Shown: positions 1-64,000 of the stretch, one piece after another
Layout: each line of letters starts with the position of its first letter
How positions within the stretch are numbered: the stretch's first letter is position 1
Assembly (NCBI GenBank): GCA_030528455.1
Contig: JAUMYW010000006.1
Location: forward strand, 1 to 64,000
Length of the DNA stretch: 64,000 bases
From: Neisseria sp.
GTDB lineage: Bacteria > Pseudomonadota > Gammaproteobacteria > Burkholderiales > Neisseriaceae
Direction: 5' to 3'
The notes under the pieces: model-generated
Seen by the model: only the letters and a program-made list of their open reading frames with translations
The model's database searches: none
Told to the model about the DNA's origin: nothing
Program-made: the position numbers and the translations under genes

Positions 1-55
1 AAAGCAGTGCCGAAATCAAACAGGCAAGCGGTTTGGGTTGGAAGTGGTGTGTCAT
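1..55 (-). CDS. N-terminus of an exported protein (partial, runs off the left edge)
   Basis: Reading the minus strand from the ATG at 55 gives an open frame of 18 codons to the window edge. It encodes MTHHFQPKPLACLISALL, a short polar start followed by a hydrophobic stretch, which is the pattern of a signal peptide. A purine-rich AGGTA lies a few bases before the ATG. This is compatible with an outer-membrane or periplasmic protein, but nothing of the mature protein is visible, so no family can be assigned. Confidence 0.45.
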   Translation of the reverse strand, partial: MTHHFQPKPLACLISALL

Positions 56-431
56 GGTAGTACCTACTTTACTTATTTATTCAAAACAAGATGAATAAAA
101 CGGATGAATAAAACGAAAATACAGGTTCCGAAAGGAAAGCGGTTTGTATTTCGACCATATGCACGAGTTAAAATTTATCTTAACAGAGAATTGCGTTTTC
201 GATACTGTTTTTTACAATGGTGGAAAATATTTTTCCAATTTCCCAATTTTTTTGAATTTTTATTTTAATATTTTCTTATTAAAGGGTGTTGATGCAGGTC
301 ATGATTTGGTGATGGTTCTGTTTGTTCTTTAAGTGTGATACGCTTATCGGATTTTGTTTATGAGGATTGGAAGTCGGTTTTTTTGCTATGATGCTTTTTG
401 GGTAGTCGAAATGGTTAATTGAGAGATTAGG
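56..431. other. AT-rich intergenic region between divergent genes
   Basis: About 375 bases separate the leftward partial gene from lpxB. The stretch is AT-rich and contains a near-tandem repeat of GATGAATAAAACG around 90-117. A 62-codon open frame at 144-332 lacks a ribosome binding site and any family resemblance, so I do not call it. Promoters for both flanking genes probably lie here, but I cannot place them with confidence. Confidence 0.4.
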
Positions 432-1592
432 GTGCATACACAAAAGAATTTCCCTTTGATTGCAGTGTCTGTCGGCGAGGCCTCGGGTGATTTGCTCGGA
501 GCGCATCTGCTGCAAGCCCTGCGCGAACGTTATCCCGATGCGCGTTTTGTCGGTATCGGCGGTGCGCGGATGACGGCTTTGGGTTTTGAAAGCCTGTACG
601 AACAGGAAAAGCTGGCCGTGCGCGGTTTTGTGGAAGTGTTGCGCCGCTTGCCGGAAATCCTGCGTATCCGGAAAGGCTTGGTGCGCGATTTGCTGGCTTT
701 GAAACCGGATGTGTTTGTCGGTATCGATGCGCCCGATTTCAATTTGGGTGTGGCGGCGAAGTTGAAAGCGGCAGGCATTCCGACCATTCATTACGTCAGT
801 CCGTCCGTATGGGCGTGGCGGCGGGAGCGTGTGAATAAAATCGTCAAACAGGTCGATAAGGTTTTGTGTCTGTTTCCGATGGAGGCCCCCTTGTATCTGG
901 AAGCGGGCGGTGATGCGGAATTTGTCGGCCACCCTTTGGCGGAAACCATGCCTTTGGAGGCGGATCGTGCCGCCGCGCGGCGGCAGATGAAGTTGGACGA
1001 CGGCATTCCGGTTTTCACCCTGATGCCCGGCAGCCGTGTCAGCGAAATCGACTATATGGCACCCTTGTTTTTTCAGACGGCCAAACTGCTGCTGGAACGT
1101 TATCCGAATGCCCGCTTCCTGCTGCCTGTTGCTACCGCCGCCACGCGTCGCCGTTTGGACGAAATAATCAATTGCGAAGATTTCCGCCGTTTGCCCGTAC
1201 AGTTGATGAGCGGACATTCCGCCTTGGCCTGTACCGCCGCCGATGCGGTGCTGGTAACCAGCGGAACGGCTACTTTGGAAGTGGCTTTGTGCAAACGGCC
1301 GATGGTTATCAGTTATAAAATTTCCCCACTCACGTATGCCTATGTGAAACGGAAAATCAAAGTGCCGCATGTCGGTTTGCCGAATATTCTGCTCGGCAAG
1401 GAGGCTGTGCCGGAGCTTTTGCAGGATAAGGCCTGCCCTGAGCTGTTGGCTGCCGCCCTTGCCGACTGGTACGAATCACCGGTTAAAACAGCTGCTTTGC
1501 AGGCCGACTTCTCCCGTCTGCACCTGATGTTGAAAAAAAATACCGCCGAGCGGGCAGCAGCTGCCGTGGCCGAAAAAATCACAGCGGCTTGA
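432..1592 (+). CDS. lpxB: Lipid-A-disaccharide synthase LpxB
   Basis: This 386-residue enzyme condenses UDP-2,3-diacylglucosamine with lipid X to form the lipid A disaccharide at the inner face of the inner membrane. Seen in the sequence: the N-terminal SVGEASGDLLGAHL motif, SPSVWAWRRERV near residue 130, PGSRVSEI near 200 and the SGTATLEVAL nucleotide-sugar site near 275, all standard for glycosyltransferase family 19. The length is normal. The start is a GTG preceded by the purine-rich GAGAGATTAGG. rnhB follows on the same strand after a DUS hairpin, an association also found in other Neisseria and Proteobacteria. Confidence 0.95.
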   Translation: MHTQKNFPLIAVSVGEASGDLLGAHLLQALRERYPDARFVGIGGARMTALGFESLYEQEKLAVRGFVEVLRRLPEILRIRKGLVRDLLALKPDVFVGIDAPDFNLGVAAKLKAAGIPTIHYVSPSVWAWRRERVNKIVKQVDKVLCLFPMEAPLYLEAGGDAEFVGHPLAETMPLEADRAAARRQMKLDDGIPVFTLMPGSRVSEIDYMAPLFFQTAKLLLERYPNARFLLPVATAATRRRLDEIINCEDFRRLPVQLMSGHSALACTAADAVLVTSGTATLEVALCKRPMVISYKISPLTYAYVKRKIKVPHVGLPNILLGKEAVPELLQDKACPELLAAALADWYESPVKTAALQADFSRLHLMLKKNTAERAAAAVAEKITAA

Positions 1593-1656
1593 ATCATACG
1601 TTCCGACGTTTGGAATACAGTAACCGACAGCCAGACAAGGACGGATTCGGTATGGT

Positions 1657-1699
1657 TGCAGACGGCTTGTCCGTCTGTCGGAATATCAAGCCGTCTGCA
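1657..1699. terminator. DUS-pair hairpin between lpxB and rnhB
   Basis: Inverted DUS copies TGCAGACGGCTTG (1657-1669) and CAAGCCGTCTGCA (1687-1699) form a 13-bp stem. There is no T-run, so termination may be weak or may need Rho. In Neisseria, inverted DUS pairs commonly act as terminators. Confidence 0.5.
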
Positions 1700-1722
1700 G
1701 TCCGAGAATGTTCTATCATATT

Positions 1723-2331
1723 ATGAATATACACCTTTCCTTATTGTGTGCAGGTGTTGACGAGGCGGGGCGCGGGCCTTTGGTCGGCAGCGTCTTTGCC
1801 GCCGCCGTTATTTTGCCGCCATATTATTGCCTGCCCGGCCTGACCGATTCGAAAAAACTCAGCGAGAAAAAGCGCAACGGATTGGCGGACGCCATTAAGG
1901 AGCAGGCTGTCGCGTGGTGTATCGCTTCTGCCGATACCGCAGAAATCGCCGAGCTCAATATCCTGCATGCTACTATGCTGGCTATGGAACGGGCGGTTGC
2001 CGGATTGAGTATCGACCCGCAGAAAATCCTGATAGACGGTAATCGGGTGCCGCAAAGTTTGGCAGTCCGTAACGCAGAAGCGGTGGTGAAGGGGGATGTC
2101 AAGATTGCCGAGATTTCCGCCGCATCGATTTTGGCTAAAACCGCCCGCGATGCCGAGATGTACGTCCTGGCCGAACGTTATCCTCAATACGGTTTCGACA
2201 AGCACAAAGGTTACGGCACGGCTGTGCACCTGGCTGCTTTGCAGAAATACGGCGTATTACCCGAACACCGAAGCGGATTTGCACCTGTAGCGAGGTTGTT
2301 GGCGCAGGGTAGATTGTTTGATACTGTTTGA
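1723..2331 (+). CDS. rnhB: Ribonuclease HII
   Basis: RNase HII cuts the RNA strand of RNA-DNA hybrids and removes single misincorporated ribonucleotides. The protein opens with the signature [19 protein letters not shown] carrying the first acidic residues. It continues with [12 protein letters not shown], an [13 protein letters not shown] segment with the conserved active-site neighbourhood, and HKGYGT near the C-terminus. I chose the ATG at 1723 ([16 protein letters not shown]) because it gives a family-like short N-terminus of about 202 residues. An in-frame ATG at 1708 would add five residues. Neither start has a strong ribosome binding site. Confidence 0.92.
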
Positions 2332-2658
2332 GTACGCGGCAGAAACACATATATTGTTGCAAATAGTGTACAAAAACAAAATTCTTGTGTAAGTTTTGTT
2401 TAAAATTGCGCTGTGCGGGGTGTTGCGAAGCAAATTCGTGTATATTGCCGAAACTTATACCTTGCCCCGATTGAAATAACAGTGCGACGGTAAGACAAAT
2501 AACCGAATGAAGGAAATCCGGCTCGGACGGTCGTTTTTCAGGCCGGTCGTTCGGGAGGATGTATTGTTTAAACTACTGTCTGATTCGCACATATCAGACA
2601 AGAACTTGTGTTAGAATCTGAAGCGTTCGAATTGCCACGAAAAATTAAAGGAAAGAAA
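2332..2658. other. Intergenic leader before the OmpA-type lipoprotein gene
   Basis: This stretch of 327 bases has no gene that I can support. It holds an AT-rich part around 2345-2410 that could carry a promoter, then a moderately GC-rich leader ending in AAAGGAAAG, the ribosome binding site of the lipoprotein gene. I see no tRNA, repeat or DUS in it. Confidence 0.4.
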
Positions 2659-3519
2659 ATGAAATCATCAAAAACCTGGTTGAAAGCCGGTCTGTCTGTT
2701 GCGGCATTAAGCGTGTTGGCCGCCTGCGCAACCAAAAGCCATGTAACTCGGGAAGGTACAACCGACAACCCGATTTTCCCGGATCCGTCTTCCGTAACCT
2801 TTACCAATGAACGCGGCACTTTCCCGACTTCGTTGCAGCTGGCTGCCGTGAAAAGCGGTGTAACAGAAGACCAGCTGTATACTTTGCTGGGTCGTCCTCA
2901 TTTTGACGAGGGTATGTTCTTTGTCCGCGAATGGGATTACTTGTTCCACTTCCATACTCCGGGTCAAGGTACCGACAATATCACTACCTGCCAATTCAAA
3001 GTTGTCTTTGATAAAGATAAATTGGGCCGCAGCTTCTTCTGGCGTGCGGTAGATCCGGTTGATGCCGTATGTCCTCCGGCAGCCCCTGTCGCTCCGGCGT
3101 TACCTTTGGCTCCGCAATCCAAAACCCACCGCCTGACTTTGGGTGCTGATGCTTTGTTCTACTTCGATAAGAGCAGCCAATCCGATATGTTGCCGGAAGG
3201 TTTTGCGAAATTGGATAAATTTGCTGCCGACATCAAGCGTTTCAGCAAAGTTGATTCTATCCGGATTATCGGTTACACCGACCGTAAAGGCGGTCATGAT
3301 TACAACATTGCCTTGTCTCAACGCCGTGCGGAAACCGTACGCCGTTACTTGGTATCGCGCGGTGTTCCTGCCGGTATTATGAGTGCCCAAGGTTTGGGTA
3401 AAGCCAATCCGGTTCAAGAGTGTTCTACCAAATTGCCGCGTACTCAGGAAATTGCGTGTCTGCAACCTAACCGCCGCGTAGAAATCGAAGTGGACGGTAT
3501 CGGCGAGTTGACCAACTAA
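2659..3519 (+). CDS. Outer-membrane lipoprotein with BamE-like and OmpA C-terminal domains
   Basis: This 286-residue lipoprotein has a clear signal peptide, MKSSKTWLKAGLSVAALSVL, ending in the lipobox LAAC. Residues about 50-135 resemble the SmpA/OmlA (BamE) fold: LAAVKSGVTEDQLYTLLGRPHFDEG, then REWDYLFHF. After a Pro/Ala linker, residues about 160-283 form an OmpA-like peptidoglycan-binding domain. It carries TLGADALFYFDKSS, IIGYTDRKG, the helix NIALSQRRAETVRRYLVSRG and a terminal PNRRVEIEV. It is probably anchored in the outer membrane and bound to the cell wall. The start at 2659 is fixed by AAAGGAAAG and the lipobox spacing. The gene stands alone, with its own terminator. Confidence 0.88.
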   Translation: MKSSKTWLKAGLSVAALSVLAACATKSHVTREGTTDNPIFPDPSSVTFTNERGTFPTSLQLAAVKSGVTEDQLYTLLGRPHFDEGMFFVREWDYLFHFHTPGQGTDNITTCQFKVVFDKDKLGRSFFWRAVDPVDAVCPPAAPVAPALPLAPQSKTHRLTLGADALFYFDKSSQSDMLPEGFAKLDKFAADIKRFSKVDSIRIIGYTDRKGGHDYNIALSQRRAETVRRYLVSRGVPAGIMSAQGLGKANPVQECSTKLPRTQEIACLQPNRRVEIEVDGIGELTN

Positions 3520-3544
3520 TCTTACGATTGGTTTTTAAACGATT

Positions 3545-3579
3545 AAAAGCCGCTTGGTTTTGCCAAGCGGCTTTTAATT
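3545..3579. terminator. Rho-independent terminator of the OmpA-type lipoprotein gene
   Basis: A 13-bp perfect stem (AAAAGCCGCTTGG / CCAAGCGGCTTTT, 3545-3557 and 3563-3575) with a 5-base loop is followed by AATTTT. It lies 25 bases after the lipoprotein stop codon. Confidence 0.85.
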
Positions 3580-3597
3580 TTGATGTCGTGTAAGTAT

Positions 3598-3627
3598 TGC
3601 AGACGGCATGTGCCGTCTGCAGATTTT
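3598..3627. terminator. Inverted DUS pair, probable bidirectional terminator
   Basis: TGCAGACGGCA (3598-3608) and TGCCGTCTGCA (3611-3621) are inverted DUS copies with a two-base spacer, followed by GATTTTTG. It lies just past the stop codon of the leftward HAD phosphatase gene and after the rightward lipoprotein terminator. Confidence 0.65.
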
Positions 3628-3643
3628 TGAGGTTGGATTTGAA

Positions 3644-4303
3644 TCAGGCGGCAAAGCGGGATGTGAGAATATCTGGTAGTTCCGATAAATTATTTAAAAT
3701 GGCCACATGCGGGCGGGAAGACAGCAGTTCGCGTTTATGTGCTCCGGTCAGCACACCTATGGAGGCTGCACGTGCGTTGGAGGCCATGTCCAAATCGTAT
3801 GTGGTGTCGCCGACAATCACTGTGTCTGATATGGAGATGCCCAGACGGTCGCAGATTTCCCATACCATATCGGGGGCCGGTTTGGCAGCGGATTCGTCGG
3901 CGCAGCGGGTTTCTAGCCAAAAAGCGGCGGTACCGGTTTCGCGAATGGCTAAATTCAGACCTTTTCGGCTTTTCCCTGTGGCAACGGCCATCCAATACCC
4001 CTGTTTTTGCAGTTCGTTTAAGCAAGGTAGGACCTCGGGGAATAAGGCGGCCGTTTGATCGGGTCTGTGCGCGCGGATTTGGTAGGCACGTGTCAATTCG
4101 GCTTGTTGCCGATCTGACAGGCGGGGAGCCAGTTCGTGAATCACTTGGTGCAGACTGCGGCCGATAAGATGGCGGATATCGTCGGCGGCAGGGGCTTGCA
4201 GACGGCAGTCGCGGAAGGCCTGCTGCATATTGGTTGCAATCGCGGCAGTACTGTCGGCCAGCGTTCCGTCCCAGTCGAAGATAATCAGTTTTTGGCGGTT
4301 CAT
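3644..4303 (-). CDS. HAD-superfamily phosphatase (phosphoglycolate-phosphatase-like)
   Basis: A 219-residue HAD subfamily IA hydrolase. Motif I is visible as IIFDWDGTLADS, with the nucleophile and acid/base aspartates. The cap region follows, then AVATGKSRKGL and the C-terminal metal motif VGDTTYDLDMASNA. Phosphatases of this type act on small phosphate esters such as 2-phosphoglycolate, but the substrate cannot be read from sequence. It starts 3 bases after the rluC stop codon, so the two genes form one leftward transcription unit. Confidence 0.85.
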   Translation of the reverse strand: MNRQKLIIFDWDGTLADSTAAIATNMQQAFRDCRLQAPAADDIRHLIGRSLHQVIHELAPRLSDRQQAELTRAYQIRAHRPDQTAALFPEVLPCLNELQKQGYWMAVATGKSRKGLNLAIRETGTAAFWLETRCADESAAKPAPDMVWEICDRLGISISDTVIVGDTTYDLDMASNARAASIGVLTGAHKRELLSSRPHVAILNNLSELPDILTSRFAA

Positions 4304-4306
4304 TTT

Positions 4307-5347
4307 TCAATCGGGTATCAGTGTTTGGTTGGTTGTAATGGGGGGCGTTTGCACTTGAACGACTGTGTTGTCGGCCTGTCGGTCGTTCAAATCGTTTAGT
4401 ACGGCCTGCAAATCGTCGGGTAGCGGTGCGTAAAGGTGCAGCATTTCACCGCTTAGAGGGTGTGCCAGATGCAGTTCGGCAGCGTGAAGGAACATCCGTT
4501 TCAGGCCGATTTTCTGTAAACGCTTGTTTGCTGCATAATCACCGTAACGTTCGTCGCCTGCAATCGGACAGTCTTGTGCTTGCAAGTGGACACGGATTTG
4601 ATGCGTGCGGCCGGTTTTCAGCGTGGCCTCGACCAAAGTCAGCGAGGAAATACCGATTTGGTGCAGACGGCTTGTGCCGAAGCGTTGTAGAACGCGGAAA
4701 ACGGTGTGGGCGGATTGGCCGCCGGCATGGACGCGTACCATTTTTTCACCTTGCGCACCGGTGTATTTGAACAGAGGCAGTCTGACGTGAAAACGATTGT
4801 GCTGCAGACGGCCCAAACCCAGAGCCAGATAGACTTTTTTCGGGCGATCGTGACGGATGGCCTCGTGCAGTTTGACCAGCGCACTGCGTTTTTTAGCAAT
4901 CATCAGCAAACCGCTGGTGTCCTTATCCAAGCGATGAACCAATTCCAGATATTTGGCATCCGGCCGGGCACGGCGCAACTGTTCGATAATGCCGAAACTG
5001 ATGCCGCTGCCGCCGTGTACCGCCACACCGCAGGGTTTATTGATGACCAGCATTGCATCATCTTCGTAAACAATATCGAATTCTCGGGCAGGTGCGGCGG
5101 GAGCAGGCGGTATCTGTCTGAGTGTTACACGAACCGGCGGTATACGCAGCAAATCTCCGGCCTGCAAACGGTCGGTGGCAGAACAGCGTTTTTTGTTCAG
5201 ACGTACTTCGCCGGCACGGATGATACGGTGGACATGGCTTTTCGGCACGCCTTTGAGGATTTTTATCAGAAAGTTGTCCAGCCGTTGTCCGGCTTCCTCT
5301 TCGTCTATGGTCAGATGGTTGACTAAGTCTTTGCTAATCGGCTGCAT
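4307..5347 (-). CDS. rluC: 23S rRNA pseudouridine synthase RluC
   Basis: This 346-residue protein isomerises specific uridines of 23S rRNA to pseudouridine. An S4 RNA-binding domain occupies residues about 17-75 (GQRLDNFLIKILKGVPKSHVHRIIRAGEV). The RluA-type catalytic motif HRLDKDTSGLL contains the nucleophilic aspartate, and TGRTHQIRVHL follows. I chose ATG 5347 because the residues upstream in frame are unlike the family. The gene diverges from rne, the same pairing as in E. coli, and is read with the downstream HAD gene. Confidence 0.93.
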   Translation of the reverse strand: MQPISKDLVNHLTIDEEEAGQRLDNFLIKILKGVPKSHVHRIIRAGEVRLNKKRCSATDRLQAGDLLRIPPVRVTLRQIPPAPAAPAREFDIVYEDDAMLVINKPCGVAVHGGSGISFGIIEQLRRARPDAKYLELVHRLDKDTSGLLMIAKKRSALVKLHEAIRHDRPKKVYLALGLGRLQHNRFHVRLPLFKYTGAQGEKMVRVHAGGQSAHTVFRVLQRFGTSRLHQIGISSLTLVEATLKTGRTHQIRVHLQAQDCPIAGDERYGDYAANKRLQKIGLKRMFLHAAELHLAHPLSGEMLHLYAPLPDDLQAVLNDLNDRQADNTVVQVQTPPITTNQTLIPD

Positions 5348-5830
5348 TTTATCTATAATCCGCAAACCTGTTGGAAACAGCGGCAAACTTGTCGCAACGC
5401 TACCGCCGGCCGGATATAAGTATTTGAAAAGAAAATATCCGTACCACAGCCGGCATGTCGGCAGGCACGAATGTGAACCCGCTATTCTATCTTAAAAAAA
5501 ACGCACTCTACAAAGCATTTCCTTTCTACGGCAAAAGCCTGCCGGAGAAAGAACGTAATTAAGTTTGACTTGATTTGACCGCAACCGCCTTGTCGGTAAG
5601 ACGCTTCGGCGCACGGGGCGGTTGTCCGCGCCAACGCGGTACGGGAAGATGTGGCTCTTGTTTAAGTCTGGCAGTGTTTTTCTGAAAATCACAACACGCA
5701 GACGGCGCAGACAGACTGATTCTGCGCAATTTGTTCTTTAATTCCTTCTTGTTTCCGAAAAAGCCTGCACAGAGCCGTCTGCAGACGGCCTGCAACATTG
5801 CAGGGGAAAAGTTCAAATACTGATTACCTG
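5348..5830 (+). other. rluC-rne intergenic region, probable long rne leader
   Basis: About 500 bases separate rluC from rne. It contains a GC-rich stretch with possible stems near 5580-5650. A self-overlapping DUS palindrome, GCCGTCTGCAGACGGC, lies at 5774-5789. Long 5' leaders with regulatory hairpins are known for rne of E. coli, where RNase E controls its own mRNA. Whether this leader does the same is inference. I see no gene in it. Confidence 0.45.
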
Positions 5831-5851
5831 CCTCGTGAGTGCAAAACGAGG
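5831..5851 (+). promoter_or_regulatory. Hairpin enclosing the rne Shine-Dalgarno sequence
   Basis: CCTCGT (5831-5836) pairs perfectly with ACGAGG (5846-5851) across a 9-base loop. The GAGG of the right arm is the only plausible Shine-Dalgarno sequence for rne, 5 bases before the ATG at 5857. When folded, the stem would hide the ribosome binding site, so it may make rne translation conditional. Confidence 0.55.
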
Positions 5852-5856
5852 TTGTT

Positions 5857-8673
5857 ATGAAACGAATGTTATTTAATGCCACGCAGGCCGAAGAGCTGCG
5901 CGTGGCGATTGTTGACGGCCAAACCCTGTTGGATTTGGACATCGAAACGCTGGGTAAAGAACAGCGTAAAGGCAATATCTACAAGGGTGTGATTACCCGA
6001 ATCGAGCCTTCGCTGGAAGCGTGTTTTGTCGATTACGGCACCGACCGGCACGGTTTTCTCCCGTTCAAAGAAGTTTCCCGCTCCTATTTTCAAGATTACG
6101 ACGGCGGCCGGGCACGCATCCAAGACGTACTGAAAGAAGGTATGCAGGTCATCGTGCAGGTTGAAAAAGACGAGCGCGGCAACAAAGGCGCGGCATTGAC
6201 AACCTTTATCAGTCTGGCCGGCCGTTATCTCGTTCTGATGCCCAATAACCCGCGCGGTGGCGGTGTTTCGCGCCGTATCGAAGGCGAAGAGCGTCAGGAA
6301 TTGAAAGCAGCGATGGCCGAATTGGACGTACCGCGCGGCATGAGCCTGATTGCGCGTACCGCCGGTATCGGCCGCAGCGTGGAAGAGCTGCAATGGGACT
6401 TCAATTATCTGCAACAGTTGTGGAAAGCCATTGAAGAAGCTGCCGCAGCGCACAGCGAACCGTATCTGTTGTTTATGGAAAGCGCGCTGGTGATTCGCGC
6501 CATCCGCGATTATTTCCGTTCCGACATCGGAGAAATCCTGATCGACAATCCCGAGGTGTATCAGGAAGTGTCGGAATTTATGAGTTATGTGATGCCGAAC
6601 AATGTAGGCCGTCTGAAACTCTATGAAGACCACACGCCGCTGTTTTCCCGCTTCCAAATCGAACACCAAATCGAGAGCGCGTTTTCACGCAGCGTCAGCC
6701 TGCCTTCCGGCGGCGCGATTGTTATCGACCACACCGAAGCCCTTGTTTCTATCGATGTAAACTCCGCCCGTGCCACACGCGGTGCCGACATCGAAGACAC
6801 CGCTTTCAAAACCAATATGGAAGCGGCGGAGGAAGTTGCACGCCAGATGCGCTTGCGCGACTTGGGCGGCTTGGTGGTCATCGACTTTATCGACATGGAA
6901 AACCCGAAGCATCAGCGCGATGTGGAAAACGTTTTGCGCGATGCTTTGAAAAAAGACCGCGCACGCGTGCAGATGGGCAAGCTGAGCCGTTTCGGACTGC
7001 TCGAACTGTCGCGCCAACGCCTGAAACCTGCATTGGGCGAAAGCAGTCATATCGCCTGCCCGCGCTGCGCCGGTACCGGTGTCATCCGCAGTATCGAATC
7101 GACTGCGCTGCATGTTTTGCGCATCATTCAGGAAGAAGCCATGAAAGACAACACCGGCGAAGTGCACGCGCAAGTGCCGGTTGATGTTGCCACATTCCTG
7201 CTCAATGAAAAGCGCGCCGAGCTGTTCGGCATGGAAGAGCGTTTGGACGTATCCGTGTTCTTGATTCCGAACATTCATTTGGAAAACCCGCATTACGAAA
7301 TCACCCGCGTGCGTAACGATGATGTGGACGAAAACGCCGAACCGAGCTATAAGCGCGTCGCCGCTCCGGAGGAAGACGAAAAAGCCAAGCCGTTCGGCGG
7401 TGAAAAAGCCAAAGCTGCACGTCCCGAACCGGCGGTCAAAGGCGTGAAACATACTCAGCCTGCGCCTGTTGTGAAAGAGCCGTCTGCAGGTGTTTGGACG
7501 GCGGTGGCATCATGGTTCAAAGGTTTGTTCGGCGGTAAAAAAGCCGAAGAACCGAAAGAGAAACGCAAACCGCGTCAGGGCAGCCGCCGACACAATAACC
7601 GCCGTCAGAACCAACGCCGTAATGCACGCCGTCCGCAGCAGGAAGCCGAGGAGCTGAAAAACGAGCAGAACCGCGTCCAGCAGGACGGCGAGCGTCAGGA
7701 GCGTAACGAGCGAAACGACCGCCGAGTACGCCGTCAGGAACGTAACCGTTCAGCGGAAGCAGATCATCCGGCAGTGGAAGGCCGTCTGAAAAACGAGCAG
7801 GAAACGGTTGGGCGCGATGAAAAGCGCGAAGAGCGCGAAGTGCGTGAGAACCGCGAGCCGCGCCGACAGCGCGACCGCCGCGAGCAGAAGGCCGAACATG
7901 CCGCTGCTGCCGTGCAGCTGCCGGAAGCCGAAGTTGATGCTGTTGCGGAAAACGGCGAAACGGCGGCGGAAAACAGTCGCGAACGCCAAGACCGCAACGA
8001 GCGCAGCCGTTCGCGCGACCGGAACGACCGCAACCGCAGCCGCAATCAGCGCGACCGCAACCGCCGTAACGATAAAAAGCGTTACATTCCGTCAGCGGAG
8101 AAAATCGAACACTATCTGATGATTGACGAAGCGGCAGAGAAAGTCCGCCTGGCTGTGGCGCATGTATGTGGCGGAGTAGTGCAAGGGCAGCCGTCTGCAA
8201 ATTTGCCCGAAGAGCCTTTGAACATTATTCTTCCCGTGCAGAACCCGGTTTCTGAGGCAGCACCGTCTTTTTCCGGTTTGAGCGACGAACAGGCAGTTAT
8301 TCTCAGCAGTAGCGAAAAAGCGGTTGCTGCCGTTGCCAGAATTATGGGTGTTCAGCAGACGGGCATGGTATTCGGGCATGCGGCAGGAGAGAAACCCGAA
8401 CGGCCGGAAGTCGAAGTCGGAGGATGCCGTGAAACGGCGGACGAAGTGGTGCAGGCGCAAGGCAGCATTGAAGAGAGTGATGAAACGAAGCTGTTGCAGG
8501 ATTCAGATGCAGACGGCTTGATATTGGTTCAGACATGTGCGGAAGCGATGGCTCGGGCAGCCGCGCAGATTCAGCCCGAACAGCCGAGAGGTTTGCGCCG
8601 TTCCGATGTATCGTCTGTTGTCGAAATTGAAAGCGAACCGCCGGAACTGGTACAGGTAGAAACCAAAGCTTAA
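5857..8673 (+). CDS. rne: Ribonuclease E
   Basis: The main mRNA-decay and RNA-processing endonuclease, 938 residues starting MKRMLFNATQAEELRVA. Domains in order: S1 RNA-binding (about 35-120), 5'-sensor/RNase H-like region, a DNase-I-like catalytic core with ALVSIDVNSARATRG and VVIDFIDME holding the metal-binding aspartates near 303 and 346, and the zinc-link CPRCAGTG near 404. Beyond about 510 the tail is disordered and very rich in Arg, Asn and Glu, as expected for RNA- and partner-binding. An Ala/Trp/Phe-rich segment VWTAVASWFKGLFGG near 550 looks like the amphipathic membrane-anchoring helix of RNase E. A hairpin occludes its ribosome binding site. Confidence 0.97.
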   Translation: MKRMLFNATQAEELRVAIVDGQTLLDLDIETLGKEQRKGNIYKGVITRIEPSLEACFVDYGTDRHGFLPFKEVSRSYFQDYDGGRARIQDVLKEGMQVIVQVEKDERGNKGAALTTFISLAGRYLVLMPNNPRGGGVSRRIEGEERQELKAAMAELDVPRGMSLIARTAGIGRSVEELQWDFNYLQQLWKAIEEAAAAHSEPYLLFMESALVIRAIRDYFRSDIGEILIDNPEVYQEVSEFMSYVMPNNVGRLKLYEDHTPLFSRFQIEHQIESAFSRSVSLPSGGAIVIDHTEALVSIDVNSARATRGADIEDTAFKTNMEAAEEVARQMRLRDLGGLVVIDFIDMENPKHQRDVENVLRDALKKDRARVQMGKLSRFGLLELSRQRLKPALGESSHIACPRCAGTGVIRSIESTALHVLRIIQEEAMKDNTGEVHAQVPVDVATFLLNEKRAELFGMEERLDVSVFLIPNIHLENPHYEITRVRNDDVDENAEPSYKRVAAPEEDEKAKPFGGEKAKAARPEPAVKGVKHTQPAPVVKEPSAGVWTAVASWFKGLFGGKKAEEPKEKRKPRQGSRRHNNRRQNQRRNARRPQQEAEELKNEQNRVQQDGERQERNERNDRRVRRQERNRSAEADHPAVEGRLKNEQETVGRDEKREEREVRENREPRRQRDRREQKAEHAAAAVQLPEAEVDAVAENGETAAENSRERQDRNERSRSRDRNDRNRSRNQRDRNRRNDKKRYIPSAEKIEHYLMIDEAAEKVRLAVAHVCGGVVQGQPSANLPEEPLNIILPVQNPVSEAAPSFSGLSDEQAVILSSSEKAVAAVARIMGVQQTGMVFGHAAGEKPERPEVEVGGCRETADEVVQAQGSIEESDETKLLQDSDADGLILVQTCAEAMARAAAQIQPEQPRGLRRSDVSSVVEIESEPPELVQVETKA

Positions 8674-8693
8674 AGCTGCCGATAATCGGTGAG

Positions 8694-8729
8694 ATGCCGT
8701 CCGCATCAGAAGTGCGGACGGCATTTTTG
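8694..8729 (+). terminator. Rho-independent terminator of rne
   Basis: ATGCCGTCCGCA (8694-8705) and TGCGGACGGCAT (8713-8724) form a 12-bp stem followed by TTTTT. The arms are DUS copies with a compensated T-to-C / A-to-G change, so the stem is kept although the DUS is altered. Confidence 0.85.
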
Positions 8730-8815
8730 TGGCCGATAAAGCATCAACTTGGATTTAAATTTTTTGGTAAAACAAAGAGTAATCTTTTTATGATGAAATA
8801 GAAACAATTTAATGC

Positions 8816-8844
8816 TTGACGAAATGCATGGATATTTTTATAAT
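8816..8844 (+). promoter_or_regulatory. Sigma-70 promoter of tRNA-Asn
   Basis: TTGACG at 8816-8821, a 17-base AT-rich spacer and a perfect TATAAT at 8839-8844, ending 10 bases before the mature tRNA 5' end. Spacing and sequence are near consensus. Confidence 0.8.
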
Positions 8845-8854
8845 TTATTCTTCT

Positions 8855-8930
8855 TCCCCGATAGCTCAGTCGGTAGAGCGACGGACTGTTAATCCGCAGG
8901 TCCCTGGTTCGAGCCCAGGTCGGGGAGCCA
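8855..8930 (+). tRNA. tRNA-Asn (GTT)
   Basis: A 76-base cloverleaf. Acceptor TCCCCGA (8855-8861) pairs with TCGGGGA (8920-8926), then discriminator G and an encoded CCA. D-arm, variable loop and the GGTTCGAGCC T-arm are standard. The anticodon loop CTGTTAA carries GTT, which reads Asn codons. Confidence 0.97.
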
Positions 8931-8938
8931 GAATTTCA

Positions 8939-8968
8939 AGCCCTGAACATGTGTTCAGGGCTTTGCTG
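8939..8968 (+). terminator. Terminator after tRNA-Asn
   Basis: GCCCTGAACA and TGTTCAGGGC (about 8939-8961) form a 10-bp stem around a short loop, followed by a T-rich stretch. It lies about 9 bases past the tRNA CCA end. Confidence 0.7.
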
Positions 8969-9141
8969 TTTTGAGTGTGCGCGAAAGCAGTTTGAGTTGT
9001 GGCATAATAATACTTTTTTAAACTGGTGCAGACGGCTGCGCTGATGAAATTTGCCGGATACTTGGATACTGCCAACGCAGCAGGAAAAGGGAGGCCAAAT
9101 GATTTTACAGATGCCGGTCAGCCGTTTGAACGGAGAAAACA

Positions 9142-10533
9142 GTGAACTCTTTTTCATCACTCGGTCTGGGGCAGGAAATTGTTTCCGCCCTCAGCGAACA
9201 AGGTTATGAAACACCTACGCCGATTCAGGCGGCAGCTATTCCCAAGGCTTTGGCGGGACACGATCTTTTGGCGGCCGCCCAAACAGGTACGGGTAAAACA
9301 GCAGCCTTTATGCTGCCGAGTCTGGAACGTTTGAAGCGCTTTGCCAGCACCTCTACTTCTCCCGCCATGCATCCGGTGAGAATGCTGGTGTTGACACCGA
9401 CACGGGAGTTGGCAGACCAAATCGATCGGAATATCCAAGCTTATATCAGAAATCTGCCGCTGCGCCATACGGTATTGTTTGGCGGTGTCGATATGAAAAA
9501 ACAGACGGCAGACTTGCGTGCAGGTTGTGAAATTGTTGTGGCAACAGTGGGGCGTTTACTCGATCATGTGAAGCAAAAAAATATCCAACTCAATCGTGTG
9601 GAAATCTTAGTTCTGGACGAAGCAGACCGTATGTTGGATATGGGCTTTATTGATGATATCCGTATGATTATGCAGATGTTGCCGAAACAGCGCCAAACAC
9701 TGTTGTTTTCAGCAACTTTTGCCGATCCTATCCGCAAGTTGGCGCGTGATTTTATGAACAGTCCCGAACAGATTGAAGTTGCTGCGCAAAATATTGCCAA
9801 TGCTAATGTGGAACAGCACATAATTGCGGTGGACGGATATAAGAAACGGCATTTGCTTGAACGTTTGATTGTCGATTTGAATATGAATCAGGTGATTGTG
9901 TTTTGTAAGACCAAGCAAAGCGTCGATCAGGTTAATCGGGATTTGCAGCGTAAAGGGATTTCTGCTCAGGCGATTCACGGGGACAAATCCCAGCAGGTGC
10001 GTTTGGAAACACTCAATGCGTTTAAAGAAGGTAATGTGCGGGTATTGGTTGCAACCGATGTGGCTGCCCGGGGTTTGGATATTGCCGAATTGCCTTTTGT
10101 TATCAATTACGAACTTCCGACACAGGCTGAAGATTATGTGCACCGTATCGGACGTACCGGTCGTGCAGGGGCCGATGGAGTGGCGATTTCTATGATGGAT
10201 GAGACCGAACAGAAAATGTTTGAGGCCATCAAGGAGCTGACCGGCAGTGATTTGAATGTGGAGCGGATCGAAGGTTTCGAACCGCGTTGGTGGGGACGGG
10301 AAGCGAAGCCGTCTGCAGGCCGTGATAATCACGGAGGTGTCGGTGATGTACGTGCCGAGCGTCGCGAACGTACGCCCCAAATGCCTCAAAGAACACGTGA
10401 AAGTACGACGGTGCGTCAGTCGGCTTATGAAGATGCCGGGCAGTCGTGTACAAAAATCGCGGGACGCAGCCGCCGTCGCGGAGAGCGTACCAAGTGTGCT
10501 TTGGTCCAACCGGGATTTGGTGTGTTGGTTTGA
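9142..10533 (+). CDS. rhlE: DEAD-box ATP-dependent RNA helicase, RhlE type
   Basis: A 463-residue RNA helicase that unwinds short RNA duplexes during ribosome assembly and mRNA decay. Visible motifs in order: Q motif (TPTPIQAAAIP), Walker A AQTGTGKTAA, PTRELADQ, DEAD, SAT, and motif VI HRIGRTGRAG. After about residue 370 comes a basic, low-complexity tail rich in Arg/Glu/Gln. The start is a GTG preceded by CGGAGAAAAC at proper distance. RhlE helicases can associate with RNase E degradosomes. The gene lies just downstream of rne and tRNA-Asn on the same strand but has its own start region. Confidence 0.92.
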   Translation: MNSFSSLGLGQEIVSALSEQGYETPTPIQAAAIPKALAGHDLLAAAQTGTGKTAAFMLPSLERLKRFASTSTSPAMHPVRMLVLTPTRELADQIDRNIQAYIRNLPLRHTVLFGGVDMKKQTADLRAGCEIVVATVGRLLDHVKQKNIQLNRVEILVLDEADRMLDMGFIDDIRMIMQMLPKQRQTLLFSATFADPIRKLARDFMNSPEQIEVAAQNIANANVEQHIIAVDGYKKRHLLERLIVDLNMNQVIVFCKTKQSVDQVNRDLQRKGISAQAIHGDKSQQVRLETLNAFKEGNVRVLVATDVAARGLDIAELPFVINYELPTQAEDYVHRIGRTGRAGADGVAISMMDETEQKMFEAIKELTGSDLNVERIEGFEPRWWGREAKPSAGRDNHGGVGDVRAERRERTPQMPQRTRESTTVRQSAYEDAGQSCTKIAGRSRRRGERTKCALVQPGFGVLV

Positions 10534-10563
10534 TAATGATTGGATAAGCAAGTCTGTATATAC

Positions 10564-10600
10564 AAGGCCGCCCGAAATGGATTTTCAGGCGGCCTTTTTG
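10564..10600. terminator. Bidirectional terminator between rhlE and lldP
   Basis: AAGGCCGCC (10564-10572) pairs with GGCGGCCTT (10588-10596), extended by GAAA/TTTTC with one mismatch, and is followed by TTTTT. The two flanking genes converge here. Confidence 0.75.
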
Positions 10601-10615
10601 AATATCAAAGTTTTA

Positions 10616-12196
10616 TTAAAGCAGGAACAGAGTAGCGATAACCGCAGAGATGATGCCGTAAATAAACATCGGGATAGCGGTTTTTTTGATAATTGCCCCC
10701 TCTTGGTTTTGGACGTTCAAGACAGAGCAAACAGCAATAATGTTATTGATGCATACCATATTGCCCATTGCGCCACCGACAGACTGTAAGGCCAGAACCA
10801 AAGTAACAGACAATCCGGTGGTTTCGGCAATCTGCATCTGTATGGCGCCGAAAGTCAGATTGGAAACTGTGTTCGAACCGGAGAAGAATGCGCCGATTGC
10901 ACCCAGATAAGGTGAGAAATATACCCAGTGTTCTCCGGTCATTGCAGCAAATTCTTTGCCGATGGTTTTTACCATAGAGGCATCGCCGCCTACCAGCATC
11001 AGTTTGACCATAATCAGTGCTCCCAGCAAAGCAAGGAACGGTTTGCGGACTTGTTTGAGTGTGGCACTGAAAATCGATACAGAATCAGATGATTTGGTTT
11101 TAAACAGCCATAAAGACAGCAGTACGGCAGCCACAAACGGAATCAGTGCAGGTACGTACAGCATCTGGTATCTGTCATGTACTGCCTCACCTAAGATATT
11201 TTTGAAGTTGAAAATCAGAGCACGGCTCAATTCGAAGTCGAAAATACCTAAAGGCAGGTTGAACAAGGGAGTATTGTCGGTCAATAGACCTTTGATGCCG
11301 AGTTGTTTGATACGGGTAATAACCAGAATGCCGATCAGCATACCCAAAGGGGATAAAGCTTTAAGTACGGTTTTAACCGGCAAGTGTTCGTTTTCTTGCT
11401 CATGGCGGTGTTCTTTATTCAGACCGATGCCTTTGTTGGCTAAAAATACGGAAATCAGCAGACCGATTGCACCGCCGACCAGTGCAGGGAATTCGTAATT
11501 CATGGTGGCTAGGATGCAGTACGGTACGGTACATGACAAAATACTCAGGTAAATAAATACCAGATTTTTGCGGATTTCAGTCCAGGGGCGGATAAAGGTC
11601 AGTGCAATAACAGGAATGACGAAACCGGCAAAAAAATGAATTAGAGCTGTTTGTTTGCCGATAGACAGGATATCGGCATCATTGAGGTTCAATGGGCCGA
11701 AGCCGAACCAAGTCGGAGTGCCGACCGCGCCGAAAGAAACCGGAACAGAGTTCATGACTAAGGCAAAAATTGCAACGCGCAGGGGATTGAAACCCAGACT
11801 CATCAAAATCGGAGCAGCAATGGCGGCAGGTGTGCCAAAGCCTGATGCGCCCTCAATCATAAAGGCAAATGCCCAGCCGATAATCATTAATTGTGCAATT
11901 GGATTCGGATTGATATTGCCCAGCCATTTGCGCAGGATATCGATATTGCCGGTGGTTTCCATCATGCGGTTGAATAAAATCGCGCCAAAAATCACGGTAA
12001 TGGGTGTAAATGTGGAAATCAGACCGGAAATAATGTTGGCATTAAGCAGATTGAACGGATTGCCGAAATAGGTAATTTGCAGGATGTAAATCAATATTGC
12101 AGTCAGAGGGAGTGCAATGTAAGAGGGTATGCTGTTTTTTTTCACCATCATCCAAATGAGCAGGACGATGGGAAGGATGCTGAGAAAGAGAGCCAT
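10616..12196 (-). CDS. lldP: L-lactate permease
   Basis: A 526-residue inner-membrane lactate:proton symporter of the LctP family. It has about 12 hydrophobic segments, starts MALFLSILPIVLLIWMMVKK, and shows the family segment EGASGFGTPAAIAAPIL near residue 120. A GSNTVSNLTFGAIQ stretch lies near 450. The ribosome binding site GGAGAACAAGCTC precedes the ATG. It follows lutB on the same strand with a 246-base gap that contains a strong DUS hairpin, so it may be partly uncoupled from lutACB. The context supports lactate uptake feeding the Lut oxidation complex. Confidence 0.93.
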   Translation of the reverse strand: MALFLSILPIVLLIWMMVKKNSIPSYIALPLTAILIYILQITYFGNPFNLLNANIISGLISTFTPITVIFGAILFNRMMETTGNIDILRKWLGNINPNPIAQLMIIGWAFAFMIEGASGFGTPAAIAAPILMSLGFNPLRVAIFALVMNSVPVSFGAVGTPTWFGFGPLNLNDADILSIGKQTALIHFFAGFVIPVIALTFIRPWTEIRKNLVFIYLSILSCTVPYCILATMNYEFPALVGGAIGLLISVFLANKGIGLNKEHRHEQENEHLPVKTVLKALSPLGMLIGILVITRIKQLGIKGLLTDNTPLFNLPLGIFDFELSRALIFNFKNILGEAVHDRYQMLYVPALIPFVAAVLLSLWLFKTKSSDSVSIFSATLKQVRKPFLALLGALIMVKLMLVGGDASMVKTIGKEFAAMTGEHWVYFSPYLGAIGAFFSGSNTVSNLTFGAIQMQIAETTGLSVTLVLALQSVGGAMGNMVCINNIIAVCSVLNVQNQEGAIIKKTAIPMFIYGIISAVIATLFLL

Positions 12197-12309
12197 GAGC
12201 TTGTTCTCCGAAAAAGTTGGTTGTCAGTGAAACGTTGCTGTCTCCGGAAAGGAGGGATTCCGACCGTTGCCAAACAATGTTTGTAATGTATTTATATGTG
12301 CAGATGACG

Positions 12310-12350
12310 GTGCTGCAGACGGCTTTGTTGGTTCAAGCCGTCTGCAGCAC
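12310..12350. terminator. Long DUS hairpin between lutB and lldP
   Basis: GTGCTGCAGACGGCTT (12310-12325) and AAGCCGTCTGCAGCAC (12335-12350) form a 16-bp perfect stem with a 9-base loop. It sits between two same-strand genes that should act together. No long T-run follows on the minus strand, so it may attenuate rather than end transcription. Confidence 0.6.
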
Positions 12351-12442
12351 CTGCTGTCTCCAAAGCAGACAGAATGCAGCGGGCAGGATTATATCGTCTG
12401 CTTGTTCATTCTGTTGGACTATTTGTAGTTTGATTGGCTGAT

Positions 12443-13882
12443 TTAAAGATGTTTATCGCGCTCTGCTATCAGTTGGTGCAGGGTTTTTGCGGCGGGTTTC
12501 ATCGGTACGCGGTAGTCGGTCCAAGAAAGTTGTTTGCCCGGCGTGAGTGCGCGGAATGTGGTTGCTGCCCAGCCGAAAGCGCGGTAGGCTTTTTTGCCGC
12601 TGAAAATTCCGTCAAATGTGCGCCACGCCAACGCTTCTCCGATGGAGTATGAGGCACCTTGTCCGCGTATCGGGTAAGGGACGGTTTCTTGCGGAGGACG
12701 TTGAGCTTCTTCCCGCCAACGCTGCATCTGTTCGGTAATCGGGATTTTGACGGGACAGACTTCTACACAGGCACCGCACATCGAACAGGCAGTCGGTAAA
12801 TCGCGGGTTTTATCCAAGCCGAGCATGTGCGGCGAAACGATTTCCCCAATCGGTCCGGGATAGGTTGTGCCGTAGGCGGCACCGCCGATACGGCTGTAAA
12901 CCGGGCAGTGGTTCATGCATGCGCCACAGCGGATGCATTGCAGTGTACGGCGCATTTGTTCTTCGCCGAATGCCTGGGTACGGCCGTTGTCGAGCAAAAC
13001 GAGATGCATTTCCTGCGGGCCGTCCAATTCTCCGCTGCGGCGGGGGCCGGTAATCATATTGAAATAAGTGGTGATCGGCTGACCGATGGCAGAGCGGGGC
13101 AGCAGGCTGTAGAGCGGGGGAATGTCGGACAGTTTGGCTACCACTTTTTCAATACCGGTAATAGCGATGTGTACGGGCGGTACGGTAGTAGTCAGACGGC
13201 CGTTGCCTTCGTTTTCCACCAGGCAGAGTGTGCCGGTTTCGGCAACAGCGAAGTTGACACCGCTCAAACCGATGTCCGCTGTGCGGTAGATGTCGCGCAG
13301 GGCACGGCGGGCGATGCCGGTGAGTTCGTCTACATCGTCGGTCAGAGGCGTACCCAGATTATTGTGGAACAGTTCGCTGACCTGCTGCTTGGTTTTATGG
13401 ATGGCCGGCATCACGATGTGAGTCGGCTTTTCGCCTGCCATTTGTACGATGTATTCGCCCAAATCGCTTTCTACGGCTTGAATACCTTTTGCTTCGAGAT
13501 AGTGGTTCAGCTCGATTTCTTCGCTGACCATGGATTTACCTTTGACCATCAGGCTGCCGTTATGTTTGGTAACGATGCCGTGAATGATTTGGCAGGCTTC
13601 TTCGGGGGTTTCTGCCCAATGGACGTGCACGCCCAAGCGTGTCAGATTGTTTTCCAATTCTTCCAATAAATCAGGCAGCTTGGAAAGAGAACGCTGGCGG
13701 ATATGTTCGCACAGGCTGCGCAGGCCTTGCAGTTCCACTTCGTCCGACAAGACGTTTTTGCGCTTGGTCATCAGCATATCCATGGCAGTACGCAGGCTTT
13801 TGCGCAAAGGTTGGTCGGCCAGTGCTTCGCGGGCATTTTGTTTGAATGTTTCCGGCAGGAAGTGTACGGTTTGAGTGTTCAT
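12443..13882 (-). CDS. lutB: L-lactate utilisation iron-sulfur protein LutB
   Basis: A 479-residue subunit of the LutABC L-lactate oxidation system. The N-terminal LUD (DUF162) domain covers about 60-300, including SGVNFAVAETGTL. Two [4Fe-4S] ferredoxin motifs follow, CIRCGACMNHCPVY and CSMCGACVEVCPVKIP, and then a C-terminal LutB-specific region. I chose ATG 13882 (MNTQTVHFLPETFKQNARE); the ten residues before it in frame come from a DUS-containing spacer. Order lutA-lutC-lutB-lldP on the minus strand forms the lactate operon. Confidence 0.94.
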   Translation of the reverse strand: MNTQTVHFLPETFKQNAREALADQPLRKSLRTAMDMLMTKRKNVLSDEVELQGLRSLCEHIRQRSLSKLPDLLEELENNLTRLGVHVHWAETPEEACQIIHGIVTKHNGSLMVKGKSMVSEEIELNHYLEAKGIQAVESDLGEYIVQMAGEKPTHIVMPAIHKTKQQVSELFHNNLGTPLTDDVDELTGIARRALRDIYRTADIGLSGVNFAVAETGTLCLVENEGNGRLTTTVPPVHIAITGIEKVVAKLSDIPPLYSLLPRSAIGQPITTYFNMITGPRRSGELDGPQEMHLVLLDNGRTQAFGEEQMRRTLQCIRCGACMNHCPVYSRIGGAAYGTTYPGPIGEIVSPHMLGLDKTRDLPTACSMCGACVEVCPVKIPITEQMQRWREEAQRPPQETVPYPIRGQGASYSIGEALAWRTFDGIFSGKKAYRAFGWAATTFRALTPGKQLSWTDYRVPMKPAAKTLHQLIAERDKHL

Positions 13883-13947
13883 AGCGTGTTCCGTGCGTTC
13901 TGCAGACAGCATATTCGGTTGCAGATACCGTCTGCAGAATGTTTGTT

Positions 13948-14649
13948 TTATTGTTTTTCGTCTTGCAAATCGGCCAAATCGATGTGATCCGGCACGATGG
14001 CCAATACCGCCATATCGCGGGGACCGTGTGCGCCGAATGCCAGAGTTAGCTGGATGTCGGCGGTTTTGGACGGGCCGGAAACCAGTACGACATTGGTCGG
14101 CATGCCGTCTGCAAGTTGTTCTCCCTCAACCGCTTGGTGAAAGTCGTTGTACATTTTCCGCGTGTCAAACAGGCATATGTGTACGGGAGGAACCAGGCTC
14201 TGGCTGCGCGGCTCCAGAGAGGTAGGTAGAAGCATCAGTGTGCCGGTGTGGGCTATGCCGCAGAGGGAGTCGGTAAAACCTGCATCGATGTCGGCGAAAA
14301 ATTCGTCTTTCCAGTCTTCGATTTTGCGGTCGAATGTTTTGACTGTTATGTCGGCCTGAGACAGGACTGAAGCTGCGCGTCTGCCGTGGGGGGTGTCGGG
14401 AGAAAGCAGCAGATTGTTTAATTTTTTTTCTTCGGCAATTTTGACCAAAGCATGTTCCCAGTCGTTTTCGCGCACCCAGTAGATTTCGGTTTTCACCGCA
14501 CGCATAGCGGCAGCCCAATGTTTCAGGCGGGCCGTTTCGCTTTCCCATACGGGCGACATTTCGCGGTAATACTCGAAAGTGTCCGGCTCGCGCATCGGAT
14601 AAGGATTGGCTTGACGCAGTTTGTTCAATATGTTTTCACGCGCGCTCAT
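13948..14649 (-). CDS. lutC: L-lactate utilisation protein LutC
   Basis: A 233-residue LUD-domain protein, the third part of the LutABC lactate dehydrogenase complex that converts L-lactate to pyruvate. Visible LUD features are SLCGIAHTGTLMLLPTSLEPRSQSLVPP and the C-terminal GPSKTADIQLTLAFGAHGPRDMAVL. The ATG at 14649 overlaps the lutA stop codon (ATGA), so the two are translationally coupled. A 65-base gap with imperfect inverted DUS-like sequence separates it from lutB. Confidence 0.92.
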   Translation of the reverse strand: MSARENILNKLRQANPYPMREPDTFEYYREMSPVWESETARLKHWAAAMRAVKTEIYWVRENDWEHALVKIAEEKKLNNLLLSPDTPHGRRAASVLSQADITVKTFDRKIEDWKDEFFADIDAGFTDSLCGIAHTGTLMLLPTSLEPRSQSLVPPVHICLFDTRKMYNDFHQAVEGEQLADGMPTNVVLVSGPSKTADIQLTLAFGAHGPRDMAVLAIVPDHIDLADLQDEKQ

Positions 14650-15401
14650 GCTTTGCCTCCGGTGCGTTCCAGTAGAAATGTGGCGATATGTTTCGGTTTG
14701 GGCATATCCGGTTCGCTTTTGGCGATTTTGCCGCCGATATTGAGCAGGCAGCCGCCGTCGGCACTGATAATTTCCACTGCTTCGGTGTCTTTCAGGGCCT
14801 GTACTTTGTCGGCAACCATAGCACCGGAAATATCGGCCTGCTTGATTGAGAATGTGCCGCCGAAACCGCAGCATTCGCTTTCGTGGTCATGAACGATGCG
14901 TTCTACATTTTGCAGACTGTCAACGAGTTTCCAGCCGGTCAGGTGAACGCCCATCTCTCGGCGGGCGGAGCAGGAGGTATGGACGGCGACTTTGGCCGGT
15001 CCGCCTTTGTCTTGCGGTTTGTAGCCGATATTGACGAGAAAGTTGGTAAATTCGACGATGCGTTCGGAGATTTCTTTGGCTTTCGTTTCAAATTTGCTGT
15101 TTTTGAACAATTCCGGCCAGTGGTGCTTCATCATGCCGCCGCAGGAGCCGGACGGTACGACAACCGGCCAGTTTTCAGGGAATAAATCCAATTGGGCTTT
15201 GGCGACTTCAAAGGCTTCGCTGCGGTGTCCGGAGGAAAAGGCGGGTTGGCCGCAGCAGCTTTGCGCCATGGGAAAATGTACGCGGATGCCCTGTTGTTCG
15301 AGCAGAGTAATCGCATCCATGCCGGCTTCGGGCATAAAAATGTCTAACAGACAGGTACCGAAGAAATAAACATCGGTCGGTGTGGAAATGTTTGCGTTCA
15401 T
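14646..15401 (-). CDS. lutA: L-lactate utilisation protein LutA (CCG-domain)
   Basis: A 251-residue protein with two cysteine-rich CCG domains of the heterodisulfide-reductase/glycolate-oxidase F type. The first is seen at FPMAQSCCGQPAF with PSGSCGGMMKHHWPE, the second at HTSCSARREMG with SECCGFGGTFSIKQ. It is the first gene of the lut operon. I chose the internal ATG 15401 (MNANISTPTDVYFFGTCL), which matches LutA proteins better than ATG 15425. Its upstream region (15402-15560) presumably holds the operon promoter; I see no specific operator. Confidence 0.93.
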   Translation of the reverse strand: MNANISTPTDVYFFGTCLLDIFMPEAGMDAITLLEQQGIRVHFPMAQSCCGQPAFSSGHRSEAFEVAKAQLDLFPENWPVVVPSGSCGGMMKHHWPELFKNSKFETKAKEISERIVEFTNFLVNIGYKPQDKGGPAKVAVHTSCSARREMGVHLTGWKLVDSLQNVERIVHDHESECCGFGGTFSIKQADISGAMVADKVQALKDTEAVEIISADGGCLLNIGGKIAKSEPDMPKPKHIATFLLERTGGKA

Positions 15402-15560
15402 GGTCGTATTCTTTATCGGACGCATTCGGAATGCGCCGTTTTTTGTAGGTAACCGATAACTTTAAGTAATAGTTATGGGCGGGTCAAGGGTTGGTGTGAA
15501 AATAGTTGTTCCGGTTGCTTGGCAGGTAGGGATATTGTGTTGCAGACGGCATGGGGCTGC

Positions 15561-16811
15561 TTAACCGTGTGTGGAAGGGGTATGCTGCAAATAGGTGCGT
15601 ACGCCGTCGGCAATGGCTTGGGCGCAGCGGCGGCGGAAGTCCATGCTGGCCAGCAGCTGTTCTTCGACCGGATTAGACAGAAAAGCCGTTTCAACCAAAA
15701 TAGACGGAATGTCGGGTGCCCGCAATACGGCAAAATTGGCTTGGTCGACCCGGCCTTTGTGCAGTTTGTTCAGTTTGCCTAATTCGTTCAGCACTTTTTG
15801 ACCGAGAATCTGGCTGTCTTTATTGGTAACGGTTTGTGCCATGTCGAGCAGGGCAGTGTCTACATGGCGGTTGCCGACGGTTTGTACGCCGCCGATTAAA
15901 TCGGCATCGTTTTGTGTTTGGGCAAGGAATTTTGCGGCGGCACTGCTTGCGCCTTTGGTGCTGAGCGTGTAAACGCCTGTGCCGCGTGCGTTGGGGCTGG
16001 TGAAGGAGTCGGCGTGGATGGAGACGAAAACGTCCGCTTTCAGTTTGCGGGCTTTTGCAACGCGTATGCCCAAAGGGATGAATACGTCCTCGTTGCGCGT
16101 CATACGGACTTTGTATCCCATCTGTTCCAAGCGTTTTTTGGTTTCCCGGGCAATCGACAGGACAACGTCTTTTTCACGAAGCCCGCTCGGTCCGATGGCA
16201 CCCGGGTCTTCGCCGCCGTGGCCGGGATCGAGCATTACGAGGGTTTGCCGCCGTTTGCCGCGTGCGGACGGCTTTTCAGATGATGCTTCGGCAATCTGCG
16301 GTGTGGGCGTTCCCTGTTTGGAAATGCGGCCTTGCGAATAGTCGTTGAGCAGAGCCATCAGCGGATCGTCGGCATCTTGGATACTGCTCGGATAAAGGTC
16401 TACAACCAGACGGTGTCGGAAGTTGGCAATCGGGTTGAGGGCAAACAGTTGAGGATTGACCGGTGTTTTCAAATCAATCACGATGCGGACGGTGTCGGCA
16501 GTGTTTTGACCGACGCGGATATTGCCGATATAAGGATCGTTGCGTTGGACTTTGCCGCTGATGCTGTGCAATACATTGTCCAATCGGGTGTTTCTCAAAT
16601 CGATGACCAGCCGGCGCGGGTTGTCGAGCGTGAAATATTTGTAGTTGAGTGCGCGGCCGGCTTCCAAGGTCAGGCGCGTGTAGGAGCTGGCCGGCCAGAT
16701 GCGTACCGCGATAAATTGAGATGCGGTTTTGGCCGGGGTGTGCGAGGCGGTGAACAGCAATCCTAGTGCTGTGTTGCGGATTAAATGTCGGCGGGTAAGT
16801 TTTTGTACCAT
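15561..16811 (-). CDS. amiC: N-acetylmuramoyl-L-alanine amidase AmiC
   Basis: A 416-residue zinc amidase that cuts the amide bond between muramic acid and the peptide during daughter-cell separation. The N-terminus MVQKLTRRHLIRNTALGLLF is a Tat-type signal with a twin arginine, in line with Tat export of AmiC in E. coli. Residues about 40-150 form the septum-targeting AMIN domain. The Amidase_3 domain has LDPGHGGEDPGAIG, VSIHADSF and ILVETAFLSNP with the zinc ligands and catalytic glutamate. Its start lies inside tsaE, overlapping by 31 bases, so it is read with tsaE. Confidence 0.95.
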   Translation of the reverse strand: MVQKLTRRHLIRNTALGLLFTASHTPAKTASQFIAVRIWPASSYTRLTLEAGRALNYKYFTLDNPRRLVIDLRNTRLDNVLHSISGKVQRNDPYIGNIRVGQNTADTVRIVIDLKTPVNPQLFALNPIANFRHRLVVDLYPSSIQDADDPLMALLNDYSQGRISKQGTPTPQIAEASSEKPSARGKRRQTLVMLDPGHGGEDPGAIGPSGLREKDVVLSIARETKKRLEQMGYKVRMTRNEDVFIPLGIRVAKARKLKADVFVSIHADSFTSPNARGTGVYTLSTKGASSAAAKFLAQTQNDADLIGGVQTVGNRHVDTALLDMAQTVTNKDSQILGQKVLNELGKLNKLHKGRVDQANFAVLRAPDIPSILVETAFLSNPVEEQLLASMDFRRRCAQAIADGVRTYLQHTPSTHG

Positions 16812-17257
16812 TTTTCCAGATGTTCCAAACCGTTCGGTGTGTGGGCGTTCAGGTGTGCTTCGCGTCCGTCTGCACGACGGACGAGTTCCAGGGACAAATC
16901 GGCCTGCGGTATAAAGCCTTCGCCTTTGTGCGGCCATTCGATCAGGCAGACGCTGCCGTCTGCAAGTTCGTCCAAACCGGCATCTTCCCATTCTTCGGGG
17001 ATGGTGAAGCGGTATAAGTCGAAGTGGTGCAGCGGAAATTCGGGCAGGCTGTAGCTCTCTACGATGGCGTAAGTGGGGCTTTTTACTGAGCCGCAGTGTC
17101 CCAAACCGCGCAGTAGGCCGCGTGTAAAGGTTGTTTTTCCCGCGCCCAAGTCTCCGTCCAGATATACCACCAGCGGTGCGGATAAAACGGGAGCGAGCGA
17201 TGCGCCGAGGGCAGCGGTGGCTTGTTCGTTGGCAAGGAAAATCGGGCGTGGCGGCAT
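16781..17257 (-). CDS. tsaE: tRNA threonylcarbamoyladenosine biosynthesis ATPase TsaE
   Basis: A 158-residue P-loop ATPase that works with TsaB and TsaD to add threonylcarbamoyl to A37 of ANN-decoding tRNAs. Walker A is LDGDLGAGKTTFTRGLLRG, followed by SPTYAIVESY and HHFDLYRF. LIEWPHKGEGFIPQADL is typical of the C-terminal part. The 31-base overlap with amiC in another frame is the same gene pair seen in many Proteobacteria (there tsaE-amiB). Confidence 0.94.
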   Translation of the reverse strand: MPPRPIFLANEQATAALGASLAPVLSAPLVVYLDGDLGAGKTTFTRGLLRGLGHCGSVKSPTYAIVESYSLPEFPLHHFDLYRFTIPEEWEDAGLDELADGSVCLIEWPHKGEGFIPQADLSLELVRRADGREAHLNAHTPNGLEHLEKWYKNLPADI

Positions 17258-17398
17258 GTCGGACGGCCTGTTCGGACAAAATTGCGATTATCCGTGAAAC
17301 GGCGTGCTTTGCAAACCGCAGGAAGGTTAAATCTGCTTAAAACGGTGCTAAAATGCCGGTCGGCTGCTGCAGACGGCATATTGGCGGAACGGAGTGTT

Positions 17399-18214
17399 AT
17401 GAAAAATTTGAAGCAAAGACCGATAGGTGTATTCGACTCGGGTGTGGGCGGGCTGACGGTGGTGCGTGCGTTGATGGAACGGCTGCCGATGGAAGACATT
17501 GTTTATTTCGGCGATACTGCCCGTGTGCCTTACGGTGTGAAATCGCGTGCGACAATTGAGATGTTTACTGCGCAGATTGTGGAGTTTCTGCTGCAAAACG
17601 AAGTGAAGGCTTTGGTGGTGGCCTGCAATACGATTGCGGCAGTGGCCGGGCAGAAAGTGCGCCAGATGGCGGGTAATATGCCGGTTTTGGATGTGATAAC
17701 CGCCGGAGCGCAGGCGGCTTTGCTGGCCACCCGTAATAATCATATCGGCGTGATTGCCACCAATACGACCGTGAACAGTAATGCTTATGCGCGGGCTATC
17801 CATGCCGCTAATCCGCAAACACGTGTGCAGTCGCAGGCCTGTCCGTTGTTTGTGCCGTTGGTTGAGGAAGGTTGGATAGACCATGAGGTTACGCGTTTGA
17901 CTGCTCAGGAGTATTTGAAGCCGTTGCTGGCGGAAAACATCGATACGCTGGTGCTGGGCTGTACGCACTATCCGCTGCTCAAGCCCCTGCTGCAAAAACA
18001 GGCTGCAGGCATCAGGCTGGTTGATTCTGCGTTGACGACTGCCGAAGCGGTTGCACAATCGTTGAAAACCTCCGGGCTGCTGAACAGTCGGTCCGATAAC
18101 GGTGATGCGGATTACCGTTTTTATGTCAGCGATATTCCGTTGCGTTTCCAAACCATAGGAGAACGGTTTTTGGGGCGAAGTCTGCACCAGATTGAGATGG
18201 TGTCGCTGGGCTGA
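17399..18214 (+). CDS. murI: Glutamate racemase
   Basis: A 271-residue enzyme that makes D-glutamate for peptidoglycan. Both catalytic cysteines are visible, in VVACNTIAAVAGQ and LGCTHYPLL, and the N-terminus has the typical IGVFDSGVGGLTVVRAL. GGAG five bases before ATG 17399 fixes the start. The gene diverges from tsaE-amiC, so the 140-base gap between them holds both promoters. Confidence 0.96.
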   Translation: MKNLKQRPIGVFDSGVGGLTVVRALMERLPMEDIVYFGDTARVPYGVKSRATIEMFTAQIVEFLLQNEVKALVVACNTIAAVAGQKVRQMAGNMPVLDVITAGAQAALLATRNNHIGVIATNTTVNSNAYARAIHAANPQTRVQSQACPLFVPLVEEGWIDHEVTRLTAQEYLKPLLAENIDTLVLGCTHYPLLKPLLQKQAAGIRLVDSALTTAEAVAQSLKTSGLLNSRSDNGDADYRFYVSDIPLRFQTIGERFLGRSLHQIEMVSLG

Positions 18215-18240
18215 GCCGTCTGCAGGCTTGTTCGGAATCG

Positions 18241-18283
18241 GAAAATGCCGTTTGCACGGGTGGGTGCAGACGGCATTTTCGCA
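18241..18283. terminator. Bidirectional terminator between murI and the ABC operon
   Basis: GAAAATGCCGTTTGCA and a matching TGCAGACGGCATTTTC arm with one mismatch form a long stem around a short loop, with T-runs on both strands. It separates convergent genes and contains one DUS copy. Confidence 0.75.
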
Positions 18284-18323
18284 TTTTCGATGGTGGATAA
18301 TGAAGGCGTGAGCCGTTTGCGGC

Positions 18324-19076
18324 TTAGATCTGCGACCGGATTTGCTGCAAAAAGCGCCGTGTGCGTTCGTGTTGCGGCTGCTCGAACAAATCTTGCGGTG
18401 CTCCTTGCTCCACAATCACGCCGCCGTCCATCACGATAACGGTGTCGGCCACTTCCAGAGCAAATTTGATTTCGTGAGTAACGACCACCATGGTCAATCC
18501 TTCTTTAGCCAGCTCCTTCATAGTGTTCAAAACATCCTGCACCAATTCGGGGTCGAGTGCGGAAGTAGGCTCGTCAAACAGCATCAGCTCGGGCTGGATA
18601 GCCAGTGCGCGCGCAATGCCGACACGCTGTTGCTGTCCGCCGGAAAGTTGGTGCGGATACAAATCGGCTTTGTCGGCCAAGCCGACTTTGGCCAACAGGT
18701 TTTCGGCTGTCTGTCGAGCCTCTGCCGCATTTTTCTTTTGAACGACAATCTGACCTTCCATGACGTTTTCCAACGCGGTTTTGTGCGGGAACAGATTGTA
18801 TTGCTGGAATACCATGCCGGTTTTGCGGCGCAGAGCGATAATGTCTTTTTTAGGTGGTTTTTTTGAAAAATCAACACTTAAAGGATGATTTTTCTGAAAA
18901 GAAACTGTGCCTTGTTCGGGTATTTCCAAGGCGTTAAGACAGCGCAGGAATGTGGTTTTTCCTGAGCCGGACGGACCGAGAATAACGACTACGCGGCCTT
19001 TCGGAATGTCCAAATCAATGCCGCGCAAAATCGCGTTTCCACCGAAGGTTTTATGGATATTGCGGATTTTAATCAT
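18324..19076 (-). CDS. Polar amino-acid ABC transporter ATPase
   Basis: A 250-residue ATP-binding subunit. Visible: Walker [18 protein letters not shown]-loop FQQYNLFPH, signature [15 protein letters not shown], Walker [13 protein letters not shown] and the switch histidine VVVTHE. It belongs to the GlnQ/TcyN-type family of amino-acid importers. It starts 6 bases after the permease stop codon and is the last gene of a three-gene leftward operon (binding protein, permease, ATPase). The substrate is inferred from the binding protein as cystine or another polar amino acid. Confidence 0.92.
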
Positions 19077-19082
19077 AAGCGA

Positions 19083-19799
19083 CTACCTTGCCACATAACG
19101 GTCGAGCCGTTTTTCGATGCGCTCCTGCAACATAAACAGCACCCAGCAGAAACACCAATATACCAATGCGGCTTCGATATAAACCGGCAGAAAATCGTAA
19201 GCCCGGTTGGCTACTTGCTGTGCGACACGGAACAATTCGGTTACCGTAACCACGGCTGCCAAGGAGGTGTTTTTGAACAGGCTGATAAATTCGTTGCTTA
19301 AAGGAGGAACGGATACACGGAAGGCCTGCGGCGCAATAATGCGCCGGAAGGTCTGCATATAAGTCATGCCGATGGAAAAGCCTGCTTCCCATTGCCCCTT
19401 GGGAATGGATTGGATGGCTGCACGTATGGTTTCGGAAGCATAGGCACCGATGTTCAGCGAAAAGCCGATAATGGCGGCAGGAATTTCGCTGATGGTAATA
19501 CCCAAAGCAGGCAGACCGTAGAAAACGATACAGAGCTGGACCAGCAGAGGTGTGCCGCGGATAATCGAAATATAGATTTTTACCAGGCGCAGGACAAAAG
19601 CGTGAAATACGCCGCCTTGCGGCATGACGCGGATAAGTGCGGTGCAGACGGCAATAACCATACCGATGGCAAACGATGCAATTGCCAGCGGAACGGACAC
19701 CAGAAAGCCCGCTTGAACCATCGGCCAAAACGCGCTGACGACCAAGTCAGCGCGCTCAGGTGTCATGAACGGCAGAGAAGCGAGAAAATTATTTAACAC
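19083..19799 (-). CDS. Polar amino-acid ABC transporter permease
   Basis: A 238-residue inner-membrane subunit with about five membrane segments. The His/Glu/Gln/Arg-type permease features are present: GFLVSVPLAIASFAIGMVIAV at the N-terminus and the ATPase-coupling EAA loop around QWEAGFSIGMTYMQTFRRIIAPQAFR. The region RGTPLLVQLCIVFYGLP is typical of cystine and glutamine permeases. Its start overlaps the 3' end of the binding-protein gene by 11 bases, so the two are translationally coupled. Confidence 0.92.
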   Translation of the reverse strand: MLNNFLASLPFMTPERADLVVSAFWPMVQAGFLVSVPLAIASFAIGMVIAVCTALIRVMPQGGVFHAFVLRLVKIYISIIRGTPLLVQLCIVFYGLPALGITISEIPAAIIGFSLNIGAYASETIRAAIQSIPKGQWEAGFSIGMTYMQTFRRIIAPQAFRVSVPPLSNEFISLFKNTSLAAVVTVTELFRVAQQVANRAYDFLPVYIEAALVYWCFCWVLFMLQERIEKRLDRYVAR

Positions 19800-20664
19800 T
19801 TACGTCTTGCCCGAAAAATTCTTCGCCTAATTTTTTCAGCGTACCGTCTTGGCGCAATTCCTCTACGGCCGCACTGATTTTCGCCAATGCTTCGTCATTG
19901 CCTTTGTTGGCGACAAACCCCGCACCTCTTTTTTCTTCCGCACCGGCAGTCCAGGCGGTTTTCAGTCCCGAATCGGGATTTTTCTTCAAGTAATCCAAGA
20001 ATGCCAGAGAATCATTCAGGGTCAAATCGGCACGTTTTTGCTGAACCAGTGTAAGAGCCTGAGCCATACCGTCTACCGGTACGATTTTGGCTTCGGCGGC
20101 AACGGCCATTTCACCGTAGTTGCTGCTTAAGGTTTGTGCGGCTTTTCGGCCTTTGATGTCGGCTAACGAATTGATGCCGTTTTCATCTTGGCGTACCAGC
20201 ATCATCGGGCCGCTCCAGCTGTATTCCGCAGTTTTGTCGAATGTGGCTTGGCGTTCGGGTGTAGTCAGACTGACTTGGTTGGCAACCAAATCGAAGCGGC
20301 CTGCTTTCAGACCTGCCAACATGGCATCCCATTGGGTTTCTTTGAATTCGACGGTGATACCCAGTTTTTCGGCGACTGCACGGCTTACTTCAACATCGTA
20401 GCCGGTCAGCTTGCCGGCGGCATCGTGGTAGGTGAACGGTGCGTACGTACCTTCGGTGCCGACGGTAATCGTTCCCTTGTTGTTGATACGTTCGAGCAGG
20501 GAGCCTGTAACGGCGGTTTCGCCGGTGTTCGCTGCGTTGTCGGCAGCAGAGGTTTGCGATGCGGCGTGGGCAGTTGGAGCGGCAGAGGTTTCGGTAGTCG
20601 TCTGCTGGCCGCAGGCTGTCATCAACAAAGCGGTCAAGCCGGCCAATACAAAAGGTTTCAGCAT
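19789..20664 (-). CDS. Polar amino-acid (cystine-type) ABC transporter substrate-binding lipoprotein
   Basis: A 291-residue lipoprotein with signal MLKPFVLAGLTALLMTAC ending in a lipobox. A low-complexity Thr/Ala linker follows, then a family-3 solute-binding domain. Residues such as TVGTEGTYAPFTYHDAAGKL, GYDVEVSRAVAEKLG and DLVANQVSLTTPERQATFDKT closely follow the FliY/TcyJ cystine-binding type. It is the first gene of the importer operon. Start ATG 20664 is chosen because it places the lipobox correctly. Confidence 0.9.
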   Translation of the reverse strand: MLKPFVLAGLTALLMTACGQQTTTETSAAPTAHAASQTSAADNAANTGETAVTGSLLERINNKGTITVGTEGTYAPFTYHDAAGKLTGYDVEVSRAVAEKLGITVEFKETQWDAMLAGLKAGRFDLVANQVSLTTPERQATFDKTAEYSWSGPMMLVRQDENGINSLADIKGRKAAQTLSSNYGEMAVAAEAKIVPVDGMAQALTLVQQKRADLTLNDSLAFLDYLKKNPDSGLKTAWTAGAEEKRGAGFVANKGNDEALAKISAAVEELRQDGTLKKLGEEFFGQDVSVK

Positions 20665-20792
20665 AATCAAATCTCCGGAAAACGGGGTTGTGTCTGTTGT
20701 GTGCGGCATTGTACGGCAAAGGCAGCAGCGAAACAAAGAATTACTGGTGTGCTAGTTATAACAGAAAATTATAAGGATAAGGCAAATCGACA

Positions 20793-20825
20793 ACACCGTC
20801 TGAAATGGCGGATTTCGGACGGTGT
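20793..20825. terminator. Imperfect hairpin downstream of dapB
   Basis: ACACCGTCTGAAAT and GATTTCGGACGGTGT pair with few mismatches around GGCG. A DUS-like GTCTGAAA lies in the left arm. No clear T-run follows on the minus strand, so its role as dapB terminator is tentative. Confidence 0.45.
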
Positions 20826-20841
20826 GCTTCGCAGGGCGGAT

Positions 20842-21663
<822 letters not shown>

Positions 21664-22044
21664 TTATGGTTGGCGGGCTTTTTCGTGCCGGAGTTGTTCG
21701 CGGGCGTATTCGACAGCATTGCCTTCGGCTCGTACTAATATGTCGTTTTGGAAGTAAAGCGTCAGATTGCGCGTTTCTTTTTCTTCGGCTACGCCGTTGC
21801 GGCGGACTTCGTAAGTGTAATCCCAACGGCCGGCGTGGAAAGGATCGCGCAGCAGCGGCGTACCGAGCAGCAGCTGCACTTGGTCGCGGCTCATGCCGCT
21901 TTGCAGGGAGAGTACGGCGCGTGCATCAAGCTGGTTGCCTTGCACGACTTTGAGTTTGTAAGACGGAAAATAGGAAAAACGTTCCGCAGAACAGGCACTG
22001 AGGCCGAGGGCGGCGGCAAGGAAAAGGGCAAAAGTTTTGTTCAC
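21664..22044 (-). CDS. bamE: Outer-membrane protein assembly factor BamE
   Basis: A 126-residue SmpA/OmlA-family lipoprotein of the BAM complex that inserts beta-barrel proteins into the outer membrane. The signal ends in the lipobox GLSAC. The conserved core QGNQLDARAVLSLQSGMSRDQVQLLLGTP and FHAGRWDYTYEV is clear. I chose the GTG at 22044 (GAAAGG upstream), which gives a typical length; the preceding in-frame ATG adds 12 unlikely residues. It diverges from fur, the same pairing as in other Neisseria. Confidence 0.93.
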   Translation of the reverse strand: MNKTFALFLAAALGLSACSAERFSYFPSYKLKVVQGNQLDARAVLSLQSGMSRDQVQLLLGTPLLRDPFHAGRWDYTYEVRRNGVAEEKETRNLTLYFQNDILVRAEGNAVEYAREQLRHEKARQP

Positions 22045-22194
22045 GGTAGAAGCCTTTCGCGTGGCGGCAGGAAGCCGCAATCGGGTGGAAACGGCTTTTC
22101 TGAAAATTGAAAAGCTTTATCGTCGGATAGTGGGCAAAGCCGCTAAAAGTGCGTATTATAGCGAGAATTGTACAACTGCGGTATGGAATGAGCG

Positions 22195-22623
22195 ATGGAC
22201 AGCAATATTGCCCAATTAAAAGATAGCGGCCTGAAAGTAACCGGCCCGCGTTTGAAAATTCTGGATTTGTTTGAAACCCGTCCTGACGACCATATGAGTG
22301 CGGAAGATGTTTACCGTATCCTGCTTGATGAAGGCGTGGAAATCGGCGTGGCTACGATTTACCGCGTGCTGACCCAGTTTGAACAGGCAGGTATTCTGCT
22401 GCGCCACCATTTTGAAACCGGCAAGGCGGTATACGAACTGAACGGCGGCGGTCATCACGACCATATCGTCTGCGTCAAATGCGGCGGGATTACCGAATTC
22501 TGCAATTCGGAAATCGAAAATCTGCAAAACAAAATCGCCGAAGAGCACGGCTACCGCATTGTCGATCATGCTTTGTATATGTACGGCGTGTGCGGCGGCT
22601 GCCAGAAAAAAGAGAAACGCTGA
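22195..22623 (+). CDS. fur: Ferric uptake regulator Fur
   Basis: A 142-residue iron-responsive repressor. The winged helix includes LKVTGPRLKILDLFE and the recognition region VATIYRVLTQFEQAGIL. The C-terminal metal and dimerisation part shows HHFETGKAVYEL, HHDHIVCVKCGG and a final CGGC. It closely matches neisserial Fur. Its targets would be iron-uptake genes; no clear Fur box was found upstream of it. Confidence 0.96.
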   Translation: MDSNIAQLKDSGLKVTGPRLKILDLFETRPDDHMSAEDVYRILLDEGVEIGVATIYRVLTQFEQAGILLRHHFETGKAVYELNGGGHHDHIVCVKCGGITEFCNSEIENLQNKIAEEHGYRIVDHALYMYGVCGGCQKKEKR

Positions 22624-22676
22624 TTGCGTGTTTTCAGACGGCCTTTCAAGGCCGTTTTTGTTTGCGGCGGAATGCG

Positions 22677-22937
22677 GTGGAATATTTTTATTTAATCTTG
22701 TTTATATTGGTTTTTTCGGCCAGTTCCGTGCTGCATGTCGATACTCTGTTTTTTGAAACGCGGCATTGGAGCGGCGGGCGCGGTCGGCTGATGTGTGCCG
22801 TTCTGGTGTTGAGCGGCACGCTGTTTGTTTATTTCGTTAACCCGTCCGCTCGGCGCAGGGGTTTGGTGCAGTTGTTTCTGCTGTTACTGATGTTGGCAGT
22901 GTTGTTTGCTGCAAAATTTTCTGTTGCAAAATCATGA
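22677..22937 (+). CDS. Small membrane protein overlapping aat
   Basis: An 86-residue frame beginning at GTG 22677 after GGCGG. It has three hydrophobic stretches: [34 protein letters not shown] and a Leu-rich [19 protein letters not shown]. The stop codon overlaps the aat ATG (ATGA), which suggests translational coupling and supports that it is real. I do not recognise a family. The start is uncertain because no good in-frame ATG exists. Confidence 0.6.
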
Positions 22938-23692
22938 ATGTTCCCTTTCTTGTGCCAAACGATTTTTCTTATCTCGATGTCGAAACCGCCGTGCGCGAAT
23001 ATGACGGCTTGGTCGGCGTGAGTGCCGACCTGCAGACGGCACGTCTGCTCGATGCCTACCGGTGCGGCATATTTCCTTGGTTTTCCGAACGCGGCCTGTT
23101 TTACTGGTTTGCCACAGTGCCGCGTACCGTGCTGTTCCCTGAAAAGTTTCACATCGGCAAATCTTTGGCGAAAACCTTGCGGAACAAAACTTATCGCGTA
23201 ACGGCCAATCGGGATTTTGCCGCCGTTATTTCGCATTGCGCCGCCGTGCCGCGCGAGGGGCAGGACGGTTCGTGGATTGCACCCGAATTTCAGACGGCCT
23301 ACCGCCGTCTGCACGAACTCGGACACGCGCATTCCTTTGAATGTTTTATGCCCGATGGCGATGGCCGTCTGAAATTGGAGGGCGGTTTTTACGGTGTGCA
23401 GATCGGCCGCGTGTTTTACGGCGAATCGATGTTCGCCCTGCGCCCCGATGCTTCCAAAATCGCTTTTGCCTGTGCCGTGCCGTATCTTGCGCGTTGCGGT
23501 ATCGCTTTAATCGACTGCCAGCAGGACACGCAGTATTTGCGCCGTTTCGGTTCGCAAACTTTGCCGTTTGCCGATTTTCAGACGGCTCTGCACCGTTTGA
23601 ACGGAGAGCCGCTGACTGCGCCGATCGGCGGCTTGGTTGCGGAAAACGGACTTGCAGACGGCATCGGTTTTTGTGTCAATCCGTGTGTTTGA
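22934..23692 (+). CDS. aat: Leucyl/phenylalanyl-tRNA--protein transferase
   Basis: A 252-residue enzyme that adds Leu or Phe to proteins with N-terminal Arg or Lys, marking them for ClpS/ClpAP degradation. Typical features are the GIFPWFSE motif with [15 protein letters not shown], and the GNAT-like core [19 protein letters not shown] followed by DCQQDT. Its start overlaps the small upstream membrane-protein gene. Four DUS cores lie inside it, two of them in the coding sequence for FQTAYR/FQTAL. Confidence 0.95.
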
Positions 23693-23823
23693 TTTTCCAT
23701 ATCGGCTTTCGCGGGGGAAGCGGTTTTCGGGTAGAATAAACAGGTTTTTTATCGGGCTGCCGATGGTGATGCTGTATTTCGGACGGCCTTTCTTTTCATT
23801 ATCAGATTTTATCGGGAATAAAA

Positions 23824-24645
23824 ATGTCATTGCAAAACATCATTGAAACCGCGTTTGAAAACCGTGCCGAAATTTCTCCTGCCACTGTTACCGCCGAAGT
23901 CAAAGAAGCGGTTTTGGAAACCCTGCGCCTGCTGGACAGCGGCGAATTGCGCGTAGCCGAACGTTTGGGCGTGGGCGAATGGAAAGTAAACGAATGGGCG
24001 AAAAAAGCCGTGTTGCTTTCTTTCCGTATTCAGGACAACGAAGTCGCCGAAGACGGCGTGAACAAATATTTCGACAAAGTACCGACCAAATTCGCCGATT
24101 GGGGCGAAGCCGAATTCAAAGCGGCCGGTTTCCGCGCCGTACCGGGCGCGGTGGCACGTCGCGGTAGTTTTGTCGGCAAAAACGTGGTGCTGATGCCGTC
24201 TTATGTGAACATCGGTGCGTATGTGGACGAAGGCGCGATGGTGGATACTTGGGCGACTGTCGGTTCGTGCGCGCAAATCGGTAAAAACGTGCATCTGAGC
24301 GGCGGTGTAGGCATCGGCGGCGTGTTGGAACCGTTGCAGGCAAGCCCGACCATTATTGAAGACAACTGCTTCATCGGCGCGCGTTCGGAAATTGTAGAAG
24401 GCGTGATTGTGGAAGAAGGCAGCGTGATTTCCATGGGCGTGTACATCGGCCAATCCACCAAAATTTTCGACCGCGAAACCGGCGAAATCCATTACGGCCG
24501 CGTGCCTGCCGGTTCGGTTGTCGTGCCGGGCAGCCTGCCTTCCGCCTGCGGCAAATACAGCCTTTATGCCGCCATTATCGTGAAAAAAGTGGACGCGCAA
24601 ACCCGCGCCAAAACCAGCGTAAACGAATTGTTGCGCGGCGTGTAA
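23824..24645 (+). CDS. dapD: 2,3,4,5-tetrahydropyridine-2,6-dicarboxylate N-succinyltransferase
   Basis: A 273-residue acyltransferase of the succinylase branch of diaminopimelate/lysine synthesis. An N-terminal helical domain is followed by the left-handed beta-helix of hexapeptide repeats ([32 protein letters not shown] and later [14 protein letters not shown]). With dapB in the same window it indicates the succinylase route. The ribosome binding site is weak (GGGAATAAAA). Confidence 0.96.
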
Positions 24646-24809
24646 GGCTTGAAGGCCGTCTGCAGACAGAGCTTTTTCAGACGGCATCATGCGGAGCGGA
24701 ACGGCAGGCTGCGGCGGCCGTTCCGCTTGTTTTTTGCCGGATGCGTGCGTTTGGCTAGCCGTTCGGCAGAAAACGGCCGGTCAAAAATATTCAAACGGAA
24801 AGGAAGAAA

Positions 24810-25271
24810 ATGCGTGCGGTTATTCAAAAGGTTACGCAGGCGCAGGTGGACGTATTAAGCGGAGAAATGCGCGAGACGGCCGGAAAAATCGGCAGCGGTC
24901 TGATGGTTTTGCTGGGAGTCGGGCTGGGAGACTGCGAGGACGATGCGCGTTATATCGCTGATAAAATCGCCAATCTGCGGATTTTTGAAGATGCAGACGG
25001 CAAGTTGAATCTGTCGGTCAAAGACATCGGCGGCAGCGTACTGCTGGTGTCGCAGTTTACGCTTTATGCCGATGCGCGCAGCGGCCGCCGCCCGTCTTTT
25101 TCCGCTGCCGCCCGTCCCGAAGAAGCCGACAAATGGTACGGCTTTACCGCCGGTTTGCTGCGCGGACACGGTCTGACGGTGGAAACCGGTCGTTTTCAAA
25201 CCCATATGCAGGTAAGTTTGTGCAATGACGGACCTGTAACGGTTTTGTTGGATTCCCAAAAGGGATTTTGA
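24810..25271 (+). CDS. dtd: D-aminoacyl-tRNA deacylase
   Basis: A 153-residue editing enzyme that frees tRNA from D-amino acids. It begins [15 protein letters not shown] and has [17 protein letters not shown] and the cross-subunit Gly-Pro motif [22 protein letters not shown] precedes the ATG. Length and motifs are standard. Confidence 0.95.
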
Positions 25272-25282
25272 ATTGCCTGATA

Positions 25283-25322
25283 AACGCCGTCTGAAAATAT
25301 TGGATGTTCGGGCGGCGTTTTG
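25283..25322. terminator. Imperfect bidirectional terminator between dtd and the MoeB/HesA gene
   Basis: AAACGCCGTCTGAA and TTCGGGCGGCGTTTT pair with two mismatches around an 11-base loop and end in TTTT. The left arm holds a GCCGTCTGAA DUS. The flanking genes converge. Confidence 0.5.
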
Positions 25323-25359
25323 TCGTTTTTGTTTCTTGCATTTGAGGGGCTTGCGGATT

Positions 25360-26103
25360 TTATCGTTTGCCACACACGGGGCAGTCGGGATTTTTCGGGA
25401 TTTGGAACGACTGCCATTGTCCGCTTAAAGCGTGATAGGTGTGCAGACGGCTGTGTGCTGCCTTCTTGCCGATGATGATTTTTAAGGCTTCGGCGGCTTG
25501 TGCCGCGCCGATGATGTGCACCAGCGGAGCGAATACGCCGAACAGGGCGCAGGCTCCGTCCGAAGCGTTCGGATCGTCAAACAGGCAGGCGTAGCAGGGC
25601 GTGTCGGGAAGGTCGGGACGATAAACGGCAATCTGCCCTTCAAAGCGCACGGCCGCACCGGAAACCAGCGGCTTTTCGGCCTGAACGCAGGCGCGGTTCA
25701 ATGAGTGCCGGGCGGCGGCGTTGTCGCTGCAATCGAGCGCGAAATCGGCTCGGGAGAGTGCGGCGGCGATGCCGTCTGCATCAAGTTTTTCGGTAATCGG
25801 GCGGACGGTGCAGCGGCTGTTGGTGTTTTTCAGACGGCCTGCAAGGGCAAGGGCTTTGTTTTTACCGATGTCGGCTTCGGTGAAGGCGGTTTGGCGTTGC
25901 AGATTGGTATCGTCCACGCAATCGCCGTCTGCGATAATCAGCGTGCCAATGCCGGACGCGGCCAGTATCGGCAGGGCTGCGGAAGCAAGACCGCCGCAGC
26001 CGAGTACGAAAATGCGGGCATCGAGCAGTTTTTGTTGGCCTTCGATGCCGATTTCGTCCAGCAGGATGTGGCGGCTGTAACGCAACAGGTCGCGGTCGTC
26101 CAT
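25360..26103 (-). CDS. MoeB/ThiF/HesA-family adenylyltransferase
   Basis: A 247-residue E1-like enzyme that would adenylate the C-terminus of a sulfur-carrier protein such as MoaD or ThiS. Features: RYSRHILLDEIGIEGQQKLL at the N-terminus, a nucleotide-binding VLGCGGLASAALP, NLQRQTAFTEADIG with the conserved Arg, and two zinc cysteine pairs (CYAC and CPVC). The usual GCGGLGS glycine is replaced by alanine. Which pathway it serves cannot be told from the context. Its start shares one base with the stop codon of the upstream membrane-protein gene. Confidence 0.85.
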   Translation of the reverse strand: MDDRDLLRYSRHILLDEIGIEGQQKLLDARIFVLGCGGLASAALPILAASGIGTLIIADGDCVDDTNLQRQTAFTEADIGKNKALALAGRLKNTNSRCTVRPITEKLDADGIAAALSRADFALDCSDNAAARHSLNRACVQAEKPLVSGAAVRFEGQIAVYRPDLPDTPCYACLFDDPNASDGACALFGVFAPLVHIIGAAQAAEALKIIIGKKAAHSRLHTYHALSGQWQSFQIPKNPDCPVCGKR

Positions 26104-26645
26104 TACTTGCGGCTTTCGAGCACCTGCATCATGGTTTGGTGCATGGCTTGTGCGTCAATCCAACCCATCAGGTTGAACAGGACGGTCAGGCTCATGCCGA
26201 CCAGCAGTAGCAGGAGGAGAGCAATCAGATAGCTGATGATGACTCTGCCGGCACTTTTGCCGCTCAAACGCATCAGGCCGATGATTTGTACGGCAAGTGC
26301 CCAACCTTGCCACAAACTGGCGGCAAAGGCCAGCTGCGGCAGATAAAAAACGGCCAGAATCGGTACGGACAGAGCTTCCGTTGCCAGAATAAAACCGCGT
26401 GCAGGAAGCTGCAGACGGCTTTGCATTACCGCAGACAATACTGCCCAGCGTGCAACGGCAAACGCAATGGCCAAGGCAATGACGGCAGGCGAATTGCCGA
26501 ACAGCGGCGAAATACCGGCTGCGTTGGTCAGACCGAGCAAGAACAGGATAGCGGCGAATACGATCGGCGGATAGCGGTAATCGGCAGCAGGCAGCAGACG
26601 CAGACGCAAAATATTGGCGGCATCGCAGACAAACTTGTAAAGCAT
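26103..26645 (-). CDS. Integral membrane protein of unknown function
   Basis: A 180-residue protein beginning MLYKFVCDAANILRLRLLPAADYRYPP. About five hydrophobic segments follow, for example IVFAAILFLLGLTNAAGI, VIALAIAFAVARWAVL and ISYLIALLLLLLVGMSLTVL. Pairing as TAATG with the downstream MoeB/HesA-like gene indicates one transcription unit. I do not recognise the family. A possible remote likeness to Yip1-type membrane proteins is only an impression. Confidence 0.75.
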   Translation of the reverse strand: MLYKFVCDAANILRLRLLPAADYRYPPIVFAAILFLLGLTNAAGISPLFGNSPAVIALAIAFAVARWAVLSAVMQSRLQLPARGFILATEALSVPILAVFYLPQLAFAASLWQGWALAVQIIGLMRLSGKSAGRVIISYLIALLLLLLVGMSLTVLFNLMGWIDAQAMHQTMMQVLESRK

Positions 26646-26746
26646 GATTTTTTGATGGCAGTTGATTGTTGATTTCGGGTTTGGACGGGCGGATGCCGTC
26701 TGCAATCGAGCGAAATACGGTTTTCAGACGGCATTCGGTTTACATT

Positions 26747-27604
26747 TTACATTGCATCATGCAGTTCGGCGGCGTGCAGCGTATTTTCCATCAGAGTGGC
26801 AATCGTCATCGGGCCGACACCGCCCGGAACGGGCGTAATCATCGAAGCACGCGCTTTTGCCGCTTCAAATTCCACATCGCCGCACAAGGAGCCGTCTTCC
26901 AAACGGTTGATGCCCACGTCGATTACTACCGCTCCGGGCTTAATCCATTCGCCTTTGACAAAATTCGGAATGCCCACGCCGACCACGACAATATCTGCCG
27001 AAGCGACCTCTTCAGCCAGATTCTGCGTCGCACTGTGGCAAATCGTTACTGTGGCGCGCGCCAGCAAAAGCTCCAACAGTTGCGGCCGGCCGACAATATT
27101 CGATGCGCCGACCACAACGGCTTTCTTGCCTTTCGGGTCGATGCCGCAGCTTTCCAGCAGCGTCATCACGCCGCGCGGCGTGCAGGGACGCATCAGCGGC
27201 ATTTTGACGACCAGACGGCCGACATTGTAAGGATGGAAGCCGTCCACATCTTTGTACGGCAGAATACGTTCCAAGACCAACTGGCTGTCGATTTGCGGCG
27301 GCAGCGGCAGTTGCACCAGAATGCCGTCCACTTCGGGGTTGGCGTTCAAATCATCGACCAGTTTCAGCAAATCCGCTTGGGCGGTGTCGGCAGGCAGTTC
27401 GTAAGACAGCGATTGGAAGCCGACCTTCTCACAGGCGATTTTTTTATTGCGGACGTAAACCGCGCTGGCCGGATCGTCGCCGACCAAAACCACCGCCAAA
27501 CAAGGCGTGCGCTTACCTTCTTCTTTGCGTTTCGCCGTGCGTTCTGCCAATTGTGCCAGACGTTGTGCCGATACTTCTTTTCCGTTGATGATTTGTGCGC
27601 CCAT
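26747..27604 (-). CDS. folD: Bifunctional methylenetetrahydrofolate dehydrogenase/cyclohydrolase FolD
   Basis: A 285-residue cytosolic enzyme that interconverts 5,10-methylene-THF and 10-formyl-THF. Visible: the catalytic segment [16 protein letters not shown] with the key Tyr and Lys, [22 protein letters not shown] for NADP binding, and [19 protein letters not shown]. It serves one-carbon metabolism, which also receives units from the glycine cleavage genes at 52.9-59.8 kb. Confidence 0.96.
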
Positions 27605-27871
27605 AATCTGTTCCTTGCTTTTGATACGCTAAAATGAACGTATTGTCGCATTTTTCAGCGTTTTTTTCAGCCGTTTCGAGATATTGTTTTTTTACTGCGT
27701 TCGGGCTGCTTTGCCGACGGCAGACTTTTGTTTCGCGATTTGCTCTGCCGAAGTAGGATAGGCGGAAGTTCTTCTTTCCGACAGGAAACAGAACGGTATG
27801 GCTGCTGTGATTTTTAATTTTTTGAAATCATGTTCTTGGGAAGCTGTACGGTAATTTTTGCAGAAGGCGGG
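27605..27871. other. Intergenic region between folD and the tRNA cluster
   Basis: Nearly 270 bases without a supported gene. The first part would hold the leftward folD promoter; the last part leads into the tRNA promoter. No DUS or repeat seen. Confidence 0.4.
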
Positions 27872-27900
27872 TTGACCTGTTCGACAGTTGCCTGTATAGT
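27872..27900 (+). promoter_or_regulatory. Sigma-70 promoter of the first tRNA unit
   Basis: TTGACC (27872-27877), a 17-base spacer and TATAGT (27895-27900), 12 bases before the mature tRNA-Pro. It has the same architecture as the promoters at 8816 and 28185. Confidence 0.75.
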
Positions 27901-27912
27901 TCCAATTTCAGT

Positions 27913-27990
27913 CGGGGCGTAGCGCAGCCTGGTTAGCGCATCTGCTTTGGGAGCAGAGGGTCGTGAGTTCGAATCCCACCGCCCCGACCA
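27913..27990 (+). tRNA. tRNA-Pro (TGG), copy 1
   Basis: 78 bases. Acceptor CGGGGCG pairs with CGCCCCG, discriminator A, encoded CCA. The anticodon loop TTTGGGA carries TGG. Identical to the copy at 28227-28304. Confidence 0.96.
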
Positions 27991-28002
27991 TTCTTTATAT
28001 GT

Positions 28003-28079
28003 GGTGGCTGTAGCTCAGTTGGTAGAGCCCCGGATTGTGATTCCGGTTGTCGTGGGTTCGAGCCCCATCAGCCACCCCA
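28003..28079 (+). tRNA. tRNA-His (GTG), copy 1
   Basis: 77 bases with the extra 5' G (G-1) opposite C73, as required for histidyl-tRNA. Anticodon GTG in ATTGTGA, CCA encoded. The sequence is identical to 28426-28502 and very close to E. coli tRNA-His. Confidence 0.96.
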
Positions 28080-28089
28080 TTTGAATACG

Positions 28090-28113
28090 CCGCTTTTGAC
28101 CAGCGGTTTTTTT
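28090..28113 (+). terminator. Terminator after the first tRNA-His
   Basis: CCGCT (28090-28094) and AGCGG (28102-28106) form a short stem followed by seven T. A near-copy follows the second tRNA-His. Confidence 0.75.
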
Positions 28114-28184
28114 GCGTCTGTTGTTTGTGTTTGTTTTCTGTTTCGGGTGTCTGATGTCTGTGATGGGCAGGGTGAACGGCGGGC

Positions 28185-28213
28185 TTGACATTTTTTTTTT
28201 GGATAGGTATAGT
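28185..28213 (+). promoter_or_regulatory. Sigma-70 promoter of the second tRNA unit
   Basis: A perfect TTGACA (28185-28190), a 17-base spacer with a run of T, and TATAGT (28208-28213), 14 bases before tRNA-Pro copy 2. Confidence 0.8.
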
Positions 28214-28226
28214 CTCGTTTTTCAGT

Positions 28227-28304
28227 CGGGGCGTAGCGCAGCCTGGTTAGCGCATCTGCTTTGGGAGCAGAGGGTCGTGAGTTCGAATCCCACCGCCCCG
28301 ACCA
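28227..28304 (+). tRNA. tRNA-Pro (TGG), copy 2
   Basis: Identical in sequence to copy 1 at 27913-27990, including the encoded CCA. It heads the second tRNA unit and is followed by tRNA-Arg. Confidence 0.96.
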
Positions 28305-28340
28305 TTTCCGTTTTTATCGTTCGATAGGTGAACGGTTGAA

Positions 28341-28417
28341 GCGCCCGTAGCTCAACCGGATAGAGCACCCGCCTTCTAAGCGGGCGGTTACAGGTTCGAT
28401 TCCTGTCGGGCGTGCCA
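28341..28417 (+). tRNA. tRNA-Arg (TCT)
   Basis: 77 bases. Acceptor GCGCCCG pairs with CGGGCGT (one wobble), CCA encoded. The anticodon loop CTTCTAA carries TCT, reading AGA/AGG. It is present only in the second unit, between Pro and His. Confidence 0.95.
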
Positions 28418-28425
28418 AGTTCTGC

Positions 28426-28502
28426 GGTGGCTGTAGCTCAGTTGGTAGAGCCCCGGATTGTGATTCCGGTTGTCGTGGGTTCGAGCCCCATCAGCCACCC
28501 CA
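28426..28502 (+). tRNA. tRNA-His (GTG), copy 2
   Basis: Identical to copy 1 at 28003-28079, including G-1 and the encoded CCA. The identity continues into the downstream terminator. Confidence 0.96.
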
Positions 28503-28512
28503 TTTGAATACG

Positions 28513-28537
28513 CCGCTTTTGACAAGCGGTTTTTTTG
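28513..28537 (+). terminator. Terminator after the second tRNA-His
   Basis: CCGCTT (28513-28518) and AAGCGG (28524-28529) with seven T behind. It differs from the first copy by one base, which adds a pair to the stem. Confidence 0.78.
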
Positions 28538-28648
28538 CGTCTGCCGTTTCTATGTGTGTTCGGCAGACCGGAAAGGCTGCAGACGGCTTTGTGTCTTTCT
28601 TTCGGGAGGCCGATGGGCTATTATCACGCGGTTTTTGTGGGAGGTTTT

Positions 28649-29158
28649 ATGCACGATTGGGCTTTGCCGGATTTTGAGGCGAAAATCTGTGCGCCGGAGG
28701 ACTTGGCTGCCCGTTTGGCGGTTTTGCCGCGTCCGCTGGTGTTTACCAACGGTTGTTTCGATATTCTGCACCGAGGACATGTTACGTATCTGGCTCAGGC
28801 GCGTGCTTTGGGAGCGGCGATGGTGCTGGCTTTGAATACCGATGCATCCGTACGCCGTTTGGGTAAGGGGGACGATCGGCCTGTGAATCCCTTGGCGAAC
28901 CGTGCGGCGGTTGCGGCGGCGTTGGCGAGCGTTGATGTGGTAACGTGGTTCGACAGCGATACGCCTGCGGAGCTGATTGATGCGGTCAAACCGGAAATAT
29001 TGGTCAAAGGCGGTGATTGGGCGGTGGAAAACATTGTCGGCGCGGCGGAAACGCTGGCACGCGGCGGCAAGGTGTTTTCCATTCCGTTTCTGCATCAGAC
29101 TTCTACGACTCGGATGCTGGCAAAAATCCGTGAAATCCGGCAGGACGGTCGGGCATGA
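28649..29158 (+). CDS. D-glycero-beta-D-manno-heptose 1-phosphate adenylyltransferase (HldE C-terminal type)
   Basis: A 169-residue nucleotidyltransferase making ADP-heptose for the lipo-oligosaccharide inner core. The signature is [24 protein letters not shown]; then [19 protein letters not shown] and EILVKGGDW. It lacks the N-terminal kinase half present in E. coli HldE, so the kinase must be a separate gene elsewhere, as in other Neisseria. GGGAGG before ATG 28649 fixes the start. The stop codon overlaps the birA-coaX ATG by 4 bases. Confidence 0.9.
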
Positions 29159-30912
29159 TGCAGGAGATGCATTGGCTGCTTCTGTCCGCACTTGCAGACG
29201 GTCTGCCTCGGCATATTGTGAAACTGGCCGGGCGTTTGAATGTTCAGCCGCAGATGTTGAACGCTTTGTGGCAGGGAATGCCGTCGCATTTGCGCGGCCT
29301 GTTGCGCCAGTATGACGGACAATGGCGCTTGGTGCGCCCTTTGGCGGTGTTCGACAGGGAGGTTCTGCTGCAGACGGCTTCGGGCTGGCAGGTACGTTTG
29401 TTGAACGAATGTACGTCGAGTAACGATATTGTGTCGGAGGCTGTGCGCTGCCGCCCCGAGGCGGCGCACCGCTGTCTGTGTGTCGCGCATACTCAGAGCA
29501 TGGGGCGCGGACGGCAGGGTAAGAGCTGGCAGAGTCGTGCCGGTGAGTGTCTGATGTTCAGCTTTTCATGGGTATTCGAGCGGCCGCAGGCGGAATTGGG
29601 GGCTTTGGCTTTGCTGGTTGCATTGGCCTGTCGCCGGGCTTTAGCCGTATCCGGTATCGAGGTACAAATCAAATGGCCCAATGATTTGGTGGTCGGCACC
29701 GACAAGTTGGGCGGTATTTTGATTGAAACGGTCCGCAGCGGCGGGAAAACTGTTGCCGTGGTCGGTATCGGGCTGAATTTTGTGCTGCCGAAAAATGTGC
29801 CGCAAACAACCTCCGTTCAAGCTGTTGGGAAAGGCGGGATTCGTGCTGCCGATGTGTTGGGAAATATTTTAAGCGAAATCGAAACGATGTTCGGCAGATT
29901 CGAGCAGCAAGGCTTTGCTCCGTTTGCAGACGAATATCAAACCGCCAACCGAGATCACGGTCGTACGGTACGTCTGCTGCAAAACGGCAGCTTGTTGGCC
30001 GAAGGAACGGTGCTGGGGACGGATGACGACGGGGCATTGCGTCTGCAGACTGCAGACGGCATCAAACGCATGGTCGGAGGTGAAATCAGTTTGCGTCCGG
30101 AGGATATGCCTTTGCCGAGCCTTCCTGTCGGGCGTACGGCGGCTGCCGATAGAATTTTGCTGCTTGACGGCGGCAACAGCCGTTTGAAGTGGACTTGGGT
30201 TGAGAACGGCAAGCTGGGCGAAGTGCGTCGTGAAGCTTATCGAGATTTGGCCGACTTGGGTTCGGAGTGGGCAGAACGAGGCGGAGTGCATGTGCCGGTG
30301 GTGGGTTGTGCCGTCTGCAGTTCAGAAAAAAAACAGGCAGTGGCCGAACAGCTCGGCTTTATGCCCGACTGGTTGCCGTCGATGGACAGCGCGATGGGTG
30401 TGCGCAACCATTACCGCACTCCGGCCGAACACGGATCCGACCGTTGGTTTAACGCGCTTGGCAGCCGTTGTTTCAGCCGCAACGCCTGTGTAATTGTTAG
30501 TTGCGGCACGGCGGTTACCATCGATGCCCTCAGTGCGGATAACCATTATCTAGGCGGTACGATTATGCCCGGTTTCCATCTGATGCGCGAAGCCATGGCA
30601 CAGAAAACCGCCAATCTGAACCGTCCGCCCGGTCGGCTTTATCCCTTTCCTACCACTACTCCCAACGCTTTGGCCAGCGGTATGATGGATGCCGTCTGCG
30701 GTTCGCTGATGCTGATGCACGGGCGTTTGGCTGCCCGTCATGAAGGCAAAACCGACATAGTAATGACCGGCGGCGGAGCTCCGCGCGTAGCGGCGGCTCT
30801 GCCCGACGACTTTAAAGCGCAGTACCGTGTGATTGTTGCCGACAATTTAGTACTGCACGGTTTGCTGGCATGGTATTTGGCTGGAAACCGGCTTAAAGAT
30901 ACGAAGATTTGA
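29155..30912 (+). CDS. Bifunctional biotin-protein ligase / type III pantothenate kinase (BirA-CoaX fusion)
   Basis: A 585-residue fusion. Residues about 1-65 form a BirA-like winged-helix domain. Residues about 80-320 are the biotin ligase, with [29 protein letters not shown] and GGILIET. From about 330 a CoaX pantothenate kinase follows: [19 protein letters not shown] (phosphate motif), [26 protein letters not shown] and [11 protein letters not shown]. It should biotinylate acetyl-CoA carboxylase and start CoA synthesis. This fusion is known in Neisseria. It is coupled to the heptose adenylyltransferase gene by a 4-base overlap. Confidence 0.94.
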
Positions 30913-30932
30913 ATGCGTTTTGGAACAAAATG

Positions 30933-30963
30933 AAGCCGTCTGCAGCTCTGCAGACGGCTTTTG
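30933..30963. terminator. DUS-pair terminator after birA-coaX
   Basis: AAGCCGTCTGCAG (30933-30945) and CTGCAGACGGCTT (30948-30960) with only two bases between, followed by TTG. Two inverted DUS copies make the stem. Confidence 0.75.
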
Positions 30964-31061
30964 TTGTCAGACTTCAATTTGTACCCGACTGATAAAGCTC
31001 GGAATGAATAACGGTATTTTATTTTCAATATTAAGCTGCAAGCAAGGAACACAAGTTTGGC

Positions 31062-31844
31062 TCAGTGTCGGCTTGGCTCTTCTGATTGCAGCATGGTGCT
31101 GAGTTTGTCCGCAGCTTCCCGGATATCGGGCAGACAGGCACGCAATTCGTCCAAACTTTTCCGTATGGTGGGACAGTGCACAATCAGGCTGGCTGCATAA
31201 CGTCCGTTTCTATCCACTACCGGTACGGCGATGCCTACCAAGCCTGAAGCCAATTCTTCATTATCTTCGGCATAACCCTGCTGCTCGACACGTTTGATGT
31301 CCTGTTTGAGTTCTTGGGACGTAGTCAGCGTGTTTTTGGTCAGCGGGACCAGTTGTATGTGCTCGATAATGGTATTGCGGCGGGCGGATGGCAGCATACT
31401 CAGATACAGCTTTCCGCCGGCAGTGCAATACATAGGGACTTGCGTGCCGGTCGGCAGGTAGATTTGAATGGGAAAATTGTCTTGCACGCGGTCGGTATAA
31501 GTCATGGTCTGTCCGTTGGGAACGGACAGACCGCAAGTCGCACTGATTTTGCGCGAGAGGTCGGATAACACAGCCTCTCTTTCAGCTTTGTAATATTTGT
31601 TTTGCCAAATGGCGACCCCCATTTTCAAAGACCGTATGCCCGGCACCACTTTGCCTTGTATGTCTGTCTGAACGAATTTTTCCGTTTCCAGAAGTTGAAG
31701 CAGCCTGTGCAGGCTCGGTTTCGGAATATTCAAGTTTTGAATCAGGTCTGAAGGAGAAATAGGGCGGTCGGATAAGGCGACGGCTTCAATAATTTCTAAA
31801 ACGCGGCTGATGGACGAGCCGCGGTCTCTTTGATTGGATAACAT
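31062..31844 (-). CDS. IclR-family transcriptional regulator
   Basis: A 260-residue regulator. The N-terminal winged helix (ISRVLEIIEAVALSDRPISPSDLIQNLNIPKPSLHRLLQLLETEKFVQ) is typical of IclR. The C-terminal effector domain includes YCTAGGKLYLSMLP, GYAEDNEELASGLVGIAVPVVD and a final LSTMLQ. It is divergent from the GntP-type permease of the adjacent hydroxy-acid block, so it most likely controls that block and itself. A long palindrome in the shared promoter region is the probable operator. Confidence 0.92.
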   Translation of the reverse strand: MLSNQRDRGSSISRVLEIIEAVALSDRPISPSDLIQNLNIPKPSLHRLLQLLETEKFVQTDIQGKVVPGIRSLKMGVAIWQNKYYKAEREAVLSDLSRKISATCGLSVPNGQTMTYTDRVQDNFPIQIYLPTGTQVPMYCTAGGKLYLSMLPSARRNTIIEHIQLVPLTKNTLTTSQELKQDIKRVEQQGYAEDNEELASGLVGIAVPVVDRNGRYAASLIVHCPTIRKSLDELRACLPDIREAADKLSTMLQSEEPSRH

Positions 31845-32067
31845 AGATTGTTAATGGCGGTTTGTTGGGGCAGGGAGGCAGATGCCGACCTGGCGCATAT
31901 TGTTAAAACTGTCTCTATTTTTTTTAAAATCAATTATATAACAAAACAAATAATCTGACACATCAAAAAAAATCATTTCTCTTCGTCAAAATAAGCAGAT
32001 AATTTTTAATTTGATACAAATTGTATCAAATTAAATCAAAATATATTATATATCGGAGAAGAGGATT
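31845..32067. promoter_or_regulatory. Divergent iclR / permease promoter region
   Basis: A 223-base, strongly AT-rich gap between divergent genes. It holds the 31-bp palindrome at 32005-32035 and ends in CGGAGAAGAGG, the ribosome binding site of the permease. AT-rich stretches such as AATTATATAACAA could serve as promoter elements, but I cannot assign -10/-35 boxes securely. Confidence 0.55.
32005..32035. promoter_or_regulatory. 31-bp perfect palindrome, candidate IclR-family operator
   Basis: Left arm TTTAATTTGATACAA (32005-32019), centre A, and the exact reverse complement at 32021-32035. The inner TGATACA-N3-TGTATCA has the size and shape of known IclR/KdgR-type operators such as TGAAACA-N-TGTTTCA. 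It lies 33-63 bases before the permease ATG and about 160 bases from the iclR start. Confidence 0.65.
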
Positions 32068-33459
32068 ATGTTGAGTCTGACAGGTATTGTGCTGTCGCTG
32101 ATTCTGCTGATGTATTTGGCTTATCGGGGAATCAGTGTTTTGATTTTGGCACCGGTTTTGGCGATGTTGGCGGTTCTGTTCAGTGCGCCGGGTAACGAGC
32201 TGTTGGGAACATATACCCAGGTTTTCATGCAGGGTATGGGGGGATTTGCTATTAAGTTTTTCCCGGTATTTTTATTGGGAGCGGTATTCGGCAAGCTGAT
32301 GGAAGATTCGGGAGCCGCCCACAGTATTGCGTATGCCTTGGTTAATAAGTTTGGTCGCCAGAGAGCATTGTTATCGATTATTTTGGCTTCTGCGGTACTG
32401 ACTTACGGAGGCGTTTCCGTTTTTGTTGTGACATTTGCCGTCTATCCGATTGCGGCGGCTTTATTTCGCGAAATCAATATTCCGAAACGCTTGATTCCCG
32501 GAGCCATTAGTGTAGGTGCATTAACATTTACGATGACGGCTCTGCCCGGCACGCCTTCTATTCAGAATGCGATTCCTATGCCGTATTTTGAGACTGATGC
32601 GTTTGCTGCTCCGGGTTTGGGGGTGATTGCCGGTATTGTGATGTTTGCAGGCGGTGTTTGGTGGATGAACCTCCGTCTGAGAAACGCGATAGCTTCCAAT
32701 GAGGGATACGGTAATCATCAGGATGCTGACGTGAAAGAGCAGGATTTCAAACATCTGCCTCATTTGTTTGCGGCTTTGATGCCGATTATTGTAGTCATCG
32801 TGCTGAATTATGTATTAAGTAAGTTCGTGTTCCCCGCAATGGACACGTCGTTTTTGGCCGATAAGAAATTCGGTTCGGTATCGTTGAATGCTGTGAGTGG
32901 TCTTTGGGCGATTATTGCTGCTTTGGTTGCCGGCTGTCTGTTTTTGATAGTAGCCAATATCAGACATTGGATGAATTTGAAGAAATCCGTCAATGACGGT
33001 GCTATGGGTTCGTTATTGCCGATTTTTAACACTGCATCCGAGGTGGGGTACGGATCGGTGATTGCAACTTTGGCAGGTTTTGTGATTTTGCGTGATTTTA
33101 TGGTCGGGTTGTCTCCCGGGAATCCGCTGATTTCGGAAGCTGTGGTGATTAATGTAATGGCGGGTATTACAGGCTCTGCTTCGGGCGGTATGAGTATTGC
33201 ATTGAAAGTGATGGGCGAAACCTATATGCAGATGGCGCAACAGTTTGGTATTTCACCGGAATTGATGCATAGGGTTGCTTCGATTGCTTCGGGCGGATTG
33301 GATGCACTGCCGCATATCGGTGCGGTGATTACCATGCTGGTTATTTGCGGCCTGACTCACAAGGAATCGTATTTGGATGTGTTTGTGGTGGCTGTATTGG
33401 TACCTTTGGCGGCTCTGGTTGCGGTGGTGGCCTTGGGAACGGTATTCGGGTCGTTTTAA
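32068..33459 (+). CDS. GntP-family permease
   Basis: A 463-residue inner-membrane carrier with about 12 hydrophobic segments. Family features include GFAIKFFPVFLLGAVFGKLMEDSG, ALTFTMTALPGTPSIQNAIP and SGGLDALPHIGAVIT. GntP relatives import gluconate, D-serine, or hydroxy acids such as 3-hydroxybutyrate. The neighbouring dehydrogenases suggest a small hydroxy acid here, by inference. It is the first rightward gene of the block, behind the palindromic operator, with a good ribosome binding site. Confidence 0.88.
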   Translation: MLSLTGIVLSLILLMYLAYRGISVLILAPVLAMLAVLFSAPGNELLGTYTQVFMQGMGGFAIKFFPVFLLGAVFGKLMEDSGAAHSIAYALVNKFGRQRALLSIILASAVLTYGGVSVFVVTFAVYPIAAALFREINIPKRLIPGAISVGALTFTMTALPGTPSIQNAIPMPYFETDAFAAPGLGVIAGIVMFAGGVWWMNLRLRNAIASNEGYGNHQDADVKEQDFKHLPHLFAALMPIIVVIVLNYVLSKFVFPAMDTSFLADKKFGSVSLNAVSGLWAIIAALVAGCLFLIVANIRHWMNLKKSVNDGAMGSLLPIFNTASEVGYGSVIATLAGFVILRDFMVGLSPGNPLISEAVVINVMAGITGSASGGMSIALKVMGETYMQMAQQFGISPELMHRVASIASGGLDALPHIGAVITMLVICGLTHKESYLDVFVVAVLVPLAALVAVVALGTVFGSF

Positions 33460-33515
33460 GTGCGGTTTCGCAAAGTAGGGCCGTTAAGCGGCTGCTTTGG
33501 AAAAGGAGTTGGGAA

Positions 33516-34676
33516 ATGACTGTTCAATCGGTAATGCTGCCGGGAACGATGCATATCGGTTTGGGTGCTTGCGGGAAACTGGCGGAAACGATACGGTCTT
33601 TGGGTTGTAGCCGGCCGTTGTTGGTAACCGACAAAATCATGTTGGATTTGGGTTATGTCGCTCTTTTGACCAATCAATTATCCGGTGCGGGTATACAGGT
33701 TGATATTTATAGCGACACGGTGCCGGAACCTACTGCGAGTTCGATTGAGAACGGGGTGCGTATGGTTCGGGAAGGGGGATACGATATTCTGATTGCATTG
33801 GGAGGAGGAAGTCCGATTGACAGTGCCAAAGCGATTGCCGTATTGGGCAAACAGGGGGGCAGTATTCGGGACTATTGTGTTCCCAAAGTGGTCGATGTTG
33901 AGGCTTTGCCGTTAATCTCTATCCCGACCACAGCCGGTACGGGCTCGGAATGTACCCGTTTTACGGTGATTACCGATGAATCGAACCAAGAAAAACTGCT
34001 GTGCTCCGGTCCTTCGTTTATGCCGTCTGCAGCATTGGTGGATTACGGTTTGACCCACAGTGTTCCGCCAAGAACGACGGCGGATACCGGTATTGATGCT
34101 TTGACTCATGCAATTGAGGCTTATGTCAGCCGCAAGTCCGGTTTGTTCAGCGATATGCAGGCGTTGGCAGCCATGCGTCTGATTGCGCCCAATCTGCGCA
34201 CGGCATACCGTGACGGAACAGATAGCGGCGCGCGTGAGGCCTTGATGCTTGGTTCTTGCTTGGCTGGAATGGCATTCAATAACGCTTCAGTTGCTCTGGT
34301 GCACGGCATGAGTCGGCCGATTGGCGCGTTTTTCCATATTCCGCATGGTCTGTCGAATGCGATGTTGCTGCCGACGGTAACAGCATATTCGTTGGAAGCG
34401 GCACCTGAACGGTATGCGGATTGTGCCAGGGCAATGGGAGCGGCACAGGAATTCGATGACACGGAAACAGCCAATCGCAAACTGCTGGCCGAACTGGAAG
34501 CACTCAATTGGGAACTGCATGTGCCGACTTTGGAGCAGGCAGGTGTCAGTCGCTCATTATTTGAGAAAGTAGTCGGGACGATGGCAGAACAGGCTTTGGC
34601 CTCAGGTTCTCCGTCTAATAATCCGCGCGTGCCGGATAAAGCGACTGTGGTGGAACTTTATCGAAGTCTTTGGTAA
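33516..34676 (+). CDS. Iron-containing alcohol dehydrogenase
   Basis: A 386-residue group III (iron-activated) alcohol dehydrogenase. NAD-binding: IALGGGSPIDSAKAIAV. Metal ligands lie around TGIDALTHAIEAYVS and GMSRPIGAFFHIPHGLSNAMLLP. Such enzymes oxidise primary or omega-hydroxyl groups, for example 4-hydroxybutyrate, 3-hydroxypropionate or lactaldehyde. The substrate is unknown. AAAAGGAG before ATG 33516 fixes the start, 56 bases after the permease, in the same unit. Confidence 0.9.
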   Translation: MTVQSVMLPGTMHIGLGACGKLAETIRSLGCSRPLLVTDKIMLDLGYVALLTNQLSGAGIQVDIYSDTVPEPTASSIENGVRMVREGGYDILIALGGGSPIDSAKAIAVLGKQGGSIRDYCVPKVVDVEALPLISIPTTAGTGSECTRFTVITDESNQEKLLCSGPSFMPSAALVDYGLTHSVPPRTTADTGIDALTHAIEAYVSRKSGLFSDMQALAAMRLIAPNLRTAYRDGTDSGAREALMLGSCLAGMAFNNASVALVHGMSRPIGAFFHIPHGLSNAMLLPTVTAYSLEAAPERYADCARAMGAAQEFDDTETANRKLLAELEALNWELHVPTLEQAGVSRSLFEKVVGTMAEQALASGSPSNNPRVPDKATVVELYRSLW

Positions 34677-34717
34677 GACGTTTTATCGGCTCAAACATTC
34701 CACATTCCATTTAATTC

Positions 34718-34732
34718 TTACATGTAATGTAA
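34718..34732. promoter_or_regulatory. Small palindrome before the semialdehyde dehydrogenase gene
   Basis: TTACATGTAATGTAA is a TTACAT / ATGTAA inverted repeat with a three-base centre, 18 bases before ATG 34751. It differs from the palindrome at 32005 and might be an operator or chance. The gap also carries the ribosome binding site AAAGGAG. Confidence 0.3.
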
Positions 34733-34750
34733 AACACAAAGGAGAAAATC

Positions 34751-36250
34751 ATGACCCATATCGTAGGGCATTTCATTAACGGCCAAATGGTTTCAGATAA
34801 TGCGCGTACGCAAGACGTATATAATCCTTCCACGGGAGAAGTAAGCAAGCAGGTGGCTTTAGCCGCTAAAGAGACCGTTGAAGAAGCGGTTGCGGCAGCG
34901 CATGCCGCTTTCCCCGCATGGCGTACGACACCGGTGATGAAGCGGGCGCGGATTATGTTCCGTTATAAGGAGTTGTTGGAGCAGCACAGAGAGGAGATTT
35001 GCCGTTTGATTGGCGAGGAGCACGGCAAGATCGTTCATGATGCGGCAGGCGAGTTGCAGCGCGGTATCGAAAATGTTGAGTTTGCTTGTGGTGCAGCTCA
35101 AATGCTGAAGGGAGAATACAGTAAAAATGTCGGACCGGACATCGATTCTTGGAGCGATTTCCAGCCGCTGGGTGTAGTAGCAGGGATTACGCCGTTTAAT
35201 TTCCCGGCTATGGTACCTTTATGGATGTTCCCGTTGGCCATCGTCTGCGGCAATACTTTTGTATTAAAGCCGTCTGAAAGGGATCCGAGCGTGTGCTTGT
35301 TCTTGGCCGAACTGCTGCAAAAGGCGGGTTTGCCTGACGGTGTATTAAATGTGGTCAATGGTGATAAGGAAGCAGTCGATGCTTTATTGACCGATGAACG
35401 CGTACAGGCTGTCAGCTTTGTCGGTTCGACACCGGTGGCCAAATATATTTATGCGACTGCAACGGCTAACGGAAAACGCTGCCAAGCGATGGGAGGAGCG
35501 AAAAACCACGCTATTATTCTGCCCGATGCCGATTTGGATAATGTGGTGAATTCTTTGTTGGGTGCCGCGTTCGGGTCTTCGGGGGAACGTTGTATGGCTT
35601 TGTCTGTAGCTGTGGCAGTAGGAGATGAGGTAGCCGATCGTGTGGTGGCAGGTATTAAAGAAGGTATGAAAACCATGAAGGTTGGTCCGTTTTTCGACCG
35701 GAACAATCATTTCGGTCCTTTGATTACGGAGGCGCATCGTGCCAAAGTTGAAGGGTATATTGCCAGCGCAGAAGAGCAGGGAGCGGAGATTGTCGTCGAT
35801 GGTCGTAATCCCAATGTGCCCGGATATGAAAACGGCTTCTATCTCGGCGGTACGCTGATTGACGGTGTAACTGCCGATATGCTGAGCTATCGGGAAGAAA
35901 TCTTCGGTCCTGTTTTACAGGTTGTGCGTGTCAAAACCATGCAGGAGGCTTTGGATATGATTAACCGCCATATATATGGTAACGGTACATGTATCTATAC
36001 GCGTGATGGTGAGGCCGCCCGTTATTTTGCGGATAATGTGCAAGTCGGTATGGTGGGTATCAATATTCCGTTGCCGGTTCCTGTTGCATATCACAGTTTC
36101 GGCGGCTGGAAGCAGTCGATGTTCGGCGATTTGGGTACTTATGGTCCTGACGGTATCCGATTCTATACGCGCCGTAAAACGGTAACGCAACGTTGGCCGA
36201 GTTCGGAGGTGCGGGAAGGCGCTTTGTTTTCTATGCCGACACTAGGCTGA
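34751..36250 (+). CDS. mmsA: Methylmalonate-semialdehyde dehydrogenase, CoA-acylating (MmsA type)
   Basis: A 499-residue member of the CoA-dependent aldehyde dehydrogenases. It converts methylmalonate semialdehyde to propionyl-CoA, or malonate semialdehyde to acetyl-CoA. The N-terminus HFINGQMVSDNARTQDVYNP, the GVVAGITPFNFPAMVPLWMFP segment, and SSGERCMALSVAVAVG with the catalytic cysteine are typical of MmsA. C-terminal FTGWKQS-like features read FGGWKQSMFGD. It follows the iron-type dehydrogenase on the same strand. Confidence 0.92.
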   Translation: MTHIVGHFINGQMVSDNARTQDVYNPSTGEVSKQVALAAKETVEEAVAAAHAAFPAWRTTPVMKRARIMFRYKELLEQHREEICRLIGEEHGKIVHDAAGELQRGIENVEFACGAAQMLKGEYSKNVGPDIDSWSDFQPLGVVAGITPFNFPAMVPLWMFPLAIVCGNTFVLKPSERDPSVCLFLAELLQKAGLPDGVLNVVNGDKEAVDALLTDERVQAVSFVGSTPVAKYIYATATANGKRCQAMGGAKNHAIILPDADLDNVVNSLLGAAFGSSGERCMALSVAVAVGDEVADRVVAGIKEGMKTMKVGPFFDRNNHFGPLITEAHRAKVEGYIASAEEQGAEIVVDGRNPNVPGYENGFYLGGTLIDGVTADMLSYREEIFGPVLQVVRVKTMQEALDMINRHIYGNGTCIYTRDGEAARYFADNVQVGMVGINIPLPVPVAYHSFGGWKQSMFGDLGTYGPDGIRFYTRRKTVTQRWPSSEVREGALFSMPTLG

Positions 36251-36257
36251 TAGCCAT

Positions 36258-36285
36258 ACCGCCGCCCTTAGGGCGGCGGTGTTGT
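36258..36285. terminator. Strong bidirectional terminator after mmsA
   Basis: ACCGCCGCCC (36258-36267) and GGGCGGCGGT (36271-36280) form a 10-bp GC stem around TTA, followed by GTTGTTTG. It separates mmsA from the convergent broken gene. Confidence 0.75.
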
Positions 36286-36292
36286 TTGCGAG

Positions 36293-37204
36293 TCAGTTTT
36301 TTGTGTCCGACAAGGTTTTCAATACGGCTGTCTGACGGTAGTCGCGTTGCCGGCAGGCAGCCGTATATTGGTCGGCAGGATAGTCCCGGTTGGTTAAACG
36401 GCTTATTCGGTCAATGCGTTCGGCAGACAATTTTTCTTCCTGTCCGATGCAGGCTGCCAGAGAACGTCCGATATGATTAAGAAAATGGCTGATGCCGTCT
36501 GCACCTCCGCCCAAATGTGCCGAGTGAAGAGGACCTGTGCATGCCCAACGTATGCCGATTGAATGGGTAACGATTTCATCCAGTTGTTTCGGAGTACAGA
36601 TGCCCTCGCTGACCCAATAGACGGCTTCGTTGAGTAGGGCAATTTGCAGGCGGTTTGCTACAAATCCCGGGATTTCCTTATTTAATATGACGAGATGTTT
36701 GCCAATCGAACGGTAAAACGAACAGGCCCGGTCCAATAAAGTATGCGGCGTATCGGCATTCGGGCACAGCTCGACCAGAGGCAGTATGTGGGGAGGATTA
36801 AAGGGGTGGGCAATCAGCAAGCGGTGCGGTATTTCCATTTTGAGACTTTGTCGGGAGGCGGGAATACCCGAGCTGGATGAGCAAAAGAGTGCATCATTTG
36901 GTGCTGCTGCTCCCGCAGTTTTCCAGAAATCTTGTTTGAACGCGATATTTTCAGGTCCGCACTTTTGAATCAAAAATACATTTTCCAATGCACCGTCCAA
37001 GGAGCGGCAAAGCCGGATATTGTGTTGCAGACCGGTGTGCTCTCCGGAAACGTGCAGCATGGTTGTCAGGAATGTTTGTACGGCATCGGCCAAATCATCA
37101 CGGGGGTCGTACAGATTGACAGTAAAACCGTATTCGGCAAACAGGGCTGCCTATGACAGTCCGATAGTACCTCCTCCGATAACGGCAATTGGCTGATTAT
37201 GCAT
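36293..37204 (-). pseudogene. 3-hydroxyacyl-CoA-dehydrogenase-family gene interrupted by an in-frame TAG
   Basis: From ATG 37204 the frame reads MHNQPIAVIGGGTIGLS, then a TAG stop at 37153-37151, then AALFAEYGFTVNLYDP, and continues open to 36293. It is a 303-codon gene of the 3-hydroxyacyl-CoA / L-gulonate / carnitine dehydrogenase type. In relatives the position after GLS or GRS is usually Trp (TGG), so a single G-to-A change explains the stop. The rest is intact, with the catalytic-region AHPFNPPHILPLVEL and GFVANRLQIALLNEA. Restart at ATG 37093 would lack the NAD-binding GGGTIG. It is probably inactive unless the stop is suppressed or is a sequencing error. Confidence 0.8.
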
Positions 37205-37330
37205 ATATATCCTTTGGTGCAGGCCGGTGGACAAGGTTCGTAACAAGGTTGATGAATGATTCCGGCAGCAAAAATTCATGCGTTTCCCGGTTGTCATGCC
37301 GGATGATTTTTACAACTTATTTTTTTCATA

Positions 37331-37353
37331 AAATAATACGATTTGTATTGTTT
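37331..37353. promoter_or_regulatory. Imperfect palindrome related to the 32005 operator
   Basis: AAATAATAC (37331-37339), five bases, then GTATTGTTT (37345-37353): 8 of 9 arm positions pair. The half-site spacing equals that of the GATAC-N5-GTATC core of the palindrome at 32005-32035. It lies about 60 bases before the mmsB-like gene in an AT-rich region, as expected for a second site of the same regulator. Confidence 0.45.
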
Positions 37354-37412
37354 AGCAATTATTTTATATATTCGTTTTTGTTGTCCATAACCGAATCTAA
37401 CAGGAGGCGAAT

Positions 37413-38330
37413 ATGATGGGGCAATTGCAGAATATTGCATTTATCGGATTGGGAAATATGGGTGCTCCGATGGCTTTGAATCTCGTCAGGCAAGGTTACA
37501 GAGTAACTGTTTTTGATTTGAATCAGGAGGCAGTTGCCGTCTTGGAGCAGGCCGGTGCGGACAGAGGAGAAAATCCTGTAAAAACAGTGCAAACAGCAGA
37601 TGCGGTAATCACGATGCTGCCGGCGGGCAAGCATGTGAAAAGTGTGTGTTTGGGAGAGAACGGCACATCGGGTATTTTTGATATTTTACCGGAACGTGCG
37701 GTTGTCATAGATTGCAGTACCATTGCTGTAGAAGATGCACACTGTTTGGCAGAGGCAGCGGAGCGGAAAAAACTTGTATTTTTAGATGCGCCGGTATCGG
37801 GGGGGACGGCAGGTGCGGCAGCAGGGACGCTCAGTTTCATGGTTGGCGGCAGACGGGAAGATTTTGAACGGGTCAAACCGGTTTTGGAAATCATGGGCAA
37901 AAATATTTTTTATGCCGGAAACAATGGAGCCGGTCAGGCGGCAAAAATCTGCAACAATATGCTGTTGGGTATTTTGATGGCGGGTACGGCAGAAGCTTTG
38001 GCGTTGGGCGTGCGGAATGGGTTGGAGGCATCAGTACTGTCCGACATTATGGCGAAAAGCTCCGGCGGAAATTGGGTGCTTAACGTCTACAATCCCTATC
38101 CGGGAGTCATGCCGTCTGCACCGGCCGGCAGGGGGTATATGAATGGTTTTATGTCAAAGCTGATGCTGAAAGATTTACGTTTGGCAGCCGAACTGTCTGC
38201 TGCCACCCGTCAGGAAACGCCGATGGGGGAAAGAGCCCTCGAATTATATGAGAATTTTTCCGAACGGTATGGAGACTTGGATTTTTCGGCCATTTTGAGC
38301 CGTTATGTACCCGAGGTATTGTCCGAGTAG
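37413..38330 (+). CDS. 3-hydroxyisobutyrate-dehydrogenase-like NAD-dependent beta-hydroxyacid dehydrogenase
   Basis: A 305-residue beta-hydroxyacid dehydrogenase. The NAD motif is IAFIGLGNMGAPMALNLVRQGY, the substrate motif FLDAPVSGGTAGAAAGTLSFMVGG, the catalytic lysine region GAGQAAKICNNMLLG, and KDLRLAAEL near 255. This family includes 3-hydroxyisobutyrate dehydrogenase (MmsB) and tartronate-semialdehyde reductase. With mmsA nearby the MmsB role is favoured. AGGAGG precedes two adjacent ATG codons (37413 and 37416); either could be used. It ends the hydroxy-acid block. Confidence 0.88.
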   Translation: MMGQLQNIAFIGLGNMGAPMALNLVRQGYRVTVFDLNQEAVAVLEQAGADRGENPVKTVQTADAVITMLPAGKHVKSVCLGENGTSGIFDILPERAVVIDCSTIAVEDAHCLAEAAERKKLVFLDAPVSGGTAGAAAGTLSFMVGGRREDFERVKPVLEIMGKNIFYAGNNGAGQAAKICNNMLLGILMAGTAEALALGVRNGLEASVLSDIMAKSSGGNWVLNVYNPYPGVMPSAPAGRGYMNGFMSKLMLKDLRLAAELSAATRQETPMGERALELYENFSERYGDLDFSAILSRYVPEVLSE

Positions 38331-38354
38331 GAATGGCGGGTATGAAAAGCCATG

Positions 38355-38386
38355 ATGCCGTCTGCAGGCCTGCAGACGGCATTTTT
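38355..38386. terminator. 28-bp perfect DUS palindrome terminator
   Basis: ATGCCGTCTGCAGG (38355-38368) is followed directly by its exact reverse complement to 38382, then TTTTT. Two inverted DUS copies with a shared centre terminate the mmsB-like gene. The convergent hydrolase gene ends 53 bases further on. Confidence 0.8.
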
Positions 38387-38439
38387 GCCGGTTTCCGTAT
38401 GTTCGGACATCCGTACAAGGCGTGTGCAGGAGTAGGGCA

Positions 38440-39075
38440 TTACCGGAAAAACGGGTTGCAGCGTTTTTCGTGGCCTATCGTGGTGGTGCGGCCGTGGCCG
38501 GGAATGACGACGGTGTCTTCGGGCAGAACAAACAGTTTTTCGCGTATGCCTTCGATCAGGTCTTCGTGATTGCCGCGAGGGAAGTCGGTACGGCCTATGC
38601 TTTCGTAAAACAGTACGTCGCCGGCAATCAGCAGTTTCTCGGCGGCGCAATGGAAAACGAGATGGCCGGGCGTGTGGCCGGGAATATGCAGTACGTCGAA
38701 ACGGAAACCGTCGGCTTCCAGCGTATCGCCTTCTTCCAGCCAGCGGTCGGGCAGGAAGGCCGGGCAGAGGGGAAAACCGTATTCGGCGGTAATCGCAGGC
38801 AGATTTTCCAATAAAAAACCGTCTTCGCGGTGCGGGCCGAGAACGGGCAGTCTTGCGGCCGTACGCAAATCGGGAACGCCGGCGGCGTGGTCGAGATGCC
38901 CGTGCGTGAGCCAGACGGCTTCAATCTGTATGCCCAATTCTTGTGCGCGGCGTAGCAGGAAATCCGCATCGCCGCCCGCATCGGTCAATACGCCTTTGCC
39001 GCTTTCCTCGTTCCAAATCAGGCAGCAGTTCTGCCTGAATGCCGTTACCGGCATGATTTCTATTTGCAAAGCCAT
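38440..39075 (-). CDS. Metallo-beta-lactamase-fold hydrolase (glyoxalase II-like, YcbL type)
   Basis: A 211-residue metal hydrolase. It shows the metal motif WLTHGHLDHAAG, then HIPGHTPGHLVFHC, IAGDVLFYESIGRTDFPRG and the C-terminal VVIPGHGRTTTIGHE. Together they match the short glyoxalase II-like (YcbL/GloC) group that hydrolyses S-lactoylglutathione or related thioesters. The exact substrate is not proven. It diverges from the ligase gene, with a 67-base shared promoter gap. Confidence 0.9.
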   Translation of the reverse strand: MALQIEIMPVTAFRQNCCLIWNEESGKGVLTDAGGDADFLLRRAQELGIQIEAVWLTHGHLDHAAGVPDLRTAARLPVLGPHREDGFLLENLPAITAEYGFPLCPAFLPDRWLEEGDTLEADGFRFDVLHIPGHTPGHLVFHCAAEKLLIAGDVLFYESIGRTDFPRGNHEDLIEGIREKLFVLPEDTVVIPGHGRTTTIGHEKRCNPFFR

Positions 39076-39142
39076 GTTTCTTATCCTGAAAGTTCCGCTA
39101 TACTGAAAACCGGTTGTGGATTATACCGATAAAGGAGGGCTT

Positions 39143-40069
39143 ATGAGAACTTTGCTTTTCGGGTGGTTTTTTCTGCCCTTGCCGACACTTGCAGACGGCT
39201 TGATGCTGGCTCGGGAATATCGGGATGAGAATGTATCGGGCTGGCTGATGAGTGAGAAGCTGGACGGCGTGCGCGCGTATTGGGACGGCAAACGTTTGAT
39301 CAGCCGTCAGGGATATGTGTTTTCCCCGCCCAAGGGATTTGCCGACGGCTTCCCGCCTTATCCGCTTGACGGCGAGCTGTACAGCCGCAGGGGGCAGTTC
39401 GAGCAGATTTCGGCGGCGGTGCGTTCTTCGGGCGGGAATTGGCAGGGCATCAGGCTGCATGTTTTCGATGTGCCTCAAGCGTCCGGCGGTTTGCGCCGAC
39501 GGCTGGCTGTTTTGCAGGCGTATTTGAAAACGCATTCCGCGCCCAATCTGGTAGTAATCGAGCAGAAAACGGTCAAGGATTTTGCTGCCGCCAAAGCGTG
39601 GATGGAAGAAATCGTGGCGGGCGGCGGAGAGGGAGTGATTCTGCGTCATCCCGATGCGTCTTACGGCAGCGGCCGCAGCAGCCATTATTTGAAGCTCAAA
39701 CCTCATCAGGACGCCGAATGCCGTGTAACCAAACATCATGAAGGCAAAGGCAAATATGCGGGCAAACTCGGTTCGCTCAGTTGTCGGAACGAGTTGGGCG
39801 AATTCAAAATCGGCAGCGGTTTCAAAGATGCCGACAGGGAAAATCCGCCCGCAATCGGTACGTTGATTACCTACCGTCATCGGGGGTTCACGCAAAAAGG
39901 TCTGCCGAGGTTCGCCACGTATTTGCGCGTACGCAGGACCGTCCTTAGTCGGTCGTGTTGCGGTAAAGCGGCAAGCCGTCTGCAAACGGAGCTGCAGACG
40001 GCTTGTTTGTCGGGAAGGAACGTCAATGTTCCGTCTGTTTTGAATCGCCGTGCCACGGGGCAACTTTAA
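39143..40069 (+). CDS. Exported ATP-dependent DNA ligase with a probably frameshifted C-terminus
   Basis: A 308-residue protein. The first 17 residues (MRTLLFGWFFLPLPTLA) are a signal peptide. The adenylation domain shows the active-site lysine motif SEKLDGVRAYWDG, FPPYPLDGELY, GGGEGVILRHP and HYLKLKPH; a short OB domain follows, ending RFATYLRVR. Periplasmic minimal ligases of this kind occur in Neisseria, Haemophilus and related species and may act on incoming DNA. The last about 40 residues look unnatural: they translate a DUS terminator (39972-40005) and overlap the next gene by 47 bases. Shifting frame by one base near 39935 would stop at TAG 39946 after a normal end. Confidence 0.85.
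   Translation: MRTLLFGWFFLPLPTLADGLMLAREYRDENVSGWLMSEKLDGVRAYWDGKRLISRQGYVFSPPKGFADGFPPYPLDGELYSRRGQFEQISAAVRSSGGNWQGIRLHVFDVPQASGGLRRRLAVLQAYLKTHSAPNLVVIEQKTVKDFAAAKAWMEEIVAGGGEGVILRHPDASYGSGRSSHYLKLKPHQDAECRVTKHHEGKGKYAGKLGSLSCRNELGEFKIGSGFKDADRENPPAIGTLITYRHRGFTQKGLPRFATYLRVRRTVLSRSCCGKAASRLQTELQTACLSGRNVNVPSVLNRRATGQL
39972..40010. terminator. DUS-pair hairpin, now inside the ligase reading frame
   Basis: CAAGCCGTCTGCA (39972-39984) and TGCAGACGGCTTG (39993-40005), loop of 8 bases, followed by TTTG. Likely the natural terminator between the ligase and the convergent AmpG-like gene. Confidence 0.65.
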
Positions 40070-41300
40070 ACAGCAGCAGCATACCCGGAACGGCCAGAGC
40101 GAAGCAGAGCCAGAAAAACGATACATAGCCCAAGGCTTCGATCAGATAGCCGGTGGCCGCATTGATAAAGGTGCGCGGAACGGCCGACAAACTGGTGAAC
40201 AAAGCCAGTTGGGTGGCGGTGAACAGAGGATTGGTTTCGCGTGCCATGTATGCGACATAAGCCGCCGTACCCAAGCCCACGCCGACCGCCTCCGCACCGA
40301 TAACGGCGGCAAGCACCGTGCGTTCGTACCAGCCGACGGTGTCAAACGGCCCCAATCCTGCCAGCCAGACAAAGCCCAAAATCGTAACGATTTGCACCAA
40401 TCCGAACAGCCATAAAGCTTTGTTGATGCCGATTTTCAACATCCAAATGCCGCCGATGATGCCGAAAATGACGGCAGGCCAAAGTCCGGCGTTTTTCGCG
40501 ATGAGGCCGATGTCGGTTTTGCTGTAACCCATATCGATATAAAACGGCGTGGCCAGCGCGGTAGCCATGCTGTCGCCGAGTTTGTAGAGAAAAATAAAAG
40601 CCAGCACCCATAATGCCTGGGCAATGCCTTTACGTTGGAAAAACTCTCTGAAAGGGTCGCTGACGCGCTGTGCAAATGTGCGGGGTGCAGACGGCATGAT
40701 TTCCGGTTCGCGCGCCAGAAGCAAAGTCATTGCCAGTCCGGGCAGCATAAACAGAGAAGTTATCAGAAATACATTCTGCCAAGGCATCAAATCTGCCAGA
40801 ATCAGGCTGAGCGAACCGGGAACCAAGGCGGCGATGCGGTAGGCATTGACGTGTATCGAGTTGCCCAAGCCCAGCTCGTTGTCCGACAGAATTTCGCGGC
40901 GGTATGCGTCCAGCACAATATCCTGACTGGCGGAAAAAAACGCCACTGCCAGCGACAAGCCCATAATGACCGGCATATGCCGGTGCGGATTGAGCAGGGC
41001 GTAGGCCGCCAGCGTCAGCAGCAGGGCGATTTGGGTAACGAGCATCCAGCCGCGCCGCCGTCCGAGAAAAGGCAGGCGGACATAATCCAGCAGCGGCGAC
41101 CAAATAAATTTCCAAGTGAAGGGCAAACCGATTAAGGCAAACAGACCGATGGTTTTCAAATCGATCTGTTCGCTTCTGAGCCAGGCCGGAATCAGATTAA
41201 TCAGGAAATACAGCGGCAAACCCGATGTAAAACCGGTAAACACGCAAATCAGCATTTTGCGGCTGAAAATCTGCTGCCAAGCGGAAGTCGGGGAAGTCAT
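40023..41300 (-). CDS. ampG: AmpG-like muropeptide permease (MFS)
   Basis: A 425-residue major-facilitator protein with about 12 membrane segments. The N-terminus FSRKMLICVFTGFTSGLPLYFLINLIPAWLR, GLPFTWKFIWSPLLDYVRLPFLGRRRGW and AFFSASQDIVLDAYRRE are typical of AmpG, which carries anhydro-muropeptides into the cytoplasm for wall recycling. It is convergent with the ligase gene and overlaps its extended tail. It diverges from rmuC. Confidence 0.92.
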   Translation of the reverse strand: MTSPTSAWQQIFSRKMLICVFTGFTSGLPLYFLINLIPAWLRSEQIDLKTIGLFALIGLPFTWKFIWSPLLDYVRLPFLGRRRGWMLVTQIALLLTLAAYALLNPHRHMPVIMGLSLAVAFFSASQDIVLDAYRREILSDNELGLGNSIHVNAYRIAALVPGSLSLILADLMPWQNVFLITSLFMLPGLAMTLLLAREPEIMPSAPRTFAQRVSDPFREFFQRKGIAQALWVLAFIFLYKLGDSMATALATPFYIDMGYSKTDIGLIAKNAGLWPAVIFGIIGGIWMLKIGINKALWLFGLVQIVTILGFVWLAGLGPFDTVGWYERTVLAAVIGAEAVGVGLGTAAYVAYMARETNPLFTATQLALFTSLSAVPRTFINAATGYLIEALGYVSFFWLCFALAVPGMLLLFKVAPWHGDSKQTEH

Positions 41301-41418
41301 GATGCGGTTTGTCCGAAATAAAAAGGCGTTTATTGTAGCAGAGCCGCCGTTTTCCCGCTGCGGCGGTGATAAAATACGCTCCTTGTTTCCCTTGATATTT
41401 TTTCAGACGGCCTTTTTT

Positions 41419-43047
41419 ATGACGCAAGAAACTTTAAATCTGATTTTGTCTGCCGCCGCAGGGCTGTTATCCGGCGCACTGCTGCTGTATGTGTTTTTGA
41501 GCGCGCATTACCGCAAACAGGCGGCGCAGGCGCAGGAAATTCGGGCGGAACTGGCTGCACAGTTGGCCGCTGCCGAAGAACAGCGGCGTTTTGCCGAAAC
41601 CTTAGGCAGCCGTGCCGAGCAGGAATTGGCGGCATTGAATGGCCGTTTTGCCGACTTGGACGATGCTTTTGACGAAAAATGCCGCGAACTGGCCGTGGCC
41701 GAAACGGCGAACCGCCGTTTGGCACAAGTGGAAGAAGAACTGGCCGACAGCCGCTGCCTGGCGCAGGACGTGCAGCATCAGGCGGGCGTACTGGCGCAGC
41801 GTTATGCTGCCGCACAGCAGCAGATTGAAGATTTGCAGCAGCGCGAAGCCGAAGCAGGCCGTCTGAAAAACGAATTGGCCGAACTGCATGCCCGTTTGAA
41901 CGAAAGCGAGCTGGAAAACGGCCGTCTGCACACCCGTTTGGAAGAAGAACGCAAAGCCGCAGCCGAAAAACTGGCCCTGCTTGATGAAGCCAAAACCGCC
42001 TTGGGCGACCAGTTTCAAAATCTCGCGAACCGCATTTTGGAAGAAAAAGCCCGCCGTTTCAGCGAGCAGAACCGCGAAAGTCTGGGCGTGCTGCTCAATC
42101 CTTTGAACGAGCAGATTGCCGGTTTCAAAACCCTGATTCAAAACACTTACGAAAAAGAAACCAAAGAGCGGCTGACTTTGGAAAACGAAGTCAAAAACCT
42201 GCAAACGCTCAATACGCGGCTCCACCGCGATGCCCAAGCATTAACCGATGCCCTGATCGGCACGCGCAACAAAACGCAGGGCAATTGGGGCGAAATGGTG
42301 TTGGAAAGCGTATTGCAGAATTCGGGGCTGCACAAAGGCCGCGAATACATCGTGCAGACGGCAGGCGAACGGTTGGACGATGAGGGCAGAAGCGTGCGTA
42401 TCCAGCCCGATGTCATCGTCAATCTGCCCGACAACAAACAAATCGTGATTGATGCCAAAGTATCGCTCAACGCCTATGTGCGCTACACGCAGGCCGAAGA
42501 GCCGTCTGCAGCCCGCGCCGCCTTGAACGCCCATCTGCAATCTTTGCGCAGCCACGTCTCCCAGCTCTCCGCCAAGCGTTACGAAACCATGGAAGGCATA
42601 CGCAGCCTGGATTTCGTGTTTATGTTCGTGCCGGTCGAACCGGCTTATCTGCTGGCTTTGCAGCAGGACGCCGAATTGTTCCAAGAATGTTTCGACAAAC
42701 GTATCATGCTGGTCGGACCGAGTACGCTTTTGGCAAGCTTGCGGACGGTGGCCCACTTGTGGCGCAACGAACAGCAAAACCAAAACGCGCTCAAAATTGC
42801 CGAAGAAGGCGGCAGACTGTATGACAAGTTTGTCGGTTTCGCCGAAACCATGAACGACTTGGGCAAAAGTTTGGGACAAGCCCAAACCCGTTACGAAACC
42901 GCGATGAAGCAGTTGAAGGAAGGCTCCGGCAATCTGGTCGGCCGCGCCGACAAACTGCACCGTTTGGGTGTGAAGGCCGCCAAGCAGCTTGACAAGGAAT
43001 GGCTGAGGCAGGCACAGGACAGTCTGCCGCCGGCGGAGCGGGACTGA
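41419..43047 (+). CDS. rmuC: DNA recombination protein RmuC
   Basis: A 542-residue protein. An N-terminal membrane segment (LILSAAAGLLSGALLLYVFL) is followed by a long coiled coil, about residues 35-220, rich in Glu/Ala/Leu heptads. The RmuC nuclease-like domain follows, with TQGNWGEMVLESVLQNSGLHKGREY, VIDAKVSLNAYVRY and LVGPSTLLASLRTVAHLWRNEQQNQNALKIA. RmuC limits inversions at inverted repeats in E. coli. No Shine-Dalgarno sequence is visible before ATG 41419; a GCCGTCTGAA-type DUS occupies that place instead. Confidence 0.93.
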   Translation: MTQETLNLILSAAAGLLSGALLLYVFLSAHYRKQAAQAQEIRAELAAQLAAAEEQRRFAETLGSRAEQELAALNGRFADLDDAFDEKCRELAVAETANRRLAQVEEELADSRCLAQDVQHQAGVLAQRYAAAQQQIEDLQQREAEAGRLKNELAELHARLNESELENGRLHTRLEEERKAAAEKLALLDEAKTALGDQFQNLANRILEEKARRFSEQNRESLGVLLNPLNEQIAGFKTLIQNTYEKETKERLTLENEVKNLQTLNTRLHRDAQALTDALIGTRNKTQGNWGEMVLESVLQNSGLHKGREYIVQTAGERLDDEGRSVRIQPDVIVNLPDNKQIVIDAKVSLNAYVRYTQAEEPSAARAALNAHLQSLRSHVSQLSAKRYETMEGIRSLDFVFMFVPVEPAYLLALQQDAELFQECFDKRIMLVGPSTLLASLRTVAHLWRNEQQNQNALKIAEEGGRLYDKFVGFAETMNDLGKSLGQAQTRYETAMKQLKEGSGNLVGRADKLHRLGVKAAKQLDKEWLRQAQDSLPPAERD

Positions 43048-43123
43048 TGACGGCATCGGCACGGTTTGAACCGTGCCGTTTTTGCAACGTCAAGCAGCCG
43101 AACAGATAAAGACTGCCGGGCAG

Positions 43124-43873
43124 TCACTCGCGTACGAAAGGATAGAGAGGTTGGCCCCAGTCGGGCGAATCGGGGTGCTGCATCATAATATGGAGAATGG
43201 CGGGAATGCAGGCTGCCAAAAAGGCATAGCCGTTGCGCAGCTGGTTGCGGTTGGCCGAGCTGTTCCAAGTTGCGCCGCCGTGGACAAGTTGGTTGCGAAG
43301 GGTATAGAGACGGTCGAAGATGATGAACAGTACGGTTTCCGTATTCTGGTCGGCCAGTGCGGTTCGTGCCCGTTTGCGTGCCGCATCGAAACGTTCCAGC
43401 CATTCCTGCTCACCGATGCTGCCGTTTTGGAAGTCCCAAAAGGCTTGGAAAACGTAGCGGTTGTCGAGCAGCAGACGGATGCTGTCGGAAAATTCTTCCC
43501 ATACCAGGCGGTAGAGCGTGCGTTGTTTGTCCAAGCGGCAGACGGCACACAGAAATTGGCGCAGATTGTGCCGTTCGGGGCTTTGTACGGCGGTTTCCCA
43601 GTCGCGGGCATAGGCGGCGTTGAACGCAATCCATTGGGTGATAAAGGCAATATCCAAATCACTCGCGGCTTTGTGCAAACCGGCTTGCAAATCGGTACAG
43701 AGGGAGCTGTGGCGGGAACGAATGTGTTCTTCCAAAATACGGCGGTGGTCGTCGGCAGCGGATCGGGCGCGGGAGAGCCAGCTGAGCGAGCGGTGTATGC
43801 GCAGCCGGAAAGATTCGGGAAAATCGGCGCGGTGCTGCCGGTAATATTGGTTCAAATTGTCGAAATCCATCAT
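43124..43873 (-). CDS. HEPN-like protein (Apea type) with an RX4H motif
   Basis: A 249-residue, mostly helical soluble protein, MMDFDNLNQYYRQHRADFPES. No signal peptide or membrane segment is seen. Near the C-terminus, FDRLYTLRNQLVHGGATWNSS contains R193-N-Q-L-V-H198. This RX4H motif is the catalytic pattern of HEPN ribonucleases, and RNQLVHGG is typical of the Apea-like HEPN group. HEPN proteins often act in phage defence or toxin-antitoxin pairs, but no partner gene lies next to it, so function is open. The start could also be the second Met. Confidence 0.72.
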   Translation of the reverse strand: MMDFDNLNQYYRQHRADFPESFRLRIHRSLSWLSRARSAADDHRRILEEHIRSRHSSLCTDLQAGLHKAASDLDIAFITQWIAFNAAYARDWETAVQSPERHNLRQFLCAVCRLDKQRTLYRLVWEEFSDSIRLLLDNRYVFQAFWDFQNGSIGEQEWLERFDAARKRARTALADQNTETVLFIIFDRLYTLRNQLVHGGATWNSSANRNQLRNGYAFLAACIPAILHIMMQHPDSPDWGQPLYPFVRE

Positions 43874-43977
43874 TGGCTCCTTGCGGACTTTGCAGTTTTG
43901 GTGGAGGAAGGTGCAGACGGCATAATCGGTTTCGGTGTGCCGATGTAACGGTTTTTATTGTTCTCCTGTTTTGCCGT

Positions 43978-44706
43978 TCAGACAAAATCGCCCCAGAGTG
44001 TCTGCATGGCGGCGATGGCAGCCAGTGAGGCGGTTTCGGTACGCAGTACGCGGCCGCCGAGCAGGACGGATTGGAAACCGGCGGCAAAGGCGGCGGCTTC
44101 TTCGGCTTCCGTCCAGCCTCCTTCCGGACCGATCATCAGAACCGCGCTTTTCGGTTTGGTGAATGCGCCGAGTTTTTGCGCGTGGTTCAGGCTCATGAGC
44201 AGTTTCAAATCCGTATCGGCGGGCAGCCCGGCGAAGGCCTGTTGCAGGGTTTGCAGCGGGGCGATGGCCGGAACGATGTTTCTGCCGCATTGTTCGCAGG
44301 CGGAAACGGCGATTTCCTGCCAACGCTGTATGCGTTTGTCGGCGCGTTCGCCGCTGAGTCTGACGACCGAACGTTCCGCGCTGACGGGAATAATCGTATT
44401 TACGCCCAACTCCACGCTTTTCTGTATCGTGAAATCCATACGCTCGCCAGAAGAGACGGCTTGGATAAGTGTGATGTGCAGATGCGATTCCTTATCTGCA
44501 GACGGCATTTCGCCGACAATCCGGGCTTCGGCGGTGCGTTTGCCGACGGAGGTCAGCACGGCGCGGAAGGCGTTGCCTTTGCCGTTGAATAAAACGATTT
44601 CGTCCTGTTCGTGCAGGCGCAGGACGCGGATGTGGCGGACAACTGAGTCGGGCAGCGGCAGGCTTTGGCCGTCTGCAAGCGGGTAATCGGTGAAGAAACG
44701 CGGCAT
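43978..44706 (-). CDS. rsmE: 16S rRNA (uracil-1498-N3)-methyltransferase RsmE
   Basis: A 242-residue SPOUT methyltransferase that methylates U1498 of 16S rRNA. An N-terminal PUA-like domain is followed by the knotted domain with ERMDFTIQKSVELGVNTIIP, ERSVVRL, AVLMIGPEGGWTEAEEAAA and the C-terminal LGGRVLRTETASLAAIAAMQ. These are standard. It diverges from the inositol-phosphatase family gene. Confidence 0.95.
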   Translation of the reverse strand: MPRFFTDYPLADGQSLPLPDSVVRHIRVLRLHEQDEIVLFNGKGNAFRAVLTSVGKRTAEARIVGEMPSADKESHLHITLIQAVSSGERMDFTIQKSVELGVNTIIPVSAERSVVRLSGERADKRIQRWQEIAVSACEQCGRNIVPAIAPLQTLQQAFAGLPADTDLKLLMSLNHAQKLGAFTKPKSAVLMIGPEGGWTEAEEAAAFAAGFQSVLLGGRVLRTETASLAAIAAMQTLWGDFV

Positions 44707-44862
44707 TTTGGCTGGTGGTTAAAATCGGTTAATATAGCGGACTATTATAGCCTAAGCCGAAAATGCCGTCCGAAAGTGCGGTTTTGCAAAGCTGAACCGC
44801 AGTTTTTGAAGCATGATTACGGCAGGTTCGGGTGTTTTTCCGGTCGGGCAACAGGAACAATC

Positions 44863-45660
44863 ATGTCGGAAACATTATTCAAATTGCAGCATTTGGTGCG
44901 CGAAATTGCAGCGGAAGAAGTGATGCCGCGCTTTTTGGCGGCGGAGGCCTGTACCAAGGCGGACGGCACGACGCTGTCGGAGGCTGATTTGGCGGCGCAG
45001 GCAGCTTTTGCCCGCCGTTTGCCCGAATTGATCGATTGCCCGATGCTCGGCGAGGAAATGAGCGAAGCGGAACAGCGCGATTTGTGGCTGCACAACCATC
45101 AGGGCTTGTGGGTGGTCGATCCGATAGACGGTACGACCAATTTTGTGAACGGCTTTCCGCATTTTGCCGTTTCCGTTGCTTATGTGCGCGAAGGACGGTC
45201 TGAGCTGGCGGTGATTTTCAATCCGGTAAACGGAGAATGTTTCTATGCCGAACGGGGCGGCGGTGCGTTTTTAAACGGCCGCAGGCTGCCGCTGGTGTTG
45301 CGCGACAAACGTTTGTCCCGCGCGATGGCGGCGGTGGAAATCAAATATCTGCGTTCGGGCAAACTGTCGAGCCGCATCAATACGCTGTCGCCGGTCAGCA
45401 GCATACGCAGCTTGGGCAGCAGCACTTTGGATTGGTGTTATCTGTCGGCGGGGCGTATCGATGTTTATCTGCACGGCGGGCAGAAATTGTGGGACTACGC
45501 GGCCGGCGCGCTGATTTTCCAAGAGGCCGGCGGCCTGCTCGATACTTTGGAAGGTGATGATTTTTGGAGCGGCGAACACGTTTTTACGCGCTCGGTGATT
45601 GCTGCGCTCCATCCCGATTTGTTTGCCGCCTGGGTGAAATGGATTCGGGAAAACCAGTAG
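44863..45660 (+). CDS. Inositol-monophosphatase family protein (SuhB-like)
   Basis: A 265-residue lithium-sensitive-phosphatase fold protein. Metal motifs: LGEEMSEAEQ (first acidic residues), WVVDPIDGTTNFVNGFPHFAVSVA and the C-terminal GGQKLWDYAAGALIFQEAGG. The family hydrolyses inositol phosphates, 3'-phosphoadenosine 5'-phosphate or fructose bisphosphate; the substrate is not decidable here. ACAGGAACA precedes ATG 44863. Confidence 0.88.
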   Translation: MSETLFKLQHLVREIAAEEVMPRFLAAEACTKADGTTLSEADLAAQAAFARRLPELIDCPMLGEEMSEAEQRDLWLHNHQGLWVVDPIDGTTNFVNGFPHFAVSVAYVREGRSELAVIFNPVNGECFYAERGGGAFLNGRRLPLVLRDKRLSRAMAAVEIKYLRSGKLSSRINTLSPVSSIRSLGSSTLDWCYLSAGRIDVYLHGGQKLWDYAAGALIFQEAGGLLDTLEGDDFWSGEHVFTRSVIAALHPDLFAAWVKWIRENQ

Positions 45661-45734
45661 GGCGGATAGCAGTGCCGTCTGCAAGCGAAGCTTGAAAAGG
45701 GCTTTTCAGACCCTTTATGGTGTAAAACGGATAA

Positions 45735-45770
45735 AAAACGGAAGCCTTTGACGGGCTTCCGTTTTGTTTT
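45735..45770. terminator. Bidirectional terminator between the IMPase-like gene and leuS
   Basis: AAAACGGAAGCC (45735-45746) and GGCTTCCGTTTT (45754-45765), 12-bp perfect stem, 7-base loop, T-rich on both strands. Confidence 0.85.
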
Positions 45771-45780
45771 CGTGTTTTGT

Positions 45781-48447
<2,667 letters not shown>

Positions 48448-48506
48448 TTATAGCAGTTTCTGAACGGGTTTTTCAGACGGCCTTGCTGTTTGATGCCGTC
48501 TGCAGC

Positions 48507-49148
48507 TTATTCGGATTTGGCGGGCAGGGTGATGTCGGGCAGGTTCCAGCGACGGTACACGGCCAGCATACGCAGGGCGAAAATCAGCAGCAGGGTGGCG
48601 ACATCGCGCATCCACAGCGAGATGCCGGCTTCCAGCAGCAGAAGGTAGAACACGCTGCCGGCGAAGGCGGCGGTGATATAGATTTCTTTGTGCATCAGCA
48701 GGGGAAGCTGGCGGCAGACAATGTCGCGCATGATGCCGCCGGCTACTGCGGTCATGATGCCCATCATCATGACGACCGGTGTGGCCATGTTTTTCGATAA
48801 TGCCGCTTCGATGCCGATAACGGTAAAGGCGGCCAGTCCGAGCGCGTCAAACCAGCGCAGGGCTTTGTCGAATTTTTCGAATCGGTGGTAAAACACTTGG
48901 ACGGTCAGCGAGGTGGCGACAATCAGGTAGCAGTAGTTCAGATCGTGCAGCCAGAAGACCGGATGGCGGTCGAGCAGTATGTCGCGCAGTGTGCCGCCGC
49001 CGACTGCGCCGACAAACGACAGCAGTAATGCGCCGAAGATATCCATATTGAGACGTTTGGCCAGTACGGTGGCGGCGACGGCACAGGCAAAGATACCGAT
49101 TAAATCCAATGTGTAGATGATAAGGGTTTCGGAGGGCAGATAGTCCAT
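48507..49148 (-). CDS. TRIC / UPF0126-family membrane protein
   Basis: A 213-residue inner-membrane protein with about seven hydrophobic segments. It carries the duplicated glycine motif of the trimeric intracellular cation channel family: LLSFVGAVGGGTLRDILLDRHPVFWL and MMGIMTAVAGGIMRDIVCRQLPLLM. Bacterial members are thought to pass potassium or other cations. I chose ATG 49148 (MDYLPSETLIIYTLDLIG) because the preceding 19 codons are unlike the family. Confidence 0.87.
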   Translation of the reverse strand: MDYLPSETLIIYTLDLIGIFACAVAATVLAKRLNMDIFGALLLSFVGAVGGGTLRDILLDRHPVFWLHDLNYCYLIVATSLTVQVFYHRFEKFDKALRWFDALGLAAFTVIGIEAALSKNMATPVVMMMGIMTAVAGGIMRDIVCRQLPLLMHKEIYITAAFAGSVFYLLLLEAGISLWMRDVATLLLIFALRMLAVYRRWNLPDITLPAKSE

Positions 49149-49205
49149 ATTCGGGAGAGAACAGTAGGGCAGGTTTTTTTGAGCACGGTGGTGTAGATAA
49201 GGCAA

Positions 49206-49237
49206 AAGCCGTCTGCACCTCTGCAGACGGCTTGTCT
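49206..49237. terminator. DUS-pair terminator after the NhaD-type gene
   Basis: AAGCCGTCTGCA (49206-49217) and TGCAGACGGCTT (49222-49233) with a four-base loop. On the minus strand it lies 15 bases after the antiporter stop codon and is followed by TTTT. Confidence 0.75.
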
Positions 49238-49247
49238 GTTTACGGTT

Positions 49248-50663
49248 TTACAACAGCTGCCATACAAAGAAAATGAAGGTGTGCAGCAGGAAAATCGGAA
49301 CCAGAATACCGAACGACCAGACCATATAGCCGAAGAAGCTCGGCATGGCCACGCCGCGTTGTTCCGCAATTGCTTTGACCATAAAGTTCGGTGCGTTACC
49401 GATATAGCTTAATGCGCCCATAAATACCGAACCCATCGAAATCGCCAGCAGGGTGTGGAACAGCGGACCGCTCATCAGCGAGGCTGCATCGCCGCCGGCC
49501 ATATTGAAGAACACGAGATAGGTCGGCGCATTATCCAAAAAGGCAGACAGCAGGCCGGTCATCCAGAAATACATTGTTTCAATCGGGTTGCCTGCTTCGT
49601 TGTGCACCAGCGAAATCAGACCGGCGAAATGACCTGCTTCGCCCGCTTTCAAAATGGCAATCACCGGCGAAATGGTAATGAAAATACCTAGGAAGAGTTT
49701 GCCGACTTCCAAAATCGGATCCCAGTTGAATTCATTGCCCGCGCGTACCTGTTTCGGCGTGATTTTCAGGGAAATCAGGGTAATTGCCAGCAGGATCAAA
49801 TCGCGTACCAGGTTTTGCAGCGCGTAGTGGCTGCCGAAGATTTCCAGTTCCACGCCGGGTTTCCAAATGCCGGACATTAGGACGGCGGAAACTACGCCGG
49901 CCAACAGCAGGAAATTCCATTTGCCGAAAATCTGCAGTTTGCTGTCGGGAGACGGATCTTTCGGCAGAAGTTCGTCTTCTTTTGAGAAGAAATAGCTGTC
50001 CAAGAAATAAAACAGGACTAAGAGAATGGCGGAGCTGATGAGCACGGGTACCATCATGTGTTTTACCGTCCACATGAAGTCAACACCTTTCAAAAAGCCC
50101 AAGAACAAAGGAGGGTCGCCCAGAGGAGTCAGGCCGCCGCCGATGTTGGCAACCAGGAAAATAAAGAATACCACGACGTGTACGCGGTGTTTGCGGTTGT
50201 CGTTGGCTTTCAGAAGCGGACGAATCATCAGCATGGCTGCGCCGGTTGTACCCATAACGGAAGCAAGTGCGGTGCCGATGGCGAGAATGGCGGTGTTGAG
50301 TTTCGGAGAGCCGTGCAGATTGCCCCAAACCAGAATGCCGCCGGAAACGGTATACAGTGCGAGCAATAACAAAATGAAAGGAATATATTCTTCAACCAGG
50401 GCATGTGCAACGGTACCGAGACCTGCGCCGAAGCCGTAAACGGCAATAAACGGCAATAAAAATACGGCAGTCCAAACAGCGGTGATTTTGCCGAAATGGT
50501 GGTGCCAGATGTGTGAAAACAACAGCGGGCCGGTGGCGATGGACAATAAAATCAGTGCGAAGGGCAAACCCCACAGCAGGCTGAGTTCCGCTCCGTCGGG
50601 CATGGCGGCGAAAGCGGAGAGCGGTGTAAACAGTAGGGGCATCAAGGCATATTTCATGCGCAT
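49248..50663 (-). CDS. nhaD: NhaD-type sodium:proton antiporter
   Basis: A 471-residue inner-membrane protein, MRMKYALMPLLFTPLSAFAAMP, with about 12 hydrophobic segments. Family features are FLVANIGGGLTPLGDPPLFLGFLKGV, FLDNAPTYLVFFNMAGGDA and SYIGNAPNFMVKAIAEQRGVAMPSFFGY. NhaD exchanges Na+ or Li+ for protons. The ribosome binding site GGAAAGGAAACACA before ATG 50663 decides the start; upstream in-frame ATG codons lack one. Confidence 0.9.
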   Translation of the reverse strand: MRMKYALMPLLFTPLSAFAAMPDGAELSLLWGLPFALILLSIATGPLLFSHIWHHHFGKITAVWTAVFLLPFIAVYGFGAGLGTVAHALVEEYIPFILLLLALYTVSGGILVWGNLHGSPKLNTAILAIGTALASVMGTTGAAMLMIRPLLKANDNRKHRVHVVVFFIFLVANIGGGLTPLGDPPLFLGFLKGVDFMWTVKHMMVPVLISSAILLVLFYFLDSYFFSKEDELLPKDPSPDSKLQIFGKWNFLLLAGVVSAVLMSGIWKPGVELEIFGSHYALQNLVRDLILLAITLISLKITPKQVRAGNEFNWDPILEVGKLFLGIFITISPVIAILKAGEAGHFAGLISLVHNEAGNPIETMYFWMTGLLSAFLDNAPTYLVFFNMAGGDAASLMSGPLFHTLLAISMGSVFMGALSYIGNAPNFMVKAIAEQRGVAMPSFFGYMVWSFGILVPIFLLHTFIFFVWQLL

Positions 50664-50845
50664 TGTGTTTCCTTTCCGGTTTGATTGTGAAGGAGGCCGG
50701 TGCGCGTGCAGACGGCTTTGGCGGTTTGCCTGGCATGGCAAAAGAACGTTTGATTGTAGCCGAAAAGTAAAGATTGACCAAGAAAAAAGCGGTTTTGCTG
50801 TTTGGAGCCGAAGAGCAAGGCGGAACGACGGTTTGTGTTGGGTAA

Positions 50846-51208
50846 TCAGTCTTCCGGCAGGCGGGACATCCATACGGCGGTTGCGGCGCATACTAGCGAA
50901 GTGAGCACGGCAACCCAGATCCGTTCGGGGAAGCGGACAAAAAGAAACAGACAGGAAAGGGTCATCATCGAATAGGCCAGATATTTGGCACGGCGGGGAA
51001 TGGCGCGGCGTTCTTCCCAATTTCTGATAATCGGACCGAAATGGCGGTGGTTCAGCAGGTGTTTGTGGAGGCGCGGCGAAGCTTTTGCCCAGCAGGCGGC
51101 GGCAACCAGTACGAAAGGCGTGGTCGGCAGGACGGGCAGGAAAATGCCGATGATGCCGAGTGTCAGTGCAAGAAAGCCCAAAAGCCAGAATACCGAACGG
51201 ACAATCAC
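50846..51208 (-). CDS. YbaN/DUF454-family inner-membrane protein
   Basis: A 120-residue protein with typical DUF454 sequence: MIVRSVFWLLGFLALTLGIIGIFLPVLPTTPFVLVAAACWAKASPRLHKHLL, then FGPIIRNWEERRAIPRRAKYLA. It has three to four membrane segments. Function of the family is unknown. Its start overlaps the DUF1415 gene by 4 bases, suggesting translational coupling. Confidence 0.88.
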   Translation of the reverse strand: MIVRSVFWLLGFLALTLGIIGIFLPVLPTTPFVLVAAACWAKASPRLHKHLLNHRHFGPIIRNWEERRAIPRRAKYLAYSMMTLSCLFLFVRFPERIWVAVLTSLVCAATAVWMSRLPED

Positions 51209-51774
51209 GGTTTGCCTCTCGCTGTTCGGGGAATATTCAGTGCGTCCCAGCCGTCTTTTCCCATCTTTTCCAATAATGCGATGTTGCGGCCGAAAATGAC
51301 CGCTGCGTCGGGGAATGCGGCAGCGGCGCGTGTGATGCTGTCTTCGCGGATCAGATGCAGTGTGGGATAGGGCGAACGGTTGGTGTAATTGGAAATGTCG
51401 TCGGGACCGGTACCTTCAAACCGGAAATCGGGGTGGAAGGAAGCGATTTGGACAGAGCCTTCCAGGCCGTTGTCGATAACGGCTCGGTCGGCGAAGTCGA
51501 GCATGTCGTTGAATTCGAGAAAGTCGGCAAATAGGGTCGGATGGACGAGCAGAGTGGTTTCCAATTCTTCGGCGGGTGTGTTTGAGAGGAGTTGCAGTTC
51601 GCGGTCGAGGTCTTCGAGAAAACCGTCCGAATGTCTGGCGGTGCTGACGGTGATTCTGACCTGTTTTTTAACATAGGGTGCTTTGGCAAACGGACATAAA
51701 TTCAGCCCGATAACGGCCTTTTCCAGCCATTGTCGGGTGTGTTCGCCTACGGTTTGCGTATCGGGTGCCGTCAT
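51205..51774 (-). CDS. DUF1415-family protein
   Basis: A 189-residue soluble protein. The family segment TRQWLEKAVIGLNLCPFAKAPYVKKQVRI is near the N-terminus, then TLLVHPTLFADFLEFNDML, SFHPDFRFEGTGPDDISNYTNRSPYPTLHLIRE and DAAVIFGRNIALLEKMG. DUF1415 has no established function. ATG 51774 is chosen because the 43 preceding in-frame codons translate DUS-containing spacer. Confidence 0.87.
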   Translation of the reverse strand: MTAPDTQTVGEHTRQWLEKAVIGLNLCPFAKAPYVKKQVRITVSTARHSDGFLEDLDRELQLLSNTPAEELETTLLVHPTLFADFLEFNDMLDFADRAVIDNGLEGSVQIASFHPDFRFEGTGPDDISNYTNRSPYPTLHLIREDSITRAAAAFPDAAVIFGRNIALLEKMGKDGWDALNIPRTARGKP

Positions 51775-51863
51775 GATTGGGATTGTTTCGCATCGGGTAG
51801 TGAGCCTGCAATCATAAAACTTTTTGCGGTGATTGGAAACAGTGTGTGGGATTTGCGGAAGGG

Positions 51864-51894
51864 GAACAGCCGCTGCCGTCTGCAGCGGCTGTTC
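51864..51894. terminator. Hairpin with a DUS across its loop, downstream of the Lrp gene
   Basis: GAACAGCCGCTG (51864-51875) and CAGCGGCTGTTC (51883-51894) form a 12-bp perfect stem. The loop and its edges form GCCGTCTGCA, a DUS. No T-run follows on the minus strand. Confidence 0.55.
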
Positions 51895-51907
51895 GGACGG
51901 CATGAGG

Positions 51908-52390
51908 TTATAACGTCTGCAGATGATTGAGCGGCAGGGCTGTGGTGTTTTTGATTTCTTTTAGTACAAAGCTGGATTTGGCATCCTGTACGCCCGGATG
52001 CGAGAGTAGGGTGTCGAGTACGAAATGCGAAAAGGCGTTCATGTCGGGAAAGAATGTGTGCAGCAGATAGTCGGTTTCGCCGGTCAGGGCAAAGCAGCTC
52101 AATACTTCCGGCCAGCTTTGTACGGCCTGGCCGAACTGGTCGCGTGCTTCGCTGGCTTTGTCGATGGATACGCGGATAAAGGCTTGCAGGCCGAGTCGGA
52201 TGGCAACAGGAGACAGCAGGGCGGCATACTGGCGGATAATGCCTGCATCTTCCAACTGTTTCAGGCGGCGCAGACAGGGCGAGGGCGACAGGGCGACGCG
52301 TTCGGACAGCTCGACATTGGTCAGACGGCCGTTGTTTTGCAGGACTTGCAAAATTTTCAAATCGGTTTTGTCTAATGTGATTTGTGTCAT
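51908..52390 (-). CDS. Lrp/AsnC-family transcriptional regulator
   Basis: A 160-residue regulator. The N-terminal helix-turn-helix LDKTDLKILQVLQNNGRLTNVELSERVALSPSPCLRRLKQLEDAGII is followed by the RAM effector domain, with GLQAFIRVSIDK, VLSCFALTGETDYLLHTFFPD and a C-terminal SFVLKEIKNTTALPL. This type binds amino acids such as leucine or methionine. It diverges from the glycine cleavage genes, which in other bacteria are often Lrp-controlled, so regulation of gcv is plausible but not shown. Confidence 0.92.
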   Translation of the reverse strand: MTQITLDKTDLKILQVLQNNGRLTNVELSERVALSPSPCLRRLKQLEDAGIIRQYAALLSPVAIRLGLQAFIRVSIDKASEARDQFGQAVQSWPEVLSCFALTGETDYLLHTFFPDMNAFSHFVLDTLLSHPGVQDAKSSFVLKEIKNTTALPLNHLQTL

Positions 52391-52631
52391 AAACAGTTTC
52401 CTTTTTTCTTCTAGTAGATTAACGGCGAAAAAGCCGTCCGGTCGAATATAAAGTAAATCGGTTTAACATACAATACGCCAAAAAAAGAAAATCTTTAAAA
52501 TAAAATGATGCAAAAACGCCTGATTTTGGAATACGGATACCGGTTTGGCAGACAGGCTGTCTGCAAGCGGCGAACTTGTAAAGAAAAGCTTGCAGTAATG
52601 CGCCTTTGAAGCCATAATCAGCGCGGTTTCA

Positions 52632-52861
52632 GGAGAGTGCTGCGGCAGATTTTTGCAATGTGCCGCCGCCGCCGAAGGCGCAGACCACCCTTAAATCGCT
52701 CAGGCAAAAGGACTGAAACCGTAATCGTCATCTGGAGAGCGGCGCGGCTGCGCCCACCGAAGGGGAAAAGGCGAGTCAGGGCATACGTCCGGACGCAAGC
52801 CTGCCGTCTGCAGACGGCAGGTCTGCCGAAAATCTCAGGTTCAAGGACAGATAGGGTCGCG
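52632..52861 (+). ncRNA. Tandem glycine riboswitch upstream of gcvT
   Basis: Two aptamers in a row. The first starts GGAGAG at 52632 and ends with CTCAGGCAAAAGGACTG near 52715. The second starts GGAGAG at 52734, has CACCGAAGGGGAAAAGG, and ends with TCTCAGGTTCAAGGACAGA near 52851. These are the conserved core elements of gcvT-type glycine riboswitches. The gcvT ATG follows about 45 bases later, so glycine should switch gcv expression on. The second aptamer carries an extra stem made of a self-overlapping DUS palindrome (52800-52821). Confidence 0.93.
52800..52821. repeat. 22-bp perfect palindrome made of two overlapping DUS, inside the riboswitch
   Basis: The centre is GCCGTCTGCAGACGGC (52803-52818), extended by CCT on the left and AGG on the right, so it is fully self-complementary. 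In RNA it would make a 9-bp stem with a TGCA loop within the variable arm of aptamer 2. Confidence 0.8.
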
Positions 52862-52898
52862 TGAAAAGCAACGCCGCCCCTATTCTATGGAGAATAAA

Positions 52899-53999
52899 AT
52901 GACCTTGAAAACCACCCCTTTTCATCAAGCCCATCAAGAAGCCAACGGCAAACTGATCGATTTCGCCGGTTGGGAACTGCCTATTCATTACGGTTCGCAA
53001 ATCACCGAGCACGAAGCAGTGCGTACCGATGCCGGTATGTTCGACGTTTCGCATATGCTGGTTACCGACGTAACCGGCGATAATGCCAAAGCATTTTTCC
53101 GCAAACTGATTGCCAATGATGTCGCCAAATTAAGCTTTGTCGGCAAAGCTCTGTATTCTGCGCTACTGAACGACAACGGCGGCGTGATTGACGATTTGAT
53201 CGTTTACCGCACAAACGAAGCCGAAACCACCTACCGCATCGTATCCAACGGCGCGACCCGCGAAAAAGATTTGGCGCAATTTGCCAAGGTCGGTGCGGAG
53301 TTCGGCGTAACATTAACGCCGCGTTACGATTTGGCGATGATTGCCGTGCAAGGTCCGAAAGCCGCTGAAAAACTCTTGAGCATCAAAATGGATTGGGCGG
53401 ATAAAGTCAATGCGTTAAAACCGTTTGTCGGTACGGATTTGGGTGATGATTGGTTTGTCGCCCGCACCGGCTACACGGGCGAAGACGGCGTGGAAGTGAT
53501 TTTGCCTGCAACGCAAGCCAATGATTTCTTTAAAGCTTTGGCAGATGCCGGTGTTCAGCCTTGCGGCTTGGGCGCGCGCGACACTCTGCGTATGGAAGCG
53601 GGTATGAACTTGTACGGCAACGATATGGACGATAATACCAGTCCGCTGGAAGCCGGTATGGCGTGGACGGTTGATTTGAAAGACGAAAACCGCGACTTTG
53701 TCGGCAAAACAGCGTTGCTTGCGCTCAAAGAAAAAGGTGTGGCGGTGAAGCAGGTCGGCTTGTTACAAACGGGCAAAGGCGGCGTTTTGCGCGCGGGCAT
53801 GGAAGTCGTTACCGAAGCGGGCGGCGGCATCACGACAAGCGGCGTATTCAGTCCGAGCCTGCAACAGTCCATCGCCATCGCGCGCGTGCCTGCGGGTTTT
53901 GACGGCGACAGTGCCAAAGTGATTATGCGCGGCAAGGAAGTAGACGTGCGCGTATTGAAACTGCCGTTTGTTCGCAACGGCAAAAAGCAGTTCGACTAA
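52899..53999 (+). CDS. gcvT: Glycine cleavage system T protein (aminomethyltransferase)
   Basis: A 366-residue enzyme transferring the methylene group from aminomethyl-lipoyl GcvH to tetrahydrofolate, releasing ammonia. N-terminus [30 protein letters not shown], then [35 protein letters not shown] and [25 protein letters not shown], the folate and active-site segments. GGAG lies 6 bases before ATG 52899, so I prefer it to ATG 52887. A tandem glycine riboswitch controls it. Confidence 0.96.
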
Positions 54000-54013
54000 A
54001 TCCGCTGCAAAAG

Positions 54014-54046
54014 TTGCAGACGGCTTGGGTCTGATGCCGTCTGCAA
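54014..54046. terminator. Inverted DUS pair between gcvT and aldA
   Basis: TTGCAGACGGC and GCCGTCTGCAA flank an 11-base loop. No T-run. It may reduce read-through from gcvT into aldA. Confidence 0.45.
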
Positions 54047-54089
54047 CGGTCGGCGATCTTAAAAACCAACAAGTCCGAAGGAGTGAACG

Positions 54090-55526
54090 ATGAAAACATT
54101 ATCAATGTACATCAACGGCAAATTCGACGATGCCGCCCAAGGCTGGGTGGAAGTGTTGAACCCTGCCACAGAAGACGTGATTGCCAAAGAGCCGCAGGCG
54201 GGCGAAGCGGAAGTGAGCCGTGCGGTTGAAGCGGCGTATGCGGCGCAGCCGGCGTGGGAGCGTCTGCCTGCGGTGGAACGCGGTGCATATTTGAAAAAAA
54301 TCGCCGCCGGCATCCGCGAGCGTGCCGACGAGCTGACCGACACCATCGTTGCCGAAGGCGGCAAAACCAAGGATTTGGCGCGTATCGAAGTGCTGTTCAC
54401 TGCCGATTATCTGGACTATCAGGCCGAATGGGCGCGCCGTTACGAAGGCGAAATCATTCAAAGCGACCGTCCGCGCGAAAATATTTTCCTGTTCAAACGT
54501 CCCTTGGGCGTGATTGCCGGCATTCTGCCGTGGAATTTCCCGTTTTTCCTGATTGCCCGCAAAATGGGTCCGGCTTTGGTAACAGGCAACACCATCGTTA
54601 TCAAACCAAGTTCGGTTACGCCGATTAACTGTCAGATTTTCGCCGAAATCGTCGACAGCGTTGGTCTGCCTGCCGGCGTGTTCAACGTGGTGAACGGCGG
54701 TAAAGAAACCGGTACTTTCCTGGCAGGTCATCCGAAAGTGGCGATGGTCAGCCTGACCGGTTCGGTACGCGCAGGTGCCGAAGTGATGGCGACCGCCGCG
54801 CCGAACATCACCAAAGTATCGCTGGAACTGGGCGGCAAAGCCCCTGCCATCGTACTCAAAGATGCCGATTTGGATTTGGCGGTGAAATCGATTCTGGCTT
54901 CGCGCGTGGGCAACACCGGCCAAATCTGCAACTGCGCCGAGCGCGTGTACGTACATTCGAGCATCAAAGACGCGTTTGCCGAAAAAATGGTTGCCGCAAT
55001 GAAAGGCGTACGCTACGGCAATCCTGCCGAAGCAGCCGAAGGCGCGTTGGAAATGGGGCCACTGATTGAAGAGCGCGCCGCCAAAGCGGTTGAAGCCAAA
55101 GTCGCCCGCGCAGTCGAACAAGGCGCGACCTTGGTCTTGGGCGGCAAACGTGCAGACGGCAAAGGCTTCTTCTTCGAGCCGACCGTGCTGACCGACGTGC
55201 ATAACGGCATGGACATTATGAAAGAAGAAACCTTTGGCCCTGTGCTGCCGATTGCCACTTTTGAAACGCTGGACGAAGCGGTTGCTCTGGCCAACGACTG
55301 CGAATACGGTCTGACCAGCTCTGTGTACACCAACAATCTGAACGAAGCGTTTTACGTTACCCGCCGTCTGCAATTCGGCGAAACCTATGTAAACCGCGAA
55401 AACTTTGAAGCCATGCAGGGCTTCCATGCCGGCTGGAAAAAATCCGGCATCGGCGGCGCGGACGGCAAACACGGCTTGGAAGAATATCTGCAAACGCAGA
55501 TGGTTTATTTGGAAACCAATATTTAA
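54090..55526 (+). CDS. aldA: AldA-type aldehyde dehydrogenase (lactaldehyde/glycolaldehyde)
   Basis: A 478-residue NAD-dependent dehydrogenase. The N-terminus MYINGKFDDAAQGWVEVLNPATEDVIA, VIAGILPWNFPFFLIARKMGPALVTGN, KVSLELGGKAPAIVL and the catalytic NTGQICNCAERVYV with the active cysteine closely follow E. coli AldA, which oxidises L-lactaldehyde to lactate and glycolaldehyde to glycolate. Length is as in AldA. A good AAGGAG precedes the ATG. It is inserted between gcvT and gcvH on the same strand, flanked by DUS hairpins on both sides. Its exact substrate here is not proven. Confidence 0.9.
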   Translation: MKTLSMYINGKFDDAAQGWVEVLNPATEDVIAKEPQAGEAEVSRAVEAAYAAQPAWERLPAVERGAYLKKIAAGIRERADELTDTIVAEGGKTKDLARIEVLFTADYLDYQAEWARRYEGEIIQSDRPRENIFLFKRPLGVIAGILPWNFPFFLIARKMGPALVTGNTIVIKPSSVTPINCQIFAEIVDSVGLPAGVFNVVNGGKETGTFLAGHPKVAMVSLTGSVRAGAEVMATAAPNITKVSLELGGKAPAIVLKDADLDLAVKSILASRVGNTGQICNCAERVYVHSSIKDAFAEKMVAAMKGVRYGNPAEAAEGALEMGPLIEERAAKAVEAKVARAVEQGATLVLGGKRADGKGFFFEPTVLTDVHNGMDIMKEETFGPVLPIATFETLDEAVALANDCEYGLTSSVYTNNLNEAFYVTRRLQFGETYVNRENFEAMQGFHAGWKKSGIGGADGKHGLEEYLQTQMVYLETNI

Positions 55527-55534
55527 ACGGGCGT

Positions 55535-55567
55535 ATGCCGTCTGCAAAACCTTCGTGCAGACGGCAT
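55535..55567. terminator. Inverted DUS pair after aldA
   Basis: ATGCCGTCTGCA (55535-55546) and TGCAGACGGCAT (55556-55567) around a 9-base loop, no long T-run. Confidence 0.55.
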
Positions 55568-55641
55568 TGCTGCCGATTGAACATTTCCGGCAGGTTATTT
55601 TTACCGGCCTTTTCTTTACCAGTTAAAACGGAGAACAAACC

Positions 55642-56025
55642 ATGAGCAATATCCCAGCAGAATTGAAATACGTTGCCAGCCACGAATGGCTGCGTCTGGA
55701 AGCGGACGGCACGATTACTGTCGGCATCACCGAACACGCGCAGGAATTGTTGGGCGACATCGTTTATGTCGAGCTGCCCGAAGTCGGGGCGAGTCTGGCT
55801 GCCGAAGAGCAGGCCGGCGTAGTGGAATCGGTAAAAGCCGCTTCCGACGTGTACGCGCCGATTGCCGGCGAAATCGTGGAAATCAACGAAGAGCTGGTTG
55901 CCGCACCGGAAACCGCCAACAGCGATCCTTACGGCGCGGGCTGGTTCTTCAAAATCAAGCCTGAAAACGCTGCCGATTACGACGGCCTGCTGAGCGCGGA
56001 AGACTACGCGAAAGAAGTCGGCTAA
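55642..56025 (+). CDS. gcvH: Glycine cleavage system H protein
   Basis: A 127-residue lipoyl carrier that shuttles the aminomethyl group between GcvP and GcvT. The lipoyl lysine lies in [18 protein letters not shown]; the N-terminus [41 protein letters not shown] is typical. GGAG precedes the ATG by 9 bases. Confidence 0.96.
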
Positions 56026-56031
56026 AACCGT

Positions 56032-56068
56032 ATGCCGTCTGCAGGTTTGCAAGACTTGCAGACGGCAT
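56032..56068. terminator. Inverted DUS pair after gcvH
   Basis: ATGCCGTCTGCA (56032-56043) and TGCAGACGGCAT (56057-56068) with a 13-base loop. Confidence 0.55.
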
Positions 56069-56151
56069 ATCTGCCTGAACGGGCGGTTTTGCCGAAACAC
56101 TGCTCCGGCGGTTTTTCGGCAAAATTTTCCGAATAACGTGCGGGAGGCCGT

Positions 56152-56844
56152 ATGAAAACCTTGGGCATTATCGGCGGTATGAGTGCGGAAAGCACTGTGC
56201 CTTATTACCAAATCATCAACCGTCGGGTGAATGAGCGTTTGGGCGGTAACCACAGCGCGGAAATCCTGCTGCACAGCGTCAATTTCGAGCGCATCGTCCG
56301 ATTGCAGCGTGCGGGGGACTGGAAACGGGCGGGGCGTGTGCTGGCAGAAACGGCCGCCGGTTTGGAACGTGCGGGCGCACAGGGTCTGCTGTTGGCCACC
56401 AATACTATGCACAGGGTGGCGGACGACATCGAGCAGGCTGTCGGCATACCGTTTCTGCATATCATCGATATTGCCGCCGAAGCTTTGAAAAAACAGGGCA
56501 TACACCGTGCAGCACTGTTCGGAACGCGTTTTACCATGAGCGACGGTTTCTACCGGCAGCGCATGGAGGCGCATCGGATTGAAGTCATCACACCTTCGGA
56601 ACAGCGGCAGGCAGAAATCCACCGCATTATTTTTGAAGAACTGTGCCGCAACAAATTAACCGCCGAAGCCCGGCAGTATTATCTCGACAGCATTGAGGAA
56701 CTGGCGGCGGAAGGTGCGGAAGGCGTGATTTTCGGCTGTACCGAAATCGGTTTGCTGTTGCAGGAAAGTGCCTGTCCGATACCCGCTTTCGATACGGCGG
56801 TTCTGCATGCGCAGGCAGCAGCCGAATGGATTTTGTCCGAATAA
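56152..56844 (+). CDS. Aspartate/glutamate racemase family protein (YgeA-like)
   Basis: A 230-residue cofactor-independent racemase fold: MKTLGIIGGMSAESTVPYYQIINRRV. The first catalytic position holds threonine (T83 in LLATNTMHRVAD) and the second cysteine (C196 in GVIFGCTEIGLLL). The Thr/Cys pair is that of E. coli YgeA (Thr83/Cys197), an L-amino-acid-specific aspartate/glutamate racemase, rather than the Cys/Cys pair of MurI. It lies between gcvH and gcvP, a place where it is not normally expected, with a DUS palindrome behind it. Its link to glycine metabolism is unknown. Confidence 0.88.
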   Translation: MKTLGIIGGMSAESTVPYYQIINRRVNERLGGNHSAEILLHSVNFERIVRLQRAGDWKRAGRVLAETAAGLERAGAQGLLLATNTMHRVADDIEQAVGIPFLHIIDIAAEALKKQGIHRAALFGTRFTMSDGFYRQRMEAHRIEVITPSEQRQAEIHRIIFEELCRNKLTAEARQYYLDSIEELAAEGAEGVIFGCTEIGLLLQESACPIPAFDTAVLHAQAAAEWILSE

Positions 56845-56855
56845 ATCAAGGACAG

Positions 56856-56871
56856 GCCGTCTGCAGACGGC
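56856..56871. repeat. 16-bp self-overlapping DUS palindrome
   Basis: GCCGTCTGCAGACGGC lies between the racemase gene and gcvP. Two DUS copies share their TGCA ends. No T-run, so it is more likely an uptake site or weak hairpin than a terminator. Confidence 0.7.
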
Positions 56872-56909
56872 ATCAAGCAGAAAAGTGATTTAGCCAAAGA
56901 GGAAATACC

Positions 56910-59753
<2,844 letters not shown>

Positions 59754-59786
59754 AGCGGATAAGGCGGTGTAAAAACCGTATGCCGC

Positions 59787-59824
59787 AAAGCCGTCTGCAC
59801 AGATTAAGCTGCAGACGGCTTTCT
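59787..59824 (+). terminator. DUS-pair terminator after gcvP
   Basis: AAAGCCGTCTGCA (59787-59799) and TGCAGACGGCTTT (59810-59822) with a 10-base loop, then CTG. Confidence 0.7.
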
Positions 59825-60189
59825 GTATTGCGCCGCTTGTCTGCATAAAAGAAACAGACACCGGAAAATCGGCTGTTCAAGACAGAGTTGTGCAAAAAAA
59901 CAACACTGTAAATTAAAAGGAAAGGCTGATTTCAAATTTTTTTGAATAAATAAATATATATTTGAATATATTGGATTTTATTTTGTTTTTGGGAGTGAGG
60001 GCAAAGTGAGGTTTTGTAAACGGAGGGCAGGCTCAGACTGTAAATAAACTTGTTTTTTATCCAAAAGCCTTTAATATTGGCTTCACCGTTCCGGTCAGTA
60101 TGACTCGGCTGGAGCAACTGGATTAAACAAGCCGGTAACGATAGCCGGTTTTCATTTCCTCCCTAAAATTTAGAAAAAGGAATACAGCA
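59825..60189 (+). promoter_or_regulatory. AT-rich upstream region of the first porin gene
   Basis: A 365-base gap with a strongly AT-rich block (59930-59990, e.g. AATAAATAAATATATATTTG), which could act as an UP-like or regulator-binding region. A candidate promoter TTGTTT (60050-60055), 16-base spacer and TAATAT (60072-60077) precedes a roughly 105-base leader. The leader ends in AAAAAGGAATACAGCA, a strong ribosome binding site. No gene is seen. Confidence 0.45.
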
Positions 60190-61290
60190 ATGAAAAAAAC
60201 CCTGATTGCTTTGTCTTTGGCAGCTTTGTCCAGCGCAGCAGTTGCTGATGTAACCCTGTACGGTCAAATCCGTGCCGGCGTTGAAGTTTCTAAAACTAAA
60301 GTTAAATCTGAAGGTGTGGCTGCCGTTAAAAGCCATACTGCAACCGAAATCGCCGATTTCGGTTCCCGCATCGGTTTCAAAGGCCACGAGTCTTTGGGTA
60401 ACGGCGTAAACGCCATCTGGAAATTGGAGCAGAGAGCTTCCGTTGCCGGTAACAGCGCAGGCTGGGCAACCCGCGAAGGCTATATCGGCGTGGAAACCCA
60501 AGCCGGTACCGTACGTGCAGGTAAAATCGCTACCCAATTGGACGATATGGGTAATGTGGATCCTTGGCTTTTCTCTAACAAAGCATTGGGTTTGGCAACT
60601 TTCGGCCGTCACGGCGAGAAAGTAGTTTCCGTACGTTATGATTCTCCGGTTGTAGCAGGTTTCAGCGGTAACGTTCAATTCACTCCGCGCGACAATGTAA
60701 ATCCTGATGACAAACACACCCGTGGCGTTAAAACCAAAGCTGCCTACTATGCAGGTTTGAACTACGCGAATGCAGGTTTCTTTGCACAATACGGTGTGGC
60801 ATTCAAGAAAAATGCCCAAAATGACCGCGACAGCCAGGTTCACCGCTTGGAAGCCGGTTATGATGCCAACAACCTGTTTGTAGGTGTAGGTGCGCAATAC
60901 ACCAACCGTGCAGAAACAGTCGCTGACTACGTGGAAAATTTTGCCGGTGATGCTCCTTTTGCTGTAACTGCTAACGGCATGAATGTTGGTGCTTATGCTG
61001 CGAAAACGACCGAAGTTGCCGCAACTGTTGCTTACCGCTTGGGCAATGTAACTCCTAAATTGAGCTATGCACACGGTTTTGATGCAAAAGTTAAACTTGC
61101 AGACGAGCAAGGTAAAGAGCGTAACGTGAAAGCCAAAGGAAGCAAATATAACCAAGTGGTTGTAGGTGCCGACTACGACTTCTCCAAACGCACTACTGCA
61201 TTTGCACAAGCCGGCTGGTTGCGTGCAGGCAGCAGCAAAAACTACGCAGAAACTACTGCCGGTTTGGTTGGTTTGCGCCACAAATTCTAA
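60190..61290 (+). CDS. Porin, PorB type (first of a tandem pair)
   Basis: A 366-residue trimeric outer-membrane porin. The signal peptide MKKTLIALSLAALSSAAVA is followed by DVTLYGQIRAGVEVS, the first strand of Gram-negative porins. Other family marks are ADFGSRIGFKGHESLGNGVNAIWKLEQ, the constriction-loop area VDPWLFSN, and a C-terminal VGLRHKF ending in the required phenylalanine. Variable stretches between conserved strands correspond to surface loops. It is followed after 358 bases by a close paralogue. Confidence 0.95.
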   Translation: MKKTLIALSLAALSSAAVADVTLYGQIRAGVEVSKTKVKSEGVAAVKSHTATEIADFGSRIGFKGHESLGNGVNAIWKLEQRASVAGNSAGWATREGYIGVETQAGTVRAGKIATQLDDMGNVDPWLFSNKALGLATFGRHGEKVVSVRYDSPVVAGFSGNVQFTPRDNVNPDDKHTRGVKTKAAYYAGLNYANAGFFAQYGVAFKKNAQNDRDSQVHRLEAGYDANNLFVGVGAQYTNRAETVADYVENFAGDAPFAVTANGMNVGAYAAKTTEVAATVAYRLGNVTPKLSYAHGFDAKVKLADEQGKERNVKAKGSKYNQVVVGADYDFSKRTTAFAQAGWLRAGSSKNYAETTAGLVGLRHKF

Positions 61291-61313
61291 TTGTCTGACT
61301 TAGTCGGATTGTT

Positions 61314-61344
61314 AAGAGCCTGTATCGTATACAGGCTCTTTTTT
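61314..61344 (+). terminator. Rho-independent terminator of the first porin gene
   Basis: AAGAGCCTGTAT (61314-61325) and ATACAGGCTCTT (61329-61340), three-base loop, six T. Confidence 0.88.
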
Positions 61345-61648
61345 ATGCTGTCTGCATCCGGAGGATTATTTATGTTGTTTTAACGCAACAGTTGTTGTGC
61401 GGTCGGACAGACTGTTTTTATTTGTATAAACCGTTCTTTTCAGGGCAAGAAGCTGTTTTGCCTCGAAACAGGCGGCGGCAAGGCAAATGCAAAGTTTTGT
61501 AGATTTCGGGAAGCAGGTTTGTGTTTCAAAGACAGGAAGCTTTATATTGTTCCGCATCGGCCGGCATATCCCGTGCCGTTATAACAGGAAAGATGCAGAC
61601 GGCATCTGCCGTTGAATCTTTTATAAACTTAAAACAAGGAATACAAAC
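61345..61648. other. Spacer between the two porin genes
   Basis: About 300 bases without a supported gene. It holds GCCGTCTGCA-type DUS sequence near 61595 and an AT-rich, T-rich part that may carry the promoter of the second porin. The end AACAAGGAATACAAAC is nearly the same ribosome binding region as that of the first porin. Confidence 0.4.
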
Positions 61649-62809
61649 ATGAAAAAAACGCTGATTGCATTGTCTTTGGCAACCCTGTCGGGTGCGGCTT
61701 TGGCCGATGTTACTCTGTACGGTCAAATCAAGGCCGGTGTGGAAGTATCAAATGTCAAAGTCAAAGCTGCCAAAAACGGCGAATCTGCCGAACTGAAATC
61801 AAAAACCGCCACTGAAATCGCCGATTTCGGTTCCCGTATCGGTTTCAAAGGCCACGAGTCTTTGGGTAACGGCGTAAACGCCGTTTGGAAATTGGAACAG
61901 TCTGCATCCGTTGCCGGTAACAGCGCAGGCTGGGCAACCCGTGAAGGCTATATCGGCGTGGAAACCCAAGCCGGTACCGTACGTGCAGGTAAAATCGGTA
62001 CGCAATTCGACAATATGGGTCAGGTTGATGCTTGGGAATCCGCCAATCCTGTTTTGGGCTTGGGCATTTTCACCCGTACCGGAAGCAAAGAATTGTCCGT
62101 GCGTTACGATTCTCCCGTTGTGGCGGGTTTGAGCGGCAACGTGCAGTTTACTCCGCGCGATAATGCGAATGCAGATGACAAATACACCCGTAAGGATAAA
62201 ACCAACGCTGCTTACTATGCGGGCTTGAACTACGAACGTTCCGGTTTCTTCGCCCAATACGGTTTCGGCTTGAAGAAAAACAATGCCGACGATTTTGCCG
62301 GTAAAGCGGTATCCGGTTCCGCACACCGTTTGGAAGCGGGTTATGATGCAGGCAATCTGTTGGTTGCGGCCGGTTACCAGCAGACCAAAGCTTGGGACAA
62401 TGTTGCCGATTATGCGGATGCTTTGAGTGGCGGCAATTTGGATCGTGCTGCCCAGCTGTACGGCTACGATGATTTTGACGATTTGGCTGCTGCTGATGCA
62501 GAAGTTGCCGCTGTGGCAGGAAAAGGCTTAAAAACACGCGAAGTTGCGCTGACTGCGGCCTACCGCTTGGGTAATGTAACGCCTAAATTGAGCTATGCAC
62601 ACGGTTGGGATGTGAAATTCGCCGGCGGCGATAAAGTGAAAGGTACGAAATACGACCAGGTGCTTGTCGGCGCAGATTACGATTTGTCCAAACGTACGAC
62701 TGCGTTTGCACAAGCCGGTTGGTTGCGTTCGGGCGGCAAATTGGCCGACGGTGCCAAGCTGACGGTGGAAAACAAAGCCGGTTTGGTCGGCTTGCGCCAC
62801 AAATTCTAA
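61649..62809 (+). CDS. Porin, PorB type (second of a tandem pair)
   Basis: A 386-residue porin, MKKTLIALSLATLSGAALADVTLYGQIKAGVEVS, ending GLRHKF. Residues about 50-120 are almost the same as in the first porin. The middle differs, with an added acidic loop near residues 250-290 (ALSGGNLDRAAQLYGYDDFDDLAAADAEVAA). The pattern of shared scaffold and divergent loops fits paralogues exposed to antibody or phage selection. Its own terminator follows. The identical ribosome binding region suggests similar expression. Confidence 0.95.
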   Translation: MKKTLIALSLATLSGAALADVTLYGQIKAGVEVSNVKVKAAKNGESAELKSKTATEIADFGSRIGFKGHESLGNGVNAVWKLEQSASVAGNSAGWATREGYIGVETQAGTVRAGKIGTQFDNMGQVDAWESANPVLGLGIFTRTGSKELSVRYDSPVVAGLSGNVQFTPRDNANADDKYTRKDKTNAAYYAGLNYERSGFFAQYGFGLKKNNADDFAGKAVSGSAHRLEAGYDAGNLLVAAGYQQTKAWDNVADYADALSGGNLDRAAQLYGYDDFDDLAAADAEVAAVAGKGLKTREVALTAAYRLGNVTPKLSYAHGWDVKFAGGDKVKGTKYDQVLVGADYDLSKRTTAFAQAGWLRSGGKLADGAKLTVENKAGLVGLRHKF

Positions 62810-62836
62810 GCACTCGGTTTGAGTTGATCACGCAAG

Positions 62837-62864
62837 AAGCCCGTATTCATATACGGGCTTTTTT
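62837..62864 (+). terminator. Rho-independent terminator of the second porin gene
   Basis: AAGCCCGTAT (62837-62846) and ATACGGGCTT (62851-62860), four-base loop, T-run to 62864. Confidence 0.88.
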
Positions 62865-63018
62865 ATGCCGTCTGCAAATCGGAGGAACAGCTGCAGACGG
62901 CATGGGCGGGAAAATGCCGGAATCTGCGTTTTCCGATTGAAGCCCGATGCGGTTTCTTGCGATAATGGCAAAATTTGACCGACAGTATTCCGTGAGGGAA
63001 CGGACAGTTAGGAACATC

Positions 63019-64000
63019 ATGGCAACGAATACTTTATTGATAGAACTGCGTACCGAAGAGCTGCCTCCCAAGGCTTTGAATCATTTGGGAAACAGTTTTG
63101 CTGCCGCTGTGGCGGAAGGATTGGCGAAAGAACGTTTGATTGAAGGCGTACCGGAATATACGGCTTATGCTTCGCCGCGCCGTTTGGCTGTCAGTGTGAA
63201 GAATGTCAAAGAGGTTCAGGACAGGCAGGAAGTGCTGCGAAAAGGCCCCTCTGCGGCCAACGCTTTGAAAAACGGCGAGCCGACTCCCGCCTTGCTGGGC
63301 TTTGCCCGCTCCTGTGGTGCGGAAATTTCCGCTTTGAGCGTGGTCAATGACGGCAAGCAGGACGTTTATGCTTATCGGTTTGTGCAGGAAGGCCGTACTT
63401 TGGCCGATTTGATCGGCGGCATTTTGGCGGCAGCGGTGAAAAAACTGCCGATTCCGAAAGTAATGCGTTGGGGCAGCAGCACTCATACATTTGTGCGCCC
63501 CGTTCACGGCCTGGTGGTGATGCACGGTGCGGATGTGGTGCCGGCTTCGGTTTTGGGCCTGGAAAGCGGCCGCCGTACTTTGGGACACCGTTTCCTGTCT
63601 CAGGGTGAAATCGAGTTTGCCTGCGCCGACGATTATGCGCGGGTGATGGCGGAGCAGGGCTCGGTTGTTGCCGGTTTTGCCGAGAGGAAAGTGCATATTC
63701 AGACGGCCTTGAACGAGATGGCGGGCCGCCTGAGTGCAACGGTGGCGGCCGATGAGGCTTTGTTGGACGAAGTAACCGCTCTGGTCGAGCTGCCGGTTGT
63801 TTTGGAAGCAGGCTTTGAAGAGAAATTCTTGGCTGTGCCGCAGGAGTGCCTGATTCTGACCATGCAGCAGAATCAGAAATATTTTCCGCTGCTGGATAAA
63901 AACGGTAAATTGATGAATCGCTTTCTGCTGGTGTCGAATTTGAAGGCCGATAATCCGGTACACATTATTCAGGGCAACGAGCGCGTGCTGCGCGCGCGTT
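63019..64000 (+). CDS. glyS: Glycyl-tRNA synthetase beta subunit (5' part, runs off the right edge)
   Basis: 327 codons of an open frame, MATNTLLIELRTEELPPKALNHLG. Family marks: EYTAYASPRRLAVSV, KGPSAANAL, MRWGSSTHTFVRPVHGLVVMHG, GHRFLSQGEIEF and ECLILTMQQNQKYFPLLDKNG. The full beta subunit is about 690 residues, so about half is present. It should pair with GlyQ in an alpha2-beta2 enzyme. glyQ is not in the window, although the two genes are often neighbours; here a porin gene lies upstream. Confidence 0.95.
   Translation, partial: MATNTLLIELRTEELPPKALNHLGNSFAAAVAEGLAKERLIEGVPEYTAYASPRRLAVSVKNVKEVQDRQEVLRKGPSAANALKNGEPTPALLGFARSCGAEISALSVVNDGKQDVYAYRFVQEGRTLADLIGGILAAAVKKLPIPKVMRWGSSTHTFVRPVHGLVVMHGADVVPASVLGLESGRRTLGHRFLSQGEIEFACADDYARVMAEQGSVVAGFAERKVHIQTALNEMAGRLSATVAADEALLDEVTALVELPVVLEAGFEEKFLAVPQECLILTMQQNQKYFPLLDKNGKLMNRFLLVSNLKADNPVHIIQGNERVLRAR

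Follow-up and report, generated by a model that had tools for sequence, protein, structure and literature searches.

The window examined here is a stretch of 64,000 nucleotides from Neisseria sp. (GCA_030528455.1, contig JAUMYW010000006.1), and its source is a 1.22-Mb assembly that is 69% complete. Upstream of gcvT, it holds a predicted tandem glycine riboswitch whose second aptamer carries, at the tip of one stem, a perfect palindrome built from two overlapping repeats resembling the DNA uptake signals (DUS) of the Neisseriaceae. The parts of the locus, in window positions, are as follows.

52620..52725, + strand: glycine riboswitch aptamer 1 (RF00504, 60.8 bits, full model 1-94)
52722..52860, + strand: glycine riboswitch aptamer 2, with its P3b arm enlarged (RF00504, 43.9 bits, full model 1-94, long insertion at the P3 tip)
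52765..52832, + strand: P3 segment of aptamer 2 as scored (68 nt, from CACCGAAGGG to TCTCAGG), containing the variable P3b
52800..52821, no strand: perfect 22-bp palindrome, hairpin tip of P3b (sequence, inverted repeat, RNA fold)
52803..52812, + strand: own-dialect DUS-like core GCCGTCTGCA (1410 copies in the assembly)
52809..52818, - strand: second, overlapping own-dialect DUS-like core GCCGTCTGCA (1410 assembly copies; dyad 25 times in the assembly)
52861..52898, + strand: stretch between aptamer 2 and gcvT, without a terminator-like site
52899..53999, + strand: gcvT, aminomethyltransferase of the glycine cleavage system (ORF; 84-85% identity to three Neisseria loci found)

An earlier note, made from the letters of this DNA alone, had claimed a riboswitch core here and a palindrome within it, and on both points, it was right. 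Covariance-model search finds both aptamers above the RF00504 gathering score of 32, and the alignment puts the palindrome (its letters, CCTGCCGTCTGCAGACGGCAGG, are exactly 52800-52821) in the insertion at the P3 tip of aptamer 2, inside the aptamer and at the tip of its variable stem, rather than outside. The inverted repeat extends imperfectly to 52795-52826. Folded as RNA, the palindrome is predicted to form a 10-bp hairpin with a UGCA loop; the same minimum-energy folds miss the surrounding aptamer architecture, and their stability is unremarkable (z -1.0 and -1.4). From the model scores and its position as the leader of a glycine-cleavage gene, the feature is assigned as a putative tandem gcvT-type glycine riboswitch (RF00504). 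The gcvT start, which was picked by likeness to relatives (an in-frame ATG at 52887 is also in the list of open reading frames), lies 39 nt past the final base of aptamer 2. A gcvT tree places the gene with its counterparts in G024, G050 (Neisseria weixii), and G051 (support 91).

What, then, are the two repeats? The earlier note called them two overlapping DUS, and overlapping repeats of the uptake type they are; they are not the canonical signal. Each unit is GCCGTCTGCA, which matches GCCGTCTGAA at 9 of 10 positions and ends in CA, and the canonical reading is rejected on that ending. Within 51501-57500, GCCGTCTGAA is absent, and the window as a whole has 21 copies of it and 83 of GCCGTCTGCA. 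Counted de novo, GCCGTCTGCA is the top 10-mer of 144 kb of the window genome, with 179 copies, and across the assembly, it averages one per 0.86 kb. It is thus the genome's dominant repeat, and the palindrome units are perfect copies of its core. Whole-assembly counts are 1410 in the window genome (G000), 2302 in G009, and 1960 in G040, with at most 103 copies in each of the other 80 of 83 family genomes; these three genomes, the CTGCA group, are scattered on the gcvT tree rather than forming one group. Density in this dialect group is 3.73/kb in intergenic DNA and 1.14/kb overall. The bases preceding the 179 copies are most often AT (68) or AA (47), with CT, as at the palindrome, in 11, and GCCGTCTG followed by AA occurs 41 times in the 144 kb. 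The control string AAGTCTGCCGGA, which is AGGCCGTCTGAA read backwards, occurs 404 times in G060 and 546 times in G062 (genus g8), and given this abundance may belong to an unrelated abundant repeat.

Of the 179 copies, 52 stand in inverted pairs within 40 nt, and such pairs lie just past open reading frames at 54015/54036 (after gcvT), 55537/55556, and 56034/56057. The tighter arrangement, a 16-bp dyad of two overlapping units (GCCGTCTGCAGACGGC), is found 25 times in the window assembly and 107 times in G040; G009 has a single copy, and the other 80 genomes have none. Simple arithmetic (1410 copies, six further specified bases) puts the chance expectation for the window assembly well below one. 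Two more such dyads occur in the window, at 5774-5789 and at 56856-56871, the latter about 12 bases past an open reading frame ending at 56844 and ahead of another at 56910 that is gcvP by sequence.

The palindrome cores match none of eight published DUS dialects exactly, in a comparison for which we assumed the core letters of the muc, wad, and eik dialects. The repeat has CTG at +6 to +8, C at +9, and A at +10. According to the text of Frye et al. 2013 (PMC3630211), the Neisseriaceae dialects share the CTG core at +6 to +8 and the final A at +10, king3DUS has C at +9, and GCCGTCTGCA is not among the forms given there, the figure alignment aside. Because the repeat is dominant here and reaches comparable numbers in no more than 2 of the 82 relatives, we take it as a probable DUS dialect, as yet unnamed, that dominates three genomes of the genus. 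Perhaps it is among the seven frequent 12-mers that have been taken to hint at new dialects, the letters of which are not given in the passage concerned (PMC11316581). A search of the open-licence literature for the letters GCCGTCTGCA returned, among the matches listed, none on DUS by title. The text of Frye et al. 2013 (PMC3630211) also describes in Simonsiella muelleri two DUS, of the simDUS and kingDUS forms, overlapping in dyad symmetry as they do here; the dialect here differs, and one of the dyads sits within a riboswitch arm.

Is this arrangement a peculiarity of one genome? It is not. In a sample of 83 Neisseriaceae genomes, the riboswitch was present in 52, and in 47 of these, the dominant repeat is of the DUS type. 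By dialect, the 52 comprise 24 AG, 6 AT, 4 muc, 5 wad, 3 CTGCA, and 5 sim/king genomes (the label "sim" covers simDUS and kingDUS cores) and 5 without a DUS-like 10-mer, the labels having been assigned by eye from the commonest 10-mers in, mostly, one 20-kb piece per genome (8 to 144 kb). For the last five (G002, G005-G008), "no DUS" means that none of the five commonest 10-mers in 12-20 kb is DUS-like. A core of the genome's own dialect lies in aptamer-2 P3b in 29 of the 47 DUS-using genomes: 17 of 24 AG, all 6 AT (scored by the shared 10-mer core, their riboswitch 12-mer being the AG form in 6 of 6), 1 of 4 muc, 2 of 3 CTGCA, 3 of 5 sim/king, and 0 of 5 wad. The other three mucDUS genomes have an AG-type core in place of their own; none of the cores tested is in the P3b arms of the five wadDUS genomes; and P3b is without an own core in 7 of 24 AG-DUS genomes, 2 of 5 sim/king genomes, and 1 of 3 CTGCA genomes. 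Elsewhere in the same leader, own-dialect cores are scarce (aptamer 1, 1 of 47, a dyad in G001; aptamer-2 P2, 0 of 47; downstream leader, 2 of 47), and the six cores tested in the five no-DUS genomes are all absent. Four dialect types thus occur in this arm, each in matching genomes—GCCGTCTGAA in AG and AT genomes, GTCGTCTGAA in G032, GCCGTCTGCA in G000 and G040, and sim/king cores in G054, G066, and G081—and the differing cores occupy differing positions of P3b in separate lineages. A DUS of the species' own dialect in the same stem is thus borne out for 29 of 47 genomes and four dialect types; the wadDUS genomes (0 of 5), the three of four mucDUS genomes with the AG core, and the genomes of other dialects without an own core speak against so simple a picture. 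The earlier interpretation is partly supported, and the finding is real and wider than it had stated.

Two loci deserve a separate word. Downstream of the riboswitch of G016 (L035/L269), no gcvT was found in the available stretch, and an inverted DUS pair and a 140-codon open reading frame follow instead. On a metagenome-assembled contig labelled Moraxella (L054), a similar tandem glycine riboswitch accompanies a GcvT 85% identical to that of the window, and eight DUS cores were all absent from 7 kb there; this is either a gene transfer or a mislabelled bin.

The recurrence exceeds what intergenic DNA of the same genomes would give. Own-DUS density is 12.4/kb in P3b, 5.63/kb in intergenic DNA (a background that is a rough mask based on open reading frames, in pieces of about 1 Mb in all), and 1.26/kb overall, with aptamer 1 at 0.4/kb and the leader at 0.5/kb. 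At intergenic density, 12.9 genomes with a P3b DUS are expected, and 29 of 47 are observed, a figure that overstates independence, since the genomes share ancestry: a single cluster takes in 21 inserts, and a gcvT tree, taken without a shuffle control (and without G016, whose available stretch has no gcvT after the riboswitch), needs 13 changes between presence and absence among DUS users. When the inserts are grouped at 65% identity, an arbitrary threshold that merges some unlike ones, 8 of 13 clusters have an own DUS in half or more of their members, where intergenic density would predict 2.7 (crude P 0.0009). Relatedness, cluster threshold, and intergenic mask all limit these enrichment figures.

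Nor do structured RNAs take up DUS as a rule: own-dialect DUS occur in 2 of 42 RNase P RNAs (30 + 12 loci, the wadDUS label of G039 having been assigned unchecked) and in 0 of 29 TPP aptamers (30 loci among the matches listed, less the incomplete L249), and a general uptake of DUS by structured RNAs is unsupported. In G012, G021, and, for TPP, G018, the AG label was taken from core counts. The two RNase P RNAs with an own-dialect core inside are L223 (G052) and L263 (G030). Six others (L254-L259, from G009, G051, G024, G019, G037, and G016, respectively) are about 40 to 105 nt above the usual 360, and own-dialect DUS are absent from all six.

The pairing of the arm is largely kept. Closing pairs 2 and 3 of P3b are standard in 97% of 40 distinct inserts, counted without G002, which has no P3b, and in at most 88% in shuffles (500 each); these pairs covary, with changes on both sides, among the types G-C, A-T, and T-A. 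Within the 21-member insert cluster, the stem GTCTGAA/TTCAGAC is common to 15; G024 differs in the loop only, G026 is shortened, G032 (Neisseria sicca C2010005502) differs outside the stem and has its own muc core, and in G050 and G051, a wobble preserves the pairing. In G009, a genome of the CTGCA dialect, the stem reads GTTTGAA/TTCAAAT: both arms have changed, the CTG core is lost, and the pairing remains. Four wadDUS genomes (G014, G034, G048, and G037), whose gcvT is nested among those of AG-DUS genomes, have arms without the AG core that form another short hairpin (G034 and G037 were folded). From these two cases, the pairing of the arm, as read from its letters, seems to outlast its DUS. 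Inverted pairs speak against this. DUS on both strands of P3b occur in 10 of 29 genomes, which is not commoner than among DUS in general, where 605 of 1143 copies are paired within 90 nt, and hence filtering for hairpins is not visible in pair frequency.

The length of the arm points both ways. The P3 segment has a median of 84 in genomes with an own DUS (n=29) and 36 in DUS users without one (n=18), and it measures 23-31 in five betaproteobacterial outgroup loci. In the five no-DUS genomes, the arms are 7-45 nt (median 45), not shorter than the DUS-free arms of DUS users, and arm length is therefore not simply driven by DUS. A search at the level of the order matched 139 of 250 genomes; the arm lengths from it are weak and were not relied on, 21 of 29 new loci having been caught by motif with both aptamers mixed. 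What may set this arm apart is where it lies. The letters CCC in aptamer-1 P3b and GGG after aptamer 2 are present in 52 of 52 leaders, and the main text of PMC13104608 proposes that these C and G tracts pair as the P5 pseudoknot, which would leave only the P3b of aptamer 2 free.

We therefore propose, with a probability of about 0.6, that aptamer-2 P3b is the permissive arm of the riboswitch, in which DUS accumulate and are filtered by RNA pairing. P3b would be the one peripheral arm clear of the glycine pocket, of the dimer contacts, and of the P5 pseudoknot and, being clear of them, could grow and change. Transformation biased by uptake would seed and fix DUS wherever the DNA tolerates them, and in P3b, the survivors would be those sequences that still close a hairpin, a single stretch then serving as DUS in the DNA and as a neutral or stabilizing hairpin in the RNA. 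Glycine binding would, as reported for the gonococcal homologue in the text of PMC13104608, free the ribosome-binding site of gcvT. Arm length in DUS-free genomes, which gives no clean separation, weakens the proposal somewhat.

Might the arm instead be under positive selection, kept as a local tag for uptake and repair of the conserved gcv region and updated after each switch of dialect? We regard this as unlikely, if a serious contender. From the core at 51875 to the one at 54015, a distance of about 2.1 kb, the two in the palindrome are the sole own-dialect cores, as a local tag might be; gaps of about 2 kb are, however, not rare at one repeat per 0.86 kb on average. In G032, one base differs from the AG form of close relatives and makes the core that of mucDUS, the genome's own dialect, and in six genomes of other dialects (G000, G040, G032, G054, G066, and G081), the own core is present and the others tested are absent, which looks like updating; three of the four mucDUS genomes nevertheless have the AG core, and in the four wadDUS genomes nested by gcvT among AG-DUS relatives, the AG core and the own core are both missing. 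A stronger and compound claim is that, across the family, P3b has been repeatedly rebuilt as a DUS in the species' own dialect, with DNA uptake and RNA pairing selected together, that the arm is a record of dialect change, and that the window genome has a ninth dialect, ATGCCGTCTGCA/AAGCCGTCTGCA; taken whole, it is tentative, and we would sooner doubt it than assert it.

Another reading is plain descent with chance: a DUS would have arisen on one or a few occasions in a stretch resembling intergenic DNA and been inherited, the riboswitch being incidental. One cluster of 21 inserts does have its stem by descent, and DUS are frequent in intergenic DNA (5.63/kb), but the rest of the same leader is nearly free of DUS, different cores stand at different points of P3b in separate lineages, and clusters with an own DUS exceed the intergenic expectation, all of which makes this improbable. 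Far more improbable still is that the palindrome is an intrinsic terminator or attenuator built from a DUS pair. Ambur et al. (2007) reportedly described inverted DUS pairs as transcription terminators, and the inverted pairs after several open reading frames here (54015/54036, 55537/55556, and 56034/56057) might suggest the same use. No T run follows the palindrome, however, and the stretch 52400-52950 has no terminator-like site (a GC-rich hairpin with a T run), on which ground the intrinsic terminator is rejected. With no such site, control of gcvT is probably translational. The gonococcal homologue, in the text of PMC13104608, is a translational switch with no terminator predicted. The DUS-pair terminators discussed in the text of PMC3630211 resemble this case in that DUS become a hairpin in the transcript; the hairpin here differs in belonging to a ligand-binding RNA and in having no U-tract.

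The arm has a close counterpart in the gonococcal riboswitch, which as described in the text of PMC13104608 also has two aptamers ahead of the gcvT operon, with aptamer 2 the less conserved and no terminator, and shows glycine-responsive control as a translational ON-switch. There, Bauer et al. report a P3 loop of aptamer 2 that is 73 nt long, variable, and possibly Y-shaped; we infer from its length and shape that it belongs to our 21-member insert cluster. The main text of that study (2026) has no occurrence of DUS or uptake sequence, whereas here, the loop holds own-dialect DUS in many genomes of the family. We found no earlier description of a DUS within an aptamer in the open-licence literature, supplements aside, and the passages retrieved from PMC7237195, PMC4176332, and PMC2267715 hold nothing on DUS inside an aptamer.

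For the family, these results suggest that a folded RNA that binds a ligand can admit uptake tags at one specific arm, and we propose pairing as the filter that decides which of them survive there. They offer an explanation for the long, variable aptamer-2 P3 loop of the gonococcal riboswitch, and they point to a probable unnamed dialect in three genomes. One homologous site in dozens of species is, in addition, a possible record of how DUS dialects have changed.
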